Part shown: in pieces, positions 1 through 64,000 of the stretch
How the letters are laid out: each line of letters opens with the position of its first letter
How positions within the stretch are numbered: position 1 is the first letter of the stretch
Source of the DNA: Faecalibacterium langellae
Lineage (GTDB): Bacteria; Bacillota; Clostridia; Oscillospirales; Ruminococcaceae
Direction: 5' to 3'
Assembly: GCF_002549775.1 (NCBI RefSeq)
Contig: NZ_NMTR01000021.1
Location: forward strand, 124,001 to 188,000
DNA length: 64,000 nucleotides
Program-made: the position numbers and the translations under genes
Notes under the pieces: generated by a model
Told to the model about the DNA's origin: nothing
What the model saw: only the letters and a program-made list of their open reading frames with translations
Databases searched by the model: none

Positions 1-876
<876 letters not shown>

Positions 877-882
877 ATGCCT

Positions 883-911
883 ATAATACGCAAAAACGGT
901 GGGTTTGTCAA
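883..911 (-). promoter_or_regulatory. Promoter of the metG T-box transcript
   Basis: TTGACA (906-911), a 17-bp spacer and TATTAT (883-888) on the minus strand, placed to start transcription about 876, just before the T-box leader. It overlaps the last bases of the upstream Dabb gene. Confidence 0.85.
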
Positions 912-1216
912 TATGAAACCTCGTAATCCAGACAGAACCGTGCCTTGGTGTAGGGCCGTACCTTGCCGTCGGCCACGGCTACATGGGCGGGGTGGGTGGA
1001 GTAGCCCTTGAGGGCTTCAGCGCTCTCAAAGGTGGTGTCCAGCATCAGGTCGGCGGTGGAAGAAGGCAGGCCATTGATGTTGACGTGCACTTCCACAAGG
1101 CCGGGAATTTTGCCTGCAAGGCCTTCCAGCCCTTCCTTGATGCCCGCTTTCACAGCGGCTTTCTCGGCGTCGGACAGCTCATCTTTCAGCTGCCAGAGAA
1201 TGACATGCTTGACCAT
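908..1216 (-). CDS. Dabb-family (stress-responsive A/B barrel) protein
   Basis: A 102-residue protein beginning MVKHVILWQLKDE. The opening (M-hydrophobic-x-H-[VI]-x-x-x-[KQ]-[FL]-K) and the small ferredoxin-like alpha/beta size match the Dabb family, dimeric barrels of varied or unknown activity. The start at 1214-1216 is chosen because it follows GGAGG at a good distance; upstream in-frame sequence has no comparable signal. The last bases overlap the metG promoter. Its substrate cannot be told from sequence. Confidence 0.75.
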   Translation of the reverse strand: MVKHVILWQLKDELSDAEKAAVKAGIKEGLEGLAGKIPGLVEVHVNINGLPSSTADLMLDTTFESAEALKGYSTHPAHVAVADGKVRPYTKARFCLDYEVSY

Positions 1217-1283
1217 AACAAAAAATCCTCCTGCGTTTTTTCTCATTGTAGCAGGGTGAGAAAACGAACGCAAGAGGAAAACG

Positions 1284-1505
1284 TTAAGATGGTGGAAAGA
1301 ACAGGAGCACGACCAGAAACACCGCACCGGCGACGGCCATAAAAATGCCCTCGATCTGGGTGTAGCGAATGTATTTTTCAGAAGGTTCGGCCCGGTCGTA
1401 CCGCCAGCGGGTCTGCAAAGAGATGGCTTCTTCCGGCAGAAAAAACGAGAACAGCCCGAACCCGATGCAAACAAACAACAGCAGAATGAGAAGAATCGTG
1501 TCCAT
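1284..1505 (-). CDS. Small two-helix membrane protein
   Basis: A 73-residue protein with a hydrophobic N-terminal helix (about residues 3-24), a charged middle with WRYDRAEPSEKY, and a second hydrophobic helix near 52-70. It lies 9 bp after the next small membrane gene (1515-1805), suggesting co-transcription. The helix/charged-loop/helix pattern resembles small DUF proteins of clostridia, but no family is assigned and no function can be given. Confidence 0.6.
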   Translation of the reverse strand: MDTILLILLLFVCIGFGLFSFFLPEEAISLQTRWRYDRAEPSEKYIRYTQIEGIFMAVAGAVFLVVLLFFPPS

Positions 1506-1514
1506 GGCGGCACC

Positions 1515-1805
1515 TCACTTTTTGCCATCATTCCGTGTGCCATGATAGCACAGATTGGAGATCAAAAAGCCGATGCAGACCAGCAGCGCGGTGACCATTA
1601 AAATGGTGTGCAGCGGTTCGACCCGGGGCAGAAATACATTTACAAGATAAACGGCCCCGCACAGCAGCAGCGCAATGCCGGAAAATTTGCTGAAATGCTT
1701 CTTTTCATCCTCACTGCTCCAGCCGGTGCCGCCGCCATTGCGCAGGTCTTGGATACCGCGATACACAAACAGCACACCGCAGAGAAGGCTTAGCCAATTA
1801 CTCAT
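1515..1805 (-). CDS. Small membrane protein, unknown function
   Basis: A 96-residue protein starting MSNWLSLLCGVLFVYRG, with three hydrophobic stretches (about residues 3-18, 43-60 and 67-86) separated by a charged GWSSEDEKKHF segment. The start at 1803-1805 follows AAAGGAG by five bases; an in-frame GTG two codons earlier is too close to that site. It forms a run of three small membrane genes with its neighbours (1284-1505 and 1825-2142), which share a similar helix-charged loop-helix plan and may be related paralogues. Confidence 0.65.
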   Translation of the reverse strand: MSNWLSLLCGVLFVYRGIQDLRNGGGTGWSSEDEKKHFSKFSGIALLLCGAVYLVNVFLPRVEPLHTILMVTALLVCIGFLISNLCYHGTRNDGKK

Positions 1806-1824
1806 AGACACTCCTTTCCGGCGG

Positions 1825-2142
1825 TCAGTCCGCGCTATGGTTCCAGCTTTCGTAAGCGACGAGATAAAGAAGATCGCCTCCGATGGCGACGCCGAAGATG
1901 ATACGGTAGAGCAGCGATGTAACAGGTGTGAACGTTAAGATCAGAAAGGCGATGCCGTTGAGCATGTAAAACACGCCGTTCTTTTTCTGCCACATGGCGC
2001 GGTATTCCGGGTCACGGTTATACTGGTTGAACGGCAGATTGATGAGCGGGTCTTTGCCTTGAAAATCCCGAATGCCGGAGACAAACCAAATAACGGTCAG
2101 CACAAGGTTAAACAGGGTGGAAAACGACAAGAACGACTCCAT
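1825..2142 (-). CDS. Small membrane protein, unknown function
   Basis: A 105-residue protein starting MESFLSFSTLFN with three hydrophobic segments and a central charged stretch containing NRDPEYRAMWQKKNG. It is the first gene of the run of three small minus-strand membrane proteins. The ATG at 2140-2142 follows GGGAGG by eight bases. An upstream extension is possible in the same frame but has no ribosome site. No function is recognised. Confidence 0.65.
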   Translation of the reverse strand: MESFLSFSTLFNLVLTVIWFVSGIRDFQGKDPLINLPFNQYNRDPEYRAMWQKKNGVFYMLNGIAFLILTFTPVTSLLYRIIFGVAIGGDLLYLVAYESWNHSAD

Positions 2143-2274
2143 GGAATGCACCTCCCATCTTTTTCCACAGTATACCACAGAAAAGTGCAAAAACAAAGGA
2201 CGGTATTCAACCGCGCAGCGTAAAATTTGCACAAATCGGACGTTGACTGTTGGTGAAAACAGCACAAAATAAAA

Positions 2275-2313
2275 CCAGCCGGACGATGCGGTTGCAAGCC
2301 ATCGTCCGGCTGG
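2275..2313 (-). terminator. Intrinsic terminator of the large RNA
   Basis: Perfect 14-bp stem (CCAGCCGGACGATG with its complement) and 11-nt loop, followed on the minus strand by a T-rich tract at 2266-2274. The stop of the nearest minus-strand gene is downstream, so it ends an RNA entering from the right. Confidence 0.85.
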
Positions 2314-2425
2314 ATCCTTACTTCTTCGGAGTCATAAGCCTCTCTCCCTGGGTTTTCTCATTTTCGGAGTAAGCGTTTCATAGGGTGACTCTCCTTGGAA
2401 ACTACTGGAAACTGAGAAACGATTT

Positions 2426-2568
2426 CAAGGGGACTGATTACTCTAGTACATTGGATTGACCCTTCTCTTAACTGATGGAGTGCGGCACCGAGATTCGGAA
2501 AATGAATTTCATATTACCACATTCTTTCGAGTTAGATTTGCTAAGGGGCATCTTACTCAGTACATTGG
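2426..2568 (-). repeat. Two copies of a 28-nt motif inside the large RNA
   Basis: On the minus strand both copies begin CCAATGTACT and end CCCCTTAG or CCCCTTG, with GAGTAA in the middle. They are at 2541-2568 and 2426-2454. Such internal duplication is common in modular structured RNAs; it is too short to be a mobile element. Confidence 0.7.
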
Positions 2569-2915
2569 TAGAACTCCTTTTCAGCTATTCAAATAAGCTT
2601 CTCCGTATTGCAGGTACTTTCATAAGAACCATCTCCGGCGGATCTATTTGAATTGCCTTGGGGTATTTTGTTTAACGACAGGTTGTCGTGTTTCGCGTTT
2701 TTGATGCTCAAGACCGGCTCATGTTTTGTTGTGTTTTTATACGGGGGAAACATCCCGTTTGTGGTGAGCCTCTGTTTTGCTTCTCAGCGAACCCCGACAG
2801 CCTGTCCCTGCTGTGCGGGTTCCATATCGACCATCGGTCTCGCTCCTTTCTGCTTCAAGTCAGCGGGATTAGCTCTCTCTTGAGCTTCTGCTGTACTTCT
2901 CTGGTTTCTGGCTTT

Positions 2916-2944
2916 ATTATACATATTCCTGAACGATTTGTCTA
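2916..2944 (-). promoter_or_regulatory. Promoter of the large RNA
   Basis: TAGACA (2939-2944), 17-bp spacer, consensus TATAAT (2916-2921) on the minus strand. One of the best sigma-A type promoters in the window, with transcription expected to start near 2909. Confidence 0.8.
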
Positions 2945-3227
2945 TTCGCAGAGTGCACAAGGATAGAAATATAAAATTGTGCAGTTCTTGAAAAACAGCA
3001 GATGGAACGTGCAAAATGCTGCTTTCTGCCGGCCTGTCCGGACGATCGGAACCTTTGGAGAGAAACTTTGTTCCCAGCAGGGAGGGGTGCTGGGGAACCA
3101 CAGCAAAGTTGCCCAGAAGTTCCGGGCCGTTTGTGGAGGATTTTACGCAAAACGGGAGAAAGTGTCCGCTGGGTATTATGTGATGGCTTCGTTTGTGCTA
3201 AAATAGCGCCAATGAATGGTAGTCGCC
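2945..3227. other. Gene-free stretch
   Basis: No credible reading frame with a ribosome site on either strand. An extended -10 like element (TGCTAAAAT, 3195-3203) points to the plus strand just ahead of the terminator at 3228. It may hold the leader of the DUF2798 gene, but no known riboswitch signature was recognised. Confidence 0.5.
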
Positions 3228-3267
3228 GCCGCCCCGCGAGATGAAAGTTTCGCGGGGCGGCTTTTTT
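3228..3267 (+). terminator. Strong terminator-like hairpin ahead of the DUF2798 gene
   Basis: A perfect 12-bp stem (GCCGCCCCGCGA with its complement) and six T residues. It sits only 43 bp upstream of the start at 3311, so it may act as an attenuator in that gene's leader or end a short upstream RNA. Confidence 0.75.
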
Positions 3268-3310
3268 GCGGCAAAAATTTACACATAAAAGAAACGGAGA
3301 CACAATCAAA

Positions 3311-3775
3311 ATGCCTAAAACTTTACCGGAACGTATCTTCTTTACCATTGTCATGGCTGCCATTATGGTGTATGGCATGATCGTTTACAATGTGGCGCTG
3401 AACACCAATGGCGTCACCAATGCCACCTTTGTGATGGCTTTGCATGAAATGCCCATTATGGTGCCCGTTGCCTGCGTGCTGGAATTTTTCGTGGTGGAGA
3501 AACTGGCCACCCGATTGGCGTTTATGTTCATGCGGCCCACAGATCGTCCGCAGTTCATCACCTATGCCATCTCTCTGATGATCGTGTGCATCATGTGCCC
3601 AGTGATGAGTCTGATCGCAACGGTGCTGTTTAAAGAACCCGGCTTTGGCACTTGGGTGCATACCTGGGGCTGCAATATGCCTATGGCACTGTGCTGGCAG
3701 ATGCTGTACTGCGGCCCGCTTGCCCGTGCCATCTTCCGGCTGGTGTTCCGCCGCAGCGCAAAACAGGCGGACTGA
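3311..3775 (+). CDS. DUF2798-family membrane protein
   Basis: A 154-residue protein with four hydrophobic segments (about residues 10-30, 40-62, 83-105 and 120-140), starting MPKTLPERIFFTIVM. The pattern, with MALHEMPIMVP and a paired repeat of two helices, fits the DUF2798 family of small membrane proteins of unknown role. The ATG at 3311 has a GGAG about 12 bases upstream; the long distance makes the start moderately certain. It stands alone between two hairpins and is separated from the ATP synthase operon by about 500 bp. Confidence 0.7.
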   Translation: MPKTLPERIFFTIVMAAIMVYGMIVYNVALNTNGVTNATFVMALHEMPIMVPVACVLEFFVVEKLATRLAFMFMRPTDRPQFITYAISLMIVCIMCPVMSLIATVLFKEPGFGTWVHTWGCNMPMALCWQMLYCGPLARAIFRLVFRRSAKQAD

Positions 3776-4063
3776 TAGATTTTAGATATGCAGTTATAAT
3801 AAATATGTATAGGAGAGGGCGCAATACCGGACAAGACACCTATACGATTTTTATATATCTGGCATATAAAGCATGTACAATAGGGCATTTTTGATGGAAA
3901 TATTTTCCGGAATGTCCTGAAATAACCATCGAAACCTAAGAACTGGCTAAGAAATTTGTGGAAAAAGTACATGCAAAGGACACTTTGTTGGACAAGATGC
4001 ACAACTTTTTTAATATATCAATGCAGTAGAATCACCTAAAATGTAGAATGTGCACAAAGGGAC
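3776..4063. other. Gene-free AT-rich stretch
   Basis: No gene, tRNA or clear repeat was seen. The sequence is AT-rich relative to its flanks and carries only very short frames. Confidence 0.5.
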
Positions 4064-4092
4064 TTGCGAATTTTTGACATTCGTACTATGAT
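4064..4092 (+). promoter_or_regulatory. Promoter of the ATP synthase operon
   Basis: TTGCGA (4064-4069), 17-bp spacer, TATGAT (4087-4092). A second -35 like TTGACA lies in the spacer but is badly spaced from any -10. Confidence 0.65.
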
Positions 4093-4121
4093 ATCGAACG
4101 AAAAAAGACGAAGTGACCAGA

Positions 4122-4171
4122 GCAAAGGAGGGCGCCAAGCGGTTCAAAACCAGCGCCTTCCTTGCTTTTTT
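4122..4171 (+). terminator. Terminator-like hairpin in the atp operon leader
   Basis: GCAAAGGAGGGCGC pairs with GCGCCTTCCTTGC around a 16-nt loop and is followed by six T. It lies between the promoter and atpB, so part of the transcription may stop here; the rest of the 180-nt leader has no gene. Confidence 0.65.
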
Positions 4172-4277
4172 CACGAAGAAGCGCCTTTTCTTCCAGCGAT
4201 AAGAAGGCCGTGCCGTTCAAGCGGCGCGGACGACCCAAATCCCCGGAAATTGATTCTTCAGGAAGGAGGAGAAATAA

Positions 4278-4961
4278 ATGAACAAGTTGACTCAAGCGTT
4301 GATGGAAGAACTGACCGTCGAGTACGTCAAGGTCGGCCCGCTGCAGATCCCGGAATCCGTGGTCATCAGCTGGGTGATCATGGTGCTGGTGGTGCTGGGT
4401 TCCATCCTGCTCACCCGCAACCTGAAGGTGGACCACATCAGCAAGCGTCAGGCTGTGCTGGAGCTGGCCTACACGGCGGGCAAAAATTTCTTTGAAGGCC
4501 TGCTGGGCAAGGAGGGTGCATGTTATGTGCCTTACCTGATGACCGTGGCCATTTACATCGCCTGCTCGAACCTGATCGGCGTGTTCGGCGTCAAGCCCCC
4601 CACGAAGGACCTGGACGTGACCGCAGCGCTGGCTTTGATGAGCATCGTCCTCATCGAGTATTCCGGCATCCGTGCCCGCGGCGGCGTCGGCTTCCTCAAG
4701 AGCCTGGCTGCCCCCACCCCGGTCATGACCCCCATGAACATCCTCGAGATCGCCATTCGCCCCACCAGCCTGTGCATGCGACTGTTCGGCAACGTGCTGG
4801 GCGCATTCGTCATCATGGAGCTGATCAAGCTGGTGGTGCCCGTGTTCGTCCCGGCGGTGTTCAGCCTGTATTTTGACCTGTTCGATGGCCTGATCCAGAC
4901 CTACGTTTTCGTGTTCCTTACCTCGCTGTTCATGAAAGAGAGCATCGGCGGAGAGGAATAA
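4278..4961 (+). CDS. atpB: ATP synthase Fo subunit a
   Basis: A 227-residue membrane protein of the proton channel that carries protons to and from the c-ring. The key helix contains the essential arginine in SLCMRLFGNVLGA (about residue 173), matching the family's xLRLFGN motif. Start ATG 4278 follows GGAAGGAGGAG. First gene of the operon atpB-E-F-A-G-D-C. Length is normal for the family. A repeat fragment separates it from atpE. Confidence 0.95.
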   Translation: MNKLTQALMEELTVEYVKVGPLQIPESVVISWVIMVLVVLGSILLTRNLKVDHISKRQAVLELAYTAGKNFFEGLLGKEGACYVPYLMTVAIYIACSNLIGVFGVKPPTKDLDVTAALALMSIVLIEYSGIRARGGVGFLKSLAAPTPVMTPMNILEIAIRPTSLCMRLFGNVLGAFVIMELIKLVVPVFVPAVFSLYFDLFDGLIQTYVFVFLTSLFMKESIGGEE

Positions 4962-4966
4962 AAGGC

Positions 4967-4999
4967 TCACGCGACAGCTTCCCCCGAGAGGGAAGCCTT
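4967..4999 (+). repeat. Short copy of the mosaic hairpin repeat, inside the atp operon
   Basis: CTCACGCGACAGCTTCCCCC then GAGAGGGAAGCC resembles one half-unit of the repeats at 10267, 12749, 18021, 22768 and 30063. It lies between atpB and atpE and could form a hairpin in the mRNA. Confidence 0.6.
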
Positions 5000-5028
5000 G
5001 AAAATGATTGAATAAAGGAGATTTTATT

Positions 5029-5253
5029 ATGAACGGTTTGATTGCTCTGGGCGCTGGCATTGCAGCGCTGACCGGCATTGGCGGCGGTATCGGCATTGGT
5101 ATTGCAACTGGCAAGGCTACGGAGGCCATCTCCCGCCAGCCCGAAGCTGCCAGCAAGATCCAGACCAACCTGCTGCTGGGCGCTGCTCTGGCAGAAGGTA
5201 CTGCAATTTTCGGCTTCGTCGTTGCACTGCTGATCATCCTGTTCCTGGGCTGA
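5029..5253 (+). CDS. atpE: ATP synthase Fo subunit c
   Basis: A 74-residue hairpin of two membrane helices that forms the rotor ring. The loop motif RQPEA and the carboxylate glutamate in ALAEGTAIFG are visible. Compared with Na+-binding rings (Gln in helix 1, Ser after the Glu), these positions hold Ile and Gly, so a proton-driven ring is inferred. The ATG at 5029 follows AAAGGAG by eight bases; an in-frame TTG at 5008 lies upstream of that ribosome site and is rejected. Confidence 0.95.
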   Translation: MNGLIALGAGIAALTGIGGGIGIGIATGKATEAISRQPEAASKIQTNLLLGAALAEGTAIFGFVVALLIILFLG

Positions 5254-5271
5254 TAATGGAGGCGTGAACGA

Positions 5272-5769
5272 ATGCTGAAGTTGGATATCAACCTGCTGTA
5301 TACGGTGGTCAACGTCCTCATCATGTACGCGCTGCTGCGCAAGTTCCTGTTCAAACCTGTGCAGGACGTGCTGGACAAGCGCCAGCAGATGGTGGATGCA
5401 AGCATGGCCGATGCGCAGGAAGCACAGAACAAGGCACAGGCTGCACTGAGCGCAGCCGAAGATAAACTGCACAACGTGGACATCGAAGCTGCACAGCTCC
5501 GCCAGTCCAGCGAGAAGCAGGCAGAAAAGCAGAAAGAGCAGCTGCTGGCCGACGCCCAGCGCCAGGCCGATGCCATCATCGCAGACGGCAAGGCAGCTGC
5601 CGAGGCGGAGCGCGCCAGCAAGCTGCGTCAGGCCGATGCACAGATCGCCGACCTGACCCGTACCGTGTGCGCCAAGGTGCTGGAACGCAACCTGACGCAG
5701 CAGGACGACGAGCGTTTGCTGGCGGACCTGCTGCAGAAAGCGGGGGACGGCGATGGCAAGCGCAGCTGA
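5272..5769 (+). CDS. atpF: ATP synthase Fo subunit b
   Basis: A 165-residue protein of the peripheral stalk with one membrane helix (about residues 5-20) followed by PVQDVLDKRQQMV and a long charged, Ala/Gln-rich coiled coil. Length and layout are typical for bacterial b. It overlaps the next gene by 17 bp, where a separate delta gene would normally be found. There is no delta-like extension on b, in contrast to the mycobacterial b-delta fusion. Confidence 0.93.
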   Translation: MLKLDINLLYTVVNVLIMYALLRKFLFKPVQDVLDKRQQMVDASMADAQEAQNKAQAALSAAEDKLHNVDIEAAQLRQSSEKQAEKQKEQLLADAQRQADAIIADGKAAAEAERASKLRQADAQIADLTRTVCAKVLERNLTQQDDERLLADLLQKAGDGDGKRS

Positions 5770-7480
5770 AACGTTGAAGGCTTATCTGCACAGCGCCCGC
5801 ACCCCTTCTGAGCAGGCGCTGGAGCGCATCCGTGCCCAGCTGAAAAAGCAGTACGGCACGGATGTAGAGCTCACCGTCAGCGTGGAGCCGGAGCTGCTCT
5901 CCGGTTATGTGCTGCAGGTGGGCGACAAGGTGATCGACAACTCCGCAAAACACATGTTGGAGACCATCACCGCAGGCACCCCGGACCTTGCCACCATGCA
6001 GACCCGCGCAGAGGACTACAAGCCCGCTGCCGAGGCCAGCGAGGGCGGCACGGTCGTCTCCGCTGCCGACGGCGTCGTGGAAGTCAAGGGCATGGACAAA
6101 GCCGTTTACGGCGAGATCGTCACCTTCGACACCGGCGCAAAGGGCATGGTGGAGAGCGTGGAGCCCGATCGTCTGGGCGTCATGCTGTTCGACGACATTG
6201 AAAAGGTCGGCGTGGGCACTCTGGTCACCCGCAGCGGCAAGCGCGCGGGCATCCCGGTGGGCGACGGCTTCCTGGGCCGCGTCATCAGCCCGCTGGGCGA
6301 GCCCATCGACGGCAAGGGCCCCATTGAGTCTGTGGGCTACAACCCCATCGAGAAGCAGGCCCCCGGCATTCTGGAGCGCCAGAGCGTGGATACCCCGCTG
6401 CACACCGGCATCCTGGCCATCGACTCCATGTTCCCCATCGGCCGCGGCCAGCGTGAGCTGATCATCGGCGACCGCCAGACCGGCAAGACCTCCATTGCCA
6501 CCGACGCCATCCTGAACCAGAAGGACACCGGTGTGCTGTGCATCTATGTGGCCATCGGACAGAAGGCTTCTTCCATCGCCCGCGTGGCAGGTGATCTGCA
6601 GAAGCACGGTGCCATGAGCTACACCACCATCGTGGCGGCTACCGCTTCCGACAGCGCTCCGCTGCAGTACATCGCACCTTACGCCGGCACCGCACTGGCC
6701 GAGTATTTTATGGCACAGGGCAAGAGCGTGCTGATCGTTTACGACGATCTGTCCAAGCACGCCGTGGCCTACCGTGCCATCTCGCTGCTGCTGCGCCGTT
6801 CTCCGGGCCGTGAGGCTTACCCCGGCGACGTCTTCTATCTGCACTCCCGTCTGCTGGAGCGCTCCTGCCGGATGCGCGACGACCTGGGCGGCGGTTCCAT
6901 CACCGCCCTGCCCATCGTTGAGACCCAGGCAGGCGATGTCTCCGCTTACATCCCCACCAACGTCATTTCCATCACCGATGGCCAGATCTTCCTGGAGAGC
7001 GCCCTGTTCAACGCAGGCAACCGCCCCGCCGTCAATGTGGGACTGTCGGTGTCCCGTGTGGGCGGCGCAGCCCAGACCAAGGCCATGAAGAAGGCCAACG
7101 CCAACCTGCGTATTGAGCTGGCACAGTACAAGGATATGGAATCCTTTGCCCAGTTCAGCTCCGATCTGGACGCCGAGACCCGCCGCCAGCTGGACCACGG
7201 CAAGGCCCTGATGGAGATGCTCAAGCAGCCGCTGTACCAGCCCAAGTCCGACGCCGAGCAGGTGGTCACCCTGGTGCTGGCTTCCCATGGTATGCTGGAC
7301 AGCCTGCCCACCGCGGAGCTGCGCAGCAAAACTTCCGCATTTGTGCGTCAGTTCCGTGCGGATGTGTCCGGCACGATGGATAAGATCACCGCCACCGGCA
7401 AGCTGGAACCTGAAATGGTCGATGCCATCCTGAACGCCTGGAAAGCTTATGCGGGAGGCGACAGCCATGCCGTCCAGTAA
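5753..7480 (+). CDS. atpA: ATP synthase F1 subunit alpha with N-terminal delta-like domain (fusion)
   Basis: A 575-residue protein, about 70 longer than usual alpha. Residues about 90-560 are a normal alpha subunit with GTVVSAADG, the P-loop GDRQTGKTS and SVSRVGG. Residues 1-75 resemble the C-terminal domain of subunit delta: a helix, then LKKQYGTDVELTVSVEP, LLSGYVLQVGDKVIDNS and a closing helix (family pattern: xGGxxxxxGDxxxDxS). No standalone atpH lies between atpF and atpA, where the usual bacterial order places it. The N-terminal six-helix domain of delta, which normally docks onto alpha, is absent. The start overlaps atpF; a GGGGA precedes it. The fusion could be read as a covalent replacement of that docking. 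Confidence 0.93.
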   Translation: MASAAETLKAYLHSARTPSEQALERIRAQLKKQYGTDVELTVSVEPELLSGYVLQVGDKVIDNSAKHMLETITAGTPDLATMQTRAEDYKPAAEASEGGTVVSAADGVVEVKGMDKAVYGEIVTFDTGAKGMVESVEPDRLGVMLFDDIEKVGVGTLVTRSGKRAGIPVGDGFLGRVISPLGEPIDGKGPIESVGYNPIEKQAPGILERQSVDTPLHTGILAIDSMFPIGRGQRELIIGDRQTGKTSIATDAILNQKDTGVLCIYVAIGQKASSIARVAGDLQKHGAMSYTTIVAATASDSAPLQYIAPYAGTALAEYFMAQGKSVLIVYDDLSKHAVAYRAISLLLRRSPGREAYPGDVFYLHSRLLERSCRMRDDLGGGSITALPIVETQAGDVSAYIPTNVISITDGQIFLESALFNAGNRPAVNVGLSVSRVGGAAQTKAMKKANANLRIELAQYKDMESFAQFSSDLDAETRRQLDHGKALMEMLKQPLYQPKSDAEQVVTLVLASHGMLDSLPTAELRSKTSAFVRQFRADVSGTMDKITATGKLEPEMVDAILNAWKAYAGGDSHAVQ

Positions 7481-8354
7481 GCTGCTGAAAGAGCGCATTG
7501 AGAGCATCCAGGACACCATGAAGATCACGAACGCCATGTATCTGATCTCCTCGTCCAAGCTGCGCAAGGCGCGCAAGAACTATCAGAACGTGCAGCCCTA
7601 CTTCAACCGTATGCGGGACACCATCTCCCGTGTGGTGCCCCACCTGCCGGAAGAACCGGTGCACCCTTACTTCCACCAGCGCAATGCAGCGAACCCCAAG
7701 CGGGCCTACATCGTGTTGACGGCCGATAAGGGCATGGCGGGCGCTTACAACCAGAATATCATCAAGTTCCTGAAGGCGCAGGCCGGGGATGACCCGAATG
7801 CCCGGTTCTATGTGATCGGCCAGACGGGCTACCGCGCCCTGTACCACAGGGACCCGCGCCTGGTGGAGGAGTTCCACTACGGCGCAACGGCTCCCACGCT
7901 GCAGCGTGCCCGCGACATCACGGTGGACGCTATCGACGACTTCGAGTCCGGCAAGCTGGATGAGATCTACCTCATCTACACCAAGATCGAGAACGCGCTG
8001 ACCAGCGAACCCACCATGGTGCGGCTGCTGCCGCTGGACCGCGAACATCTGCAGCCTGCGCCGAAAGGCCTGGGCGACCCCAAGGGCGAGGTGGAGCTGT
8101 TCCCAGACGCCTGGACCGTGTTCCAGCAGACGGCACCCATCTACATGCACGGCATGATCTTTGGTGCCATGACCGAGAGCTACTGCGCTGAGCACAGTGC
8201 CCGCATGACTGCCATGGACTCCGCCACCAAGAGCGCCAATGAGATGATCCGGGAGCTGCAGCTGGAATACAACCGCACCCGTCAGGGCTCGATTACGCAG
8301 GAGATCACCGAGATCATCGGCGGCGCGGCTGCAGTGCAGAACCGGGCAGATTAA
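7467..8354 (+). CDS. atpG: ATP synthase F1 subunit gamma
   Basis: A 295-residue central-shaft subunit. The N-terminus ERIESIQDTMKITNAM and the C-terminal helix with MTAMDSATKSANEM match the conserved ends that form the coiled coil inside alpha3beta3. Start ATG 7467 follows GGGAGG by eight bases; the in-frame ATG at 7449 lies upstream of that site. It overlaps atpA by 14 bp, suggesting coupled translation. Confidence 0.94.
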   Translation: MPSSKLLKERIESIQDTMKITNAMYLISSSKLRKARKNYQNVQPYFNRMRDTISRVVPHLPEEPVHPYFHQRNAANPKRAYIVLTADKGMAGAYNQNIIKFLKAQAGDDPNARFYVIGQTGYRALYHRDPRLVEEFHYGATAPTLQRARDITVDAIDDFESGKLDEIYLIYTKIENALTSEPTMVRLLPLDREHLQPAPKGLGDPKGEVELFPDAWTVFQQTAPIYMHGMIFGAMTESYCAEHSARMTAMDSATKSANEMIRELQLEYNRTRQGSITQEITEIIGGAAAVQNRAD

Positions 8355-9784
<1,430 letters not shown>

Positions 9785-9785
<1 letters not shown>

Positions 9786-10192
9786 TGAACAAGTTCATCC
9801 TGAACATCACGGCATCCAGCGGCGAGTTCTACCAGGGCTATTGCGAGGACCTCACCCTGCCCACCGGCGACGGTGTGTACGGCGTGCAGGCCGGCCACAG
9901 CCCGGTGCTGGTGGCCCTGCACATGGGCATGCTGCACTTTGTGGTGGACGGCGAGAGCCGCGACATCCTGGTGGGTGACGGCATCGCCGAGGTGACCCCG
10001 GCTTACGTGATGGTGCTGGTGGACAGCGCCGAGCGCCCGGAGGACATCGACAAGAACCGCGCCGAGGCAGCCCGCATCCGTGCCGAGGAGCGCCTGCAGC
10101 ACAAGCAGAGCATGCACGAGTATTACCAGAGCAAGATCGCTCTCAGCCGTGCCATGCAGCGCCTACAGACTTCGGCAAAGTACCGCCGCTGA
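9785..10192 (+). CDS. atpC: ATP synthase F1 subunit epsilon
   Basis: A 135-residue subunit with an N-terminal beta-sandwich (ITASSGEFYQG, GVQAGHSPVLV, VGDGIAEV) and a C-terminal helical part rich in Glu, Arg and Ala that can inhibit ATP hydrolysis in this family. Last gene of the operon; a strong terminator follows 20 bp later. Confidence 0.93.
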
Positions 10193-10211
10193 GCAGCAAG
10201 ATGACAAAACA

Positions 10212-10252
10212 CCCGATTTCCCGGAGTTTTTCTGGGGAAACGGGTTTTTTTT
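10212..10252 (+). terminator. Terminator of the atp operon
   Basis: CCCGATTTCCC pairs with GGGGAAACGGG around a short loop, followed by eight T. Confidence 0.88.
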
Positions 10253-10266
10253 GTTTTGTTTGTTTG

Positions 10267-10405
10267 AACCCTCTCCGTCTTTGCTCCGCAAAGCCACCTC
10301 TCCCGAGGGGAGAGGCCTTGGCTTAACGATGCAGTCTGTATGGATCGCCAAAGGCTCCCCCTTCGGGGGAGCTGGCATCGAACGAAGTGAGATGACTGAG
10401 AGGGT
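10267..10405. repeat. Mosaic hairpin repeat, copy b
   Basis: Bounded by AACCCTCTCCGTC at the left and GACTGAGAGGGTT at the right as inverted ends. Inside are two hairpins, CCTCTCCCGAGGGGAGAGG and GCTCCCCCTTCGGGGGAGC. The next promoter begins directly at its right end. Confidence 0.8.
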
Positions 10406-10411
10406 TCCCCC

Positions 10412-10440
10412 TTGACAATCTTCCTGCAAAGTGATATGAT
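10412..10440 (+). promoter_or_regulatory. Promoter of the SPFH gene
   Basis: Consensus TTGACA (10412-10417), 17-bp spacer, TATGAT (10435-10440), immediately after repeat copy b. Confidence 0.85.
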
Positions 10441-10490
10441 TTTGATATCACAAAGAAACACTTCCGCACCCTGAGAAGGAGGGACTTGTT

Positions 10491-11525
10491 ATGGAAGAAA
10501 AGATTCTGCAGACCCGCAAGAACGGCATGGCTGTGCTGCTGCTCACGCTGCTGGGCTATGCGGCCGCCGTGGCACTGTTCGTGTACAGCATCGTGCTGCT
10601 GGACGACAGCCTGTTTCCGGGCGTCCTGCTGCTGATTTTGGCCATCGCCTACTGCATTGCAGGCATTTTCCTGTTCTGCGGCCTGCGGGTGCTCAAGCCC
10701 CAGGAAGCGCTGGTGCTCACCCTGTTCGGCGATTACATCGGCACCCTGAAGGGCGAGGGCTTTTACTGGGTGAACCCCTTCTGCACCGCAGTCAACCCTG
10801 CTGCGGGCACCAAGCTGAGCCAGAGCGGCGATGTGAACAGCGGCGAGGGCGGCATGGCCGCCCTGCTCAAGGCCGGCAACGGCAGCAGTATCCAGACGAC
10901 GGAGCTGACCAGCAAGAAAATTTCCCTCAAGATGATGACCCTGAACAACTCCCGCCAGAAGATCAACGACTGCCTGGGCAACCCGGTGGAGATCGGCATC
11001 GCGGTCATCTGGCGGGTCACCGACACCGCCAAGGCCGTGTTCAACGTGGACAACTATAAAGAGTACCTCTCCCTGCAGTGCGACAGCGCCCTGCGCAATG
11101 TGGTGCGCGTCTACCCCTATGATGTGGCCCCCAATGTGGACACCACCGGCGACGGCGTGGCCGACGAGGGCAGCCTGCGCGGCTCCTCCGAGGTGGTGGC
11201 CGCCCGCATCCGGGATGAGATCCAGAAGAACGTGGAGCAGGCCGGTATCGAGGTAGTAGAAGCTCGCATCACCTACCTGGCCTATGCGCCCGAGATCGCA
11301 GCCGTGATGCTGCAGCGCCAGCAGGCCAGCGCCATCATCGACGCCCGCAAGATGATCGTGGACGGTGCCGTGGGCATGGTGGAAATGGCTCTGGACCGCC
11401 TGAACGAGAACAAGGTGGTGGAGCTGGACGACGAGCGCAAGGCGGCGATGGTCTCCAACCTGCTGGTGGTGCTGTGCGGCAACCGTGATGCCCAGCCCGT
11501 TGTGAACAGCGGCAGCCTGTACTGA
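10491..11525 (+). CDS. SPFH/Band 7 membrane protein
   Basis: A 344-residue protein with two N-terminal membrane helices (about residues 14-35 and 42-63) followed by an SPFH domain starting [26 protein letters not shown] and ending in a helical part with [19 protein letters not shown]. Proteins of this stomatin/flotillin-like class scaffold membrane microdomains; the exact role here is unknown. The start is set by AGAAGGAGG upstream. A small ribbon-helix-helix gene overlaps its stop by one base, so the pair is an operon. Confidence 0.82.
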
Positions 11526-11725
11526 TGGCAGAACCCAAAAAGCAGGTGCCCCTGCGCCTGAACGCGAAGCTCTACGATGCCCTTGCCGCCTGGGCAGAGG
11601 ATGACTTCCGCTCGGTGAACGGGCAGATCGAATATCTGCTCACCGAGTGCGTGCGCCAGCGCAAGAAGAACGGCAAATACGTCTCCGACCAGCTCGATGT
11701 GCCGCCGGAGCTGGACATCAAATAA
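11525..11725 (+). CDS. Ribbon-helix-helix (Arc-like) protein
   Basis: A 66-residue protein. [21 protein letters not shown] then [17 protein letters not shown] matches the beta strand plus two helices of Arc/MetJ-type DNA-binding proteins, with a charged tail. Its start shares one base with the SPFH stop. Likely an operator-binding or adaptor protein for the SPFH partner; no operator was identified. Confidence 0.75.
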
Positions 11726-11737
11726 ACGGGAAACACA

Positions 11738-11778
11738 CCCCGGCAGCTTGGACACCCTCTGAGCTGCCGGGGCTTTTT
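11738..11778 (+). terminator. Terminator after the SPFH/RHH operon
   Basis: CCCCGGCAGCT pairs with AGCTGCCGGGG around a 13-nt loop, followed by five T. Confidence 0.88.
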
Positions 11779-11790
11779 GCTGCAGGGTGC

Positions 11791-11819
11791 TTGCCAATTA
11801 CCGACCTGCATGGTAAACT
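11791..11819 (+). promoter_or_regulatory. Promoter of the response regulator gene
   Basis: TTGCCA (11791-11796), 17-bp spacer, TAAACT (11814-11819), about 60 bp before the gene start. Confidence 0.6.
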
Positions 11820-11879
11820 GACAAAGAGTAAACGGGTGGATCTGCCCGGGCAGCGGGCTGTGATGCGGAGGGGATCGAG

Positions 11880-12728
11880 ATGAAGATACTTGTTGTGGAG
11901 GATGGGCAGCAGGCCGCCGGCTCTCTGGCACGCACCTTGTGCCGCGCCGCACCCGGCAGCGAATACCTCTGCGCCCCGACCGCCGCCGACGCCCTGCGCC
12001 TGGCGCGCCGTGGCCCGCTGGACGCGGCCTTCCTGGACCTGGAAATGCCGGGCATGGGGGGCCTTGCCGTGGCACGCACGCTGCAAAAACTGCAGCCCCG
12101 CTGCAACCTGATCGTGGCCACCGCGCACCCGGAGTATGCGCTGGAAGCACTGCAGATGTTCGTGAGCGGCTTTCTGCTCAAACCGGCCGGCGAGGCCGAT
12201 GTGCGCGCCGTGCTGGCAAATCTGCGCTACCCGCCCGCCGAAGCCCCCGCAGGCATCAAAATTCAGTGCTTCGGCAACTTTGAGATCTTTGTGGGCGGCC
12301 GCCCGCTGGCCTTCAAGCGCAGCAAGAGCAAGGAGCTGCTGGCCTATCTGGTGGACCGCAACGGTGCTGCCTGCACCAACGGCGAGATGCTGGCCGTTTT
12401 GTGGGAGGACCGGCCCGACACCGCCTCGCTGCACAGCCACCTGCGCAACCTGATCTTTGATCTCAACCACACGCTGGAGGGCGCGGGCGTCACCGGCCTG
12501 CTGGTGCGCGGCCGCAGCATGCTGGCCATCGACACCGGCAAGGTGGACTGCGATTACTACAACTACCTGCGGGGCGACCGCTCGTCCGCCAACACCTACC
12601 GGGGCGAGTATATGACCCAGTATTCCTGGGCCGAGGTCACCCGCTCGGCCCTGCGCCAGCAGGCGGCGGGCGCGGCAAACCAGCCCGCAGGCCAGCCCGG
12701 CGAAAGCGTCCCGCCGACGAGGCTGTGA
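11880..12728 (+). CDS. Response regulator with SARP-type winged-helix output
   Basis: A 282-residue protein. Residues 1-118 are a receiver domain: acidic pair near residues 7-8, phospho-acceptor Asp53 in FLDLEMPG, Thr in VATAH and Lys in FLLKPAG. Residues about 125-225 are a winged-helix domain starting CFGNFEIFVGGRPL and FKRSKSKELLAYLVDR, typical of the SARP/BTAD-like class. The C-terminus is low-complexity Ala/Gly/Gln. No histidine kinase lies nearby, so it is an orphan. Start ATG follows GGAGGGG. Target genes are unknown. Confidence 0.85.
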   Translation: MKILVVEDGQQAAGSLARTLCRAAPGSEYLCAPTAADALRLARRGPLDAAFLDLEMPGMGGLAVARTLQKLQPRCNLIVATAHPEYALEALQMFVSGFLLKPAGEADVRAVLANLRYPPAEAPAGIKIQCFGNFEIFVGGRPLAFKRSKSKELLAYLVDRNGAACTNGEMLAVLWEDRPDTASLHSHLRNLIFDLNHTLEGAGVTGLLVRGRSMLAIDTGKVDCDYYNYLRGDRSSANTYRGEYMTQYSWAEVTRSALRQQAAGAANQPAGQPGESVPPTRL

Positions 12729-12748
12729 GGGACCTCTACGCCCACTAC

Positions 12749-12870
12749 GCCCTCTCAGTCACCTTCGGTGACAGCTCCCCCAAAGGGGGAGCCAAGACCG
12801 TGGAGGGAGCGTTTCTTGCCTCTCCCTTTGGGAGAGGTGGCTGCGACCAACGGGAGCAGACGGAGAGGGC
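12749..12870. repeat. Mosaic hairpin repeat, copy c
   Basis: GCCCTCTCAGTC, hairpin GCTCCCCCAAAGGGGGAGC, a spacer, hairpin CCTCTCCCTTTGGGAGAGG, then GACGGAGAGGGC. The two half-units are inverted with respect to each other. Confidence 0.85.
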
Positions 12871-12890
12871 GCAGAGCACGTGCACACGAA

Positions 12891-12932
12891 AAAAAGCATC
12901 TGCAGCGAACACTGCAGATGCTTTTCTTTTTG
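12891..12932. terminator. Two-way terminator between the response regulator and apbE
   Basis: AAAGCATCTGCAG pairs with CTGCAGATGCTTT, flanked by A-rich and T-rich runs, so it can stop transcription from both converging genes. Confidence 0.85.
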
Positions 12933-12941
12933 CCTTTTTGC

Positions 12942-14027
12942 TTACTTTTTCAAATATTCATCCCACCCGGAGGAAGTGACCACCTGCTGGTCGCTGGTGC
13001 ACCAGAGGGCCTCCACGCCGTCCAGGCTTTCCACGATCTTCTGGCCTTCCTCCAGCGGCATACAGAACAGGCCGGTGGTCAGGCAGTCGGCAAGGCCGGA
13101 ATCGCTGCACAGCACCGTGACGCTGTTGAAGTAAGCGGCCGGGAACAGGGTGTCCGGGTCGATGAGGTGGTGGTAGCGCTTGCCGTCCACCACATAATAC
13201 CGCTGGTAGTCGCCGCTGGTCACCAGCGCCATATCGCTGATGTTGATGGGGCTGGTGAGCATGGTGTCGGAGGTGTAGTAGTCCGAAGCGTTCCAGGGGT
13301 CCTCCACGCCGCCGGTCCACTGGGTGCCGTCGGGCTTGGTGCCAATGGCGCGGATGTTGCCGCCCACGCTCACCAGCGCGCTGGTCAGGCCCCGGGCTTC
13401 GGCGGCCTGGCAGGCCATCTCGGTGGCGTAGCCCTTGCCCACGCTGCCCACGTCCAGCGACATTTCCGGGTCGGCCAGGTAGACCGTCTTGGCGTCTTCG
13501 TCAATGACAAGGTCGTTGATGTCGCAGTGCTGGGCGGCGGCTTCCAGCTCCTCGGTGGTGGGCAGCTTGTTGTCGGCCTCGTTCTCGTTGGCCTCGGCGG
13601 CCTCGCGGTAAGTGTGCCAGATGCGCAGCACGCTGCCCATGGCGATGTTCAACTTGCCGTTCGTGGTCTGGTACATCCGGTCGGCCAGCTCCAGCATGGA
13701 CAGGATGCGGTCGTCCACCTCCACGGGGGCCTTGCCCGCGTTGTCGTTGATGGTCTTCACGTTGGTGACGCCGTCGTAGTCGTTGTAGATGTCGTAGAGC
13801 TGGTTGTAGGCAACCAGGTCGGCGTGCAGAGCGTCCATCTGGGCGTTGAATTCGTCCTCGCTGTCGCAGTAGGCAATGACGGTGGTGATGGTGTCGAACA
13901 CGTCGTAGAAGACGGCGGTGTAGCGCTCCTGGGTGGGCTTTTTGGCGCTGCAGCCCGCCAGCAGGCTCAGGCACAGCGCCCCGGCCAGCACGGCGGCCAG
14001 CAGGCGTTTGGCACAGGTCAGTTTCAT
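12942..14027 (-). CDS. apbE: FAD:protein FMN transferase (lipoprotein)
   Basis: A 361-residue exported lipoprotein (signal sequence with LLAGC lipobox, Cys26). It transfers FMN from FAD onto a Ser/Thr of target flavoproteins outside the membrane. Family signatures: DVFDTITTV, LDVGSVGKGYAT, SVGGNIRAIG and TSGDYQRYY near the C-terminus, with the metal-binding Asp/Thr region. It overlaps the upstream small gene by 4 bp (ATGA), so they are co-translated. The flavin reductase at 62199 carries an FMN-attachment motif and is a plausible substrate, although 48 kb away. Confidence 0.93.
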   Translation of the reverse strand: MKLTCAKRLLAAVLAGALCLSLLAGCSAKKPTQERYTAVFYDVFDTITTVIAYCDSEDEFNAQMDALHADLVAYNQLYDIYNDYDGVTNVKTINDNAGKAPVEVDDRILSMLELADRMYQTTNGKLNIAMGSVLRIWHTYREAAEANENEADNKLPTTEELEAAAQHCDINDLVIDEDAKTVYLADPEMSLDVGSVGKGYATEMACQAAEARGLTSALVSVGGNIRAIGTKPDGTQWTGGVEDPWNASDYYTSDTMLTSPINISDMALVTSGDYQRYYVVDGKRYHHLIDPDTLFPAAYFNSVTVLCSDSGLADCLTTGLFCMPLEEGQKIVESLDGVEALWCTSDQQVVTSSGWDEYLKK

Positions 14028-14446
14028 AAGGGCTTGCTCTCCTTTGCGGCGGTAAAGGCGGCGTGCTCCTCCTGCAGGTGGGCCAGCAGGTCGCCGAAGA
14101 CCCAGCTGCGGTTCGCAGGCGTCACCACGGCCTTGAGGGGGATGTTCACCTGGGCCTGCTTCATCAGGTCCAGCAGGGTGTCCACGTCCTTGTCCTTGAA
14201 GTTGGCCAGCACCAGCGCCGGGGGGTAAGCGCCCGGCTCCAGCACCAGGGTGCGGGCGGTTTTGGTCTCCACTTCGCCCAGCAGCTGGGCCACGGTCCTG
14301 CCTGCATCGGCAGGGGAGACGAGCAGCAGCTTCATGCCAAAAGCAGGAGCCATGCCCTCCAGCTTGCCGCGGTCGGCGGGGGAAAGGTTCCAGCCCAGCG
14401 CCAGCGGCACACCGGCGTTCTGGTTGCGTGCGATATGTGCTTTCAT
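14024..14446 (-). CDS. DUF3783-like small cytoplasmic protein
   Basis: A 140-residue protein with no signal peptide. The C-terminal half with PLKAVVTPANRSWVFGDLLAHLQEEH fits DUF3783, a family of unknown function found in clostridia. It overlaps apbE by 4 bp and precedes it in the operon, so it may work with flavinylation or respiration; this is inference from position. Start ATG 14444-14446 follows AAAGGAG. Confidence 0.7.
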   Translation of the reverse strand: MKAHIARNQNAGVPLALGWNLSPADRGKLEGMAPAFGMKLLLVSPADAGRTVAQLLGEVETKTARTLVLEPGAYPPALVLANFKDKDVDTLLDLMKQAQVNIPLKAVVTPANRSWVFGDLLAHLQEEHAAFTAAKESKPL

Positions 14447-14495
14447 CGGTAAAAAACTCCTTTCAGAGTGGGTGCAAATACACGAAATACACTAT

Positions 14496-14504
14496 AGTAT
14501 ACCA
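14496..14504 (-). promoter_or_regulatory. Extended -10 promoter of the apbE operon
   Basis: Minus-strand TGGTATACT with TATACT at 14496-14501. The -35 position reads TTTTCT and is weak, so the extended -10 probably carries the activity. Confidence 0.55.
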
Positions 14505-14609
14505 CAAACGCGGGAAAAAGAAAATGCGGCAAGGGGGCATTTTGCGCGTTGTGTTGCAAACTGCTAAAAAAACGGAAAAAACTTTTACAGAAAAACGTGC
14601 GATTTACCA

Positions 14610-14640
14610 TTGAAAAACCTATAGGGGGGGGGGGTAAAAT
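14610..14640 (+). promoter_or_regulatory. Promoter with 11-G run in the spacer (possible phase-variable switch)
   Basis: TTGAAA (14610-14615) and TAAAAT (14635-14640) are separated by 19 bp, of which the last 11 are an unbroken G run (14624-14634). Loss of one or two G would give an 18- or 17-bp spacer. It drives a secreted surface-type protein starting at 14713. Confidence 0.6.
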
Positions 14641-14712
14641 GAAGATGGGACGTCGTTTTTTCGAGAGGGGACGGCCCGAAGAAGAAAGCAAAAAATTAAA
14701 GGAGCGAGGACT

Positions 14713-16692
14713 ATGCGTAAAAAGAGTATGCGGTTCATCAGTGCAGCGCTTGCGGCGTGCATGATGGCATCCACCCTGCCGGTGGGCGCGTTCGCGCTGG
14801 AGGGGGACACCGCACCGGAAAGCGGCGTGAGCACGCAGGCAGAGGAGACGGTTGCAGAGACGGTCACGACGATTCCTACGGAGACAAAGGTTTATACTAT
14901 TGCAGAAGGCGGTAATTACGAACTTCTGGGAGGAAATTACGGCCGAATCGAAATCAATATGACCGACACGACGAAGCCTGTGAATATTACAATCAAAGGA
15001 AATGTAGCCGAAACTCTGGACGACCCCTTATTTAATGTGACAAATGCAGGTGTTGTGAACATCGTCAATGAAGGCTATGATGTTGACTGTTCCGGAAAGC
15101 ATGTCATGTATGAAAGAGACGCGGGGGCACAGGTAACGATAACAGGAGGCCAATATAAGTCAACAAGCCTCAATATAATCATGGTGCACGCAGGAACACT
15201 TACTGTAAATGATGCAAAGATGGAGTCGGACTGCTACTCCATTTACGTTGGTAGTTCTGGTGTTGCAACCGTGAACGGAGGCGAATATACATACAGCTCC
15301 ACGGCAAATGACCGATCCGCTTTTTATGGTGAAGCGGGTGGAACCATAACGCTGAACAATGTTACAGCAAACTCGACAGGAACGGTGCTCAAACTTGCGA
15401 ACAGCACTGCAATCGTCAACGGCGGTAATTTTAAAAGCACTGGCAGTAAAAGCTGCTTTGTTCTCAGTGCTTCCAGCCTGACAATCAATGAAGGTACTAC
15501 AACGAAAGGTGAATTTGAATCTGAGAGTGCCAGCTGCATCAATAACCGGGGCTTTGTAGAAATCAACGGCGGCACCTTCACTTCGGGTGCGGAAAGCACT
15601 ATTTACAATCGCGGCGGTCTGCGCATGACCAGCGGCACGGTCGCCAACACGAAAGCAGACGGCGTTGTCATTGATGCTTCCGGCAATTACGGCGATATCA
15701 AGCTCATCGGCGGCACGATCAAAGGCATCAAAGACGGCATCTATGTGCGCGACCTCGGCAGCTCCGAAGTGACCCTGCAGCAGGTGACCTTTGAGGGCAG
15801 CCAAAACGATATCCACCTGGGCAAGGGCCAGCAGATCAACATCAAGAAGACCTTCACCGGCAAGGCAAAGATTTTGGTGGACGATGCCAAAGCAGGCCGC
15901 CGGATCACCCAGGAAAACGACGACACCCGCTACCAGAAGGACCTGAACCTTGTGAGCAACAACGAGGGTTATATCGTCGGCTATAAGCGCGAGGACGGCG
16001 TGGAATACCGCTACCTCGCCGATGCGAACGGCAATGCTGTCTCCACCCAGGACGCAAAGGCGACGGCAAACCTCGGTGCCGGTGCCCAGCAGCTGGACAC
16101 CACCGACGTTGTGCCCGAAAACACCACGGTGACCGTGACGGCGGATATCCCGACAGGGGCAGAGTTCCTGGAATGGAGCGTTGTGCGTGCCGACGGCGAA
16201 GCACTGGACTGGACCCCGGCTGAGGACGACCCCCAGACCATCACCTTTAAAATGCCCGGCTGCAATGTGACCGTTGCCGCCCTGTACCAGAACAACACGC
16301 CGGACCCCGTCAACCCCGGCGGCGGCGACGACCCTGTGACCGAGTTCTTTGAGGCAGCCGCCGTGACCGGCGTTGCCGCCTGGGGCCTTTACGAGACCGC
16401 CACCGGCATTTACCGCGTGCTGAACATGCGGGGCATCCCCATGCCTTCCAACCGCGCCGGTCTGGCCACCCTCATCTGGGAAAAGGCCGGTCAGCCCGAA
16501 CCCCAGACCCTGAAGACCTACAGCGACGTGGACGAAAGCGACATTTACCTGCGCAAGGCCGCCAGCTGGATGGAAGAACAGGGCCTGATGGAAGCACGGG
16601 ACGACGGCAGCTTCAAACCCTATGGCTATGTGACCAAGCTGCGCACCTGCTTTGTGTGGGACATGGCGCGGGACCGCGGCCTTGTGGGCTGA
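14713..16692 (+). CDS. Secreted beta-helix protein with C-terminal SLH-like region
   Basis: A 659-residue protein. Residues 1-28 are a signal peptide ending VGAFA. Residues about 60-390 are repeats with G-G-x-[FYT] turns (VNGGEYTYSS, VNGGNFKSTG, INGGTFTSG, IGGTIKGI), the pattern of a parallel beta-helix. About 410-530 resembles a bacterial repeat domain (TVTVTADIPTGAEFLEW, ITFKMPGCNVTVAALY). A linker PDPVNPGGGDDP leads to a C-terminal region with ATLIWEKAGQPEP, YSDVDESDIYLRKAASWMEEQGLM, which is SLH-like. Likely an adhesin or glycan-binding surface protein. The 5' third is clearly richer in A/T and uses different codons from the 3' half. ATG 14713 follows AAGGAG by eight bases. Confidence 0.82.
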   Translation: MRKKSMRFISAALAACMMASTLPVGAFALEGDTAPESGVSTQAEETVAETVTTIPTETKVYTIAEGGNYELLGGNYGRIEINMTDTTKPVNITIKGNVAETLDDPLFNVTNAGVVNIVNEGYDVDCSGKHVMYERDAGAQVTITGGQYKSTSLNIIMVHAGTLTVNDAKMESDCYSIYVGSSGVATVNGGEYTYSSTANDRSAFYGEAGGTITLNNVTANSTGTVLKLANSTAIVNGGNFKSTGSKSCFVLSASSLTINEGTTTKGEFESESASCINNRGFVEINGGTFTSGAESTIYNRGGLRMTSGTVANTKADGVVIDASGNYGDIKLIGGTIKGIKDGIYVRDLGSSEVTLQQVTFEGSQNDIHLGKGQQINIKKTFTGKAKILVDDAKAGRRITQENDDTRYQKDLNLVSNNEGYIVGYKREDGVEYRYLADANGNAVSTQDAKATANLGAGAQQLDTTDVVPENTTVTVTADIPTGAEFLEWSVVRADGEALDWTPAEDDPQTITFKMPGCNVTVAALYQNNTPDPVNPGGGDDPVTEFFEAAAVTGVAAWGLYETATGIYRVLNMRGIPMPSNRAGLATLIWEKAGQPEPQTLKTYSDVDESDIYLRKAASWMEEQGLMEARDDGSFKPYGYVTKLRTCFVWDMARDRGLVG

Positions 16693-16753
16693 CGGCACAG
16701 CACAGCGCATCATCTCACGGCCCTCTCGGTGAAATGGATCAACGCTGAAACCC

Positions 16754-16796
16754 AAAAAAACGACCGCCTGCGGCATCGCGCTGCAGGCGGTCTTTT
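16754..16796. terminator. Two-way terminator between the surface protein and DAHP synthase
   Basis: GACCGCCTGC pairs with GCAGGCGGTC, with A-rich sequence on one side and TTTT on the other. The sequence at 16715-16735 resembles a remnant of the mosaic repeat. Confidence 0.82.
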
Positions 16797-16817
16797 GCGT
16801 GTGGAACTGTGGAAAAC

Positions 16818-17831
16818 TCAGTTCAGCTTCTTGCCGAAGAACTCCACCTCTTTGCCGATGAACTGCATCAGCTCGTCGAACTGGTCGGGCGTCAGGCTCT
16901 GGGCACCGTCGCACTTGGCCTTGGCGGGGTTGTTGTGCACCTCGATCATCAAACCGTCGGCACCGGCGGCCACGGCGGCCTTGGCCAGCTCCGGCACCAT
17001 CCATGCGTGGCCGCAGGCGTGGCTGGGGTCCACCACCACGGGCAGGTGGGTCATCTTGTGCAGCATCACCACACCGGCAAGGTCCAGCGTGTTGCGCATG
17101 CTGGTCTCGAAGGTGCGGATGCCGCGCTCGCAGAGGATGACGTTCTCGTTGCCCTCGGCCATGATGTACTCGGCGCTCATGACGAATTCTTCCAGGGTGT
17201 TTGCCAGGCCGCGCTTGAGCAGCACCGGCTTTTTCTGGCGGCCCACGGCCTTGAGCAGCTCAAAGTTCTGCATGTTGCGGGCACCCACCTGAATGAGGTC
17301 CACATTCTCGAACAGGGGCAGGTGCTCGGTGTTCATGATCTCGGTGACGATGGGGGCACCGGTGGCGCGGCGGGCCAGCTTGAGCAGGTCCAGTCCCTCG
17401 CTGCGCATGCCCTGGAAAGAGTAGGGAGAAGTGCGGGGCTTGAACGCGCCGCCGCGCAGCAGGGAAGCACCGGCCGCCTTCACACGCTGGGCGCAGTAGG
17501 TGATCTGGTCCTCGCTCTCGATGCTGCAGGGGCCCGCGATGACGGCAAAGTTGCCGCCGCCGATCTTCACGCCGTCCACGTCGATGACGCTGTCGTCCGG
17601 GTGGAACTTGCGGTTGGCCTTCTTATAAGGTTCGGACACGCGGCGGCAGGCCTCCACCACCGGGTTTGCCAGCACCCAGCTCTCGGCCACGGCCTTGGTG
17701 TCGCCGATCAGGCCCAGAATGTGGCTCTCGCTGCCCTTGGAGTCGTTGATCTGCAGGCCCATATCCTGCAGTTCGTGGCAGAACTCGCGTACCTGTACCT
17801 CGGGGGCGTCCTGTTTCAGTACGATGATCAT
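16818..17831 (-). CDS. aroF: 3-deoxy-7-phosphoheptulonate (DAHP) synthase
   Basis: A 337-residue enzyme that joins phosphoenolpyruvate and erythrose 4-phosphate, the first step of the shikimate pathway. An N-terminal ferredoxin-like domain (about residues 1-70, MIIVLKQDAPEVQVREFC) precedes the barrel, which shows VIAGPCSIES, GGAFKPRTSPYSFQG, LLKRG and VVDPSHACGH with metal-binding Cys, His, Glu and Asp positions. This is the type I-beta form. The start at 17829-17831 follows AAGGAG. Two matching palindromes flank its promoter, so it is probably repressor-controlled. The gene is monocistronic. Confidence 0.94.
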   Translation of the reverse strand: MIIVLKQDAPEVQVREFCHELQDMGLQINDSKGSESHILGLIGDTKAVAESWVLANPVVEACRRVSEPYKKANRKFHPDDSVIDVDGVKIGGGNFAVIAGPCSIESEDQITYCAQRVKAAGASLLRGGAFKPRTSPYSFQGMRSEGLDLLKLARRATGAPIVTEIMNTEHLPLFENVDLIQVGARNMQNFELLKAVGRQKKPVLLKRGLANTLEEFVMSAEYIMAEGNENVILCERGIRTFETSMRNTLDLAGVVMLHKMTHLPVVVDPSHACGHAWMVPELAKAAVAAGADGLMIEVHNNPAKAKCDGAQSLTPDQFDELMQFIGKEVEFFGKKLN

Positions 17832-17912
17832 AGTGTTTTGTCTCCTTTGCCTTTTCAAAAAATCCAAACGGCGAGGGAGACCGGCTCCTTTGCCGCAGCT
17901 TGTTTCGTCAAA

Positions 17913-17928
17913 CTTCAGTTTCCTGAAG
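17913..17928. promoter_or_regulatory. Palindromic operator downstream of the DAHP synthase start site
   Basis: CTTCAGTTTCCTGAAG, a palindrome with arms CTTCAG/CTGAAG, at about +5 to +20 of the transcript. Confidence 0.7.
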
Positions 17929-17938
17929 CGGTGAGGCT

Positions 17939-17967
17939 ATCATATCACTTCAGGAGACTGAAGTCAA
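17939..17967 (-). promoter_or_regulatory. Promoter of DAHP synthase
   Basis: TTGACT (17962-17967), 17-bp spacer, TATGAT (17939-17944) on the minus strand. The spacer and -35 are covered by a palindromic operator. Confidence 0.8.
17948..17963. promoter_or_regulatory. Palindromic operator within the DAHP synthase promoter
   Basis: CTTCAGGAGACTGAAG, sharing both arms with the copy at 17913. The two centres are 35 bp apart. A protein here would block RNA polymerase. Confidence 0.75.
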
Positions 17968-17976
17968 GAGGAAATT

Positions 17977-18005
17977 TTGAATTTTTGTGGAGAAAGTGGT
18001 AGAAT
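17977..18005 (+). promoter_or_regulatory. Promoter of ybaK
   Basis: TTGAAT (17977-17982), 17-bp spacer, TAGAAT (18000-18005). The mosaic repeat copy d lies between this promoter and the gene. Confidence 0.55.
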
Positions 18006-18020
18006 AGACAAAAGGTGCTG

Positions 18021-18142
18021 CGCCCTCTCAGTCTCGCGTTGCTCGACAGTTCTCCCAAAGGGAGAGCCAAGGACGTGAAGGCGAAGCTCTTGCCTCCCCC
18101 TTTGGGGGAGGTGGCACGGCGTAAGCCGTGACGGAGAGGGCG
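18021..18142. repeat. Mosaic hairpin repeat, copy d
   Basis: CGCCCTCTCAGTC, hairpin TTCTCCCAAAGGGAGAGCC, spacer, hairpin CCTCCCCCTTTGGGGGAGG, ending GACGGAGAGGGCG. It forms most of the untranslated leader of ybaK. Confidence 0.85.
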
Positions 18143-18182
18143 GGGGAGCCGTTAAACCGATAGAAGGGAATTCAGAGATATT

Positions 18183-18665
18183 ATGGGAAAAGAAGCAAAA
18201 ACCAACGCCATGCGCATTCTGGAACGCGAAAAGGTGCCCTACACCGCCCATGAGTACGCCCACGAGGAGGGCGTGGCCGTGGCCGGTGTGGACGTGGCGG
18301 GCAGCATGGGCGAAGACCCGGCCTGCGTGTACAAAACGCTGGTGACCCAGGGCAGCAGCAAGAACTACTTTGTGTTCGTCATCCCGGTGGCGGCGGAGCT
18401 GGACCTGAAAGCTGCCGCCCGCAGCGTGGGCGAAAAGAGCGTGGCCATGATCCATGTGGCCGATATCAACAAGGTGACGGGCTATGTGCGCGGCGGCTGC
18501 AGCCCCGTGGGCATGAAAAAGCAGTACAAGACCGTGTTCGACGAGAGCGTTCTCGCGCAGGAGAAGGTCTATGTCTCCGGCGGGCGCATCGGTACCCAGG
18601 TGTGCTGTGCCCCGGCCGACCTCATCCGCGCCGCCCGGGCGACCACGGCAAAGATTATCTTTTAA
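18183..18665 (+). CDS. ybaK: Cys-tRNA(Pro)/aminoacyl-tRNA deacylase, YbaK/EbsC type
   Basis: A 160-residue protein that hydrolyses mischarged tRNA in trans. Family features are the opening TNAMRILEREKVPYTAHEY, VYKTLVTQGS, the conserved Lys-containing KVTGYVRGGCSPVGMKK and the C-terminal GRIGTQVCCAPADLI. Length is typical (about 155-165). Transcribed alone after repeat copy d. Confidence 0.88.
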   Translation: MGKEAKTNAMRILEREKVPYTAHEYAHEEGVAVAGVDVAGSMGEDPACVYKTLVTQGSSKNYFVFVIPVAAELDLKAAARSVGEKSVAMIHVADINKVTGYVRGGCSPVGMKKQYKTVFDESVLAQEKVYVSGGRIGTQVCCAPADLIRAARATTAKIIF

Positions 18666-18766
18666 AAAGTCCGTCTATTCCGCAAAAGTTCACACGAATG
18701 GTTTTACATAAAATATACTCAAACCATAAGTCATACTTAAAAAGAAAAACGGTGTCGAAACTGCAC

Positions 18767-18786
18767 AAAACTTTCGAAAGTTTTTT
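18767..18786 (+). terminator. Weak terminator after ybaK
   Basis: AAAACTTTCGAAAGTTTT hairpin followed by TT; small stem and AT-rich, so only moderate strength is expected. Confidence 0.5.
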
Positions 18787-18827
18787 GGCGGCATGAGAAC
18801 ACAAGGGAGAATTTGCCCGAACACCCT

Positions 18828-18855
18828 TTGCAAAGCGGTCCTTTTGCCGTAAACT
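18828..18855 (+). promoter_or_regulatory. Candidate promoter of the purine operon
   Basis: TTGCAA (18828-18833), 16-bp spacer, TAAACT (18850-18855), placing transcription start near 18862. Confidence 0.5.
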
Positions 18856-18944
18856 GTATGTAGCACGGGGACGGTGGGGCGCAAAATGCCCCGCTGCACC
18901 CCCCTGAAAAATGCCAGCACAACGAACTGCGGAGGAGAACTTCT

Positions 18945-19049
18945 ATGAAGAAGATGCTGCCGGGTCTCATGGGTCAAAGCGCTATCCATGCATGTCAGGG
19001 GCATCGTGCAGCTCTGTGCGGAGCATCGGGAAAAATCATGCAGAAATAA
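18945..19049 (+). CDS. Candidate leader peptide upstream of purE
   Basis: A 34-residue frame starting MKKMLPGLMGQSAIHACQGH, with a good ribosome site (GGAGGAG). It lies in the leader of the purine genes and is followed within 2 bp by a terminator. It contains four Met and two Cys. It has no recognised family. It may be a leader peptide that influences the terminator, or a small protein; evidence is limited to position and ribosome site. Confidence 0.45.
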   Translation: MKKMLPGLMGQSAIHACQGHRAALCGASGKIMQK

Positions 19050-19082
19050 AGGCCGTGGTGCAGGTGTACCACAGCCTTTTTT
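19049..19082 (+). terminator. Terminator/attenuator ahead of purE
   Basis: AAGGCCGTGGT pairs with ACCACAGCCTT, then a T run. The loop-side GGTGCAG (19057-19063) could instead pair with CTGCACC at 18894-18900, giving a possible antiterminator. Confidence 0.65.
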
Positions 19083-19116
19083 GTTTGTCGGGTTTGAGAA
19101 AGAGAGGTCTGGAGAT

Positions 19117-19617
19117 ATGATTCGTAAAGTGGCAGTGATCATGGGTTCCGATAGCGACTGGCCCGTGGTGAAGGGTGCATGCGCCCAGCTCAAGGCGCTG
19201 GACATCCCCTTTGAGGCGCACATCCTGTCGGCCCACCGCACCCCTGCCGAGGCAGCGGAGTTTGCCAAGAGCGCCCGCGCCAACGGCTTCGGCGTCATTC
19301 TGTGCGCGGCGGGCATGGCAGCCCATCTGGCCGGTGCCTTTGCCGCCAACACCACCCTGCCGGTGATCGGCATCCCCATGAAGGGCGGTGCCATGGACGG
19401 CCTGGACGCCCTGCTTGCCACGGTCCAGATGCCCAGCGGCATCCCGGTGGCGACCGTGGCGCTGAACGGCGCGAAGAACGCCGCCTGGCTGGCGGCGGAA
19501 ATTCTGGCCCTCAGCGATGACACCCTTGCCGAAAAGCTGGCCGCCGAGCGCACCGCCATGGCTGCACAGATCGCCGCCAAGGAAGAAAAGCTGCAGGCCG
19601 AGATCGCTGAACTGTAA
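19117..19617 (+). CDS. purE: Phosphoribosylaminoimidazole carboxylase/mutase, PurE
   Basis: A 166-residue enzyme of purine synthesis forming CAIR. The signature GSDSDWPVV, the SAHRTPAEA loop and GIPMKGGAMDGLDALLATVQMP are present. No purK was seen in the window, so whether it uses N5-CAIR or AIR with CO2 is open. Start ATG 19117 is preceded by GGAG; the longer frame upstream runs through the leader and is rejected. First gene of the purine run. Confidence 0.93.
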   Translation: MIRKVAVIMGSDSDWPVVKGACAQLKALDIPFEAHILSAHRTPAEAAEFAKSARANGFGVILCAAGMAAHLAGAFAANTTLPVIGIPMKGGAMDGLDALLATVQMPSGIPVATVALNGAKNAAWLAAEILALSDDTLAEKLAAERTAMAAQIAAKEEKLQAEIAEL

Positions 19618-19628
19618 AAGGAGAACCA

Positions 19629-21107
19629 ATGTCTGATTTTGCATATCCGCTGCACGAAGAATGCGGCGTTTTCGGCATTTATGACCGCGCCGGTACCGAG
19701 GACGTGGCCGCTGCCGCCTACTCGGCGTTGTATGCGCTGCAGCACCGCGGCCAGGAGAGCTGCGGCATCGCCGTCAACGATGATGGCGTGATCAACGGCC
19801 ACCGCGACCTCGGCCTTGTGAACGAGGTGTTCACCCCGGCGGTGCTGGCAAGTCTGGCAAACCCCAATGCGCACATGGCGACCGGCCATGTGCGCTATGC
19901 CACTGCTGGCAGCCGCGTGCGGGCCAATGCACAGCCCATGATCGTCCGCCATGGCCGCGGCACCATGGCCCTGTGCCACAACGGCAACCTGACCAACGCC
20001 ATCGAGCTGCGCCGTCAGCTGGAAAACGAGGGGGCCATCTTCCACGGCTCCTCTGATACCGAGGTCATCTGCTACCTCATCACCCGCAACCGCCTGCGCA
20101 TGGGCAGCATCGAGACCGCCATCAGCAAGACGATGGATGTGCTGGAAGGTGCCTACAGTCTGGTGATCATGTCGGCCACCAAGCTCATTGCAGTGCGTGA
20201 CCCCCGCGGCTACCGGCCCCTGTGCATTGGCACCCTGCCCGGCGGCGGCTATGTGTTTGCCAGCGAGAGCTGTGCACTGGACGCTGCCGGTGCTACCCTG
20301 CTGCGGGACGTGGAGCCCGGCGAGATCGTGGTGGCAGACGCAAAAACCGGCGAGCTGCGCAGCATCAAAGACCATTGCGGACGCCCGGACACCCAGATGT
20401 GCGTGTTCGAGTTCATCTACTTCTCCCGACCGGACAGCATCATTGAGGGCTGCTCGGTGCACGAAGCACGCAAGCAGGCGGGCCGGTTCCTTGCACAGGA
20501 GCACCCCGTGGAAGCAGATGTGGTCATTGGCGTGCCGGATTCCGGTCTGGATGCAGCCCTCGGCTACTCGCAGGAGAGCGGCATTCCCTACGGCATCGGC
20601 TTTATCAAAAATAAGTACATCGGCCGCACCTTCATTCAGGGCAGCCAGAAGCAGCGCGAGAACAGCGTGCGCATCAAGCTGAACGTTGTTTCCAGCACGG
20701 TCAAGGGCAAGCGTGTGGTGCTGGTGGATGACTCCATCGTGCGCGGCACCACCTCTGCCCGCATCATCAAGCTGCTGCGGGACGCCGGTGCCGCCGAGGT
20801 GCACTTCATGGTGTCCGCCCCGCCGTTCAAGTACCCCTGCTACTTCGGCACCGATATCCCGGACCAGAAGCTTCTGGTTGCCACCGGCCGCACCGTAGAC
20901 CAGATCAACGAGATCATCGGGGCCGACACGCTGGGCTACCTGTCCACCGAACATGTGGTGCAGCTGGCCAAGGACGCAAAATGCGGATTCTGCACTGCCT
21001 GCTTCACCGGCGAATATGCCGTGAAGCCGGACGAGGTGCTTTCCACCGATATCCACGAACGCCACCTGAACGACCGCCCCAAAGACGAGAAAAAGTTAGG
21101 AGAGTAA
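19629..21107 (+). CDS. purF: Amidophosphoribosyltransferase
   Basis: A 492-residue first enzyme of de novo purine synthesis. The catalytic Cys follows an 11-residue propeptide (HEECGVFGIYD). The PRPP loop is VVLVDDSIVRGTT. Near the C-terminus CGFCTACFTGEY shows the cysteines of an iron-sulfur cluster type, as in the Bacillus subtilis enzyme, which is oxygen-labile. It begins 12 bp after purE and ends 5 bp before purM. Confidence 0.96.
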   Translation: MSDFAYPLHEECGVFGIYDRAGTEDVAAAAYSALYALQHRGQESCGIAVNDDGVINGHRDLGLVNEVFTPAVLASLANPNAHMATGHVRYATAGSRVRANAQPMIVRHGRGTMALCHNGNLTNAIELRRQLENEGAIFHGSSDTEVICYLITRNRLRMGSIETAISKTMDVLEGAYSLVIMSATKLIAVRDPRGYRPLCIGTLPGGGYVFASESCALDAAGATLLRDVEPGEIVVADAKTGELRSIKDHCGRPDTQMCVFEFIYFSRPDSIIEGCSVHEARKQAGRFLAQEHPVEADVVIGVPDSGLDAALGYSQESGIPYGIGFIKNKYIGRTFIQGSQKQRENSVRIKLNVVSSTVKGKRVVLVDDSIVRGTTSARIIKLLRDAGAAEVHFMVSAPPFKYPCYFGTDIPDQKLLVATGRTVDQINEIIGADTLGYLSTEHVVQLAKDAKCGFCTACFTGEYAVKPDEVLSTDIHERHLNDRPKDEKKLGE

Positions 21108-21111
21108 GACC

Positions 21112-22158
21112 ATGGAAAAGAGCTATTCTGAAAGCTATGCAGCAGCCGGTGTGGATATCACCGCCGGTTATCGTTCCGTTGAACTGATGAAGCAGTATGT
21201 GGCCCGCACCATGAACGAGCACTGCATTGGTGGTCTGGGCGGCTTTGGCGGTCTGTTTGAACTGGACTGCACCGGCTACAAGCACCCGGTGCTGATCTCC
21301 GGCACCGACGGCGTGGGCACCAAGCTGAAGATCGCCATGATCATGGATAAGCACGACACCATCGGCATCGACTGTGTGGCCATGTGCGTCAACGATGTCA
21401 TCTGCGCCGGTGCAAAGCCGCTGGTGTTCCTGGATTACATCGCCTGCGGCCGCAATATCCCGGAGAAGATCGCCGAGATCGTCAAGGGCGTGGCCGAGGG
21501 TTGCGTGCAGGCAGATTGCTCTCTGGTGGGCGGCGAGACCGCCGAGCACCCGGGCATGATGCCGGAGGACGAGTACGATCTGGCCGGTTTCACCGTGGGC
21601 GTTGTGGACAAAGAGAAGATTTTGAACAACGACACCATGAAGCCCGGCGATGTGATCATCGCTCTGCCTTCCACCGGTGTGCACTCCAACGGCTTCTCGC
21701 TGGTGCGCAAGATCTTTGATATTGACTCGAACCCCGACGTGTTGCACACGGCTCCCGCAGAGCTGGGCGGCAAGACGCTGGGCGAGGCTCTGCTGGCCCC
21801 CACCAAAATCTACGTCAAGCCCGTGCTGAAGGTGCTGGAAGAAGTGGACGTGAAGGGCATCTCCCACATCACCGGCGGCGGTTTCTACGAGAACATCCCC
21901 CGCAGCCTGAAGAAGGGCTGCTGCGCCCGCATCAAGAAGGAAGATGTCCGTACCCCGGCCCTGTTCCACCTGATGCAGAAGACCGGCAACATCTCCGAGC
22001 ATGATATGTTCAATACCTTCAATATGGGCGTTGGCATGGTGCTCACCGTGCCCGCCGAGCAGGCAGACAAGGCGCTGGACATCCTGCACGCAAATGGGGA
22101 ACCCGAAGCTTACCGTCTGGGCGTCATCGCAGAAGGTGAGGGTGTGGAGCTGTGCTGA
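21112..22158 (+). CDS. purM: Phosphoribosylformylglycinamidine cyclo-ligase
   Basis: A 348-residue enzyme making AIR from FGAM with ATP. Conserved stretches include GGFGGLFELD, LISGTDGVGTKLKIA, VDCVAMCVNDVICAGA-like DCVAMCVND, GGETAEHPGMM and HITGGGFYENIPR. Length is normal. It starts 4 bp after purF and overlaps purN by 7 bp. Confidence 0.96.
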   Translation: MEKSYSESYAAAGVDITAGYRSVELMKQYVARTMNEHCIGGLGGFGGLFELDCTGYKHPVLISGTDGVGTKLKIAMIMDKHDTIGIDCVAMCVNDVICAGAKPLVFLDYIACGRNIPEKIAEIVKGVAEGCVQADCSLVGGETAEHPGMMPEDEYDLAGFTVGVVDKEKILNNDTMKPGDVIIALPSTGVHSNGFSLVRKIFDIDSNPDVLHTAPAELGGKTLGEALLAPTKIYVKPVLKVLEEVDVKGISHITGGGFYENIPRSLKKGCCARIKKEDVRTPALFHLMQKTGNISEHDMFNTFNMGVGMVLTVPAEQADKALDILHANGEPEAYRLGVIAEGEGVELC

Positions 22159-22748
22159 ACATTGCAGTGTTAGTTTCCGGCGGCGGCACCAATCTGCAGG
22201 CTCTGCTGGACAGCGAAGCCCGGGGCGAGAACCCCAACGGTAAAATTACGCTGGTAGTGGCGTCCAAGCCCGGCGTTTACGCGCTGGAGCGTGCCGCCAA
22301 GGCGGGTGTGGAAAGCTGTGTGGTGCGCCGCAAGGATTACGCCAGCAGTGAGGATTTCGACGCTGCCCTGCTGAAAACGTTGAAAGAACACAACATTGAT
22401 CTGGTGGTGCTGGCGGGCTTTCTGTCCGTACTGGGCCCCAGCGTCATTGAAGCCTATCCCCGCCGCATCCTCAACGTGCACCCGGCGCTCATCCCGTCCT
22501 TCTGCGGCCCCGGCATGTACGGCCTGCGCCCCCACGAAGCCGCACTGGCCCGCGGCTGCAAGGTGACCGGCGCCACCGTCCACTTTGTCAATGAGGAGTG
22601 CGACGGCGGGCCCATCCTGCTGCAGAAGGCCGTGGACATCCTGCCCGGCGACACCCCGGAGGTGCTGCAGAAGCGCGTGATGGAACAGGCCGAGTGGAAG
22701 CTGCTGCCGAAGGCTGTGGCTATGGTGTGCAGCGGAGAGATCCAATAA
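22152..22748 (+). CDS. purN: Phosphoribosylglycinamide formyltransferase (folate type)
   Basis: A 198-residue enzyme using 10-formyl-tetrahydrofolate. The opening NIAVLVSGGGTNLQALLD, the ILNVHPALIPSF motif with the catalytic His, and the Asp of ECDGGPI are present. The start codon is GTG at 22152, overlapping purM. A repeat follows its stop. Confidence 0.93.
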   Translation: MLNIAVLVSGGGTNLQALLDSEARGENPNGKITLVVASKPGVYALERAAKAGVESCVVRRKDYASSEDFDAALLKTLKEHNIDLVVLAGFLSVLGPSVIEAYPRRILNVHPALIPSFCGPGMYGLRPHEAALARGCKVTGATVHFVNEECDGGPILLQKAVDILPGDTPEVLQKRVMEQAEWKLLPKAVAMVCSGEIQ

Positions 22749-22767
22749 AAGACAGAGAGACGTTGTT

Positions 22768-22895
22768 CTTGCCTCTCCCTTTGGGAGAGGTGTCACGGCG
22801 TGAGCCGTGACGGAGAGGGCGAAGACGCTGCCTGAGAGAAACGGGCTCGCCCTCTCAGGCGTTGACGCGCCAGCTCCCCCAAAGGGGGAGCCAAG
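22768..22895. repeat. Mosaic hairpin repeat, copy e
   Basis: Here the half-units are in the opposite order to copies c and d: CTTGCCTCTCCC..GGGAGAGG, CGGAGAGGGCG, spacer, CGCCCTCTCAGGC, then GCTCCCCCAAAGGGGGAGCC. It lies inside the purine transcription unit, between purN and the IMP cyclohydrolase. Confidence 0.85.
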
Positions 22896-22936
22896 AGTTG
22901 CTCTTTTATATATGGATAATCAAAGGAGAACAACAA

Positions 22937-23737
22937 ATGGAAAAAATCAACCTGAACGAATATCTTGCTTCCAACGAGTACCCGGGCCGCGGCATCGCGG
23001 TGGCAAAGGCCCCGGATGGCCGGCAGATGTTCATCGGCTACTTTATCATGGGCCGCAGCGAGAACAGCCGCAACCGTGTGTTTGACCCCGTGCCCGAGCG
23101 CGGCGGCATCTGCACCATCGCAGCCGACCCGGCAAAGCTCGAGGACCCCAGCCTGATCATCTACAACCCCGTGCTCACGCTGGGCAAGACCCACATCGTG
23201 ACCAACGGCGACCAGACCGATACCATCTACGACGGTATGAGCCGCGGCAAGAGCTTTGCCGACAGCCTGCGTACCCGCACCTTTGAGCCGGACGGCCCCA
23301 ACTACACCCCCCGCATTTCGGCCGTGGTGTACGAGGACGGCAGCTACCAGATGAGCATCCTCAAGTCTGCTGACGGCAACGGCGACAGCGTGCAGCGCTA
23401 TTTCTTTGATTACCCCCAGCCGGTTGCCGGTGAGGGCCATTTCATCAGCACCTACAAGCACAACGGCAGCCCCATCCCCAGCTTTGAGGGCGAGCCGCTG
23501 CGCTTTGCCTGCCCCCGCACCATCGGCGATTTTGCGACCGATATGTGGAGCAGCCTGAACATGGACAACAAGGTCAGCCTGTTCGCCCGTGTCATCGACC
23601 TGGATACCGGCGAGAGCGGCGACATGATCTTCAACAAATACGACGCCGTGTGCAGCGATCTGGACGACCCCGAGGAGCCGGAGCTGCTGCCTGAGGAGCT
23701 GGAACTGCTGAACAAGCTGGACGCCGAAGAAAACTGA
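22937..23737 (+). CDS. IMP cyclohydrolase, archaeal PurO-like family
   Basis: A 266-residue protein matching the PurO/IMP_cyclohyd family, first known from archaea, which closes FAICAR to IMP. Recognisable stretches are EYPGRGIAVAKAPDG, YFIMGRSENSRNRVF and TYKHNGSPIPSF. It directly precedes a lone AICAR transformylase that lacks the usual PurH cyclohydrolase domain, which supports this role. Start ATG 22937 follows AAGGAG; the longer frame would run into the repeat. The acidic C-terminus (PEEPELLPEELELL) is a tail. Confidence 0.85.
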   Translation: MEKINLNEYLASNEYPGRGIAVAKAPDGRQMFIGYFIMGRSENSRNRVFDPVPERGGICTIAADPAKLEDPSLIIYNPVLTLGKTHIVTNGDQTDTIYDGMSRGKSFADSLRTRTFEPDGPNYTPRISAVVYEDGSYQMSILKSADGNGDSVQRYFFDYPQPVAGEGHFISTYKHNGSPIPSFEGEPLRFACPRTIGDFATDMWSSLNMDNKVSLFARVIDLDTGESGDMIFNKYDAVCSDLDDPEEPELLPEELELLNKLDAEEN

Positions 23738-23762
23738 GAGAACATCAAAGGAGGATGCACCA

Positions 23763-24944
23763 ATGAATGAACTTGCACTGAAATACGGCTGCAACCCCAA
23801 CCAGAAGCCCAGCCGCATTTACATGGAAGATGGCTCGGACCTGCCCGTTACCGTGCTGAACGGCAAGCCCGGCTACATCAATTTTCTGGATGCGCTCAAC
23901 TCCATCCAGCTGGTCAAGGAACTCAAAACGGCCTGCGGCCTGCCCGCAGCGGCTTCCTTCAAGCATGTTTCCCCGGCGGGCGCAGCACTGGGTCTGCCCC
24001 TGACCGAGGTGGAGCGCAAAATGTACCACATCGCCCCGGAGGTTGAATTGTCCCCGCTGGCCTGCGCCTACGCCCGTGCCCGCGGTGCGGACCGCATGTC
24101 CTCCTTCGGCGACTGGATCGCCCTGTCTGACATCTGCGATGTGCCCACCGCAAAGCTCATCCAGCACGAGGTGTCCGACGGCATCATTGCCCCGGGCTAC
24201 GAGCCGGAAGCACTGGCGATTTTGTCCGGCAAGAAGAAAGGCAACTACAACGTGGTCGCCATCGATCCCAATTATAAGCCCGCACCCATCGAGCACAAGC
24301 AGGTGTACGGCATCACCTTTGAGCAGGGCCGCAACGAGCTGGAGATCAACGCCGACACCATGCTGACCAACTGGGTCACCGAGAACAAGGACGTGACCGA
24401 CGAGCAGAAGCGTGATCTGGTCATTGCCCTCATCACCCTGAAATACACCCAGTCCAACAGCGTGTGCTACACTTACCACGGCCAGACCATCGGCGTGGGC
24501 GCAGGCCAGCAGAGCCGCATCCACTGCACCCGTCTGGCGGGTCAGAAGGCCGACAACTGGCAGCTGCGCCACATGGACAAGGTGCTGAACCTGCCCTTCC
24601 GCGACGACGTGGCAAAGCCCAACCGCGACAACGCCATTGACGTTTATATTGGAGATACCCCGGAAGATGTTATCGGCGACGACGTGTGGGCCGAGACCTT
24701 CACCGAGCAGCCTGCGCCGCTGACTGCAGAGGAAAAGAAGGAATACCTGAGCAAGGTCACCGGCGTGTGCCTGGGCTCGGATGCGTTCTTCCCCTTTGGC
24801 GACAACATCGAGCGTGCCCGCCGCTCCGGCGTGACCGCCATTGTGCAGCCCGGCGGCTCCATCCGTGACCAGCAGGTCATTGATACCTGCAACAAGTACG
24901 GCATCGCCATGGCCTTCTGCGGCCTGCGGCTGTTCCATCACTAA
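23763..24944 (+). CDS. Standalone AICAR transformylase
   Basis: A 393-residue protein that formylates AICAR with 10-formyl-tetrahydrofolate. It matches the C-terminal domain of PurH (LKYGCNPNQKPSRIY, SFKHVSPAGAALG, TQSNSVCYTYHGQTIGVGAGQQSR, DAFFPFGDNIERA). The N-terminal MGS-like IMP cyclohydrolase domain of bifunctional PurH is missing; that step is supplied by the adjacent PurO-like gene. It is 25 bp after that gene and 14 bp before purD. Confidence 0.92.
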   Translation: MNELALKYGCNPNQKPSRIYMEDGSDLPVTVLNGKPGYINFLDALNSIQLVKELKTACGLPAAASFKHVSPAGAALGLPLTEVERKMYHIAPEVELSPLACAYARARGADRMSSFGDWIALSDICDVPTAKLIQHEVSDGIIAPGYEPEALAILSGKKKGNYNVVAIDPNYKPAPIEHKQVYGITFEQGRNELEINADTMLTNWVTENKDVTDEQKRDLVIALITLKYTQSNSVCYTYHGQTIGVGAGQQSRIHCTRLAGQKADNWQLRHMDKVLNLPFRDDVAKPNRDNAIDVYIGDTPEDVIGDDVWAETFTEQPAPLTAEEKKEYLSKVTGVCLGSDAFFPFGDNIERARRSGVTAIVQPGGSIRDQQVIDTCNKYGIAMAFCGLRLFHH

Positions 24945-24958
24945 GAGAAGGTGTAAAA

Positions 24959-26263
24959 ATGAGCAAAAAAATTCTGGTGGTTGGCGGCGGCGGCCGCGAA
25001 CATGCCATCATCAAGGCCCTGAAAAAGAGCCCCGACTGCGGCGAAGTCTGGTGCGCACCCGGCAACGGCGGCATCAGCTACGACGCCAAATGCAAGAACA
25101 TCAAATCCACCGATGTGGAGGCCATGGTGGCCTTTGCGAAAGAGGAAGCCTTTGACTATGTGGTGGTGGCGCAGGACGACCCGCTGGCCCTCGGCATGGT
25201 GGACGCACTGGCAGCTGTCGGTATCCCGGCCTTTGGCCCGGACAAGGCCGCAGCCCGCATCGAGGCTTCCAAGGTGTTCTCCAAAGACCTGATGAAGAAA
25301 TACGGCATCCCCACCGCCAGGTACGAGACCTTTGACGACCCCGCCAAGGTCATGGCGTACATCAAGGCGGAGGGCAAATACCCGGTGGTCATCAAGGCGG
25401 ACGGCCTGGCCCTGGGCAAAGGTGTGCTGATCTGCGAGAACGAGCAGCAGGCCGCCGACGGCGTGAAGGAGATCATGCTGGACAAAAAGTTCGGCGCTTC
25501 CGGCAACCATGTTGTGGTGGAAGAATTCCTCACCGGCCCGGAGGTCAGCGTGCTGAGCTTCACCGACGGCAAGGTGGTCAAGCCCATGGTATCCAGTATG
25601 GATCATAAGCGTGCCAACGACCACGACACCGGCCTGAACACCGGCGGCATGGGCACCATTGCCCCGAACCCCTACTACACGCCGGAAGTGGCCGCTGAGT
25701 GCATGGAGAAGATCTTCCTGCCCACCATCAAGGCCATGAATGCCGAGGGCTGCCCCTTCAAGGGCTGTTTGTACTTCGGTCTGATGCTCACCCCGGACGG
25801 TCCGAAGGTCATTGAGTACAACTGCCGCTTCGGCGACCCTGAAACGCAGGTGGTACTGCCCCTGCTGGAAGGCGACCTTTTGCACATCATGGAAGCCTGC
25901 ACGAACGGCACGCTGGAAAGCGAGGACGTCAAGTTCTCGGACGGTGCCGCGGCCTGCGTCATTCTGGCTTCCGGCGGCTACCCGGTGGCTTACGAGAAAG
26001 GCAAGCCCATTACCGGCCTTGTGGACGGCCAGCTGCCCGGCGAGGAAAATGTGACGGTCTACCACTCCGGCACGGCCATCACCGCCGACGGCACGCTTGT
26101 CACCGCAGGCGGCCGTGTGCTGGGCGTGACCGCCACCGGCCCGCGCCTGACCAACGCCCTGAGCCACGCTTACGAAGCGGCGGAGAAGATCAGCTTTGAA
26201 AAGCTGCACAAGCGCAGTGACATCGGCCTGCGGGCGCTGAAGGCACTGGCAGAGGGTAAATAA
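24959..26263 (+). CDS. purD: Phosphoribosylamine-glycine ligase
   Basis: A 434-residue ATP-grasp enzyme making GAR. N-terminal LVVGGGGREHAI, the ATP-grasp part VVIKADGLALGKGV, VVVEEFLTGPEVSVLSF, MGTIAPNPYY and EYNCRFGDPETQ are typical. Start ATG 24959 is placed by the conserved SKKILVVGGGG start. Followed by a perfect hairpin before purL. Confidence 0.96.
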   Translation: MSKKILVVGGGGREHAIIKALKKSPDCGEVWCAPGNGGISYDAKCKNIKSTDVEAMVAFAKEEAFDYVVVAQDDPLALGMVDALAAVGIPAFGPDKAAARIEASKVFSKDLMKKYGIPTARYETFDDPAKVMAYIKAEGKYPVVIKADGLALGKGVLICENEQQAADGVKEIMLDKKFGASGNHVVVEEFLTGPEVSVLSFTDGKVVKPMVSSMDHKRANDHDTGLNTGGMGTIAPNPYYTPEVAAECMEKIFLPTIKAMNAEGCPFKGCLYFGLMLTPDGPKVIEYNCRFGDPETQVVLPLLEGDLLHIMEACTNGTLESEDVKFSDGAAACVILASGGYPVAYEKGKPITGLVDGQLPGEENVTVYHSGTAITADGTLVTAGGRVLGVTATGPRLTNALSHAYEAAEKISFEKLHKRSDIGLRALKALAEGK

Positions 26264-26266
26264 AAA

Positions 26267-26299
26267 GTGTTTTTCGCCGCCAACGGCGGCGAAAAACAC
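26267..26299. other. Perfect 15-bp hairpin between purD and purL
   Basis: GTGTTTTTCGCCGCC, loop AAC, and the exact complement. There is no T run after the stem on the plus strand, so it is more likely an mRNA-stabilising or processing hairpin than a terminator. Confidence 0.7.
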
Positions 26300-26329
26300 A
26301 TCAACTTATCATAAGGGGGATACTTACCC

Positions 26330-29300
26330 ATGGTCTATCGTATTTATGTGGAAAAAAAGCCCGGCTTCGATGTGGAAGCCGCCGGCCTGAAAAATGAGCT
26401 CACCAGCCTGCTGGGCATCAAAGAACTGTCCGGCCTGCGTCTGCTGAACCGCTACGACATGGAGGGCATCGACGAAGAACTGTTCAACCAGTGTGCAAAC
26501 ACCGTGTTCAGCGAACCGCCGGTGGATAACACCTATGCCCAGCTGCCCGAGCACGAGGGCGCGGCTTTTGCCGTGGAGTACCTGCCCGGCCAGTTCGACC
26601 AGCGTGCCGACTCTGCCGCCGAGTGCATCCAGCTCATCAGCCAGGGTGAACGCCCGCTGGTGCGCTCCGCCCGCGTCTACCTGCTGGAAGGCACCCTGAC
26701 CGATGAACAGGTGGCCGAGATCAAGAAGTACGTCATCAACCCGGTGGAGGCCCGCGAGGCTTCTCTGGACGAGAAGGCTACCCTGAAAATGGAGTACCCC
26801 GTGCCCGCCCCGGTCAAGGTGCTGGAGGGCTTCAACCAGCTGAGCGAGGAGGAACTGAAAAAGTTCATCGCCGACAACGGCCTTGCCATGGACCTGGGCG
26901 ACATTGAGTTCTGCCAGACCTATTTCCGCTCGGAAAAGCGCGACCCCACCATCACCGAGATCAAGATGATCGACACCTACTGGTCCGATCACTGCCGCCA
27001 CACCACCTTCGGCACCATTCTGGACGATGTGCAGATCGACGATGCCGTGGTGCAGGCTGCCTTTGACCGCTACATGGCCATGCGTGCCGACCTGGGCCGC
27101 GAGAACAAGCCCCGCTGCATGATGGACCTTGCCACCATCGGTGCCAAGGAGCTGAAAAAGCAGGGCATTCTGAAGAACCTCGACGAGTCCGACGAGATCA
27201 ACGCCTGCACCGTCAAGATCAAGTGCGACGTGAACGGCAAGGATGAGGACTGGCTGTTCCTGTTCAAGAACGAGACCCACAACCATCCCACCGAGATTGA
27301 GCCGTTCGGCGGCGCGGCCACCTGCATCGGCGGTGCCATCCGCGACCCGCTGTCCGGCCGCAGCTACGTGTATCAGGCCATGCGCGTCACCGGTGCAGGC
27401 GACCCGCTCAAGCCCGTCAGCGAGACCTTGCCCGGCAAGCTGCCCCAGCGCAAGCTGGTGACCACCGCTGCCGCCGGTTATTCCTCCTACGGCAACCAGA
27501 TCGGCCTTGCCACCGGTCAGGTGGACGAAATTTATCATCCCGGCTATGTGGCAAAGCGCATGGAGATCGGCGCTGTCGTGGGCGCTACCCCTGCTTCCCA
27601 TGTGCGCCGCGAGTGCCCGGCCCCGGGTGATGTCATCGTGCTGCTGGGCGGCCGCACCGGCCGTGACGGCGTTGGCGGTGCGACCGGTTCCTCCAAGGCC
27701 CACAAGCTGGACAGTCTGGAGCACTGCGGCGCTGAGGTGCAGAAGGGCAATGCGCCCATCGAGCGCAAGCTGCAGCGCCTGTTCCGCCGCGAGGACGCCT
27801 GCCGCATGATCAAGCGCTGCAACGACTTCGGCGCAGGCGGCGTGTCCGTGGCCATCGGTGAGCTGGCCGACGGCCTGTACATCGACCTGAACAAGGTCAC
27901 CAAGAAGTACGAAGGTCTGGACGGCACGGAGCTGGCCATCAGCGAGAGCCAGGAGCGCATGGCCGTGGCCCTTGCCCCCGAGGATGTGGACAAGTTCATT
28001 GCCCTGGCCAACGAAGAAAACCTTGAGGCTACCCCCGTGGCAAAGGTGACTGCCGAGAAGCGCCTGAACATGGTGTGGAACGGCATGTCCATCGTGAACA
28101 TCAGCCGCGAGTTCCTCAACTCCAACGGTGCCGAGAAGCACCAGAAGGTGCATGTGGAAAAGGCCACGGTCTGGCAGCCCCAGTGGGAAGGCCTGACCTT
28201 CAGCCAGAAGATGAAGAACATGGTGGGCGACCTGAACATCTGCAGCAAGAAGGGCCTTTCCGAGCGGTTCGACTCCACCATCGGTGCCGCCACCGTGCTC
28301 ATGCCCTTCGGCGGTGCATACCAGCTGACCCCGCAGAACGCCATGGTGGCAAAGCTGCCCGTGGACGGCGAAACGAATACCTGCTCCGGCATGGCCTGGG
28401 GCTTTAACCCCTACCTGATGAGCGCCGACCAGTATCGCGGTGCACAGATGGCCGTCATCGAGAGCGTCACCAAGCTGGTGGCTTCCGGCTTCCGCTATGA
28501 GGACGCCTACCTGACCTTCCAGGAATACTTCGAGCGTCTGGGCACCGCCCCGGAGCGCTGGGGCAAGCCGCTGGCCGCTCTGCTGGGCGCACTGGATGCC
28601 CAGATGGGCCTTGGCATCGCCTCCATCGGCGGCAAGGACAGCATGTCCGGCTCTTTTGAAAAGCTGGATGTGCCCCCGACGCTGGTGTCTTTTGCAACCG
28701 CCATCGGCAAGGCCAACAAGGTGGTCTCCACCGAGTTCAAGAAGCCGGAGAGCACCGTCGTGCTGGTGCGTCCCATCATTGACCCCGAGACCGGCTGCCC
28801 GAACTTCTTCTCCCTGAAAGCAAACTATAAGATCGTGGAGGACATGATCGAAGCCGGCATGGTGGCTTCCGCTTCCTCCGTGGGCTACGGCGGCATTGCC
28901 GAGGCCCTGTTCAAGATGGGCCTTGGCAACCACATCGGCTTCAAGATGCGTGCCGACCTTGCCACCCACGATATGTTCAAGCCCATGTACGGCTCCATCG
29001 TGCTGGAGATGGTCTCCGATGCCCCTGCCGGTGAAATTCTGGGCGAGACCACCAAGGAGTACGTCTTTGAGTCCTGCGGCGAAACGCTGGATATGGCCGA
29101 GCTGCAGGAAATTTGGGAGCGCAAGCTGGAGCCGGTGTACCCCTACCGCAAGGCTGGCTCCACCGTGGAAAAGATCAACGGCAAGCTGACCGCGCCCGCC
29201 GCACCCAAGATCGGCGTGGCAAAGCCCAAGGTCATTATCCCGGTGTTCCCGGGCACCAACTGCGAGTACGACACCGCCAAGGCCTTTGCCCGCGCCGGTG

Positions 29301-30022
29301 CCGACCCTGAGATTCTGGTCATCCGCAACCTGACCCCTGCCGATGTTACCGAGAGCTGCAAGGCCCTCGTCAAGGCCATTGATGCAAGCCAGATCGTCAT
29401 GCTGCCCGGCGGTTTCTCCGGCGGCGACGAGCCGGACGGCAGTGCAAAGTTCATTGCCTCCTTCTTCCGCAACCCGGAAGTCACCGAGGCAGTGCGCCGC
29501 CTGCTGCAGCAGCGCGACGGCCTGATGCTGGGCATCTGCAACGGCTTCCAGGCACTCATCAAGCTGGGTCTGGTGCCCTACGGCGATATCCGCCCCATCA
29601 CGGCCTATGACCCCACCCTGACCTTCAACACCATCGGCCGCCACCAGAGCATGCTGGTGCGCACCCGCATCGCTTCCACCGGCAGCCCGTGGCTGTCCAA
29701 GTGCGCTGTGGGCGACCAGTTCACCGTGGCCATCAGCCACGGCGAGGGCCGCTTCGTGGCCCCGCAGGAAGTGCTGGACACCCTCGTGAAGAACGGCCAG
29801 GTCGCCACCCAGTATGTGGACCTGGCAGGCGAGCCCACTATGGACCAGAGCTATAACCCCAACGGCTCTGTGCTGGCCATCGAGGGCATCACCAGCCCGG
29901 ACGGCCGCGTCTTTGGCAAGATGGGCCACTCGGAGCGCAGCGGTGAGTACCTGTACAAGAACGTCACCGGCGACAAGTATCAGCCGATCTTTGAGGGCGG
30001 CGTGGACTATTTCAAGATTTGA
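26330..30022 (+). CDS. purL: Phosphoribosylformylglycinamidine synthase, large single-chain form
   Basis: A 1230-residue enzyme making FGAM from FGAR, glutamine and ATP. Domains in order: a PurS-like start (residues 1-150), two synthetase halves with HNHPTEIEPFGGAATCIGGAIRD and SMSGSF, and a C-terminal glutaminase (about 960-1230) with catalytic Cys in LGICNGFQ. All functions that other Firmicutes split over PurS, PurL and PurQ are fused here. Start ATG 26330 follows AAGGGGG. Confidence 0.96.
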   Translation: MVYRIYVEKKPGFDVEAAGLKNELTSLLGIKELSGLRLLNRYDMEGIDEELFNQCANTVFSEPPVDNTYAQLPEHEGAAFAVEYLPGQFDQRADSAAECIQLISQGERPLVRSARVYLLEGTLTDEQVAEIKKYVINPVEAREASLDEKATLKMEYPVPAPVKVLEGFNQLSEEELKKFIADNGLAMDLGDIEFCQTYFRSEKRDPTITEIKMIDTYWSDHCRHTTFGTILDDVQIDDAVVQAAFDRYMAMRADLGRENKPRCMMDLATIGAKELKKQGILKNLDESDEINACTVKIKCDVNGKDEDWLFLFKNETHNHPTEIEPFGGAATCIGGAIRDPLSGRSYVYQAMRVTGAGDPLKPVSETLPGKLPQRKLVTTAAAGYSSYGNQIGLATGQVDEIYHPGYVAKRMEIGAVVGATPASHVRRECPAPGDVIVLLGGRTGRDGVGGATGSSKAHKLDSLEHCGAEVQKGNAPIERKLQRLFRREDACRMIKRCNDFGAGGVSVAIGELADGLYIDLNKVTKKYEGLDGTELAISESQERMAVALAPEDVDKFIALANEENLEATPVAKVTAEKRLNMVWNGMSIVNISREFLNSNGAEKHQKVHVEKATVWQPQWEGLTFSQKMKNMVGDLNICSKKGLSERFDSTIGAATVLMPFGGAYQLTPQNAMVAKLPVDGETNTCSGMAWGFNPYLMSADQYRGAQMAVIESVTKLVASGFRYEDAYLTFQEYFERLGTAPERWGKPLAALLGALDAQMGLGIASIGGKDSMSGSFEKLDVPPTLVSFATAIGKANKVVSTEFKKPESTVVLVRPIIDPETGCPNFFSLKANYKIVEDMIEAGMVASASSVGYGGIAEALFKMGLGNHIGFKMRADLATHDMFKPMYGSIVLEMVSDAPAGEILGETTKEYVFESCGETLDMAELQEIWERKLEPVYPYRKAGSTVEKINGKLTAPAAPKIGVAKPKVIIPVFPGTNCEYDTAKAFARAGADPEILVIRNLTPADVTESCKALVKAIDASQIVMLPGGFSGGDEPDGSAKFIASFFRNPEVTEAVRRLLQQRDGLMLGICNGFQALIKLGLVPYGDIRPITAYDPTLTFNTIGRHQSMLVRTRIASTGSPWLSKCAVGDQFTVAISHGEGRFVAPQEVLDTLVKNGQVATQYVDLAGEPTMDQSYNPNGSVLAIEGITSPDGRVFGKMGHSERSGEYLYKNVTGDKYQPIFEGGVDYFKI

Positions 30023-30062
30023 TGGTAAAATAAAGATAGCGTAACGCCAACAGGACGTTCGA

Positions 30063-30187
30063 CTTGCCTCTCCCTTTGGGAGAGGTGCCGAACGAATGTG
30101 AGGCGGAGAGGGCGAGGACGCTGCCAAAGATGCACGGGCTCGCCCTCTCAGTCGCTTCGCGCCAGCTCCCCCAAGGGGGGAGCCAAG
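30063..30187. repeat. Mosaic hairpin repeat, copy f
   Basis: Same half-unit order as copy e: CTTGCCTCTCCC..GGGAGAGG, CGGAGAGGGCG, spacer, CGCCCTCTCAGTCGCTTCGC, then GCTCCCCC..GGGGGAGCC. It lies between purL and purB. Confidence 0.85.
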
Positions 30188-30235
30188 AGGACGCGGAGAA
30201 GTTGCCGCTATAACACGTTCAGGAGGAAACAACCA

Positions 30236-31681
30236 ATGTCTCAGCATGATCGTTATATCAGCCCGTTTTCCACCCGCTATGCCTCGGACGAGATGCAGTA
30301 TATCTTCTCCGACGACAACAAGTTCCGCACCTGGCGCCGCCTGTGGGTAGCGCTGGCCCGGGCCGAGATGAATCAGGGCCTGACCAATATCACCCCCGAG
30401 ATGGTGGCAGAGCTGGAAAGCCACGTGGACGACATCAACTATGAGGTCGCCATTGAGCGCGAAAAGCTGGTGCGCCACGACGTGATGAGCCACGTCTACG
30501 CCTACGGCCAGCAGTGCCCCAAGGCAGCGGGCATCATCCATCTGGGTGCCACCAGCTGCTACGTGGGCGACAACACCGACATCATCGTGATGCGCCAGGG
30601 CCTGGAGCTGGTGCGCAAGAAGCTCATCGGCGTGCTGGCAAAGCTGGCCCGCTTCGCCGAGGAGTATAAGGACATGCCCTGCATGGCCTACACCCACTGC
30701 CAGCCTGCCCAGCCCACCACCGTGGGCAAGCGTGCTACCCTGTGGGCCAATGAGCTGGTGATGGACCTCGCCGAGATCGACCACCGCCTTGCCACCCTGC
30801 AGCTGCGCGGTGTCAAGGGCACCACCGGCACCCAGGCTTCCTTCATGGAGCTGTTCAAGGGCGATGCCGAGAAAATTCGCGCCGTGGATGCATCCATCGC
30901 CAAGGAGATGGGCTTTGCCCCGGATGCCGTCATCCCGGTGTCCGGCCAGACCTACAGCCGCAAGGTGGATGCTTTTATCCTGAACGCCCTCGCCGGCATC
31001 GGCCAGAGCTGCATGAAGTTCGCAACCGACCTGCGTCTGCTGGCCAACTTCAAGGAGATGGAGGAGCCCTTTGAGAAGAACCAGATCGGCTCCTCTGCCA
31101 TGCCCTATAAGCGCAACCCCATGCGCTGCGAGCGCATCTGCGCCCTGAGCCGCTACCTGATGGTGGATGTGCTGAACCCCAGCTTCACCACCGGCACCCA
31201 GTGGTTCGAGCGCACGCTGGACGACAGCGCCAACAAGCGTGTGGCCATGGCCGAGGGTTTCCTTGCCACGGACGCCATCCTGAATATCATGCTGAACGTC
31301 ACTGACGGCATCGTGGTGTACCCGAAGGTGGTGCGCAGCCGCCTGATGGCAGAACTGCCCTTCATGGCCAGCGAGAACATTATGATGCAGGCCGTGGAAA
31401 AGGGCGGCAACCGTCAGGAGCTGCACGAGCGCCTGCGCCAGCACGCCATTGCTGCAGGTAAGCAGGTCAAGGAAGAAGGCCTGCCCAACGACATGGTAGA
31501 CCGCATCGCTGCCGACCCGGCCTTTGGCCTGACCAAAGAGGAGATCGTGGCGGGCCTTGTGCCGGAGAACTTCGTGGGCCGCGCACCCCAGCAGGTGGAG
31601 GAGTTCATCGCCAATGTGCTCCAGCCCATCTTTGATGCCAACCCCGATGCTGTGGAGCAGCATGCAAGTTTGAGTGTGTAA
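30236..31681 (+). CDS. purB: Adenylosuccinate lyase
   Basis: A 481-residue enzyme that releases fumarate from SAICAR and adenylosuccinate. The family signature GSSAMPYKRNPMRCE is present, with HLGATSCYVGDN and TYSRKVDA. Start ATG 30236 follows AGGAGG; the longer frame passes through repeat copy f. Last gene of the purine run; no purC or purK is seen in the window. Confidence 0.95.
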   Translation: MSQHDRYISPFSTRYASDEMQYIFSDDNKFRTWRRLWVALARAEMNQGLTNITPEMVAELESHVDDINYEVAIEREKLVRHDVMSHVYAYGQQCPKAAGIIHLGATSCYVGDNTDIIVMRQGLELVRKKLIGVLAKLARFAEEYKDMPCMAYTHCQPAQPTTVGKRATLWANELVMDLAEIDHRLATLQLRGVKGTTGTQASFMELFKGDAEKIRAVDASIAKEMGFAPDAVIPVSGQTYSRKVDAFILNALAGIGQSCMKFATDLRLLANFKEMEEPFEKNQIGSSAMPYKRNPMRCERICALSRYLMVDVLNPSFTTGTQWFERTLDDSANKRVAMAEGFLATDAILNIMLNVTDGIVVYPKVVRSRLMAELPFMASENIMMQAVEKGGNRQELHERLRQHAIAAGKQVKEEGLPNDMVDRIAADPAFGLTKEEIVAGLVPENFVGRAPQQVEEFIANVLQPIFDANPDAVEQHASLSV

Positions 31682-31683
31682 GG

Positions 31684-31810
31684 CCAGCGCGCCGGTAATT
31701 TCTCGCTCGGACACGAATCGGGCCATTCCATCGCCCGCCCTATTGCCTGCGGCAACAGGGTCCCACCCCAGCGGACGGTCCTCGGAGAAATAACCGGCCC
31801 ACTGACCAGG
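31684..31810. other. Large imperfect inverted repeat after purB, unknown
   Basis: The ends (GGCCAGCGCGCCGGTAATTT at left; the complement of GGTCAGTGGGCCGGTTATTT at right) form an imperfect inverted repeat of about 28 bp around an inner hairpin CCCTATTGCC/GGCAACAGGG. It is not related to the mosaic repeat. It may be a structured RNA or small mobile remnant. Confidence 0.55.
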
Positions 31811-31822
31811 TAACTGGATATC

Positions 31823-31853
31823 AAAGGTCGCCGCATCTGCGGCGGCCTTTTTT
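31823..31853 (+). terminator. Terminator at the end of the purine run
   Basis: AAAGGTCGCCGC pairs with GCGGCGGCCTTT, loop ATCT, followed by T residues. Confidence 0.88.
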
Positions 31854-31923
31854 GCGTCCCTTGCACAAATTCTCCCATCATGTTACACTAAAACCAAACC
31901 CATACAAAAAGGAGAACCGCATC

Positions 31924-32625
31924 ATGCGATTGGATAAATACTTAGCGGAGACGGCCCAGTGCACCCGCAGCGAGGCAAAGGCGATGCTTTCCAAAGGCCG
32001 CGTGCAGGTGAACGGTGCTGTGTGCAAAAAGGGCGACACCCAGCTGAAAGAGTCGGACACCGTGGCCGTGGACGGCAAAGTGCTGTGCTACCAGCAGTTC
32101 GTGTACCTCATGCTCAACAAGCCCGAGGGCGTGGTGAGCGCTTCCACCGATAAGCGCGACACCACGGTGGTGGACCTGGTGGGGGATGCCTACCCCCGGC
32201 GGCAGCTGTTCCCGGCCGGGCGGCTGGACAAGACCAGCACCGGCTTTGTGCTGCTGACCGACGACGGCACCTTTGCCCACGACATTCTGGCCCCGAAGCG
32301 CCATGTTGCCAAGACCTACACCGTCACCCTCGACACGCCGCTGACCGACGAGATGAAAGCAGGCTTTGCGGCGGGCGTCACCCTGGCCGACGGCACGGCC
32401 CTTTCGCCCGCCGAGGTGACGGCGCTGACCGCCGACGGCCTCACCGTGCGGGTGGTGCTCAAGCAAGGCGTCTATCACCAGATCAAACGGATGTTCGGCG
32501 TGTACGGCGCGGGGGTGAACGCGCTGCACCGGGACGCCATCGGCGGCCTTGCACTGGACGAAGGGCTGGCCCCGGGGCAGTGGCGGGAGCTTTCTGCCGA
32601 AGAAGTGTCAAAAATTACCAGCTGA
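31924..32625 (+). CDS. Pseudouridine synthase, RsuA/RluB family
   Basis: A 233-residue enzyme. An N-terminal S4 RNA-binding domain (MRLDKYLAETAQCTRSEAK) precedes the synthase domain with the catalytic Asp in GRLDKTSTG and the KTYTVTL and HQIKRMF motifs. It modifies rRNA; a 16S (RsuA-like) target is likely from length but not certain. Start ATG 31924 follows AAGGAG. It stands alone. Confidence 0.88.
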   Translation: MRLDKYLAETAQCTRSEAKAMLSKGRVQVNGAVCKKGDTQLKESDTVAVDGKVLCYQQFVYLMLNKPEGVVSASTDKRDTTVVDLVGDAYPRRQLFPAGRLDKTSTGFVLLTDDGTFAHDILAPKRHVAKTYTVTLDTPLTDEMKAGFAAGVTLADGTALSPAEVTALTADGLTVRVVLKQGVYHQIKRMFGVYGAGVNALHRDAIGGLALDEGLAPGQWRELSAEEVSKITS

Positions 32626-32777
32626 AGGGGCGGCCTTTTCACCCGTTTTTCAAAAAAGCAACACATTTTGCCGGTAGAATAGACAACGAGAACCACGCAA
32701 AAAGGCACTTTTTTGGCTTGAAAGTACCCCGAAAGATAATATTCACAAGAAAAAACTATCTTTTTTGTTGAAATATG

Positions 32778-32806
32778 TTGCAAAAGTAAATTCTTTTGTG
32801 TAAAAT
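32778..32806 (+). promoter_or_regulatory. Promoter of the PucR/CdaR-type regulator
   Basis: TTGCAA (32778-32783), 17-bp spacer, TAAAAT (32801-32806) in an AT-rich stretch. Confidence 0.65.
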
Positions 32807-32890
32807 ATAAAATGTAATGCAGCTAAATTGTTGAAAATCACAACCGGCTGCCGCTGCGGTTTGCACAAACGAGGAAAAGGGGTATCCATT

Positions 32891-33976
32891 ATGGCCAATA
32901 GAGTATTTCAAAGCGTGATCTACCAGATGAAAGACGCGATCAACCGGGTGGTCGGCGTGGTGGATGAGACCGGCGCTGTTATTTCCTGCTCGGAGCTGAA
33001 CCTGATCGGCGAGGTGCGCGAAGGCTTCATGGCGGAGCGTCTGACCGCAGGCGACCGCTTTGTGCGCGATGGCTACACCTACCAGCAGTTCTCCAGTGCC
33101 AAGCATAACGATTATGCAGTGTTCGTGGAAGGCGCAGACGAGACGGCTGGTCAGTTCGCCGCAGTGCTGTCCATCAGCCTGCAGAGCATCAAGCAGTACC
33201 ACGATGAAAAGTTTGATAAATCCAACTTCATCAAGAACGTGGTGCTGGATAACATCCTGCCCGGCGATATCTACGCCAAGGCCCGCGAGCTGCACTTTGC
33301 CACCGACGTGTCCCGCGTGGTGTTCATCGTGCGCGTGACTTCCGGCGGCGACATCTCGGCCTATGATGTGGTCAGCAGCCTGTTCCCCGACAAGCAGAAG
33401 GACTTTGTGTTCAACATCAGCGAGACCGACACCGTGCTGGTGAAGGAGATCCGCAAGGGCATCGACCGCACCGACATGGAAAAGCTGGCCGCCAGCATCG
33501 TGGATACCCTGTCCGGCGAGCACTACATCAAGGCTGTCGTGGGCATCGGCACCCCCATCTCCAACGTGAAGGACCTGGCCACTTCCTTTAAGGAGGCCCA
33601 GATCGCCATGGAAGTGAGCAAGGTGTTCGACACCGAGAAGCAGATCATCCGCTACGACAACCTGGGCATTGCCCGTCTGATCTATCAGCTGCCCACCACC
33701 GTGTGCGAGATGTTCCTGCGCGAGGTGTTCAAGCAGGGCAGCATCGAGAGCCTGGATCAGGAGACCCTGTTCACCATCCAGCGCTTCTTCGAGAACAACC
33801 TGAACGTCTCCGAGACCAGCCGCGGCCTGTTTGTGCACCGCAACACGCTGGTGTATCGTCTGGAAAAGATCAAAAAGCTGACCGGCCTGGACCTGCGCGA
33901 GTTCGACGACGCTATCGTCTTCAAGGTAGCGCTGATGGTCAAAAAGTACCTGTCCAACAACCCGGCCAAATATTGA
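32891..33976 (+). CDS. PucR/CdaR-family transcriptional regulator
   Basis: A 361-residue protein. The C-terminal helix-turn-helix (about residues 300-355) has NNLNVSETSRGLFVHRNTLVYRL followed by KKLTGLDLREFDDA, the family hallmark. The middle part contains a GGDEF-like sensor region. The N-terminal 110 residues may bind a ligand. Start ATG 32891 is preceded by AAAAGGGG. It has its own promoter and terminator, and precedes ftsE. Its effector and targets are unknown. Confidence 0.82.
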   Translation: MANRVFQSVIYQMKDAINRVVGVVDETGAVISCSELNLIGEVREGFMAERLTAGDRFVRDGYTYQQFSSAKHNDYAVFVEGADETAGQFAAVLSISLQSIKQYHDEKFDKSNFIKNVVLDNILPGDIYAKARELHFATDVSRVVFIVRVTSGGDISAYDVVSSLFPDKQKDFVFNISETDTVLVKEIRKGIDRTDMEKLAASIVDTLSGEHYIKAVVGIGTPISNVKDLATSFKEAQIAMEVSKVFDTEKQIIRYDNLGIARLIYQLPTTVCEMFLREVFKQGSIESLDQETLFTIQRFFENNLNVSETSRGLFVHRNTLVYRLEKIKKLTGLDLREFDDAIVFKVALMVKKYLSNNPAKY

Positions 33977-34002
33977 TTTTCTGCCGCATCTGCTGCGGCA
34001 CG

Positions 34003-34042
34003 GAACCGGCCGCTCGCAACCGATGCTGGCCGGTTCTTTTTT
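34003..34042 (+). terminator. Terminator after the regulator gene
   Basis: GAACCGGCC pairs with GGCCGGTTC, followed by six T. Confidence 0.88.
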
Positions 34043-34089
34043 GGCGTTGGAAGCTTGACCAAATATTACGTCAGGAGTAGCAAGATCAA

Positions 34090-34863
34090 ATGATAGACTT
34101 TGAACACGTCTCAAAGGAATATAAAAAGGGCGGGCCGCTGGCGCTGGAAGACATCAACTTCCACGTGGACGAAGGCGAGTTCGTGTTTCTGCTGGGCCAT
34201 TCCGGCGCGGGCAAATCCACCCTGCTGAAGCTCATCCTGCGGGAGGAGACCCCCACCGAGGGCAAGGTGACCGTGCTGGGCAAGGATGTTGCCCACCTGC
34301 GCCGCCATCAGGTGCCCTATCTGCGCCGTCAGATGGGCATCATCTTCCAGGATTTCCGCCTCATCCCGTCCATGACGGTGTATGAGAACGTCGCCTTTGC
34401 CATGCACGTCACCAACGTGAAGCGCAAGGAGATCGCCGACCGTGTGGACTACATGCTGGAGCTGGTGCATCTGGAAGACAAGGCCAGCGCCTACCCGGAC
34501 ACCCTTTCCGGCGGCGAACAGCAGCGCGTGGCCGTGGCCCGCGCCCTGGCCCACAGCCCGAAGCTGGTCATCGCCGACGAGCCCACCGGCAACATCGACC
34601 CCGAGCTGAGCCTGGAGATGATGGAGCTGCTGGAGCGGGTGAGCGAGATGGGCATCACGGTGCTGGTGGTCACCCACGAGCACGACCTGGTGCGCAAGTT
34701 CCACCAGCGGGTCGTCACCCTGAAAAAGGGCCGCATCATCTCGGATGTGCCCGCCGACAAGGAAGCCATCCGTGCCCGGCCCGACCACAAAGACCGGGCG
34801 CTCTATGACGAGCCCATGGAGCTGACGCTGGAATCGGAAGAAAAGGAGGCGGCCACCGTATGA
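34090..34863 (+). CDS. ftsE: Cell-division ABC ATPase FtsE
   Basis: A 257-residue ATPase. Walker A GHSGAGKST, signature LSGGEQQRV and Walker B LVIADEPTGN are visible, with a C-terminal extension after about residue 225 (typical FtsE is about 220-230). With FtsX it transmits ATP turnover to peptidoglycan hydrolases outside the membrane. It overlaps ftsX by 4 bp. Confidence 0.94.
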   Translation: MIDFEHVSKEYKKGGPLALEDINFHVDEGEFVFLLGHSGAGKSTLLKLILREETPTEGKVTVLGKDVAHLRRHQVPYLRRQMGIIFQDFRLIPSMTVYENVAFAMHVTNVKRKEIADRVDYMLELVHLEDKASAYPDTLSGGEQQRVAVARALAHSPKLVIADEPTGNIDPELSLEMMELLERVSEMGITVLVVTHEHDLVRKFHQRVVTLKKGRIISDVPADKEAIRARPDHKDRALYDEPMELTLESEEKEAATV

Positions 34864-35768
34864 TGAGACCTTCGACTTTCTGGTTCCTCACCCGGCGCGG
34901 CATCCGCAACCTGGGCAAGCATTGGGCCATGACCGTTGCCTGCATCGCTTCCCTCAGCGTCTGCATGACCCTGAACACCTTCGCAAGCCTTGCAGAGGTG
35001 AATGTGGACAGCATGGTGAACTATCTGGGCAACCAGAACGAGACCGTGGTCTACCTGGACCCGGACTGCGACGACGCAACGGCCCAGCAGGTGGGTGATA
35101 CCATTGCCGCCATGGACGGCGTCACCAACGTGCAGTACGTCTCCAAGCAGGATGTGCTGGACACCTACCGCGGCTACATGCAGGACTACTCCTCCCTGTG
35201 GGATGAGTTTGAGACCGACAACCCCTTTAAGGCAAACTACCGCGTCTCCATCCGCGACCTGAGCCAGATGGAAGCCATGAGCAAAAAGCTACAGGCCATC
35301 CCGGGTGTGTACAGCGTCACCGCCCCGGTGGAGATGACCAACGTCTTCGTGCAGATCCAGCAGTCCGTCACCCGGGTGGGCCGCGGCATCGTGCTGGTGC
35401 TGATGATCGTCAGCGTCATCACGGTGGGCAGCACCATCCGCCTGAGCGTGTTTGCCCGGCGGCGCGAGATCGAGATCATGAAGTATGTGGGTGCCACCAA
35501 CGGGCTGGTCACCCTGCCCTTCGTGGTGGAAGGCCTGGCCATGGGCCTGATCTCCGGCGCGCTGACCGCAGCCGTCACCGTGGGTGCCTACTCTTATATG
35601 GTGCAGGCCTCTGACGGCCTGGGCGGCGTGTGGCAGATGATCATGGGCCAGGCGCTGGTGCCGGTGAGTGCCGTCTGGCCCACAATCCTCACCTACAGCC
35701 TGGCAGGCGGTGCCATCGTGGGTGGTCTGGGCAGTATGTTCTCCATCCGCAAGCACCTGAACGTGTAA
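34860..35768 (+). CDS. ftsX: Cell-division permease-like protein FtsX
   Basis: A 302-residue membrane protein with one N-terminal helix, a large outside loop (about residues 45-165) and three C-terminal helices, the FtsX plan. NLGKHWAMTVACIASLSVCM, the RREIEIMKYVGATNGLV motif and VVEGLAMGLISG are characteristic. The outside loop probably contacts the M23 hydrolase encoded just downstream. Confidence 0.92.
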   Translation: MMRPSTFWFLTRRGIRNLGKHWAMTVACIASLSVCMTLNTFASLAEVNVDSMVNYLGNQNETVVYLDPDCDDATAQQVGDTIAAMDGVTNVQYVSKQDVLDTYRGYMQDYSSLWDEFETDNPFKANYRVSIRDLSQMEAMSKKLQAIPGVYSVTAPVEMTNVFVQIQQSVTRVGRGIVLVLMIVSVITVGSTIRLSVFARRREIEIMKYVGATNGLVTLPFVVEGLAMGLISGALTAAVTVGAYSYMVQASDGLGGVWQMIMGQALVPVSAVWPTILTYSLAGGAIVGGLGSMFSIRKHLNV

Positions 35769-35784
35769 GGAAAGGGAGCCGAAC

Positions 35785-37143
35785 ATGAAAAAAGCACGTC
35801 ATGCAAAGCCGTTCCGGTTCCAGCTGACCGGCCGCAGAGCCCGGCACGCAAAGCCGGAGCCTGCCGGTACCCGCCTTGTGCGGGGCGTCAGCCTGTGCGT
35901 GGCAGCAGCCTGCCTGCTGCTCAGCGTCACGGTGTACCCCGCCTCGGCAGCCACCAGCATGTCCAGCCTGCAGAACAAGCTGGACAAGCTTTCCCAGTCC
36001 ATCGACCAGCACAAAAAAGAACTTTCCGACGCCAAAAAGCAGGAGTCTGCCGCCAAGGCACTGGAAAGTGAGCTGACCGAGCGGGTGGGTATCATCCAGG
36101 ATCAGATCGCCGTTCTCAGCGGCCAGATCGCCGCCGTGCAGAACAGCATCGGCGAGACCGAGCAGAAGATCAGCGGCAAGGAAACCGAAATCACCGAAAA
36201 AGAAGGCCAGATCGCCGACAAGCAGACCGAGATCGACGGCCAGTGGAGCGATTTCAAAAAGCACATGGCCGCCATGCAGGAGCTGCGGGACGGCGGCAGC
36301 ATCGCCATGCTCAGCGCGGTGAACGACCTGTATGAGCTGCTGACCTTCAATGAGGTCATGCAGGATATCTCGGTGAAGGATACCGAGATCATGGACAACA
36401 TGAAGGCCGCCAAGGCCGACTTGGAAGCGGACAAGGTCCAGCTGGAAAGCGACAAGGCAGAGCTGGAAGACCAGCGCGCCGAGCTGCAGAGCCAGAAGGC
36501 AGATCTGGACGCCCAGAACAGCCAGATGAAGTCCAAGCAGAGCGAGCTGAACGGCAGCATTTCTGCCGCGCAGATGTCGGCGGCCGACGCAAAGAAGGCC
36601 CAGGCAGCGGCTCAGGCAGCCATCGAGTCCGATGAGCTGAACTATGAGGCGGTCAAAAAGCAGATCCAGCAGCTGATCGCGTCCGCTGCTTCCAGCCAGC
36701 CGCAGCTGAGCTTTACTGGCTTTGCCTGCCCGCTCAAGAGCTATACCCGCATCTCCAGCGAGTACGGCTGGCGCAAGAACCCGGTGTCCGGCGTGAACAA
36801 GCTGCACGCCGGCATCGACCTGGCGGCCGCAGGCGGCACGCCCATCTACGCAGCCGCCAGCGGCTATGTGCAGGTGGCGGGCTGGTCCAGCGGCGGCTAC
36901 GGCAACTATGTCATCATCTACCACGGCAAAATGTCGGACGGCAATACCTACAGCACCCTTTACGGCCACATGAAGTCGGTGGCTACCAGTGCCGGCAAGT
37001 ACGTCAAGCAGGGTGAGCTCATTGGCTATGTGGGCTCCACCGGCAACTCCACCGGCAACCATCTGCATCTGGAGGTCTGGAAGGGCGGCAGCAAGGCCAA
37101 CGCTGTCAATCCGCGTGGTTATATCCCGTTCCCGCATAACTGA
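35785..37143 (+). CDS. M23 peptidoglycan hydrolase with coiled coil (FtsEX partner)
   Basis: A 452-residue secreted protein. A signal region (about residues 33-58, ending VYPASAA) is followed by a long coiled coil (about 60-300) of Gln/Glu/Lys/Ala repeats and a C-terminal M23 domain. Zinc ligands look intact (KLHAGIDLA and HLHLEVW), so it may be an active endopeptidase rather than only an activator like EnvC or NlpD. Encoded 16 bp after ftsX. The coiled coil is the expected contact for FtsX. Confidence 0.9.
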   Translation: MKKARHAKPFRFQLTGRRARHAKPEPAGTRLVRGVSLCVAAACLLLSVTVYPASAATSMSSLQNKLDKLSQSIDQHKKELSDAKKQESAAKALESELTERVGIIQDQIAVLSGQIAAVQNSIGETEQKISGKETEITEKEGQIADKQTEIDGQWSDFKKHMAAMQELRDGGSIAMLSAVNDLYELLTFNEVMQDISVKDTEIMDNMKAAKADLEADKVQLESDKAELEDQRAELQSQKADLDAQNSQMKSKQSELNGSISAAQMSAADAKKAQAAAQAAIESDELNYEAVKKQIQQLIASAASSQPQLSFTGFACPLKSYTRISSEYGWRKNPVSGVNKLHAGIDLAAAGGTPIYAAASGYVQVAGWSSGGYGNYVIIYHGKMSDGNTYSTLYGHMKSVATSAGKYVKQGELIGYVGSTGNSTGNHLHLEVWKGGSKANAVNPRGYIPFPHN

Positions 37144-37167
37144 GTGTTGTAAGGAGTTTGGTTTTCT

Positions 37168-37275
37168 ATGAAAGAACAAAAACAAAAGCGCTGGCTGCGC
37201 ATCGGCTGCCTTGTTCTGGCGGGCGTGTTCGCGCTCTCGCTGCTGGGCAGCGTCGTCATGATGCTGCTGTACTGA
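37168..37275 (+). CDS. 35-residue single-pass membrane microprotein
   Basis: Begins MKEQKQKRWLRIGCLVLAGV and ends VVMMLLY: a basic N-terminus then one hydrophobic helix. It has AAGGAG 11 bases upstream, sits between the M23 hydrolase and the S41 protease with no gap, and is expected to be co-translated with them. It may modulate the protease or FtsX; this is inference from position. Confidence 0.6.
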   Translation: MKEQKQKRWLRIGCLVLAGVFALSLLGSVVMMLLY

Positions 37276-37291
37276 CAGGGAGGGGCCGAGC

Positions 37292-38644
37292 ATGAATCGT
37301 AAGATCTCTGTGGGCATGGCGGTCACCATCGTGATCCTTGCCATGACCGTGACCTTTTCCATCACGATGCTGGTGGCCATGCGCCTGTTCGACAGCACGG
37401 TGAACAGCGTCAAGGAAAAGGAGAGCATGTACAACAAGATCGCTGAGGTGGACCGCTATGTCCGCAGCAACGATTATTACACCATCGACGAGACGATGCT
37501 GTACGACCGCCTGACCGCAGGCTACCTGCTGGGCACCGGCGACAAGTATGCCCGCTACTACACCGCCAATGCCTACACCGAACTGATCAATATCCAGAGC
37601 GGCAAGGTCATGGGCATTGGCGTGGAGCTGGGCATGGACCAGACCGGCTACGCCCGCGTGACCAAGGTCTACGACGGCTCTCCCGCACAGGAGGCCGGCA
37701 TCGCGGTGGGCGATTACATCACGGCCATCGGCGACACCGACGTCAAGAGCCTTTCCGGCGTGGATGCCGTGCAGACCCGCCTGCAGGGCGAGGCCGGCAC
37801 CACCGTCACCGTCACCTGGCTGAACAGCGAGGCGGCCAGTAAGACGGCCGAGCTGACCCACTCCGGCTACAGCAGCACCACGGTGGACTACCAGGTGCTG
37901 GACAACGTGGGCTACATCAAAATTCGCCAGTTCGACGGCAGCACCCCCAGTGAGCTGGACTATGCCCTGCGTTCTCTGACCAGCAGCGGCGTCCAGAGCC
38001 TGGTGTTTGACCTGCGCGACAACGGCGGCGGCGTGCTGGACGACGCCATCAGCTGTATCGACCTGATCGCACCGGAGGGTACCGTGGCCTATGCCGAGGA
38101 TAAGAACGGCGAACGCACCGTTCTCGGCAGTAGCGACGACGAGAGCAAGATCGACCTGCCCATGGTCTGCCTGGTCAACGGCAACACTGCCAGCGCGGCA
38201 GAGCTGTTCGCCGCCAGCCTGCGCAGCATGAACGGCGCGCGCCTGGTGGGCACCACCACCATGGGCAAGGGCACCATCCAGAACAGCCCGCAGCGCCTTT
38301 CGGACGGCAGCGCCGTGAGCATCACGGTGGCAAAGCTCATCTGCGGCGACGGCACCAGCTTTGACGGAACCGGCCTGAGCGTGGATGTGGAAAAGGCCTA
38401 CACCACCGAGGAAGCCGCGAACTACTACGATTACACCCCGGAGACTGACCCGCAGGTGCAGCGTGCTGTCAGCGCGGCACAGCAGCTGAGCGGCACCTCC
38501 ACCCTGGGCGGCGTCATTGAGAGCGCCGCATCCTCTGAGGCGGCGGACAGTGAGGCCGCCGGTGCGGTGAGCGCTTCCAGCGAAGAAACGGCTTCTTCTG
38601 CCGCAGCGGAAGCTTCCGGTGAGGCCGCATCCAGCGCAGAGTAA
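37292..38644 (+). CDS. S41 C-terminal processing protease with PDZ domain
   Basis: A 450-residue protein anchored by an N-terminal helix (about residues 8-30). A PDZ domain (about 105-185) is followed by the S41 domain: FDLRDNGGGVLDDA, the catalytic Ser in NGNTASAAELF and Lys in TTMGKGTIQ. The tail after about residue 400 is a Ser/Glu/Ala low-complexity stretch. CtpA/B-type proteases cut exported proteins and cell-wall hydrolases; the neighbours suggest the M23 enzyme as one candidate substrate. Confidence 0.9.
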   Translation: MNRKISVGMAVTIVILAMTVTFSITMLVAMRLFDSTVNSVKEKESMYNKIAEVDRYVRSNDYYTIDETMLYDRLTAGYLLGTGDKYARYYTANAYTELINIQSGKVMGIGVELGMDQTGYARVTKVYDGSPAQEAGIAVGDYITAIGDTDVKSLSGVDAVQTRLQGEAGTTVTVTWLNSEAASKTAELTHSGYSSTTVDYQVLDNVGYIKIRQFDGSTPSELDYALRSLTSSGVQSLVFDLRDNGGGVLDDAISCIDLIAPEGTVAYAEDKNGERTVLGSSDDESKIDLPMVCLVNGNTASAAELFAASLRSMNGARLVGTTTMGKGTIQNSPQRLSDGSAVSITVAKLICGDGTSFDGTGLSVDVEKAYTTEEAANYYDYTPETDPQVQRAVSAAQQLSGTSTLGGVIESAASSEAADSEAAGAVSASSEETASSAAAEASGEAASSAE

Positions 38645-38806
38645 GGATCGCGTAAAGCGGTACGCTGCCGATCGCCGTCCGTGCGCCCCTCTCATGAAAA
38701 GACGTTTTGGAGAGCCCCGCAGGGTGCGGCAAAACGCAAAATAAAAATAATATTTCCGCTGAAGATGCCCAGAGCGAATGCGGAGGGCATTCAAATCGTA
38801 ACACCT

Positions 38807-38841
38807 AAAAAGGCTGCTGCAAACTCTGCAACAGCCTTTTT
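38807..38841 (+). terminator. Terminator after the protease gene
   Basis: AAAAAGGCTGCTGCA pairs with TGCAACAGCCTTTTT. Confidence 0.85.
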
Positions 38842-38862
38842 CTGAGAAAGGATGGCCCCCCA

Positions 38863-39717
38863 ATGCCCGAACTGACCGACATTTCGGTGATCCGCACCCT
38901 GTGCGAAAAATACGACTTTGCCCTGTCCAAGGGCTTTGGACAGAACTTCATCATCAACCCGGGCATCCCCACCAAGATCGTGGATGCCAGCGGCGTGGAT
39001 AAGCGCTACGGCGTCATCGAGATCGGCCCCGGCATCGGCGTGCTGACCAGGGAGCTGGCCAAGCGCGCGGCCAAGGTGGTGTCCATCGAGGTGGACGAGC
39101 GCCTGCCGCCGCTTCTGGCCGAGACCATGGCTGGCGTGGATAATTTCAAGCTGGTATTACAAGATGTATTGAAGGTGGACCTGAAAGCCCTCATTGCCGA
39201 GGAGTTCCCCGGCATGCCGGTGGCCGTGTGCGCCAACCTGCCCTACTACATCACCAGCCCCATCGTGATGAAGCTGCTGGGTGACCGCCTGCCCATCGAG
39301 AGCCTGACCGTCATGGTGCAGAAGGAAGCCGCCGACCGCCTGGCCGCTGTGCCCGGCACCCGCGCTTCCAGCGCCATCAGCTGCGCGGTGAACTACTACG
39401 CCACCTCAAAGCTCATGTTCACCGCCGCGCCGGGTAGCTTCTACCCGGCCCCGAAGGTGACCAGCGCCGTGGTGCGCATGGATATCCGCCCCACCCCCGC
39501 CGTGCAGGTGGAGGACGAGGCGGGCTACTTTGCGCTCATCCGTGCGGCTTTCGGCCAGCGCCGCAAGACCGCCGCCAACGCCATCGCCAGCGGCCTGGGC
39601 CTGCCCAAGGACGCCGTGACCGCCGCCATTGAGGCCGCGGGCTTCGACGCCCGCATCCGCCCGGAGGCCCTCACGCTGGAAGACTTTGCAAAGCTTCAGC
39701 AGGCCCTTGCCCGCTGA
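38863..39717 (+). CDS. rsmA: 16S rRNA dimethyladenosine transferase
   Basis: A 284-residue SAM-dependent enzyme dimethylating two adenosines near the 3' end of 16S rRNA. Motifs: KGFGQNFIINPGI, VIEIGPGIGVLT, VSIEVDERL and the catalytic NLPYYITS. Length is normal. A weak AAAGGA lies ahead of the start. A tRNA follows. Confidence 0.94.
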   Translation: MPELTDISVIRTLCEKYDFALSKGFGQNFIINPGIPTKIVDASGVDKRYGVIEIGPGIGVLTRELAKRAAKVVSIEVDERLPPLLAETMAGVDNFKLVLQDVLKVDLKALIAEEFPGMPVAVCANLPYYITSPIVMKLLGDRLPIESLTVMVQKEAADRLAAVPGTRASSAISCAVNYYATSKLMFTAAPGSFYPAPKVTSAVVRMDIRPTPAVQVEDEAGYFALIRAAFGQRRKTAANAIASGLGLPKDAVTAAIEAAGFDARIRPEALTLEDFAKLQQALAR

Positions 39718-39800
39718 CGGTGCGCACCGGCAACCGGGCTTTATCCGGGCCGCAGACGCTTTGCTGCGCCGGGACAGTGAAAGTTTCCGGTGAGCAGATA

Positions 39801-39829
39801 TTGACAACCCGCCGCTTTTTTGGTATCCT
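39801..39829 (+). promoter_or_regulatory. Promoter of tRNA-Thr
   Basis: TTGACA (39801-39806), 17-bp spacer, TATCCT (39824-39829), about 23 bp before the tRNA. Confidence 0.8.
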
Positions 39830-39851
39830 ATCAAAAAACCGTTCGGGTCAT

Positions 39852-39926
39852 GCTGGTGTGGCGCAATGGCAGCGCAACTGATTTGTAATCAGTGGGTTGC
39901 AGGTTCAACTCCTGTCACCAGCTCCA
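39852..39926 (+). tRNA. tRNA-Thr, anticodon TGT
   Basis: Cloverleaf with acceptor stem GCTGGTG/CACCAGC, D-arm GGCGCAATGGCAGCGC, anticodon stem ACTGA/TCAGT with loop TTTGTAA (anticodon TGT), T-arm with GGTTCAACTCC and encoded CCA. Confidence 0.95.
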
Positions 39927-39933
39927 AGAAAAA

Positions 39934-39966
39934 CCGCTCAGGAACGCTGATTCCTGAGCGTTTTTT
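39934..39966 (+). terminator. Terminator of tRNA-Thr
   Basis: CCGCTCAGGAA pairs with TTCCTGAGCG(T), followed by six T. Confidence 0.85.
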
Positions 39967-40155
39967 GCTGTAAAGCGGGAAATGACGGGCCTGCGGATGG
40001 CCCGAAAGAAGGAACGCGCCAGCGCCGGTCCATGCAGGGGAAGGCCGCGGGCAGCCAAACAAACGAACGATAAGCGAACAAACGAGCCAACAAAACCGGA
40101 GCCGGGGTGCTGCCTGCCGGGCAGCGCAAAAATCTGAAAATCTGGACGAAAAATA

Positions 40156-40184
40156 TTGACAAACTACTGAACCGGTGGTAATAT
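40156..40184 (+). promoter_or_regulatory. Promoter of tRNA-Tyr
   Basis: TTGACA (40156-40161), 17-bp spacer, TAATAT (40179-40184). Confidence 0.82.
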
Positions 40185-40220
40185 ATACAGGCAGTCCGCA
40201 GGACAGCAAAAAGTGAATAT

Positions 40221-40305
40221 GGGCGTGTTCCCGAGTGGCCAATGGGGACAGACTGTAAATCTGCTGCTTTCAGCTTCGGTGGTTCGAATCCACCCGCGCC
40301 CACCA
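40221..40305 (+). tRNA. tRNA-Tyr, anticodon GTA
   Basis: Acceptor GGGCGTG/CGCGCCC, anticodon loop CTGTAAA (GTA), a long variable arm as expected for bacterial tRNA-Tyr, T-arm GGTTCGAATCC and CCA. The first anticodon-stem pair is an A-C mismatch, often tolerated. Confidence 0.93.
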
Positions 40306-40306
40306 A

Positions 40307-40341
40307 GAAAACGCTTGTGTAGAAATACACAGGCGTTTTTC
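40307..40341 (+). terminator. Terminator of tRNA-Tyr
   Basis: AAACGCTTGTGT pairs with ACACAGGCGTTT, followed by T residues. Confidence 0.85.
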
Positions 40342-40367
40342 TTATGTAACTCCGTTGCGGCCATAGA

Positions 40368-40384
40368 CGCGGGTGGATTCGAAC
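40368..40384 (-). repeat. Inverted 17-bp copy of the tRNA-Tyr T-arm
   Basis: CGCGGGTGGATTCGAAC is the exact complement of part of the tRNA-Tyr T-arm and acceptor stem (40282-40298). The surrounding bases do not form a second tRNA, so it is a fragment. Confidence 0.75.
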
Positions 40385-40674
40385 AGCTGCGGCGACGTCG
40401 CTGAAGACGGCGCAAAAACAGCCCAGTGCAACGGCGACGAGCGCGGCCAGCGGCCGAAACAGGGAGGAGCTGTTGGGGCAGCGGCCTGCAGGATGCGAGT
40501 GCCGCCCAAGGCACGAAGCAGACGCAGGGAGCCGCAACCCGTGCTCCTTTTTAGCAGCGCGGCTCGCGAATCCACGGTTGCCCCACAACTGACCATTTCA
40601 ATGGGGGACGATTGCGTTGAGCTTTTTGTTTTGTGTCCGTCTCTAATGGGGCACGCGGGTGTGCGGACTGTACC
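40385..40674. other. Gene-free GC-rich stretch after tRNA-Tyr
   Basis: Overlapping frames on both strands are Arg/Ala/Pro-rich with no ribosome sites or family match, so none is called. It may contain gene remnants. Confidence 0.45.
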
Positions 40675-41592
40675 TTATACCTCTTTGACAACCGCCCCGA
40701 TATCCTTGCGGATGCACAGCGCGCGCGGTGCGATCTCCGGCGGAAGCTGGGCCGGACCCGGATTGATGCAGACATAGAACGCCTGCGGGTTCTGGGCGGT
40801 CATGCGCCAGAAGGGATACTTGATGATGCCGGGGGTGTTGTAGCCCACACCCAGCTCCAAAAATAAAATTTTCTGCCCCTCGTGGCGGCGCAGAAAATCG
40901 CTGTACCGCCCGGCGGCGCGGTGCCAGCCTTCGTCCTCCACAAAGGTGTTGTCCGCCCGAAGATTCATGGTCAGCGGCCGGCCGCAGTGCGGGCAGCGGG
41001 GGACCAGCTCTGCCGGGATGCGCATTTTGAGTGTGACGCCCTCCGGCACGGTCAGGCTGCCGTCCGGTGCGATGGTGTACCCCTGCGCTTCCACCATCCG
41101 GCGCACCAGCGCTTCATTGTCGAAGGTCTCCGGGCAGCAGGGCTCTGCGCACTGGAACAGCCCGTAGTCGCCCTGGGTGTAGAACAGCCGCTTTTTGTCG
41201 AAGCCCGCTTTCTGGAAACAGTGGTCCACATTGGTGGTGAGCACGAAATAGTCCTTGTCCTTCACCAGGCGGAACAAATCGTTGTAGACCGGCTTCGGTG
41301 CGTTCTGATAGCGATTGATATAAATGTACCGGCTCCAGTAGGCCCAGTGCTCCTCCAGAGAGGCGTAGGGATAAAACCCGCCGGAGTACATATCGGCAAA
41401 GCCGTATCGCACGGCAAAATCTGCAAAATACTGCCGGAAACGCGCCCCGTCGTAGACGAAGCCTGCGGAGGTGGAAAGCCCGGCTCCGGCCCCGAGCACC
41501 ACGGCGTCGGCGTCTGCCAGCAGCTGCCTCAGCTGCTCAGCCTGCGCCGAGAAGACGCCGGTAGATTTCGTAGTCCAGATCTTTGAAAACAT
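40675..41592 (-). CDS. SirTM-type sirtuin (protein ADP-ribosyltransferase)
   Basis: A 305-residue Sir2-fold protein. The NAD loop GAGAGLSTSAGF and TTNVDHCFQKAGF are present, with zinc-binding cysteines (CAEPCCP, CPHCGRP). Where classical sirtuins have the catalytic His-Gly, this protein reads YTQGDYG, with Gln, as described for SirTM enzymes that ADP-ribosylate rather than deacetylate. It follows a zinc-type macrodomain gene and overlaps it by 56 bp, the known SirTM-macrodomain pairing. The ATG at 41592 has AAAGGTGA upstream. Its target protein is not encoded nearby. Confidence 0.85.
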   Translation of the reverse strand: MFSKIWTTKSTGVFSAQAEQLRQLLADADAVVLGAGAGLSTSAGFVYDGARFRQYFADFAVRYGFADMYSGGFYPYASLEEHWAYWSRYIYINRYQNAPKPVYNDLFRLVKDKDYFVLTTNVDHCFQKAGFDKKRLFYTQGDYGLFQCAEPCCPETFDNEALVRRMVEAQGYTIAPDGSLTVPEGVTLKMRIPAELVPRCPHCGRPLTMNLRADNTFVEDEGWHRAAGRYSDFLRRHEGQKILFLELGVGYNTPGIIKYPFWRMTAQNPQAFYVCINPGPAQLPPEIAPRALCIRKDIGAVVKEV

Positions 41593-42316
41593 TGAAGATC
41601 ACCTTTCTCACGCTGGTGTCCTGCACCAGAAATTCTTTGATGGTGTGCACGGCGATCTCTGCCGCCAGCTCGTTGGGAAAGTGGAACTCCCCGGTGGAGA
41701 TGCAGCAGAACGCCACGCTTTCCAGCCCATGATTCGCCGCCAGCTGCAGGCAGGAGCGGTAGCAGCTGGCCAGCAGGGCACGGTCCTGCCGGGTCACGCG
41801 GCCGGTAACGATGGGCCCCACGGTGTGCAGCACAAAGCGGCAGGGCAGGTTGAAGGCGGGCGTGATCTTCGCCTGCCCGGTGGGTTCCTCGCGGCCCTGA
41901 GCGCGCATCAGTTCCGCGCAGGCCTGCCGCAGCTGAACGCCGGCAAAGGTGTGGATGGCGTTGTCGATGCAGCGGTGGTTCGGGCAGTAGCAGCCGGTCA
42001 TGCCGCTGTTGGCGGCGTTCACGATGGCGTCGCACCGCAGGGTGGTGATGTCGCCCTGCCACAGGTACAGCCCCGGCTGGATGGGGGCAAGGGCTGCGGC
42101 ATCGGTGATGCCCTTCTCCGCAGCCCGCTGCTGCAGGTAGGCGTCCTGCACCTGCAAAAAGTCTTCCCTGCCGGGCTGCGGCGCACGCACATTCAGCAGC
42201 CCGCGCAGCAGCTGCCGCTGGCCGTCGGTGTCGGCCGGGATGCAGATGTCCCGGTAGGCCGGGTCTTCCTTTAAAAGCGACTGGATGAGAAACAGCCGCC
42301 GCTCGCTCTGGTTCAT
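41537..42316 (-). CDS. Zinc-containing macrodomain ADP-ribose hydrolase
   Basis: A 259-residue protein. After a helical N-terminal part, the macrodomain has LYLWQGDITTLRCDAIVNAANS and the loop GMTGCYCPNHRCIDNAIHTFAG with Cys and His residues that bind zinc in this subfamily, then HTVGPIV and CCISTGEFHFP. Such enzymes remove ADP-ribose attached by SirTM. Start at 42314-42316 follows AAAGGAG. First gene of a two-gene operon with the SirTM. Confidence 0.88.
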   Translation of the reverse strand: MNQSERRLFLIQSLLKEDPAYRDICIPADTDGQRQLLRGLLNVRAPQPGREDFLQVQDAYLQQRAAEKGITDAAALAPIQPGLYLWQGDITTLRCDAIVNAANSGMTGCYCPNHRCIDNAIHTFAGVQLRQACAELMRAQGREEPTGQAKITPAFNLPCRFVLHTVGPIVTGRVTRQDRALLASCYRSCLQLAANHGLESVAFCCISTGEFHFPNELAAEIAVHTIKEFLVQDTSVRKVIFNVFKDLDYEIYRRLLGAG

Positions 42317-42399
42317 GCAAGGCTCCTTTCCCGAAACCGCAGCAACCGGCACAAGCCCCACAGGAATGCCCTGTGAGGCCTGCGGGTCATGCGGAAAAC

Positions 42400-42795
42400 T
42401 TAGAACTCATACGGCGGGTTGCCGGAGAAATCGGCGATCACGCCGTGGGCATCTTCCAGATAAAACACCTCGAAGATGGGGTTCGTGGCCTCGCCGTACT
42501 GGCTTTTCACGATGGGGTTCGCGATGCACATCTCCTTGGCCGCCATGTTGCTCTCAAACACAGCCTTGCCGTGCAGGCGCAGCCAGGCGTACTCCGGGCT
42601 GGAGACGGAGATCTCGATGTTCGGGTTGGCCTGCAGGTCCTTGTAGACCTCCTTCTGGTTGTTGGTGCAGAACCACAGCTTGCCGTCCAGCTCACCGGCA
42701 AACATGAAGGGGCGGCACTTGGCCTTGCCGTCGCGGCCGACGGTGGCCAGATACTGCACCGGGTTTGCGTTCAGAAATTCTACGACCTTGTTCAT
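42400..42795 (-). CDS. Pyridoxamine 5'-phosphate oxidase-like flavin-binding protein
   Basis: A 131-residue split-barrel protein: LNANPVQYLATVGRDGKAKCRPF, LWFCTNNQKEVYKDLQANP and the W/E-containing GKAVFES fit this family, which binds FMN or F420 and often reduces small molecules. It is transcribed away from an HxlR regulator, a common arrangement for redox-sensitive control. Start 42793-42795 follows GGAGGTAA-type sequence. Substrate unknown. Confidence 0.8.
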   Translation of the reverse strand: MNKVVEFLNANPVQYLATVGRDGKAKCRPFMFAGELDGKLWFCTNNQKEVYKDLQANPNIEISVSSPEYAWLRLHGKAVFESNMAAKEMCIANPIVKSQYGEATNPIFEVFYLEDAHGVIADFSGNPPYEF

Positions 42796-42893
42796 GGGAA
42801 AATTACCTCCAGATGAGAAAAAGTGGTTGTTAGCGGTTGCGTTTTTCACTCGCTGACACTATAATAGCGCTGTAGAGCCATTTCGTAAAGTAA

Positions 42894-42907
42894 GCACAAT
42901 ATTGTGC
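42894..42907. promoter_or_regulatory. Palindrome GCACAATATTGTGC between the divergent genes
   Basis: A perfect 14-bp palindrome in the 146-bp gap between the flavin protein and the HxlR gene. It adjoins the minus-strand -35 (TTTACG, 42878-42883, 17 bp from TATTAT at 42855-42860), so it is a likely HxlR operator. Confidence 0.6.
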
Positions 42908-42941
42908 GGTAGTTACCAAAAGGATACCATTGGAGGAAACT

Positions 42942-43322
42942 ATGGAACAAGAAAGGATGCAGGAACTGCCCGCCTGCCCGGTGGAGACGACCCTGACGCT
43001 GATCAGCGACAAGTGGAAGGTGCTGATCCTGCGGGACCTGCTGCAGGGCACGAAGCGCTTCGGCGAGCTGAAAAAATCCATCGGGCACGTCACCCAGAAG
43101 GTGCTCACGGCCCAGCTGCGCGAGATGGAGGCCAGCGGCCTGCTCACCCGCAAGGTCTATGCCGAGGTGCCGCCCCGGGTGGAATACACCCTCACCGAGC
43201 TGGGGTATAGCCTGAAACCGATTTTGGACGCCATGTGGACCTGGGGCGAAGCCTACAAGAGCAGCCGCGGGGCCGCACCGGCCCAGCCGCCCGCAGAAAC
43301 GGAGGCCGCTGATGCCCTATGA
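42942..43322 (+). CDS. HxlR-family winged-helix regulator
   Basis: A 126-residue protein starting MEQERMQELPACPVETTL. The PACPVETTLTLISDKWKVLILRDL start and GLLTRKVYAEVPPRVEYTLTELG wing are diagnostic of HxlR regulators, which often use the conserved Cys as a redox sensor. Start ATG 42942 follows GGAGG by five bases; an in-frame ATG at 42930 lies before that site. Divergent from the flavin protein. Overlaps the AraC pseudogene. Confidence 0.88.
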   Translation: MEQERMQELPACPVETTLTLISDKWKVLILRDLLQGTKRFGELKKSIGHVTQKVLTAQLREMEASGLLTRKVYAEVPPRVEYTLTELGYSLKPILDAMWTWGEAYKSSRGAAPAQPPAETEAADAL

Positions 43323-43685
43323 ACAGGAGTTCCACCGGCAGGGCGCAGTGCTGCTGACCCGGACCGGCGACGCGAGCGTGTGGCAGTTCCGCAATGAGAC
43401 CGGCGAGGGCACTATGACCACCTACGAGCTGTTCCCCGGCGTGGCGCTGAGCTTCAACGATTTCCACATGGCGTCCTTTGATTCCAGCTTTTCCACCCGG
43501 CAGCGGCTGTTTGCGGTGGACTACTGCCGCGAGGGCCGCATGGAATACGCCGCAGCGGCGGCAGCGTGGCCGAGATCGCCGCGCAGGTGGGCTACCGCAA
43601 TGCCGGAAAGTTTGCGGCCGCTTTTAAAAAGGCGACCGGCTGCACGCCGCTGGAATACCGGCAGGAGGCATGCCCGAAAACATGA
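43312..43685 (+). pseudogene. Broken AraC-family regulator (internal deletion and frameshift)
   Basis: The first 78 or so codons (MPYEQEFHRQGAVLLTRTG to CREGRMEY) look like the ligand-binding start of an AraC-type regulator. At about 43550 the frame changes, and only another frame continues as SVAEIAAQVGYRNAGKFAAAF and KKATGCTPLEYRQEA, the second half of an AraC helix-turn-helix, stopping at 43685. The middle of the protein is missing. It overlaps the HxlR gene end and has GGAGG upstream, so it was once an operon partner. Confidence 0.85.
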
Positions 43686-43686
43686 C

Positions 43687-43731
43687 AAAACGGCCCGGCG
43701 CGGAGCGCAAAAACTCCGGCCGGGCCGTTTC
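43687..43731. terminator. Two-way terminator between the AraC remnant and the patatin gene
   Basis: AAACGGCCCGGC pairs with GCCGGGCCGTTT with A-rich and T-rich flanks. Confidence 0.82.
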
Positions 43732-43737
43732 CTGTTA

Positions 43738-44607
43738 TCATGCTTCGTTCAGTGCCTTGGATTCCGTCACAAAGGCCGCGATCTTGTCCACCTGAATTTC
43801 CGCCACCGCACGGCCGGTCTCGTAGACGCGGCGCAGCTGGGCGGGGTCGCGCTCCATGGAGCCGATCTCCAGCGGGATGGGCGGGCGGATGACATAGGCC
43901 TGGCCGGTCTGCTCCAGCATGGAGATGTGCTCCAGCGTTTCGTTGTAGCGCTCGTGGCGGTCGGCCACGGCCTCCACGAAGGCGGGGTAGCGCAGGTAGC
44001 GTGCCCGGATGGCGGGCAGCATCTTGTTCTTCTTTTTCACAAAGCCCTTGGGCTGGGTCAGCACGATGAGGTTGCGCTTGTAGCCGATGGACTCAAAGAA
44101 GCGCACCGGGATGGAGTCCGCAATGCCGCCGTCCAGCAGCTGGTAGTGGCCGATCTTCACGATCCTGGCCGCCAGCGGCATGGACGCCGAAGCCTGCATC
44201 CACTGGATGTCCTCGGCGTCGCCGGTGCGGCACTTGTGGTAGATGGGGTCACCGGTGCGCACATCGGTGCAGACCACGAAGAAATCCATAGGATTCTCTG
44301 CAAAGGTCTTTGCGTCGAAGGGGTCCAGCTTTTCCGGCACGGTGTGGTAGCAGAACTGCTCACTGTACAGGTTGCCGGTACGCAGCAGGTTGCCGAAGCT
44401 GGCATAGCGCTTATCCTGGCAGTATTCGGTGTTGTAGCGGATGGTGCGGCCGATCTGGTGCGACTTATAATTGCAGCCGAACACCGCACCGGCCGACACA
44501 CCAATGGCACCGTCCAGCACGATGCCGTGCTCCATCAGCACATCCAGAACACCCGCAGTGAACATGCCGCGCATGGCGCCGCCTTCCAGCACAAGTCCTG
44601 TTTTCAT
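43738..44607 (-). CDS. Patatin-like phospholipase
   Basis: A 289-residue protein of the RssA/YjjU type. The oxyanion stretch EGGAMRGMFTAGVLD, the nucleophile GVSAG (about residue 38) and the Asp of LDGGIADSIPV form the Ser-Asp dyad. The end lacks a membrane anchor, so it is probably cytoplasmic. Start at 44605-44607 follows GGGAGAG. Lipid target unknown. Confidence 0.88.
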   Translation of the reverse strand: MKTGLVLEGGAMRGMFTAGVLDVLMEHGIVLDGAIGVSAGAVFGCNYKSHQIGRTIRYNTEYCQDKRYASFGNLLRTGNLYSEQFCYHTVPEKLDPFDAKTFAENPMDFFVVCTDVRTGDPIYHKCRTGDAEDIQWMQASASMPLAARIVKIGHYQLLDGGIADSIPVRFFESIGYKRNLIVLTQPKGFVKKKNKMLPAIRARYLRYPAFVEAVADRHERYNETLEHISMLEQTGQAYVIRPPIPLEIGSMERDPAQLRRVYETGRAVAEIQVDKIAAFVTESKALNEA

Positions 44608-44824
44608 AACAGCTCTCCCTCTCCCGTCGGCCGGGGCACAGATCCGGCCGGAACATCTATAATTATCTTCAGTATACTCGATTTTGCAGAAAGTACAAGA
44701 GCCGAAAAATGCAAAATTGTGCGCCGCCCGCCGCAAGTTTCAGCACTTTTGAACAGAGGGCCGCATTTTGGCTGAGTGCCCGAAACTGCGGTGCAATTTT
44801 TGTCGGATTTGGCAAGAAAGCCCC

Positions 44825-44853
44825 TTGTAAAAACGGCCGCGTTCCGGTATACT
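44825..44853 (+). promoter_or_regulatory. Promoter of xpt
   Basis: TTGTAA (44825-44830), 17-bp spacer, TATACT (44848-44853). No purine riboswitch is visible in the roughly 70-nt leader. Confidence 0.75.
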
Positions 44854-44925
44854 AGGTGAAATAAAATGCAGCAGTGTTCACCATTGCAGATGGAAAAAAG
44901 AATAGGTTGGAGGAACTGGTTCATT

Positions 44926-45519
44926 ATGAAGATGCTGGAAGATCGTATCCGCAAAGACGGCATTGTGCGCGAGGGCAATGTGCTGAAGGTCGATAGTTTT
45001 ATCAACCACCAGATGGACGTCCCGCTGTTCCGCGAGATGGCAAAGGAATGGAAGCGCCTGTTTGCGGGCAAGCCCATCAACAAGGTGCTCACCATCGAGG
45101 CCAGCGGCATCGGCATTGCCGCTATCGTAGCCAGCGAGTTCAACGTGCCGGTGGTGTTTGCCAAAAAATCCATGAGCATCAACCTGGACTACAACAACTA
45201 CGAGACCAAGATCCAGTCCTTCACCCATAAAAAGATCTACAACGTCATCGTCTCCAAAAAGTTCCTCACCCCGGAGGACCACATCCTCATCATCGACGAC
45301 TTCCTGGCCAACGGCTGCGCCCTGATGGGCCTGCTGGACCTGGCAAAGGAAGCCGGTGCCACTGTGGAAGGCATCGGTATCGCGGTGGAAAAGGGCTTCC
45401 AGCAGGGCGGCGAGCTGATCCGCAGCAAGGGCATCCAGCTGGAGAGTCTTGCCATTGTAGAGTCCATGGACAGCGCCACCGGCGAGATCGTTTTCCGCGA
45501 CCAGCCGCACCAGAATTGA
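44926..45519 (+). CDS. xpt: Xanthine phosphoribosyltransferase
   Basis: A 197-residue salvage enzyme making XMP from xanthine and PRPP. The start [38 protein letters not shown] and the PRPP loop [11 protein letters not shown] are typical of bacterial Xpt. Start ATG 44926 has GGAGG about 12 bases upstream; earlier in-frame ATGs lie at or before the transcription start. It stands alone and is followed by a small RNA unit. Confidence 0.93.
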
Positions 45520-45530
45520 ACAAAAAGACG

Positions 45531-45559
45531 TTGCATTTTAATGAGCGCTGTGATATACT
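45531..45559 (+). promoter_or_regulatory. Promoter of the tandem-hairpin RNA
   Basis: TTGCAT (45531-45536), 17-bp spacer, TATACT (45554-45559), starting transcription near 45566. Confidence 0.75.
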
Positions 45560-45565
45560 GTATAT

Positions 45566-45750
45566 GAGAAAAGTTTCGGCTTTTCCATCTTCGCTGAAGA
45601 TGACGAGTGACGGTTCTGACTCGTCGGTAAAATAAAACGTGACCGAGTGAAGATGATGTGTGACGGTTCTGACACATCGGTAAAATAAAAATTGACCGGG
45701 CGAAGCAATCAAGCGGGGTCGACTCAAGAGTTGGCTCCGCTTTTTCATGA
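45566..45750 (+). ncRNA. Small RNA with tandem covarying hairpins
   Basis: The RNA has no ORF with a ribosome site. Hairpins in order: GAAAAG/CTTTTC (45568-45585), CATCTTC/GAAGATG (45586-45602), GACGAGT/ACTCGTC (45602-45625), GATGTGT/ACACATC (45655-45678) and a 15-bp terminator stem (45711-45745) followed by T. Hairpins 3 and 4 have different stem sequences that each pair fully while sharing the 10-nt loop GACGGTTCTG and the linker GGTAAAATAAAA, as expected if structure is conserved. It lies between xpt and a PBP gene. No known family is assigned. Confidence 0.7.
45711..45745 (+). terminator. Terminator of the tandem-hairpin RNA
   Basis: AAGCGGGGTCGACTC pairs over 15 positions (including G-U) with GAGTTGGCTCCGCTT, followed by T. 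Confidence 0.75.
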
Positions 45751-45765
45751 TATTATGGGCATTTG

Positions 45766-45792
45766 AGACCGCTTCGGCGGTCTTTTTTTTTT
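45766..45792 (+). terminator. Second terminator before the convergent PBP gene
   Basis: AGACCGC/GCGGTCT hairpin with a TTCG loop and ten T. Confidence 0.82.
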
Positions 45793-45797
45793 CACGG

Positions 45798-47690
45798 CTA
45801 CACCCCGTCAAAACTATCGCCGTCGGCGGGCAGATCGGCAAGGGTCTGGGCTGAGTCGGCACTTTCCTCCATGGCAGCGCGGGGAATGCCCTTGTACACC
45901 AGCGTCTGTTCCAGCACCTCGGCGCACACCGGGGCCGAAAGGCTGCCGCCGGCTGTCGTCCAGCTGTGGGGTTCATCCAGACAGACGAGACACAGAAACT
46001 GCGGGTCGTCGATGGGAGCCACTGCCACAAAGCTGGCGATGCGGGCTTTTTCGTCGGCACTGTCCAGCTTCTGGCTGGTGCCGCTCTTGCCGCCTACCCG
46101 GTAGCCTGCGATCTGTGCGTTGCGCCCGCCGCCGTAGAGCACCACGGCCTCCATCATCTCCCGCATAGTGGCCGAGGTCTCGGCTTTGATCACCTGCCGT
46201 TTGCACACCGGGTCGATGTGCTGCAACGTTGTGCCGTCCGGGTTCAGGATGTCGCTGACGAGGTAGGGCTGCATCAGCCTGCCGCCATTCACCACAGCGC
46301 ACACGGCAGCGGCCATTTCCAGATAGGAAATTTTGCTGCTCTGCCCGAAGGAGCAGGACGCCAGTTCCACCGGGCCCATGCGGTCGGCGGTGTAGTACAG
46401 ACTCTTTTTCGGCTCGGCGGGCAGGTCGATGCCGGTGGGCTCCCGCAGGCCGAAGGCCGCAAAGTAATCGCAGAAGGCCTCCTTGCCCAGCCGCGCGCCG
46501 ATCTGGATGAAGCTCTGGTTGCAGGAGTTTTCCAGCGCCTGGGTCACGGTCTGACTGCCGTGGCGCTTGCGGTTGGCGCAGTGGAACCGGGTGCCCGCCA
46601 CCGAGATGGACTCACCGCAGTAGAAGGTGGAATGCTTGCTCACGGCCCCGGTGTCCAGCGCGGCGGCGCAGGTGATGAGCTTGAACACGCTGCCCGGCTC
46701 GTACAGGTCGCTGACGGCTTTGTTGCGCCACTGGGTCTGCTGGGCCAGCTGCAAAGCGGCAGCCCGTGCGTCGCCGGTCAGGGCATCCACCGCGCTGCGG
46801 GCGGCGCTGTCGTAGATGACCCGGGGCTCGTTCGGGTCGTAGGCGGGCGTGGTGGACATGGCCAGCACCGCGCCGGTGTTCACGTCCATCACGATGCCCA
46901 CGGCCCGGGCGGAGACATGGTGCTCCTTCACGGCATAATCCAGCGCATTCTCAAGGTAGTGCTGGATGTTGGCGTCGATGGTCAGCCGCAGGCCGCTGCC
47001 TTCCAGCGGCACTTTCTCGGTCTCGTAGCTCTGTTCCAGCGTATAGCCCCAGGCATTCACCGCCGTCAGCACCACGCCGTTGTCGCCGGTGAGCACATCA
47101 TTATACTTCAGCTCCAGCCCGCTCACCCCGGCGTTGTCCACATTGGTGAAGCCCAGCACCGACGCCAGAAATTCCCCCTGCGGGTACCAGCGTTTGGAGT
47201 CCTGATTGATGCGGATGCCGGTGATGCCGTTCGCTTCGCAGAAGTCCCGCACCGCGTCGGCGGTGTCCCGCTCCACCCGGTAGCGCAAAAGACAGTCGTT
47301 GGAAGCGCGGTCGCTGAATTTTTCCAGCAGCTTCGCTTCATCCAGCTCCAAAATCTTAGCAAGACCCCTCGCCGCCAGCTCCAGCTTGTCGGCGGGCATC
47401 TCGCGGGGCGAGGCCCGCAGGGTCCAGCAGCTGCTGTTGGCCGCCAGCAGCACGCCGTCGGCACTGTAGATGCGGCCCCGGTCGGCGGGGACCACGGTGT
47501 CCCGCAACTGCTGGCCGAGGGCGCGGTCGGTGTACCAGCCGCCGGAAAACAGCTGCAGATACAAAAGCCGTGCGGCCAGCCCCGCAAAGCAGATACAGCA
47601 CATCAGTACGGCCACCAGCCGTGCCCGGGCGCGGAAGGCCCGCTCCGGCAGGGTGCGCAGGGGACGGGGCGTTGGTTCCGGCTTCGGCAT
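45798..47690 (-). CDS. Class B penicillin-binding protein (transpeptidase)
   Basis: A 630-residue protein with one N-terminal membrane helix (about residues 27-48), a non-catalytic dimerisation part (VPADRGRIYSADG) and a transpeptidase domain: active Ser in YEPGSVFKL, SCN in ENSCNQSF and KSG in GGKSGTSQK. It cross-links peptidoglycan with the SEDS protein encoded divergently next door, which is the FtsI/SpoVD-FtsW pairing. Start at 47690 follows AAGGAGG by eight bases; the earlier GTG overlaps that site. Whether it serves division or spores cannot be told. Confidence 0.92.
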   Translation of the reverse strand: MPKPEPTPRPLRTLPERAFRARARLVAVLMCCICFAGLAARLLYLQLFSGGWYTDRALGQQLRDTVVPADRGRIYSADGVLLAANSSCWTLRASPREMPADKLELAARGLAKILELDEAKLLEKFSDRASNDCLLRYRVERDTADAVRDFCEANGITGIRINQDSKRWYPQGEFLASVLGFTNVDNAGVSGLELKYNDVLTGDNGVVLTAVNAWGYTLEQSYETEKVPLEGSGLRLTIDANIQHYLENALDYAVKEHHVSARAVGIVMDVNTGAVLAMSTTPAYDPNEPRVIYDSAARSAVDALTGDARAAALQLAQQTQWRNKAVSDLYEPGSVFKLITCAAALDTGAVSKHSTFYCGESISVAGTRFHCANRKRHGSQTVTQALENSCNQSFIQIGARLGKEAFCDYFAAFGLREPTGIDLPAEPKKSLYYTADRMGPVELASCSFGQSSKISYLEMAAAVCAVVNGGRLMQPYLVSDILNPDGTTLQHIDPVCKRQVIKAETSATMREMMEAVVLYGGGRNAQIAGYRVGGKSGTSQKLDSADEKARIASFVAVAPIDDPQFLCLVCLDEPHSWTTAGGSLSAPVCAEVLEQTLVYKGIPRAAMEESADSAQTLADLPADGDSFDGV

Positions 47691-47797
47691 GGGCGGCACC
47701 TCCTTATGATATCACGGACAGTGTATGCGCCGGTGCGCCGGGCGTATGACTAACCATCCCGCCGCCTGCGTACAATAAAGGAACGGAGGTGATGGGG

Positions 47798-48955
47798 ATG
47801 GAACTGCAACGGGCTGCCCACGCGCTGCCCACTCGCCCGAAGCGCCGCCTGCCGCTACGTGTGCTGCCCGCCATGGACCTGCCCTTTCTGGTGCTGGTGC
47901 TCACGCTGGTGGGCTTTGGGCTGGTGATGCTGTGCAGCGCCAGCAGTGCGGTGGCACTGTACCGGCGCGGCGATGCCTTTGCCTACGCCCGGCCGCAGGT
48001 GCTGTATGCGGCGCTGGGCATTTTTGCTATGTGGGTGGCCAGCCGGGTGGACTACCATGTGTACCATAAACTGGCCTGGCCGCTGCTGGCCCTTTCGCTG
48101 GTGCTGCTGGTGATCGTGCTGTTCATGCCGGAGTATAACGGCTGCAAGCGCTGGCTGGTGCTGCCGGGCCTTGGCACCCTGCAGCCCAGCGAGATCGCAA
48201 AATTTGCGGTGGTGCTGGTGTTTTCTCACATCATCTCGCTGAACCATGACCGCATGGGCAGCTTTGCGGTGGGGGTGGTGCCCTTTGTGCTGGTGCTGGG
48301 GGTGGTGGCGGTGCTGATGCTGCTGGAGCCCCACCTTTCCGGCACGCTGCTCATTTTAGGCATCGGCGCGGTACTCATGTTCGTGGGCGGCACCGGGCTG
48401 CGGTGGTTCGTGCTGGCGGGCGTGGGCGGGGCCGCTGCCATCGGGGCGGCCATTGTCATCATGCCGGACCTTGTGCCCTACGCGGCCAGCCGCCTCAGCT
48501 CCTGGCTGGACCCATTCGCCGACCCGCTGGGCGACGGCCACCAGACCATTCAGAGCCTGTACGCCATTGGCAGCGGCGGCGCGGCAGGGCTGGGCCTTGG
48601 CAACAGCCGCCAGAAGCACCTGTTTGTGCCCGAGCCGCAGAACGACTTCATCTTTTCCATTTTGTGCGAGGAACTGGGCTTCGTCGGGGCCTGTGCGGTG
48701 ATCGTATTGTTTGCCCTGCTGCTGTGGCGGGGCATCACGCTGGCAGCCCACGCGCCGGACCGCTTCGGGGCCCTGCTGGTGGTGGGCTTTGTGGTGCAGG
48801 TGGCGCTGCAGGCCGTGCTGAACATGGCTGTGGTGACGAACACCATCCCGAACACCGGCATCAGCCTGCCGTTTTTCTCCTCCGGCGGCACCAGCCTGAT
48901 GATGCTGCTGGGAGAAATGGGCATCGTGCTTTCCGTCTCCCGCGGGGAGACATAA
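47798..48955 (+). CDS. ftsW: SEDS glycosyltransferase FtsW/RodA family
   Basis: A 385-residue membrane protein with about ten helices. GCKRWLVLPGLGTLQPSEIAK, the long extracellular loop with GDGHQTIQSLYAIGSGG and FVPEPQNDFIFS and the end PNTGISLPFFSSGGTS are SEDS hallmarks. Position next to a class B PBP, murA and ftsZ favours FtsW over RodA. Start ATG 47798 follows GGAGG by eight bases. Confidence 0.9.
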   Translation: MELQRAAHALPTRPKRRLPLRVLPAMDLPFLVLVLTLVGFGLVMLCSASSAVALYRRGDAFAYARPQVLYAALGIFAMWVASRVDYHVYHKLAWPLLALSLVLLVIVLFMPEYNGCKRWLVLPGLGTLQPSEIAKFAVVLVFSHIISLNHDRMGSFAVGVVPFVLVLGVVAVLMLLEPHLSGTLLILGIGAVLMFVGGTGLRWFVLAGVGGAAAIGAAIVIMPDLVPYAASRLSSWLDPFADPLGDGHQTIQSLYAIGSGGAAGLGLGNSRQKHLFVPEPQNDFIFSILCEELGFVGACAVIVLFALLLWRGITLAAHAPDRFGALLVVGFVVQVALQAVLNMAVVTNTIPNTGISLPFFSSGGTSLMMLLGEMGIVLSVSRGET

Positions 48956-49047
48956 AAACCCACTCCTTTCCACCGAAACGGCGGGAAAACGGGAGAAAAA
49001 CAGGACAAATGATCGGACAAATAAAAACGCGCATTCTGCCCGCCCGA

Positions 49048-49103
49048 CGGACAAAACGCCCCCGCTCCGCATAGCATGAGGTATCTTTTGCGGAACGGGG
49101 GCA
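49048..49103 (+). other. Hairpin covering the murA ribosome site
   Basis: GCCCCCGCTCCGC near the start pairs with GCGGAACGGGGGC close to the murA start at 49109, so the GGGGG ribosome site is in the stem. Its lack of a T run argues against termination. It may limit murA translation. Confidence 0.55.
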
Positions 49104-49108
49104 TTTGC

Positions 49109-50377
49109 ATGGCAGGAGACTTCATCATCACGGGCGGGCGGCCGCTGAGCGGCACGGTGCGCATCCCGGCGGCGAAAAACAGCGTGCTGCCGCTGCTGGC
49201 AGCCACCATTTTGTGCAGCGGACCGGTGCGGCTGCGGAACGTGCCGCCGCTGGCCGATGTGGACACCAGTCTGCGGCTGCTGCGCGGGGCAGGCGGCGCG
49301 GCCTGCCGGCAGGGCGGGGATGTGCTGGTGGAGCGCGCGCCCACAACCTGCAGGTTGGACGCGAAGGCTGCGGCGCAGATGCGGGCCTCCATTTTGTTCT
49401 GTGCGCCGCTGCTGGCGCGGCTGGGCCGGGCCGAGACGGTGCTGCCAGGCGGCTGCCGTATTGGGGCAAGGCCGGTGGACCTGCACCTTTCCGGGCTGAA
49501 AGCGTTGGGCGCGCAGTGCCGGGAGGAGGGCGAACGGCTGATCCTTACCGCGCCCTCCGGCCTGCGGGGAGCGGACATCACCCTGCGCTTCCCCAGCGTG
49601 GGCGCGACCGAGACGCTGCTGCTGGCGGCGGCCACGGCCCAGGGCAGCACCACCCTGCGCGGGGCCGCGCGGGAGCCGGAGATCGCCGACCTGGCAGCGT
49701 TTCTCTGCCGCTGCGGGGCCAGCATCCGGGGCGCGGGCACCAGCACCATCCGGGTGGAAGGGCGGCGTACCCTTGCAGGCTGCACCTTTGCACCCATGGC
49801 GGACCGCATCGTGGCGTCTACCTACGCCTGCGCCTGCGCGGCGGCAGGCGGGCGGGTGGAACTGACCGGCTGTGCACCCGCCACCTATGCGCCGCTGCTG
49901 GAAATTCTGGCACAAATGGGGTGCAGTGTGGAATGCGGGCCGGAAACTGCAGTCATTTCCCGCTTTGGGGCGCTGCACGGCGTGGGAAAAGTATTCACCG
50001 GGGTGTACCCGGCACTGGCCACCGATGCGGCCCCGCTGCTGGCAGCGGCAATGCTGACGGCAAGGAGTGAAAGCAGCATCGAAGACGTGATCTTTGAGCG
50101 GCGGTTCGCCTGCGCCGAGGGCTTTGCGGCCTTTGGCGGGCGGGTGGAAACGGCCGGGCGCACCCTGCACATCGCCCCGGCACGGCGCCTTTCGGCCGCC
50201 GAGGTGCGCGCGCCGGACCTGCGGGGCGGGGCAGCGCTTGTGATCGCGGCGCTGGTGGCAGAGGGCACGAGCCGGGTGCGCGAAACCGGTTTCATTGACC
50301 GGGGCTATGCCGATTTTGCGCGCAAGCTGGGGCAGCTGGGCGCTCAAATAACACGGGAAATGCGGCCCGGGGCGTGA
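49109..50377 (+). CDS. murA: UDP-N-acetylglucosamine 1-carboxyvinyltransferase
   Basis: A 422-residue first enzyme of peptidoglycan precursor synthesis. The catalytic Cys lies in LPGGCRIGARPVD, the fosfomycin-sensitive residue. AAKNSVLPLLAATIL and TDAAPLLAAAMLTA are typical. Some of the sequence is unusually Ala/Arg/Gly-rich, and the frame differs from common MurA (length about 420). Start ATG 49109 is chosen for GGGGG; an alternative at 49076 lacks a ribosome site. Second copies of MurA exist in many Firmicutes. Confidence 0.88.
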   Translation: MAGDFIITGGRPLSGTVRIPAAKNSVLPLLAATILCSGPVRLRNVPPLADVDTSLRLLRGAGGAACRQGGDVLVERAPTTCRLDAKAAAQMRASILFCAPLLARLGRAETVLPGGCRIGARPVDLHLSGLKALGAQCREEGERLILTAPSGLRGADITLRFPSVGATETLLLAAATAQGSTTLRGAAREPEIADLAAFLCRCGASIRGAGTSTIRVEGRRTLAGCTFAPMADRIVASTYACACAAAGGRVELTGCAPATYAPLLEILAQMGCSVECGPETAVISRFGALHGVGKVFTGVYPALATDAAPLLAAAMLTARSESSIEDVIFERRFACAEGFAAFGGRVETAGRTLHIAPARRLSAAEVRAPDLRGGAALVIAALVAEGTSRVRETGFIDRGYADFARKLGQLGAQITREMRPGA

Positions 50378-50414
50378 GAAACGAAAAAAACACCTTCAAA
50401 AAACCAATTTTGAC

Positions 50415-50443
50415 TTGCAATCAGGGCCAAAAGATGATACGAT
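50415..50443 (+). promoter_or_regulatory. Promoter of ftsZ
   Basis: TTGCAA (50415-50420), 17-bp spacer, TACGAT (50438-50443), 77 bp ahead of the start codon. Confidence 0.6.
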
Positions 50444-50519
50444 ACAGTTATATAAGTGTAGTAAGAGAAACTCTGCGCACTGCGCAGTTCTGCGATAAAA
50501 TCCGATGGAGGACAAAGTT

Positions 50520-51689
<1,170 letters not shown>

Positions 51690-51785
51690 GAGCACGGCAG
51701 TCACGACCTCGGTAGACGCCTGTGAAGGAGCAGTGCGGGAAAGTCCGCTTGCCCTGCGGCACATCGCATGGAACGGAGGGGCATC

Positions 51786-52304
51786 ATGGCGCAGATATGG
51801 CAGCAGAACAGTGCTTTGCGGTCGCGCTATGCCCAGCCGACCCTGATGCCGACGGCCCAGGCGGTGAACACCCGGGTGGCCTGCGAACAGCTGGAGCAGA
51901 TGGCCCGCAGGCTGGAAGCGGCCCAGGCCGAGATCCGGCGCTATCAGACCCGTCTTTTTGCCTGTGAGCGGCAGATGATCGCTCTGCGGCGGGAAAATGC
52001 GGAACTGGAAGCGGCCGGGGAGCAGGCCCGCACCGAAGCAGAGCAGACCGCCGCCCGCGAGCAGGCGCTTTTGCAGCAGTTGCAGGCTGCCGAGCAGGAA
52101 GCGCCCCAGCCCGCGCCGCCGGAGGTACTTTCCGCACCGGAGACACCGGCAGCTCAGCCGGAGCCGGTGCAGGCGGAAGACGTCCAGCCGGAACCGCAGG
52201 CTGCGGCCCAGCCGCCTGCCGAACCGGAATGGCAGCCGAAGACCGAACTGGAACATCGTGCCGCAGAGCTGATGAACTGGTTCGACCAGATGATGGGCAC
52301 CTGA
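51786..52304 (+). CDS. Coiled-coil protein downstream of ftsZ
   Basis: A 172-residue protein with a predicted coiled coil (about residues 30-100, LEQMARRLEAAQAEIRRYQTRL), a Pro/Ala/Glu-rich linker and a short C-terminal AELMNWFDQMMG. No membrane segment. Position after ftsZ (97 bp) and coiled-coil design suggest a division or chromosome partner, but no family is recognised. Start ATG follows GGAGGGG. Confidence 0.6.
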   Translation: MAQIWQQNSALRSRYAQPTLMPTAQAVNTRVACEQLEQMARRLEAAQAEIRRYQTRLFACERQMIALRRENAELEAAGEQARTEAEQTAAREQALLQQLQAAEQEAPQPAPPEVLSAPETPAAQPEPVQAEDVQPEPQAAAQPPAEPEWQPKTELEHRAAELMNWFDQMMGT

Positions 52305-52333
52305 CCGGGAACGGGCGAATACATAATAAGATC

Positions 52334-52377
52334 AAAAGCTGCTGCAATGGCAAGAACGCTGTTGCAGCAGCTTTTTT
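52334..52377 (+). terminator. Terminator after the coiled-coil gene
   Basis: AAAGCTGCTGCAA pairs with TTGCAGCAGCTTT followed by T. Confidence 0.88.
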
Positions 52378-52502
52378 GCGCCCGGAAAAGCGGAAAAGAG
52401 GACAAAATGAGTCTGACTTTGCAAAAAGAGTCCACGGAGATGGGGACCGACCGTCGAAAGTGACAAAATGAGTGGGAAAGTTGGAAAAATGGTAAAAACC
52501 TA

Positions 52503-52531
52503 TTGACGAAATAGGAAAGTGGGGATATAAT
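52503..52531 (+). promoter_or_regulatory. Promoter of the M20/metNIQ operon
   Basis: TTGACG (52503-52508), 17-bp spacer, consensus TATAAT (52526-52531). Confidence 0.85.
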
Positions 52532-52582
52532 ACAGCCATCACCTACAAACCTACAAGATTGATGGAGAAAGGAGCGCGCACC

Positions 52583-52696
52583 ATGATGATGGAATACGGA
52601 ATGTGTTGCTGTCGAATGTCGGGTCGCCGGGCATGGAATGCATACGGGGAAAACAGACTGTGCGCGCAGAAAGGGGCCGGAGGGCTCTATGGGTGA
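52583..52696 (+). CDS. Met/Cys-rich leader peptide
   Basis: A 37-residue frame beginning MMMEYGMCCCRMSGRR, with AAAGGAG eight bases upstream. The first twelve codons include five Met and three consecutive Cys. It lies directly in the transcript leader before a terminator and a methionine-transport operon, the arrangement of ribosome-mediated attenuation: ribosome stalling at scarce Met or Cys would favour an alternative fold. No peptide function is assumed. Confidence 0.75.
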   Translation: MMMEYGMCCCRMSGRRAWNAYGENRLCAQKGAGGLYG

Positions 52697-52719
52697 ACAA
52701 CCGCCTTTGTATCGTATCT

Positions 52720-52758
52720 GCCCGGAAGCTGAACATTCGGCTCCCGGGTATTTTTGTA
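52720..52758 (+). terminator. Attenuator terminator in the metNIQ leader
   Basis: CCCGGAAGC pairs with GCTCCCGGG, followed by TATTTTT. It is 24 bp after the leader-peptide stop and 24 bp before the M20 gene start. Confidence 0.75.
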
Positions 52759-52781
52759 TCAGGAAAAGAGAGGTTTTGAAG

Positions 52782-53966
52782 ATGTCCATCACACAGAAGG
52801 CTCTGGCCGAACAGGATTACATCATTTCGCTCCGGCGCGATTTCCACGCACACCCGGAGATCAGCCTGAAGGAATACCGCACCGCACAGCGCATTGAGGA
52901 AGAACTGGACAAGCTCGGCATCCCCCACCAGCGCAGCGGCGAGACCGGCGTCTACGCTGAGATCAAGGGGGAGCGGCCCGGCACCGGCATCATTGCCCTG
53001 CGGGCCGACATCGACGCGCTGGCCATTACCGAGACCCACGAGGTGCCCTATAAATCCCAGACGCCCGGCGTGATGCACGCCTGCGGCCACGACTCTCACG
53101 CCGCTGCCCTGCTGGGCGCGGCGAAGCTGCTGGCCGCCGAGAAGGCAAACTTCGGCGGCACGGTCCGGCTGTTCTTCCAGCCCGCTGAGGAGATCGGCAA
53201 GGGCGCGAAGGAGTTCATCCGGGACGGTCATCTGGACGGCGTGCAGCGGGTGTTCGGCCTGCACGCAGCCTCCGACCTGCCGGTGGGTACCATCGGTGTG
53301 ACGGCAGGCTCCAACAACGCCGCGGTGGACGGCTTCAAGATCATCGTCCACGGCGTCAATGCCCACGTCTCCACCCCGCAGCTGGGCGCAGATGCCCTGT
53401 ATGTGGCCAGCCAGATCGTGGTGGCGGCACAGGCTCTGACCACCCGCCGCCATGTGCCCACCGAACCTATGGTCATCGGCATCGGCACCCTGAACGCCGG
53501 TACGGCCTATAACATCGTGGCCGGTCACGCCGAGCTGGAAGGCACCACCCGCACCCTGACCCCGGAGACTCGCGCCGCTGTGCGGGAGCAGATCGACGCG
53601 CTGGCAAAACAGACTGCCGCCCTCTACGGCGCGACCGCCGACGTGGAGTGGACCGACATCACTCCCGCCCTCATCAACCCGGCCGACTTCAGCGCCGACG
53701 TGCAGGCGCAGGCCCGCAAGCTGGAAGGCGTGAACGTCATCACCAACCGCCCCGTCTCACTGGGCGGCGACAACTTTGCCGAATACCAGCAGAAGGTGCC
53801 CGGCGTCTATGCCTACCTCGGCACCCGCGACCCGGAGAACCCCAACACCGCCCTGGCCCACCACAACGACGGCTTTGACCTTGGCGAAAAGGCCCTGCCC
53901 TACGGCACGGCCCTGTATGCACAGGTGGCCCTGTGGTGGCTGCAGGAAGGAGCAGAGCAGGCATGA
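52782..53966 (+). CDS. M20 family metal-dependent amidohydrolase
   Basis: A 394-residue cytosolic enzyme of the N-acyl-amino acid/IAA-conjugate amidohydrolase group. LRRDFHAHPEISLKEYRT, ALRADIDALAI, MHACGHDSHAAALLGAA and FFQPAEEIGKGA give the metal-binding Cys/His/Glu set. Position before metNIQ under a Met/Cys leader peptide suggests hydrolysis of N-acyl methionine or cysteine, in the way sulfur-scavenging operons of Bacillus carry such enzymes; this is inference. Start ATG 52782 follows GAGAGG. Confidence 0.88.
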   Translation: MSITQKALAEQDYIISLRRDFHAHPEISLKEYRTAQRIEEELDKLGIPHQRSGETGVYAEIKGERPGTGIIALRADIDALAITETHEVPYKSQTPGVMHACGHDSHAAALLGAAKLLAAEKANFGGTVRLFFQPAEEIGKGAKEFIRDGHLDGVQRVFGLHAASDLPVGTIGVTAGSNNAAVDGFKIIVHGVNAHVSTPQLGADALYVASQIVVAAQALTTRRHVPTEPMVIGIGTLNAGTAYNIVAGHAELEGTTRTLTPETRAAVREQIDALAKQTAALYGATADVEWTDITPALINPADFSADVQAQARKLEGVNVITNRPVSLGGDNFAEYQQKVPGVYAYLGTRDPENPNTALAHHNDGFDLGEKALPYGTALYAQVALWWLQEGAEQA

Positions 53967-54988
53967 TCGAATTTTCGCATCTGAACAAGACCTTCGTCAG
54001 CCGTGCCGGAAAGGTGGAAGCCCTGAAGGACGTGAGCCTGACTGTGGAGAATGGTGATATCTACGGTGTCATCGGATTTTCCGGCGCGGGCAAATCCACC
54101 CTCATCCGCATGGCGAACCTGCTGGAACGGCCCGACAGCGGCAGCATCAAGGTGGACGGGGTGGAGCTCACCGGTCAGACCGAAGCCCAGCTCATCCCGG
54201 TGCGCCGCAAGATCGGCATGGTGTTCCAGCAGTTCAACCTGCTGGAATCCCGCACCGTGGCCCAGAACATTGAAATTCCCATGAAGCTGGCGGGCATCGC
54301 ATCGGAACAGCGCGCCGCCCGGGTAAAAGAACTGCTGCAGTTTGTAGAGCTGAGCGACAAGGCCAACACCTACGTCAGCCGTCTTTCCGGCGGTCAGAAG
54401 CAGCGCGTGGGCATCGCCCGTGCACTGGCCCTCTCGCCTTCCATCCTGCTGTGCGACGAAGCCACCAGCGCTCTGGACCCTCAGACCACCGAGTCCATCC
54501 TCGCCCTGCTGAAAAAGATCAACCGGGAGCTGGGGGTCACCATCCTGCTCATCACCCACCAGATGCAGGTGGTGCAGCGCATCTGCAACAAGGTGGCCGT
54601 CATGGAAAACGGCCGCATCGTGGAGCAGGGCACCGTGCTGGACGTGTTCGGCAGCCCCAAACAGGAGATCACCCGCAGCTTTGTGCGGGCCATCATTCAG
54701 GATGAGGTGCCCCAGAGCATCCAGAAGATCGTCAAGGCCGACGGCAAGGGCGGCAAGATCGAAAAGCTCAAGTTCGTGGGCAACACGGTCAATGAGCCGG
54801 TCATCGCCGAGATCTGCCAGCAGAGCGGTGTGGAGGTGAACATCCTCTGCGCCAGCGTGCAGGAGATGCAGGACAGCGTGATGTGCGTGTTCCTGCTGCG
54901 GCTGCTGGGCGAGGAAAGCGCCATTGCCGCCGCCGAAGCCTTTATTGATAAGACCGGCGTTCTGCGGGAGGAGGTCGTGCTGAAATGA
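53963..54988 (+). CDS. metN: Methionine ABC transporter ATPase
   Basis: A 341-residue ATPase. Walker A GFSGAGKST, signature LSGGQKQRV, Walker B ILLCDEATSALDP, and a C-terminal NIL (ligand-sensing) domain from about residue 260 (LKFVGNTVNEPVIAEICQQSGVEVNILC). The NIL domain allows inhibition by internal methionine in MetN. Overlaps the M20 gene by 4 bp and metI by 4 bp. Confidence 0.92.
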   Translation: MIEFSHLNKTFVSRAGKVEALKDVSLTVENGDIYGVIGFSGAGKSTLIRMANLLERPDSGSIKVDGVELTGQTEAQLIPVRRKIGMVFQQFNLLESRTVAQNIEIPMKLAGIASEQRAARVKELLQFVELSDKANTYVSRLSGGQKQRVGIARALALSPSILLCDEATSALDPQTTESILALLKKINRELGVTILLITHQMQVVQRICNKVAVMENGRIVEQGTVLDVFGSPKQEITRSFVRAIIQDEVPQSIQKIVKADGKGGKIEKLKFVGNTVNEPVIAEICQQSGVEVNILCASVQEMQDSVMCVFLLRLLGEESAIAAAEAFIDKTGVLREEVVLK

Positions 54989-55653
54989 AACAGAAAATCT
55001 TTGGCGTTACCGTGGCAAAGCTGACCGCCAGCTTCGGCCAGACCATCTACATGGTGGGGCTGTCGCTGTTCTTCGGTGCCATCCTCGGCATCCTGCTGGC
55101 GCTGGTGCTGGTGCTGTGCCGCAAGGGCGGCCTGAAAGAAAACCGCATCGTCTACGGCATCGTGAGCACCTTTGTCAACATCGTGCGCAGCGTGCCCTTC
55201 GTCATCCTCATCGTCACCATCATGCCGCTGACCCGTGCCATCATGGGCACCACCATCGGCAGCACGGCGGCGCTGGTGCCGCTGATCTTCTACATCAGCC
55301 CCTACATGGCCCGTCTGGTGGAGAACAGTCTGCTCGAAGTGAGCGACGGCATCATTGAAGCCGCCCGCGCCATGGGTGCCACCACCTTCCAGACCGTGTG
55401 GAACTTCCTTCTGCCGGAAGCGCTGGGCTCCATTGTTCTGGCGCTGACCACCGGCACCATCGGCCTGCTGGGCGCATCCGCCATGGCCGGTTACGTGGGC
55501 GGCGGCGGCATCGGCGACCTGGCTTTGACCTATGGCTACCAGAAGTTCAACACGCCGCTGATGATTTTTACGGTCGTCATCCTCATCATCGTGGTGCAGC
55601 TGCTGCAGGCACTGGGCAACGGACTCTCCCGCTGCCTGCGCGAACACAACTAA
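54985..55653 (+). CDS. metI: Methionine ABC transporter permease
   Basis: A 222-residue membrane protein with five helices. The EAA-type loop is near residues 120-145 (GIIEAARAMGATTFQTVWNFLLPEA) and contacts MetN. VNIVRSVPFVILIVTIMPLTR and GYVGGGGIGDLALTYGY are typical of MetI. Confidence 0.92.
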   Translation: MKQKIFGVTVAKLTASFGQTIYMVGLSLFFGAILGILLALVLVLCRKGGLKENRIVYGIVSTFVNIVRSVPFVILIVTIMPLTRAIMGTTIGSTAALVPLIFYISPYMARLVENSLLEVSDGIIEAARAMGATTFQTVWNFLLPEALGSIVLALTTGTIGLLGASAMAGYVGGGGIGDLALTYGYQKFNTPLMIFTVVILIIVVQLLQALGNGLSRCLREHN

Positions 55654-55724
55654 GCTTTGCGTCCGGCCTGTCATTGGGAACAGGCGGACTTAAAAATTGA
55701 GAAAAAATTAGAGGGGAATTTACT

Positions 55725-56618
55725 ATGAATACTCGTAAGATCAGCCGCAACTCCTTCCTGAAGCTTACCGCTGCGGGCCTCGCAGCTGCCGCTCTGGCGG
55801 CCTGCGGTGGCAGCAGCGCTTCCACCAGCACCGCATCCTCTGCTGCGGCTTCCAGCACCGCTGCCGACAGTGCAGCCGCCGGTTCTGCGGGCACCATCCG
55901 TTACGGCAAGTCGCAGGGCCCCTACACCGAGCTGTTTGAAGCTGCCATCGTGCCCATTCTGGAAAAAGAGGGCTACACCGTGGAGGGCACCGACTTCTCC
56001 GAACTGCTGACCGCCGACATCGCCTTGAACGACGGCGAAGTGGATGTGAACGTGGAGCAGCACACCGCCTATGCTGAGAACTTCAACGCCAGCTACAACG
56101 GCGATCTGACCCCCATCAGCCCCATTCCCACCGTCCCGGCGGGCATCTTCTCGGACACTCACACCAGCCTGGACGAGATCGCCGACGGTGCCAAGGTGGC
56201 CGTGCCCAACGATGCTTCCAACACCGCCCGTGCCTATGTCCTGCTGCAGAAGGCCGGTTGGATCACGCTGGACAGCAGCGTGGATCTGGCCGTGGTCACC
56301 CAGGACGACATCGTGGAGAACCCCCACAACATCGAGTTCACCGAGATGGCCAGCCTGAACATCCCCAGCGCCCTGCAGGACTTTGACTATGCGGTCATCA
56401 CCGGCAGCATCGTCTACAACGCCGGCATCGACGCTTCCACCGCCCTGCTCACCGAGGACGTGCTGCCGCAGCTGATCCTGCAGGTGGTGGTGAAGAAGGA
56501 CAACGCCGACACCGACTGGGCCAAGGCCATCGTCGCCGCTTACCACTCCGACGAGTTCAAGAAGTACATGGACGAAAACAACAACGGCCTGTGGTACATC
56601 CCGGATGAGCTGAAGTAA
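55725..56618 (+). CDS. metQ: Methionine-binding lipoprotein (MetQ/NlpA family)
   Basis: A 297-residue substrate-binding lipoprotein with signal sequence and lipobox LAAC (Cys27), a Ser/Ala linker, then the NlpA domain (FDYAVITGSIVYNAGID, VPNDASNTARAYVLLQKAGWI). The signal begins ISRNSFLK, close to a Tat consensus but with only one Arg. Substrate may be methionine or a related sulfur compound. Last gene of the operon. Confidence 0.9.
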   Translation: MNTRKISRNSFLKLTAAGLAAAALAACGGSSASTSTASSAAASSTAADSAAAGSAGTIRYGKSQGPYTELFEAAIVPILEKEGYTVEGTDFSELLTADIALNDGEVDVNVEQHTAYAENFNASYNGDLTPISPIPTVPAGIFSDTHTSLDEIADGAKVAVPNDASNTARAYVLLQKAGWITLDSSVDLAVVTQDDIVENPHNIEFTEMASLNIPSALQDFDYAVITGSIVYNAGIDASTALLTEDVLPQLILQVVVKKDNADTDWAKAIVAAYHSDEFKKYMDENNNGLWYIPDELK

Positions 56619-56638
56619 GCGCGAACCATTCCGAATGC

Positions 56639-56691
56639 AAAACTCCGAAGTGCACTTTCCCATAGGGAAGGGCGGCACTTCGGAGTTTTTT
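56639..56691 (+). terminator. Terminator of the metNIQ operon
   Basis: AAACTCCGAAGTGC pairs with GCACTTCGGAGTTT, with inner structure, followed by T. Confidence 0.88.
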
Positions 56692-56737
56692 GCTTGTAAA
56701 AGCAGGGAACCTGTGGTACGCTGAAAATGGAGGTGGG

Positions 56738-57736
56738 ATGCAGATGCCGGAAAACGAAAAAGGCGCATTTCTCACGGACCTGATCGGGGAATACCATCGG
56801 GAGAAAAACAAGCAGAGCCTTGCGAAGGACTTCAAAAAGAACAAGCAGAAGGACGTGAAAGCGTTCCTGTGCGCGCTGGGGCTGGGCGATGTGCTGGAAG
56901 CGTTCAAACGCGAGAAACAGGGCAAAAACATCTTCTGGTTCTACGAGGAAGAAACGCCGTGGGTCAAGGCCGTTCTTGCGTCGAAGGAAGCGTGGTGCAA
57001 ATGCGTCCGGGAGCAGCGCTGCCGGGACATGACCGACCGGGACGCCATAGCGCTCTATGAAACGGTGGCGGCCATGCTGCGGCGGCGGGGCTTTGCGGGC
57101 GAAGCGCTGCAGGATGCGCTGGCCGTGCTGTGCGTGAAGCTGCGGTATCCGGTGCGGCGGCTCAACGCCCGCATCGATGCGCTCCAGCAGGCGCTGGAAC
57201 GGGTGCGGCGCTTTCTGGTGGAGCCCCACTGGGAGCTGCCCGGCTCGCTGAACGACGAGCTAGAATGGCTTCGGTATGTGGAAAACGACCTGCAGGAGCG
57301 GGTCGGAGAGTACGCGCAGCTTTACCGGCAGATGCGGGAGCTGCGCGGAGACGAACTGCAGGCGCTGGGCGAGGAAGAAGCACTGTCGGGCGAAGGGCAG
57401 GAAGCGCTCTGGGCAGAGGAAGAAATTTCTAACCGCACATGGGAAATTTTCTGTGCATTGCCCGAAGCCAGAGAACTGCTGGCACAGGAAGATGCCCTTG
57501 CAACAAATGCGGGCACTGCTGCCGAAAAGAAGCTGAAAAAAGGCGATGCAAAGGCCCTGCGCAAAAACCGCGAAAAACAGGTGGAACTCTACCGGCAGGC
57601 AGAGCGGAAGGCGCGGGCGCAGATGGCCGCACAGATGGGAGCGCAGCTGCCCAGCACACCGGAAAAGCGGGGGATGCCCTCGGCAGAGCTTTTGAAGCGG
57701 GCACTGGAGTGCTGCAGGGAGGAACGGCAGGGGTAA
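56738..57736 (+). CDS. Charged helical protein, unknown function
   Basis: A 332-residue, Glu/Lys/Arg/Leu-rich protein with no signal or membrane segment. The opening KGAFLTDLIGEYHREKNKQSL and strings such as LNARIDALQQALERV suggest long helices. A GGAGG is four bases before ATG 56738; ATG 56744 is also possible. No family is recognised. GC and codon use are like its neighbours. Function not assigned. Confidence 0.6.
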   Translation: MQMPENEKGAFLTDLIGEYHREKNKQSLAKDFKKNKQKDVKAFLCALGLGDVLEAFKREKQGKNIFWFYEEETPWVKAVLASKEAWCKCVREQRCRDMTDRDAIALYETVAAMLRRRGFAGEALQDALAVLCVKLRYPVRRLNARIDALQQALERVRRFLVEPHWELPGSLNDELEWLRYVENDLQERVGEYAQLYRQMRELRGDELQALGEEEALSGEGQEALWAEEEISNRTWEIFCALPEARELLAQEDALATNAGTAAEKKLKKGDAKALRKNREKQVELYRQAERKARAQMAAQMGAQLPSTPEKRGMPSAELLKRALECCREERQG

Positions 57737-57840
57737 AAAAGTGGAGAAGATTTTACCCAATTCCCAGTGGCGGGAAAGGGTGCTATACTATGGGTCAGAA
57801 GGCGGCCGCCTTGAAAAAACAAAATCAGGAGGATACGTCT

Positions 57841-58218
57841 ATGGCAAAGGTAAAGCCAATCTCGCTCCTTTATATTGATGGAATTCGCGGGGTCACCCAG
57901 AAACACAAAAGCGGGGAGCGCCGTCACCGCAAAAAGGACGGCACATTCGTGGAGCCGCTGGGCTTCGGGAACGCGAAGGAGTATACCCCTTCCGAATACT
58001 GGCTCTCATACGAGACTGGAGAGGGCCGGGGAAGGGTGCGCATTGACCGCTACTTCAAAGAGCGGCGGAAAAAGCTGACGCCCGGCCGACGGCAGAAGCT
58101 GGAAGCCGCCATGCCGGACGAAGTGCAGCTCACAGAGTGCACCGTGTATGGCCAGAAGGTCGTCACCGTCTCGGAGGCAGACATGGACCAGTGGTGCGCA
58201 GACGCCGGGATCAAATAA
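57841..58218 (+). CDS. Small basic protein, unknown function
   Basis: A 125-residue protein starting MAKVKPISLLYIDGIRGVTQ with many Lys/Arg in the middle (KHKSGERRHRKKDGTF). AGGAGG precedes ATG 57841, and an extended -10 like TGCTATACT is at 57779-57787. No family was recognised; a nucleic-acid contact is possible from the charge but not shown. Confidence 0.6.
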   Translation: MAKVKPISLLYIDGIRGVTQKHKSGERRHRKKDGTFVEPLGFGNAKEYTPSEYWLSYETGEGRGRVRIDRYFKERRKKLTPGRRQKLEAAMPDEVQLTECTVYGQKVVTVSEADMDQWCADAGIK

Positions 58219-58231
58219 ACAATACACGAGA

Positions 58232-58272
58232 AAAAAGACAGAGGAAGCGCAGAAAACTTCCTCTGTCTTTTT
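58232..58272. terminator. Two-way terminator between the small basic protein and the PfkB kinase
   Basis: AAAGACAGAGGAAG pairs with CTTCCTCTGTCTTT, with A and T flanks. Confidence 0.85.
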
Positions 58273-58288
58273 CTATATGAGACGAAAC

Positions 58289-59221
58289 TCAGTCCACCAC
58301 GGGGATATCCAGGCCGAACTCCAGCGGGCGGAACCGCGGGCAGACGTTCTCGGTGATGCAGATCACCGAAGCAGCCAGGCGGCTTCCGATCTCGCAGGCT
58401 TCGGCCAGGGTCTTGCCGTAGGTCAGGCCGATGGTCGTGCCGGCGAAGAAAGCGTCGCCCGCGCCGGTGGTGTCGATGACGTCCACCTTCTTGGCGGGCA
58501 CGATGCCGCACGCACCGCCTGCACAGGCGTAAACGGCACCCTGGCCGCCCATGGTCACCACCATGCTGGGGATGTTGGCACTGTGCACGTTGGAGGCCAG
58601 CACCTTGCACATCTCGTCCGGGGAGAGATGGCCGTAATCATCCGAGAACAGCAGCCCGGCTTCCTGCTGGTTGCACACAAAGCAGTCGATCTGCTGCAGG
58701 AAATCCCGGCGCTCCATGGCGATGCTCATGTTGGAGATGGCGGCAAAGACCTTTTTGTGGTACTTCTTCGCGTAGTACAGCACCTGCTTGACCGTCTCTT
58801 TTTCCAGGTCCAGCTCTAGGGCGATAGCGTCGCAGTCGGCAAAAATTTCGTCGCCCTTTTCCTTCAGCAGGCCGGTCAGCGGGGTGGTGTCCGGCCGCTT
58901 GGAGATGGCGGCGTGCACATCGCCGTCGTTGTCAAAGATGGCCAGCCAGGTGCCCATGCCGTCCGGCACGCGCTGGATGTACTGGGTGTTCACCTTGTGG
59001 TTCTCCAACTTGTCGATGACGTCCTGGCCCATGCCGGTGTCGTCCACCAGGCTGACGAAGGTGGGCCGCAGCTCCACGTTGGCAATGTCCTCCACCACAT
59101 TGCGGCTCACGCCGCCGTGCACCTGCTCGATGCGGCCGGCATTGCGCCCGCCCGGGATGTAGGTGGAAAGGGGGTAGCCCTTGATATCCACAAAAACGGC
59201 TCCAAGTACAACGATTCCCAT
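58289..59221 (-). CDS. PfkB-family carbohydrate or nucleoside kinase
   Basis: A 310-residue ribokinase-like kinase. GGVSRNVVEDIANVE near residue 36 and the ATP/active-site signature DTTGAGDAFFAG (catalytic Asp about residue 255) are clear. Substrate unknown. A perfect -10 TATAAT lies on the minus strand near 59252-59257. It stands alone. Confidence 0.85.
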   Translation of the reverse strand: MGIVVLGAVFVDIKGYPLSTYIPGGRNAGRIEQVHGGVSRNVVEDIANVELRPTFVSLVDDTGMGQDVIDKLENHKVNTQYIQRVPDGMGTWLAIFDNDGDVHAAISKRPDTTPLTGLLKEKGDEIFADCDAIALELDLEKETVKQVLYYAKKYHKKVFAAISNMSIAMERRDFLQQIDCFVCNQQEAGLLFSDDYGHLSPDEMCKVLASNVHSANIPSMVVTMGGQGAVYACAGGACGIVPAKKVDVIDTTGAGDAFFAGTTIGLTYGKTLAEACEIGSRLAASVICITENVCPRFRPLEFGLDIPVVD

Positions 59222-59313
59222 AAAAACGACCTTCCTGCTTCAATAATTTACCGTTATTATACAGGATATTGCCGACAGAATCCATCCCTTTTCCCGAAAA
59301 TATCCGAAACCCC

Positions 59314-59342
59314 TTGCGCGGCGGGGCGTTTCGTAGTATCCT
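59314..59342 (+). promoter_or_regulatory. Promoter of the membrane protein gene at 59388
   Basis: TTGCGC (59314-59319), 17-bp spacer, TATCCT (59337-59342). Confidence 0.6.
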
Positions 59343-59387
59343 GATAGAAAAAAGTTAGCTGCATATAACCACTGAGGAGGAACGACC

Positions 59388-60014
59388 ATGTCATTGACTG
59401 CGATCAAGATCTGCCTGCTGCTGGGGGCCATCGGCCATGTGCTGTGCCGCCACTGCGACTGCATCATCACCTACACGCCGGGCGGCCGGTTCGATTTCGG
59501 GATGCTGCAGGACAACACGAAGATGGCGGCGCTGTTTGAGAACGCCCCGCTGAAAAATCCGCTGGTGTCCATCCTGCTGGGGGTCGCCAGCATGACGGTG
59601 GAACTCCTGGGCTACCTGGCGCTGTGCAGCTGGATGCAGCAGTTCTCGCCCGTGGCGGCCAGGATCATGCTGGTGTGCACGGTGGTCATGTTCGTGCCCG
59701 GCGTGGTGCACCATGTGTTCTGCGGCACGGTGGAATGGTTCTACATCCGCCTTGGCCGCACCGAGGAAGCCCGCCAGGTGATCCTGGAATTCTTCAAAAA
59801 GACCATGTCCACCATGCTGGCCTGCTTCGTAGGTTTTCTGGTGTTCTCGGTGGTGCTGCTGGTGATGGTGGCCATGGGCCTGACCGCCCTGCCGCGCTGG
59901 GCCTGCCTGCTGAACCTGCTGGTGCTGTTTGCAGTGATGGCCCCGTTCCGCATCGTGGGCACGCTGAACATTGCGGGCGCACTGATGCTTGCCGGGCTGT
60001 GCATCCTGCTGTAA
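59388..60014 (+). CDS. Six-helix integral membrane protein, unknown function
   Basis: A 208-residue very hydrophobic protein with about six helices and a His/Cys cluster near the start (GHVLCRHCDC) that could bind a metal or heme; HHVFCGTVEWF adds further His and Cys. AGGAGG precedes the start. No family was recognised with confidence. A strong two-way terminator follows. Confidence 0.65.
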   Translation: MSLTAIKICLLLGAIGHVLCRHCDCIITYTPGGRFDFGMLQDNTKMAALFENAPLKNPLVSILLGVASMTVELLGYLALCSWMQQFSPVAARIMLVCTVVMFVPGVVHHVFCGTVEWFYIRLGRTEEARQVILEFFKKTMSTMLACFVGFLVFSVVLLVMVAMGLTALPRWACLLNLLVLFAVMAPFRIVGTLNIAGALMLAGLCILL

Positions 60015-60042
60015 AAGGCGGGGCAAAACGCAAAAACAAAGA

Positions 60043-60100
60043 AGCATCCGCTGCCGTTTCTGAGGCTGCTCAGGCACAGAAAGGCAGCGGATGTTTTTTT
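60043..60100. terminator. Two-way terminator between the membrane protein and the PK-like gene
   Basis: CATCCGCTGCC pairs with GGCAGCGGATG, with inner pairs, followed by seven T; A-rich on the other side. Confidence 0.85.
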
Positions 60101-60120
60101 GCAGGGTATGTTCCCTGCGC

Positions 60121-61077
60121 TCAGCTCAAAGCGGTGCGTGCCGTGCGCACCAGATATTCCATGGCCTGCACGGGGTACTGTCCGGCGGCGGTCTCGCCGG
60201 TGAGCATCACGCTGGCTGCACCGTCCAGCACAGCGTTGTAAATGTCGCTCACCTCGGCCCGGGTGGGCACGGCCCGGCTGCACATGCTGTCCAGCATCTG
60301 GGTGACCACCATGAAGGGCACCCCGGCGGCGCGGCAGGCGGCGGAGAGCTGCTTCTGGCAGCGGGGCAGCTCCCACAGCGGCATGGCGTTGCCCAGGTCG
60401 CCCCGGGCGATGACTACCTCATCCACGAGGGGCAGAAGTTCCGGCAGGGCCTGCACGCCGGTGAGGTTCTCGATCTTTGCAAAGATGCGGATGCCGTCAG
60501 CCCCAGCGTCCTGCAAGGCCCGGCGTAGAGTGCGGATATCCTCCGCGCCCCGCACGAAGGGCAGCATCACCCCGGTGACGCCGCACTGCTTTGCGATTTT
60601 CAGGTTCTGCAGGTCTTCTTCGGTCAGGGTGGGGGAGGGCACCGTCAGCCCCGGGGCTGCGATGCTCTTGCGGCTTTGCAGCACGCCGCCCCGCAGCACC
60701 GTGCAGGTCAGGGCGTCCGGTGCGGCGTCGGTCACCTGCACCAGCAGTCTGCCGTCATCCAGCAGAAGCTGCTGTCCGGGTCTGCAGGCAGCGGCCAGCG
60801 CGGGCGGGCACCCCACGCCGCCGCGGCCCAGCCGCAGGGGGCCGCCCTCCGGCAGGGTCAAAGGCTGCGCCAGCCGACCCGTGCGCAGCTCCGGCCCCTG
60901 CAGGTCGATGAGCAACTCCCGGATGCCTGCCGCCCGGATGAGGGACAGCCAGTCGGCGTGCTCGGCCAGCGACCCGTGGGAAAGGTTCATGCGGATGCCG
61001 GTCATGCCGGCTTCCACCATCTGCCGCAGGGTCTCCGGCTGGGCGCAGGCCGGGCCGATGGTACCGTAAAATTCCAA
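60121..61077 (-). CDS. Short pyruvate kinase-like protein (no C-terminal domain)
   Basis: A 318-residue protein aligned with the barrel of pyruvate kinase: GTIGPA, RMNLSHGS, FAKIENLTGV with the catalytic Lys, ARGDLGN, QMLDSM and PTRAEVSD. The C-terminal allosteric domain found in normal enzymes of 470 or more residues is missing. The start is taken as TTG at 61075-61077 with AGGTGA upstream; the ATG at 61137 lies before a -10 at about 61113 and probably is not transcribed. It may be an unregulated pyruvate kinase or a related phosphotransferase. Confidence 0.72.
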   Translation of the reverse strand: MEFYGTIGPACAQPETLRQMVEAGMTGIRMNLSHGSLAEHADWLSLIRAAGIRELLIDLQGPELRTGRLAQPLTLPEGGPLRLGRGGVGCPPALAAACRPGQQLLLDDGRLLVQVTDAAPDALTCTVLRGGVLQSRKSIAAPGLTVPSPTLTEEDLQNLKIAKQCGVTGVMLPFVRGAEDIRTLRRALQDAGADGIRIFAKIENLTGVQALPELLPLVDEVVIARGDLGNAMPLWELPRCQKQLSAACRAAGVPFMVVTQMLDSMCSRAVPTRAEVSDIYNAVLDGAASVMLTGETAAGQYPVQAMEYLVRTARTALS

Positions 61078-61162
61078 AAAGATCACCTGATTTCCGTCGG
61101 TTTTGATAAGATTATTGTAGCACGAACTGCCCGGCATGAAAAGAGCTGTGCGCTGCCGGGGG

Positions 61163-62047
61163 TCACACGGCCTTCAGTGCGTCCTTCAAAAAGCCGCACA
61201 GCAGGTCGGCACAGGGGTGGCGCGCCTGTGCCGGGCAGAGAAAGGCCGAACAGATCGGCGGCATCCCTTCCAGCACCACATCTTTGGCGTTGTCCGTCTC
61301 CCGTGTGGAACTGCTCTCAAAGCGGTTCAGCGCAAGGCAGTTCTGCTCCTGGGTCTGGTACAGCACCTGATAGAATTTTTCGCCGATCTCGAGTTTGGGG
61401 TGGGCGTCAGCGTCCAGAAATGCCTGCCACAGCGGGCGCAGAGCGTCCGGGTCAAAGCCCGGCACAAAAAGGGTCTCGCCGTCCAGCTCGGCAGGCGAGA
61501 TGGCCTGCCGCTGCCAGAACCGGCTGCGGCGGGAGACCAGCAGGGCCGCCGTGTGCTTCGTCAGTGCGGTGCGGGCCAGCACGGCGGCACAGCTGCCCAG
61601 GTCCATCACAAGGCCTGCGTCCAGCGCGCCACTTTGCAGCTGGGCCGGGACTTCGTCGTTGGCAAGGGAAGAAACTTCCAGCGGGATGCCCGGGTACCGC
61701 TGCCGGAAGGCTTCCAGGGCGTCGCCCAGCGGGGGCAGGTAGTCCGGCACCAGCGCCACGCTGATGCCCAGCCGCAGCGGCGGGGCCTGAATGTCCTGAT
61801 AGGCCTGCGTACACATGCGGTCAAACTGCTCCACCACCGGCGCGGCCTGCGCCCGGAAGCGCTCGCCTTTTGCGGTGAGAGCAAGGCGGTTGCGGCGGTT
61901 TGTGAACAGCGGGCCGCACAGTTCTTCTTCCAGCGCGGCGATGCTCAGCCGCAAAGCCTGCCGGGACAGATACAGCCGCCCGGCGGCGTGGGTGTAGTTC
62001 AGATCTTCGCACAGGGCGAGAAAATAGCGCAGCTGCTGGATGGTCAT
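61163..62047 (-). CDS. LysR-family transcriptional regulator
   Basis: A 294-residue regulator. The N-terminal helix-turn-helix MTIQQLRYFLALCEDLNYTH and SRQALRLSIAALEEELCGPLF are diagnostic; the rest is a periplasmic-binding-type effector domain. It is divergent from the flavin reductase at 62199, the usual position for its control. Start 62045-62047 follows GAGAGGG. Effector unknown. Confidence 0.88.
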   Translation of the reverse strand: MTIQQLRYFLALCEDLNYTHAAGRLYLSRQALRLSIAALEEELCGPLFTNRRNRLALTAKGERFRAQAAPVVEQFDRMCTQAYQDIQAPPLRLGISVALVPDYLPPLGDALEAFRQRYPGIPLEVSSLANDEVPAQLQSGALDAGLVMDLGSCAAVLARTALTKHTAALLVSRRSRFWQRQAISPAELDGETLFVPGFDPDALRPLWQAFLDADAHPKLEIGEKFYQVLYQTQEQNCLALNRFESSSTRETDNAKDVVLEGMPPICSAFLCPAQARHPCADLLCGFLKDALKAV

Positions 62048-62093
62048 GGCGGTCCCTCTCAAAACGCAAGTTTTACTTGATACCTATAAGGAT

Positions 62094-62122
62094 ATTATAT
62101 CTTCTTTTCCTTTGCTTGTAAA
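62094..62122 (-). promoter_or_regulatory. Promoter of the LysR gene
   Basis: TTTACA (62117-62122), 17-bp spacer, TATAAT (62094-62099) on the minus strand, in the divergent gap shared with the flavin reductase. Confidence 0.75.
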
Positions 62123-62198
62123 TGTGATAAATTTAACAAGAAAGGCAAAGAAATTTTGCTCATACGCACAAAAGAAGAAAAGGAAGGAATCACACACC

Positions 62199-64000
62199 AT
62201 GGAAAAGATCTCCCGCAAAGGCTTTCTGAAGATCGCCGCCGCAGCCGCCATGAGCGGTGTCACCGCAGCCGGTCTGGCCGCCTGCAACGCTGCCGGCAGC
62301 TCCACCGCTGCTTCGTCCGGTGCCGCTGGCATCTACACCCCCGGCACCTACACCGCCACCGCCAAGGGCATGAGCGAGATCACCGCCACCGTCACCTTCG
62401 ACGCCACCAGCATCACCAAGGTGGAGCTGGACCTCTCCGGCGAGACCGACAGCATCGGCCAGGCCGCCAAGGATAAGCTGATCGAGCAGGTGCTGAACGC
62501 CCAGACCAGCCAGATCGACGGCGTGACCGGTGCCACTGTCACCAGCAAGGCCGTGCAAAACGCCGTGGCCGACTGCATCCAGCAGGCCAGCGGCGGCGTC
62601 ATCAACCCGGCCCAGCAGCCCACCGAGGAAGCTTCTGCCACCGCCGACTGGCTGGGCGAGGAGCCCGAAGTGGCCGAGAGCGATATCAAGAGCACCGTGG
62701 ACTGCGAGGTGCTGGTGGTGGGTGCCGGTTCTTCCGGCTGCTTTGCCGCTGCCGCCGCTGCCGAGGCCGGTGCCAAGACCATTCTGATCGAGAAGTTTGG
62801 CCACGACATGGCCAGCGGCATCCGCGACACGCTGGCAGCCTGCGGCTCCAAGCAGCAGCAGGAGGACGGCGATGACGTTGCCAAGAAGGACGCCGTGCGC
62901 TACCTGTGCGACTGGAGCCAGGGCTACACCCGCCGCAGTCTGGCCCAGGTGTGGGCAGACCGCAGCGGTGAGACCGTCGACTGGTTCACCGATGTGCTGG
63001 CCGAGAGTGGTGTCAGCTTCCGTCATGAGATCGATGAAAAGCGTGACAACGATAACTACAAGGCACTGGACGTGGGCCACAGCACCCAGTATCAGGATTA
63101 TGATGAGCATCTGACCATGGATGCCGTGCTCAAGCACGCTGAGGCCGACGGTCTGGAAGTGCAGTACGAGATCACCATGGTCAAGCTGGAAAAGGATGGC
63201 GACCGCGTCACCGGCCTGATCGCCAAGAATGCGGATGGCGAGTATGTGCGCTACAACGCTTCCAAGGGCGTCATCCTGGCCTGCGGCGGCTACAGCGGCA
63301 ACGACACGATGATGAACGCCCTGCAGCCCCAGAGCGTGGAGCAGACCTGCATCAACTACTCCAAGCCCGGTGCCAAGGGCGACGGCATCAAGGCCTGCCT
63401 GTGGGCCGGTGCCATCATGGACACCACCCACACCTCCATGATCTTTGACCGCGGTGCCATCAAGCCCGACCAGACCGGCGAGTACGGCAAGGCCAGCGAC
63501 GGTGCCCTGTTCTGGATGGGCAGCCAGCCGTTCCTGAAGGTGAACCTGAACGGTGAGCGCTTTATGAACGAGTATATGCCCTACGATCTGGTGCTGCATG
63601 CCGCCGCCAGCCAGCCATACCACACCTACTGCACTGTGTGGGACAGCAAGTATGCCGAGGACTGCGAGCGCTTTGCCACCCATGGCTGCAGCCGCCTGTA
63701 TCCCCATGTGAACGGCACCGACCCGGTGTTCCCGATGGGTTACATCCAGATGCTGAACGCCGACCTGCAGGAGCAGGGCTACATCGTGGAAGCCGACACC
63801 ATTGAGGAACTGGCTGAAAAGCTGGGCCTGCCGGTGGACACCTTCACTGCCACTGTGGACCGCTACAACGAGCTGGCCGCCAAGGGCGAGGATGAGGACT
63901 TCGGCAAGGAGGATTACCGCCTGTCCACCCTGAGCGAAGCACCCTTCTACGGTGTGCGTCAGGCCGGCGGCTACCTCATCTGCACCATAGACGGCATCCA
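62199..64000 (+). CDS. Extracellular FAD/FMN reductase (fumarate/urocanate reductase-like), cut by window edge
   Basis: The first 600 residues of a lipoprotein reductase. The signal has a Tat-like S-R-K-x-F-L-K start and lipobox LAAC (Cys29). Residues about 45-125 are an FMN-binding domain with the attachment motif DGVTGATVTS, where ApbE would link FMN to a Thr. From about 165 an FAD domain starts with VLVVGAGSSGCFAAAAAAEAGA, followed by GVILACGGYSGND and LVLHAAASQPYHTY. This matches gut flavin reductases that use an organic electron acceptor outside the cell. The acceptor is unknown. The stop lies beyond the window. Confidence 0.9.
   Translation, partial: MEKISRKGFLKIAAAAAMSGVTAAGLAACNAAGSSTAASSGAAGIYTPGTYTATAKGMSEITATVTFDATSITKVELDLSGETDSIGQAAKDKLIEQVLNAQTSQIDGVTGATVTSKAVQNAVADCIQQASGGVINPAQQPTEEASATADWLGEEPEVAESDIKSTVDCEVLVVGAGSSGCFAAAAAAEAGAKTILIEKFGHDMASGIRDTLAACGSKQQQEDGDDVAKKDAVRYLCDWSQGYTRRSLAQVWADRSGETVDWFTDVLAESGVSFRHEIDEKRDNDNYKALDVGHSTQYQDYDEHLTMDAVLKHAEADGLEVQYEITMVKLEKDGDRVTGLIAKNADGEYVRYNASKGVILACGGYSGNDTMMNALQPQSVEQTCINYSKPGAKGDGIKACLWAGAIMDTTHTSMIFDRGAIKPDQTGEYGKASDGALFWMGSQPFLKVNLNGERFMNEYMPYDLVLHAAASQPYHTYCTVWDSKYAEDCERFATHGCSRLYPHVNGTDPVFPMGYIQMLNADLQEQGYIVEADTIEELAEKLGLPVDTFTATVDRYNELAAKGEDEDFGKEDYRLSTLSEAPFYGVRQAGGYLICTIDGI

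Follow-up and report, generated by a model that had tools for sequence, protein, structure and literature searches.

A conserved, predicted stand-alone RNA of Faecalibacterium and related genera that carries an array of very short open reading frames

The locus and its transcription unit

The window considered here is a stretch of 64,000 nucleotides from Faecalibacterium langellae (contig NZ_NMTR01000021.1, positions 124,001 to 188,000), whose minus strand holds, between about 2909 and 2266, a unit that runs from a promoter to a terminator. On the promoter side, the opposite strand carries the atp operon, and metG starts about 1.7 kb downstream of the unit, preceded by a T-box leader at 630 to 868 (minus strand) that scores 92.2 bits (E 5e-21) against a gathering score of 93 and is thus missed at the default threshold. 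Among three short ORFs between the RNA and the metG region is that of a DUF6199 small protein (1284 to 1505, minus strand). On the plus strand, a strong terminator-like hairpin of 15 pairs (3228 to 3261) stands just outside the unit, and the protein at 3311 to 3775 has a sub-threshold match to DUF2798 (22.9 bits, cut-off 23.5). The features of the unit, other than its ORFs, are the following.

2266 to 2909, minus strand: whole RNA, from its predicted start near 2909 to the U-tract, with promoter and terminator; near-full-length blastn match in 14 genomes, its own included
2939 to 2951, minus strand: conserved element CTGCGAATAGACA, which overlaps the -35 box; its core TGCGAAT[AG]GA is also found upstream in other genera
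2916 to 2944, minus strand: promoter TAGACA-N17-TATAAT, with 11 of 12 consensus matches, kept in homologues
2871 to 2886, minus strand: 5' hairpin, 2 of 5 pairs with two-sided compensatory changes
2741 to 2758, minus strand: hairpin ACGGG-AUGUUUCC-CCCGU, with an AUG that lacks a Shine-Dalgarno sequence and a fixed frame; 98.6% of cells paired, no two-sided change
2275 to 2313, minus strand: intrinsic terminator stem-loop, an inverted repeat with two-sided changes in 7 of 15 pairs, followed by a U-tract at 2266 to 2274

An earlier note on this DNA had described a near-consensus promoter and a perfect terminator, and both descriptions hold. In the 14 full-length blastn homologues, the own sequence included, the -10 box is always TATAAT, the -35 box is TAGACA in 13 and TGGACA in one, and TGCGAA or TGCCAA precedes the -35 box. 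The element CTGCGAATAGACA has a single site in the own genome when at most one mismatch is allowed. The terminator stem pairs 2275 to 2288 with 2300 to 2313 as a 14-bp inverted repeat without mismatch and is followed on the minus strand by TTTTATTTT; its absence from the promoter and terminator scan is presumably due to its 11-nt loop, which exceeds the scanner's limit of 8. The loop region GCUUGCAACCGC (2288 to 2300, minus strand) is nearly constant in most Faecalibacterium homologues despite the changing stem. On these signals and their conservation, the predicted minus-strand unit is real.

The Rfam search proposed in the earlier note gave nothing above the gathering score within the unit. 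At E values up to 10, the single match inside it was mir-278 (18.6 bits against a gathering score of 55), and the covariance models of ROOL, OLE and GOLLD had no match there even at this setting. The view that this is an independent, conserved transcription unit, possibly of a new class, is supported by its predicted promoter and terminator, its homologues and the missing Rfam match. A long protein is rejected as its product: the open reading frame list holds no ORF of more than 100 amino acids wholly inside the unit, and the frame that opens at the AUG at 2753, without a Shine-Dalgarno sequence, runs for anything from 11 to 54 codons among 14 RNAs. As its AUG has neither a Shine-Dalgarno sequence nor a fixed frame, the hairpin at 2741 to 2758 was judged structural. 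The earlier claim that no credible protein gene is present is therefore right for long ORFs and does not hold for short ones, as seven conserved micro-ORFs are present.

Distribution and neighbourhood

Blastn with the unit found a match in 29 of 31 Faecalibacterium genomes and in all 22 of those that are at least 90% complete. One match, in genome G002 (38 nt, E 5e-4), was discounted since the surrounding sequence shows no feature of the unit, which is therefore counted in 28 of 31 genomes; the three without it are 77, 79 and 83% complete. The unit also occurs in records of Gemmiger, Subdoligranulum and Fournierella, sometimes in several copies. Two sequence models were used beyond this: R1, an ORF1 model built from the own genus only, and R2, a model of the 3' end. 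R2 matched 16 of 297 family genomes, 12 of which were judged real after reading and span 4 of 126 genera, the weak matches in G177, G193, G285 and G295 being rejected. In order-wide samples, R1 and R2 each matched 4 of 295 genomes, all of the own genus. A narrow probe for the two-codon unit described below matched 5 of 297 family genomes, all within the clade, and 0 of 341 genomes of the class; this probe also misses the own genome, so that its silence elsewhere is weak evidence of absence.

A pattern scan of named genomes gave 56 matches, with record titles naming Faecalibacterium, Gemmiger, Subdoligranulum, Fournierella and others, many of them uncultured. Of these, 53 show one or more other features of the unit; L112 and L125 have none and were set aside, and L103 also has none, but its sequence spans only 400 nt upstream and it is left as uncertain. 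Because the scan required most of the MTP motif, the constancy of that motif is not assessable from the 56 matches. The scan found three copies in Gemmiger formicilis ATCC 27749 and two in strain DFI.6.10. The terminal ORFs of the ATCC 27749 copies (L077, L090 and L104) differ, reading MTPKK or MTPII. Up to its last ORF, the RNA measures 0.45 to 1.5 kb across the family. L013 to L019 and L035 are long forms of about 1.05 to 1.1 kb with a second module of ORF2 plus a two-codon ORF, as in L013, where MKVPVWMQIFE and a stop are followed by MI and a stop. No phage, plasmid or viral contig matched the unit at the sensitivity used, and an origin in such elements was rejected on this basis.

Neighbours were examined in 19 stretches: 10 have argS upstream, 12 have metG downstream in the same orientation, and 7 have both; the remaining stretches are too short or have different neighbours. 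In some, metG follows close behind the RNA, as would be expected if the unit were a leader or attenuator for a downstream gene such as metG. This reading is nevertheless highly unlikely: the unit ends in a strong terminator that shows compensatory changes, metG in the window is preceded by a T-box of its own, and metG is inverted in L068, L077 and L096. Moreover, the extra Gemmiger copies L090, L095 and L104 have neither argS nor metG in the available stretch, so that the unit seems independent of these neighbours. Neither the 19 stretches nor the extra copies revealed a fixed downstream gene under its control. In the favoured reading, the unit is a stand-alone, chromosomally inherited RNA gene.

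An array of micro-ORFs

The unit carries seven tiny ORFs of 16, 12, 2, 14, 2, 7 and 5 codons, six of them with a clear Shine-Dalgarno sequence. From 5' to 3' they are the following, with counts that refer to 14 RNAs unless stated otherwise.

2784 to 2834, minus strand: ORF1, MVDMEPAQQGQAVGVR then stop; Shine-Dalgarno AAAGGAG at 2843 to 2849; inside its own predicted hairpin; 16 codons in 14/14
2585 to 2623, minus strand: ORF2, MKVPAIRRSLFE then stop; enclosed by the inverted repeat 2584 to 2595 / 2645 to 2656; stop column kept in 14/14
2557 to 2565, minus strand: first two-codon ORF, MY then stop (AUG-UAC-UGA); two codons in 14/14; stops TAA 9, TAG 4, TGA 1
2468 to 2512, minus strand: MKFI ORF, MKFIFRISVPHSIS then stop; weak Shine-Dalgarno score of -4.4; AUG in 14/14; stops TAA 9, TGA 5
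2443 to 2451, minus strand: second two-codon ORF, MY then stop (AUG-UAC-UAG); AUG in 14/14; two codons in 10/14, with three codons in two RNAs, five in one and fifteen in one
2358 to 2381, minus strand: MKRLLRK then stop; 7 codons in 9/14, 9 codons in 5/14; frame compensation in 46 of 58 3' regions
2318 to 2335, minus strand: MTPKK then stop; present in 28/28 loci of the genus

Counterparts of several of these can be followed through the wider family. ORF1 has one in 54 of 56 family RNAs, and among its 35 distinct sequences 32 have 16 codons and 3 have 15, while its residues differ greatly between genera. ORF2 ends in TAG in 6, TGA in 3 and TAA in 5 of the 14 RNAs and is 12, 11 or 10 codons long; its constant FE ending may be due to its position inside the inverted repeat. 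An SEK-type ORF occurs in the wider family in 23 distinct nine-residue forms (stops TAG 11, TGA 6, TAA 6) and was not found in 10 of the 56 RNAs searched. Relatives of the MTPKK ORF read MTP[KI][KIM] and end in TAA, TAG or TGA. The earlier note had also reported a duplicated 28-nt motif. The repeat search listed no such direct repeat, and what recurs instead is the two-codon ORF unit, whose exact core CCAAUGUACU lies at 2559 to 2568 and again at 2445 to 2454.

Conservation of starts and stops

The conservation of starts was read from an alignment (A4) of 14 RNAs, comprising the own sequence, 11 of the 13 other full-length homologues, L011 and L012. All seven ORF-starting AUGs are kept in 14/14; their Shine-Dalgarno scores are -5.5 or better except for one of -4.4. 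Conservation is lower for five other AUGs, found in 4, 6, 1, 9 and 1 of 14 RNAs, and the last of these scores -4.9; set against the kept MKFI AUG at -4.4, this shows that the Shine-Dalgarno score alone does not discriminate. Three AUGs without a Shine-Dalgarno sequence are kept as well, one inside ORF1 (14 of 14), one in the hairpin at 2741 to 2758 in a varying frame (14) and one at 2522 (12). The combination of Shine-Dalgarno sequence, AUG and an ORF of at most 16 codons occurs six times in the own RNA, against a mean of 0.78 in shuffled sequences, none of 300 of which reached six; for four other RNAs, 1, 4, 0 and 0 of 300 shuffles reached the observed number.

On the tree of the 14 RNAs, the type of stop changed 13 times: twice in ORF2, four times in the first two-codon ORF, three times in the MKFI ORF and four times in the second two-codon ORF, with no change in ORF1, the MKRLLRK ORF or MTPKK. 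For the four ORFs whose stops changed type, 14, 14, 12 and 10 of the 14 RNAs, respectively, share the stop column, and the two with a column of 14/14 hold 6 of the 13 changes.

A second line of evidence comes from the MKRLLRK-type ORF, which in the compared 3' regions is found to keep its end through compensating length changes. An AUG with a CCGAAAA(A) run and a stop directly after the run is present in 46 of 58 distinct 3' regions, the other 12 having no such run with an AUG. Where the AUG has an offset of 2 modulo 3 the run has four A (12 regions), and where it is 1 modulo 3 it has five (34 regions). Every listed AUG fits this rule in 32 of the 46; the other 14 hold a further AUG or A-run that does not fit, and there the fitting AUG was chosen with its Shine-Dalgarno sequence left unscored. 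The four-A state occurs in three groups, namely one Faecalibacterium clade; L020, L021 and L041; and Fournierella.

A third line comes from the two-codon ORFs. When units were picked by their Shine-Dalgarno hairpin and AUG, with the codons ignored, 49 distinct ones were obtained, 8 of which are the MKRLLRK-type ORF. Among the remaining 41, 36 stop at codon 3 (TAG 22, TAA 13, TGA 1) and five at codon 4 or 5 (MYR twice, MYQS twice, MYNE once). AUG-UAC-stop and AUG-AUU-stop recur, and codon 2 varies. No distinct two-codon unit came from 16 of the 56 RNAs, partly as theirs duplicates one already counted, and a list of 64 units for which a stop at codon 3 had been required beforehand was excluded from the evidence. 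Across the sequences compared, no property of this RNA is kept more widely than its fixed places for starting and stopping.

Such sites might also serve a more passive role. Minigenes and ribosome binding are discussed in the accessible part of PMC8708949 as protecting mRNA against ribonucleases, and it is conceivable that ribosome occupancy on strong Shine-Dalgarno sites, which are clear and conserved in the unit, only protects a long-lived regulatory RNA, with an unrecognised base-pairing or protein-binding segment as effector. We consider this distinctly improbable, as it leaves unexplained why stops directly after the second codon are kept.

Constraint on the peptides

For each ORF, synonymous and non-synonymous differences (given in this order) were counted in the reading frame and in both alternative frames.

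Faecalibacterium ORF1: 192/699 in frame; 223/741 and 145/808 in the other frames
Gemmiger ORF1 (MANFKDPIHHRRAWAC then stop): 91/77 in frame; 17/151 and 68/101
ORF2: 29/245 in frame; 30/224 and 22/278
SEK-type ORF: 68/998 in frame; 123/1004 and 57/1077
MKFI ORF: 49/128 in frame; 20/158 and 10/184
MKRLLRK ORF: 18/51 in frame; 15/42 and 8/53

MTPKK is invariant among the 14 RNAs and yields no synonymous test. Among the ORFs tested, only Gemmiger ORF1 and the MKFI ORF show clear conservation of the peptide sequence. These counts bear on the strongest competing explanation, that the unit is a polycistronic mRNA for functional micropeptides acting in trans as signals, inhibitors or ligands. The mostly synonymous changes of Gemmiger ORF1, the in-frame synonymous excess of the MKFI ORF (MKFI..PxSNS then stop) and the invariance of MTPKK favour a peptide function for some ORFs; in MTP[KI][KIM] the first three residues are kept with a CCA/CCG switch, although for most of these the search pattern itself prescribed the ATGACTCC part. 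Against micropeptides stand the Faecalibacterium ORF1 and ORF2, the SEK-type and the MKRLLRK ORFs, none of which shows an in-frame synonymous excess over both other frames, the strong divergence of ORF1 between genera, and the two-codon ORFs, which hold little sequence information and vary at codon 2. The ORFs are also too short for a usual signal peptide. We therefore regard micropeptides as the main function as unlikely, if a serious contender. Conservation of amino-acid sequence rather than of pairing, which the earlier note had named as telling against its structured RNA, is thus seen in two of the ORFs tested, whereas starts and stops are held far more widely. Taken together, starting and stopping may matter more than the peptides themselves.

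RNA structure

The unit folds with a predicted energy of -184.4 kcal/mol (z -2.07), and none of 20 shuffled sequences was equally stable. In six local helices, 98.5% of cells are paired, and 9 of 53 pairs show two-sided changes, against a shuffle mean of 3.0 and none of 500 shuffles reaching this number; all nine sit in the 5' hairpin or the terminator. The helices that cage the ORFs hardly vary, so that covariation neither supports nor refutes them, and the hairpins around the ORFs are predicted structures without covariation support. In single-sequence folds of ORF1, 32 of the 35 distinct sequences, by our reading, pair the flank of the Shine-Dalgarno sequence with the stop region (the exceptions are L016, L046 and L048), through GAGCGA with UCGCU in Faecalibacterium and AGGCUC.. 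with ..GGGCCU in Gemmiger. With z between -0.1 and -3.5, this cage shows no unusual stability in Gemmiger. An automatic cross-genus fold of the region (A3) gave only 4 pairs, in our view because the aligner misplaces the stems, and the single-sequence folds took its place.

Long-range pairing fares less well. The earlier note had proposed one long-range helix; in three taken from the consensus fold, 1 of 19 pairs shows a two-sided change, a number reached by 122 of 500 shuffles, and some pairs are lost in 2 of 14 RNAs. On the other side, 93.2% of their cells are paired against 91.9 in shuffles (none of 500 reaching it), and their covariation score was reached by 6 of 500. The long-range helix 12-17/356-361 was rejected, as 2 of its 6 pairs break in L011 and L012, where the codon UAC is AUC. 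The consensus fold of the whole RNA has two-sided changes in 15 of 120 pairs and a covariation term of -0.34, and many of its pairs never vary. The covariation check on homologues that had been suggested thus supports the 5' hairpin and the terminator and gives the long-range helices poor support.

The z score and the two-sided changes, both local and over the whole fold, would suit a purely structured non-coding RNA. We hold this to be very improbable, as the local changes are confined to the 5' hairpin and the terminator, the covariation term over the whole fold is only -0.34, and the evidence of frames and stops is left unexplained. The comparison with ornate large RNAs such as ROOL or OLE, drawn in the earlier note, holds for the size range; the unit is not ORF-free as far as tested, and much of its conservation concerns a Shine-Dalgarno sequence, an AUG, a short frame and any stop. 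Several GGA motifs near hairpins also recall a sponge for CsrA of the CsrB type. This was rejected as next to impossible, since a CsrA search gave 0 matches in the own genome (a control search matched 3 of 14 known genomes) and a sponge does not account for the ORFs.

A possible function

The overall anatomy, an RNA unit with micro-ORFs, is very likely right in our judgement. Comparative support covers the predicted promoter and terminator, the conserved starts, termination at any stop, the frame compensation and the 5' hairpin; the steps that lead from translation to a function are ones that we infer. Our preferred reading, to which we give a probability of roughly two in five, is that of a stand-alone RNA that would act through ribosomes starting and stopping on it, perhaps as a trap for ribosomes or initiator tRNA, or as a sensor of translation. 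Because starts and stops at fixed places are what is most widely kept, a translation-dependent RNA acting in trans is favoured over a peptide operon, an RNA of structure only and a leader.

The RNA would consist of consecutive modules, in several of which a small predicted hairpin contains the Shine-Dalgarno sequence and AUG of a very short ORF. Ribosomes would be loaded and released at each module, and the work would be done by these recurring rounds of initiation and termination more than by the peptides. Most likely the RNA would work in trans, where it would bind and cycle ribosomes, initiator tRNA and perhaps also peptidyl-tRNAs that have dropped off; alternatively, its fold and lifetime might report the translation state of the cell. 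A single, ordinary Pth gene in the own genome is no argument for or against peptidyl-tRNA drop-off. In its boldest form, which we find doubtful yet worth stating, the unit would belong to a new RNA class whose role is to undergo minimal bouts of translation again and again: a hairpin-gated array of two- to sixteen-codon ORFs would load, cycle and release ribosomes and initiator tRNA and in this way buffer or sense translational capacity in trans, the peptides being nearly irrelevant.

Comparison with known systems

Among open-licence papers, none was found that names this RNA or such a class, or that reports a stand-alone RNA with such ORFs in an array; Faecalibacterium is not mentioned in the main text of PMC8040213. 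A conserved RNA of a major human gut commensal for which no class was found would make the border between coding and non-coding RNA less sharp. As far as we know, AUG-NNN-stop units that are conserved with interchangeable stops are unusual natural evidence for selection on initiation followed by immediate termination, and the unit offers a ready system for asking what minimal ORFs do in cells. It also calls for caution, as ORF-length filters and structure-only searches can miss such genes.

Dual-function small RNAs such as RNAIII/hld and SgrS/SgrT carry one ORF of tens of codons. They resemble the present unit as independent, terminated RNAs with a small ORF, features that are here predicted from promoter and terminator signals, and differ from it in that the unit has seven ORFs of 2 to 16 codons. 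The T-box at 630 to 868 (minus strand) is a separate element before metG. The ornate RNAs ROOL, OLE and GOLLD (PMC12286853) are alike in the size range pointed out in the earlier note, whereas the unit has no Rfam match and much of what is conserved in it lies at the ORFs. Leader peptides and uORF motifs, such as those of ilvB and fthC in the accessible part of PMC11109978, share a conserved start and stop, a Shine-Dalgarno sequence and hairpins, but the unit lacks a consistently linked downstream main ORF; the same part discusses a uORF thought to respond to initiator tRNA. Two-codon minigenes, those of phage lambda bar (known here from reference titles in PMC8012679), axe-txe mg2 and LEE1, share a Shine-Dalgarno sequence, an AUG, one sense codon and a stop, a layout also present here (36 of 41 distinct units across the RNAs; 14/14 for the first two-codon ORF and 10/14 for the second). 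According to the accessible part of PMC8708949, the minigenes of axe-txe and LEE1 sit before a gene and act in cis, whereas here two-codon units recur inside a predicted stand-alone RNA and are conserved across genera.
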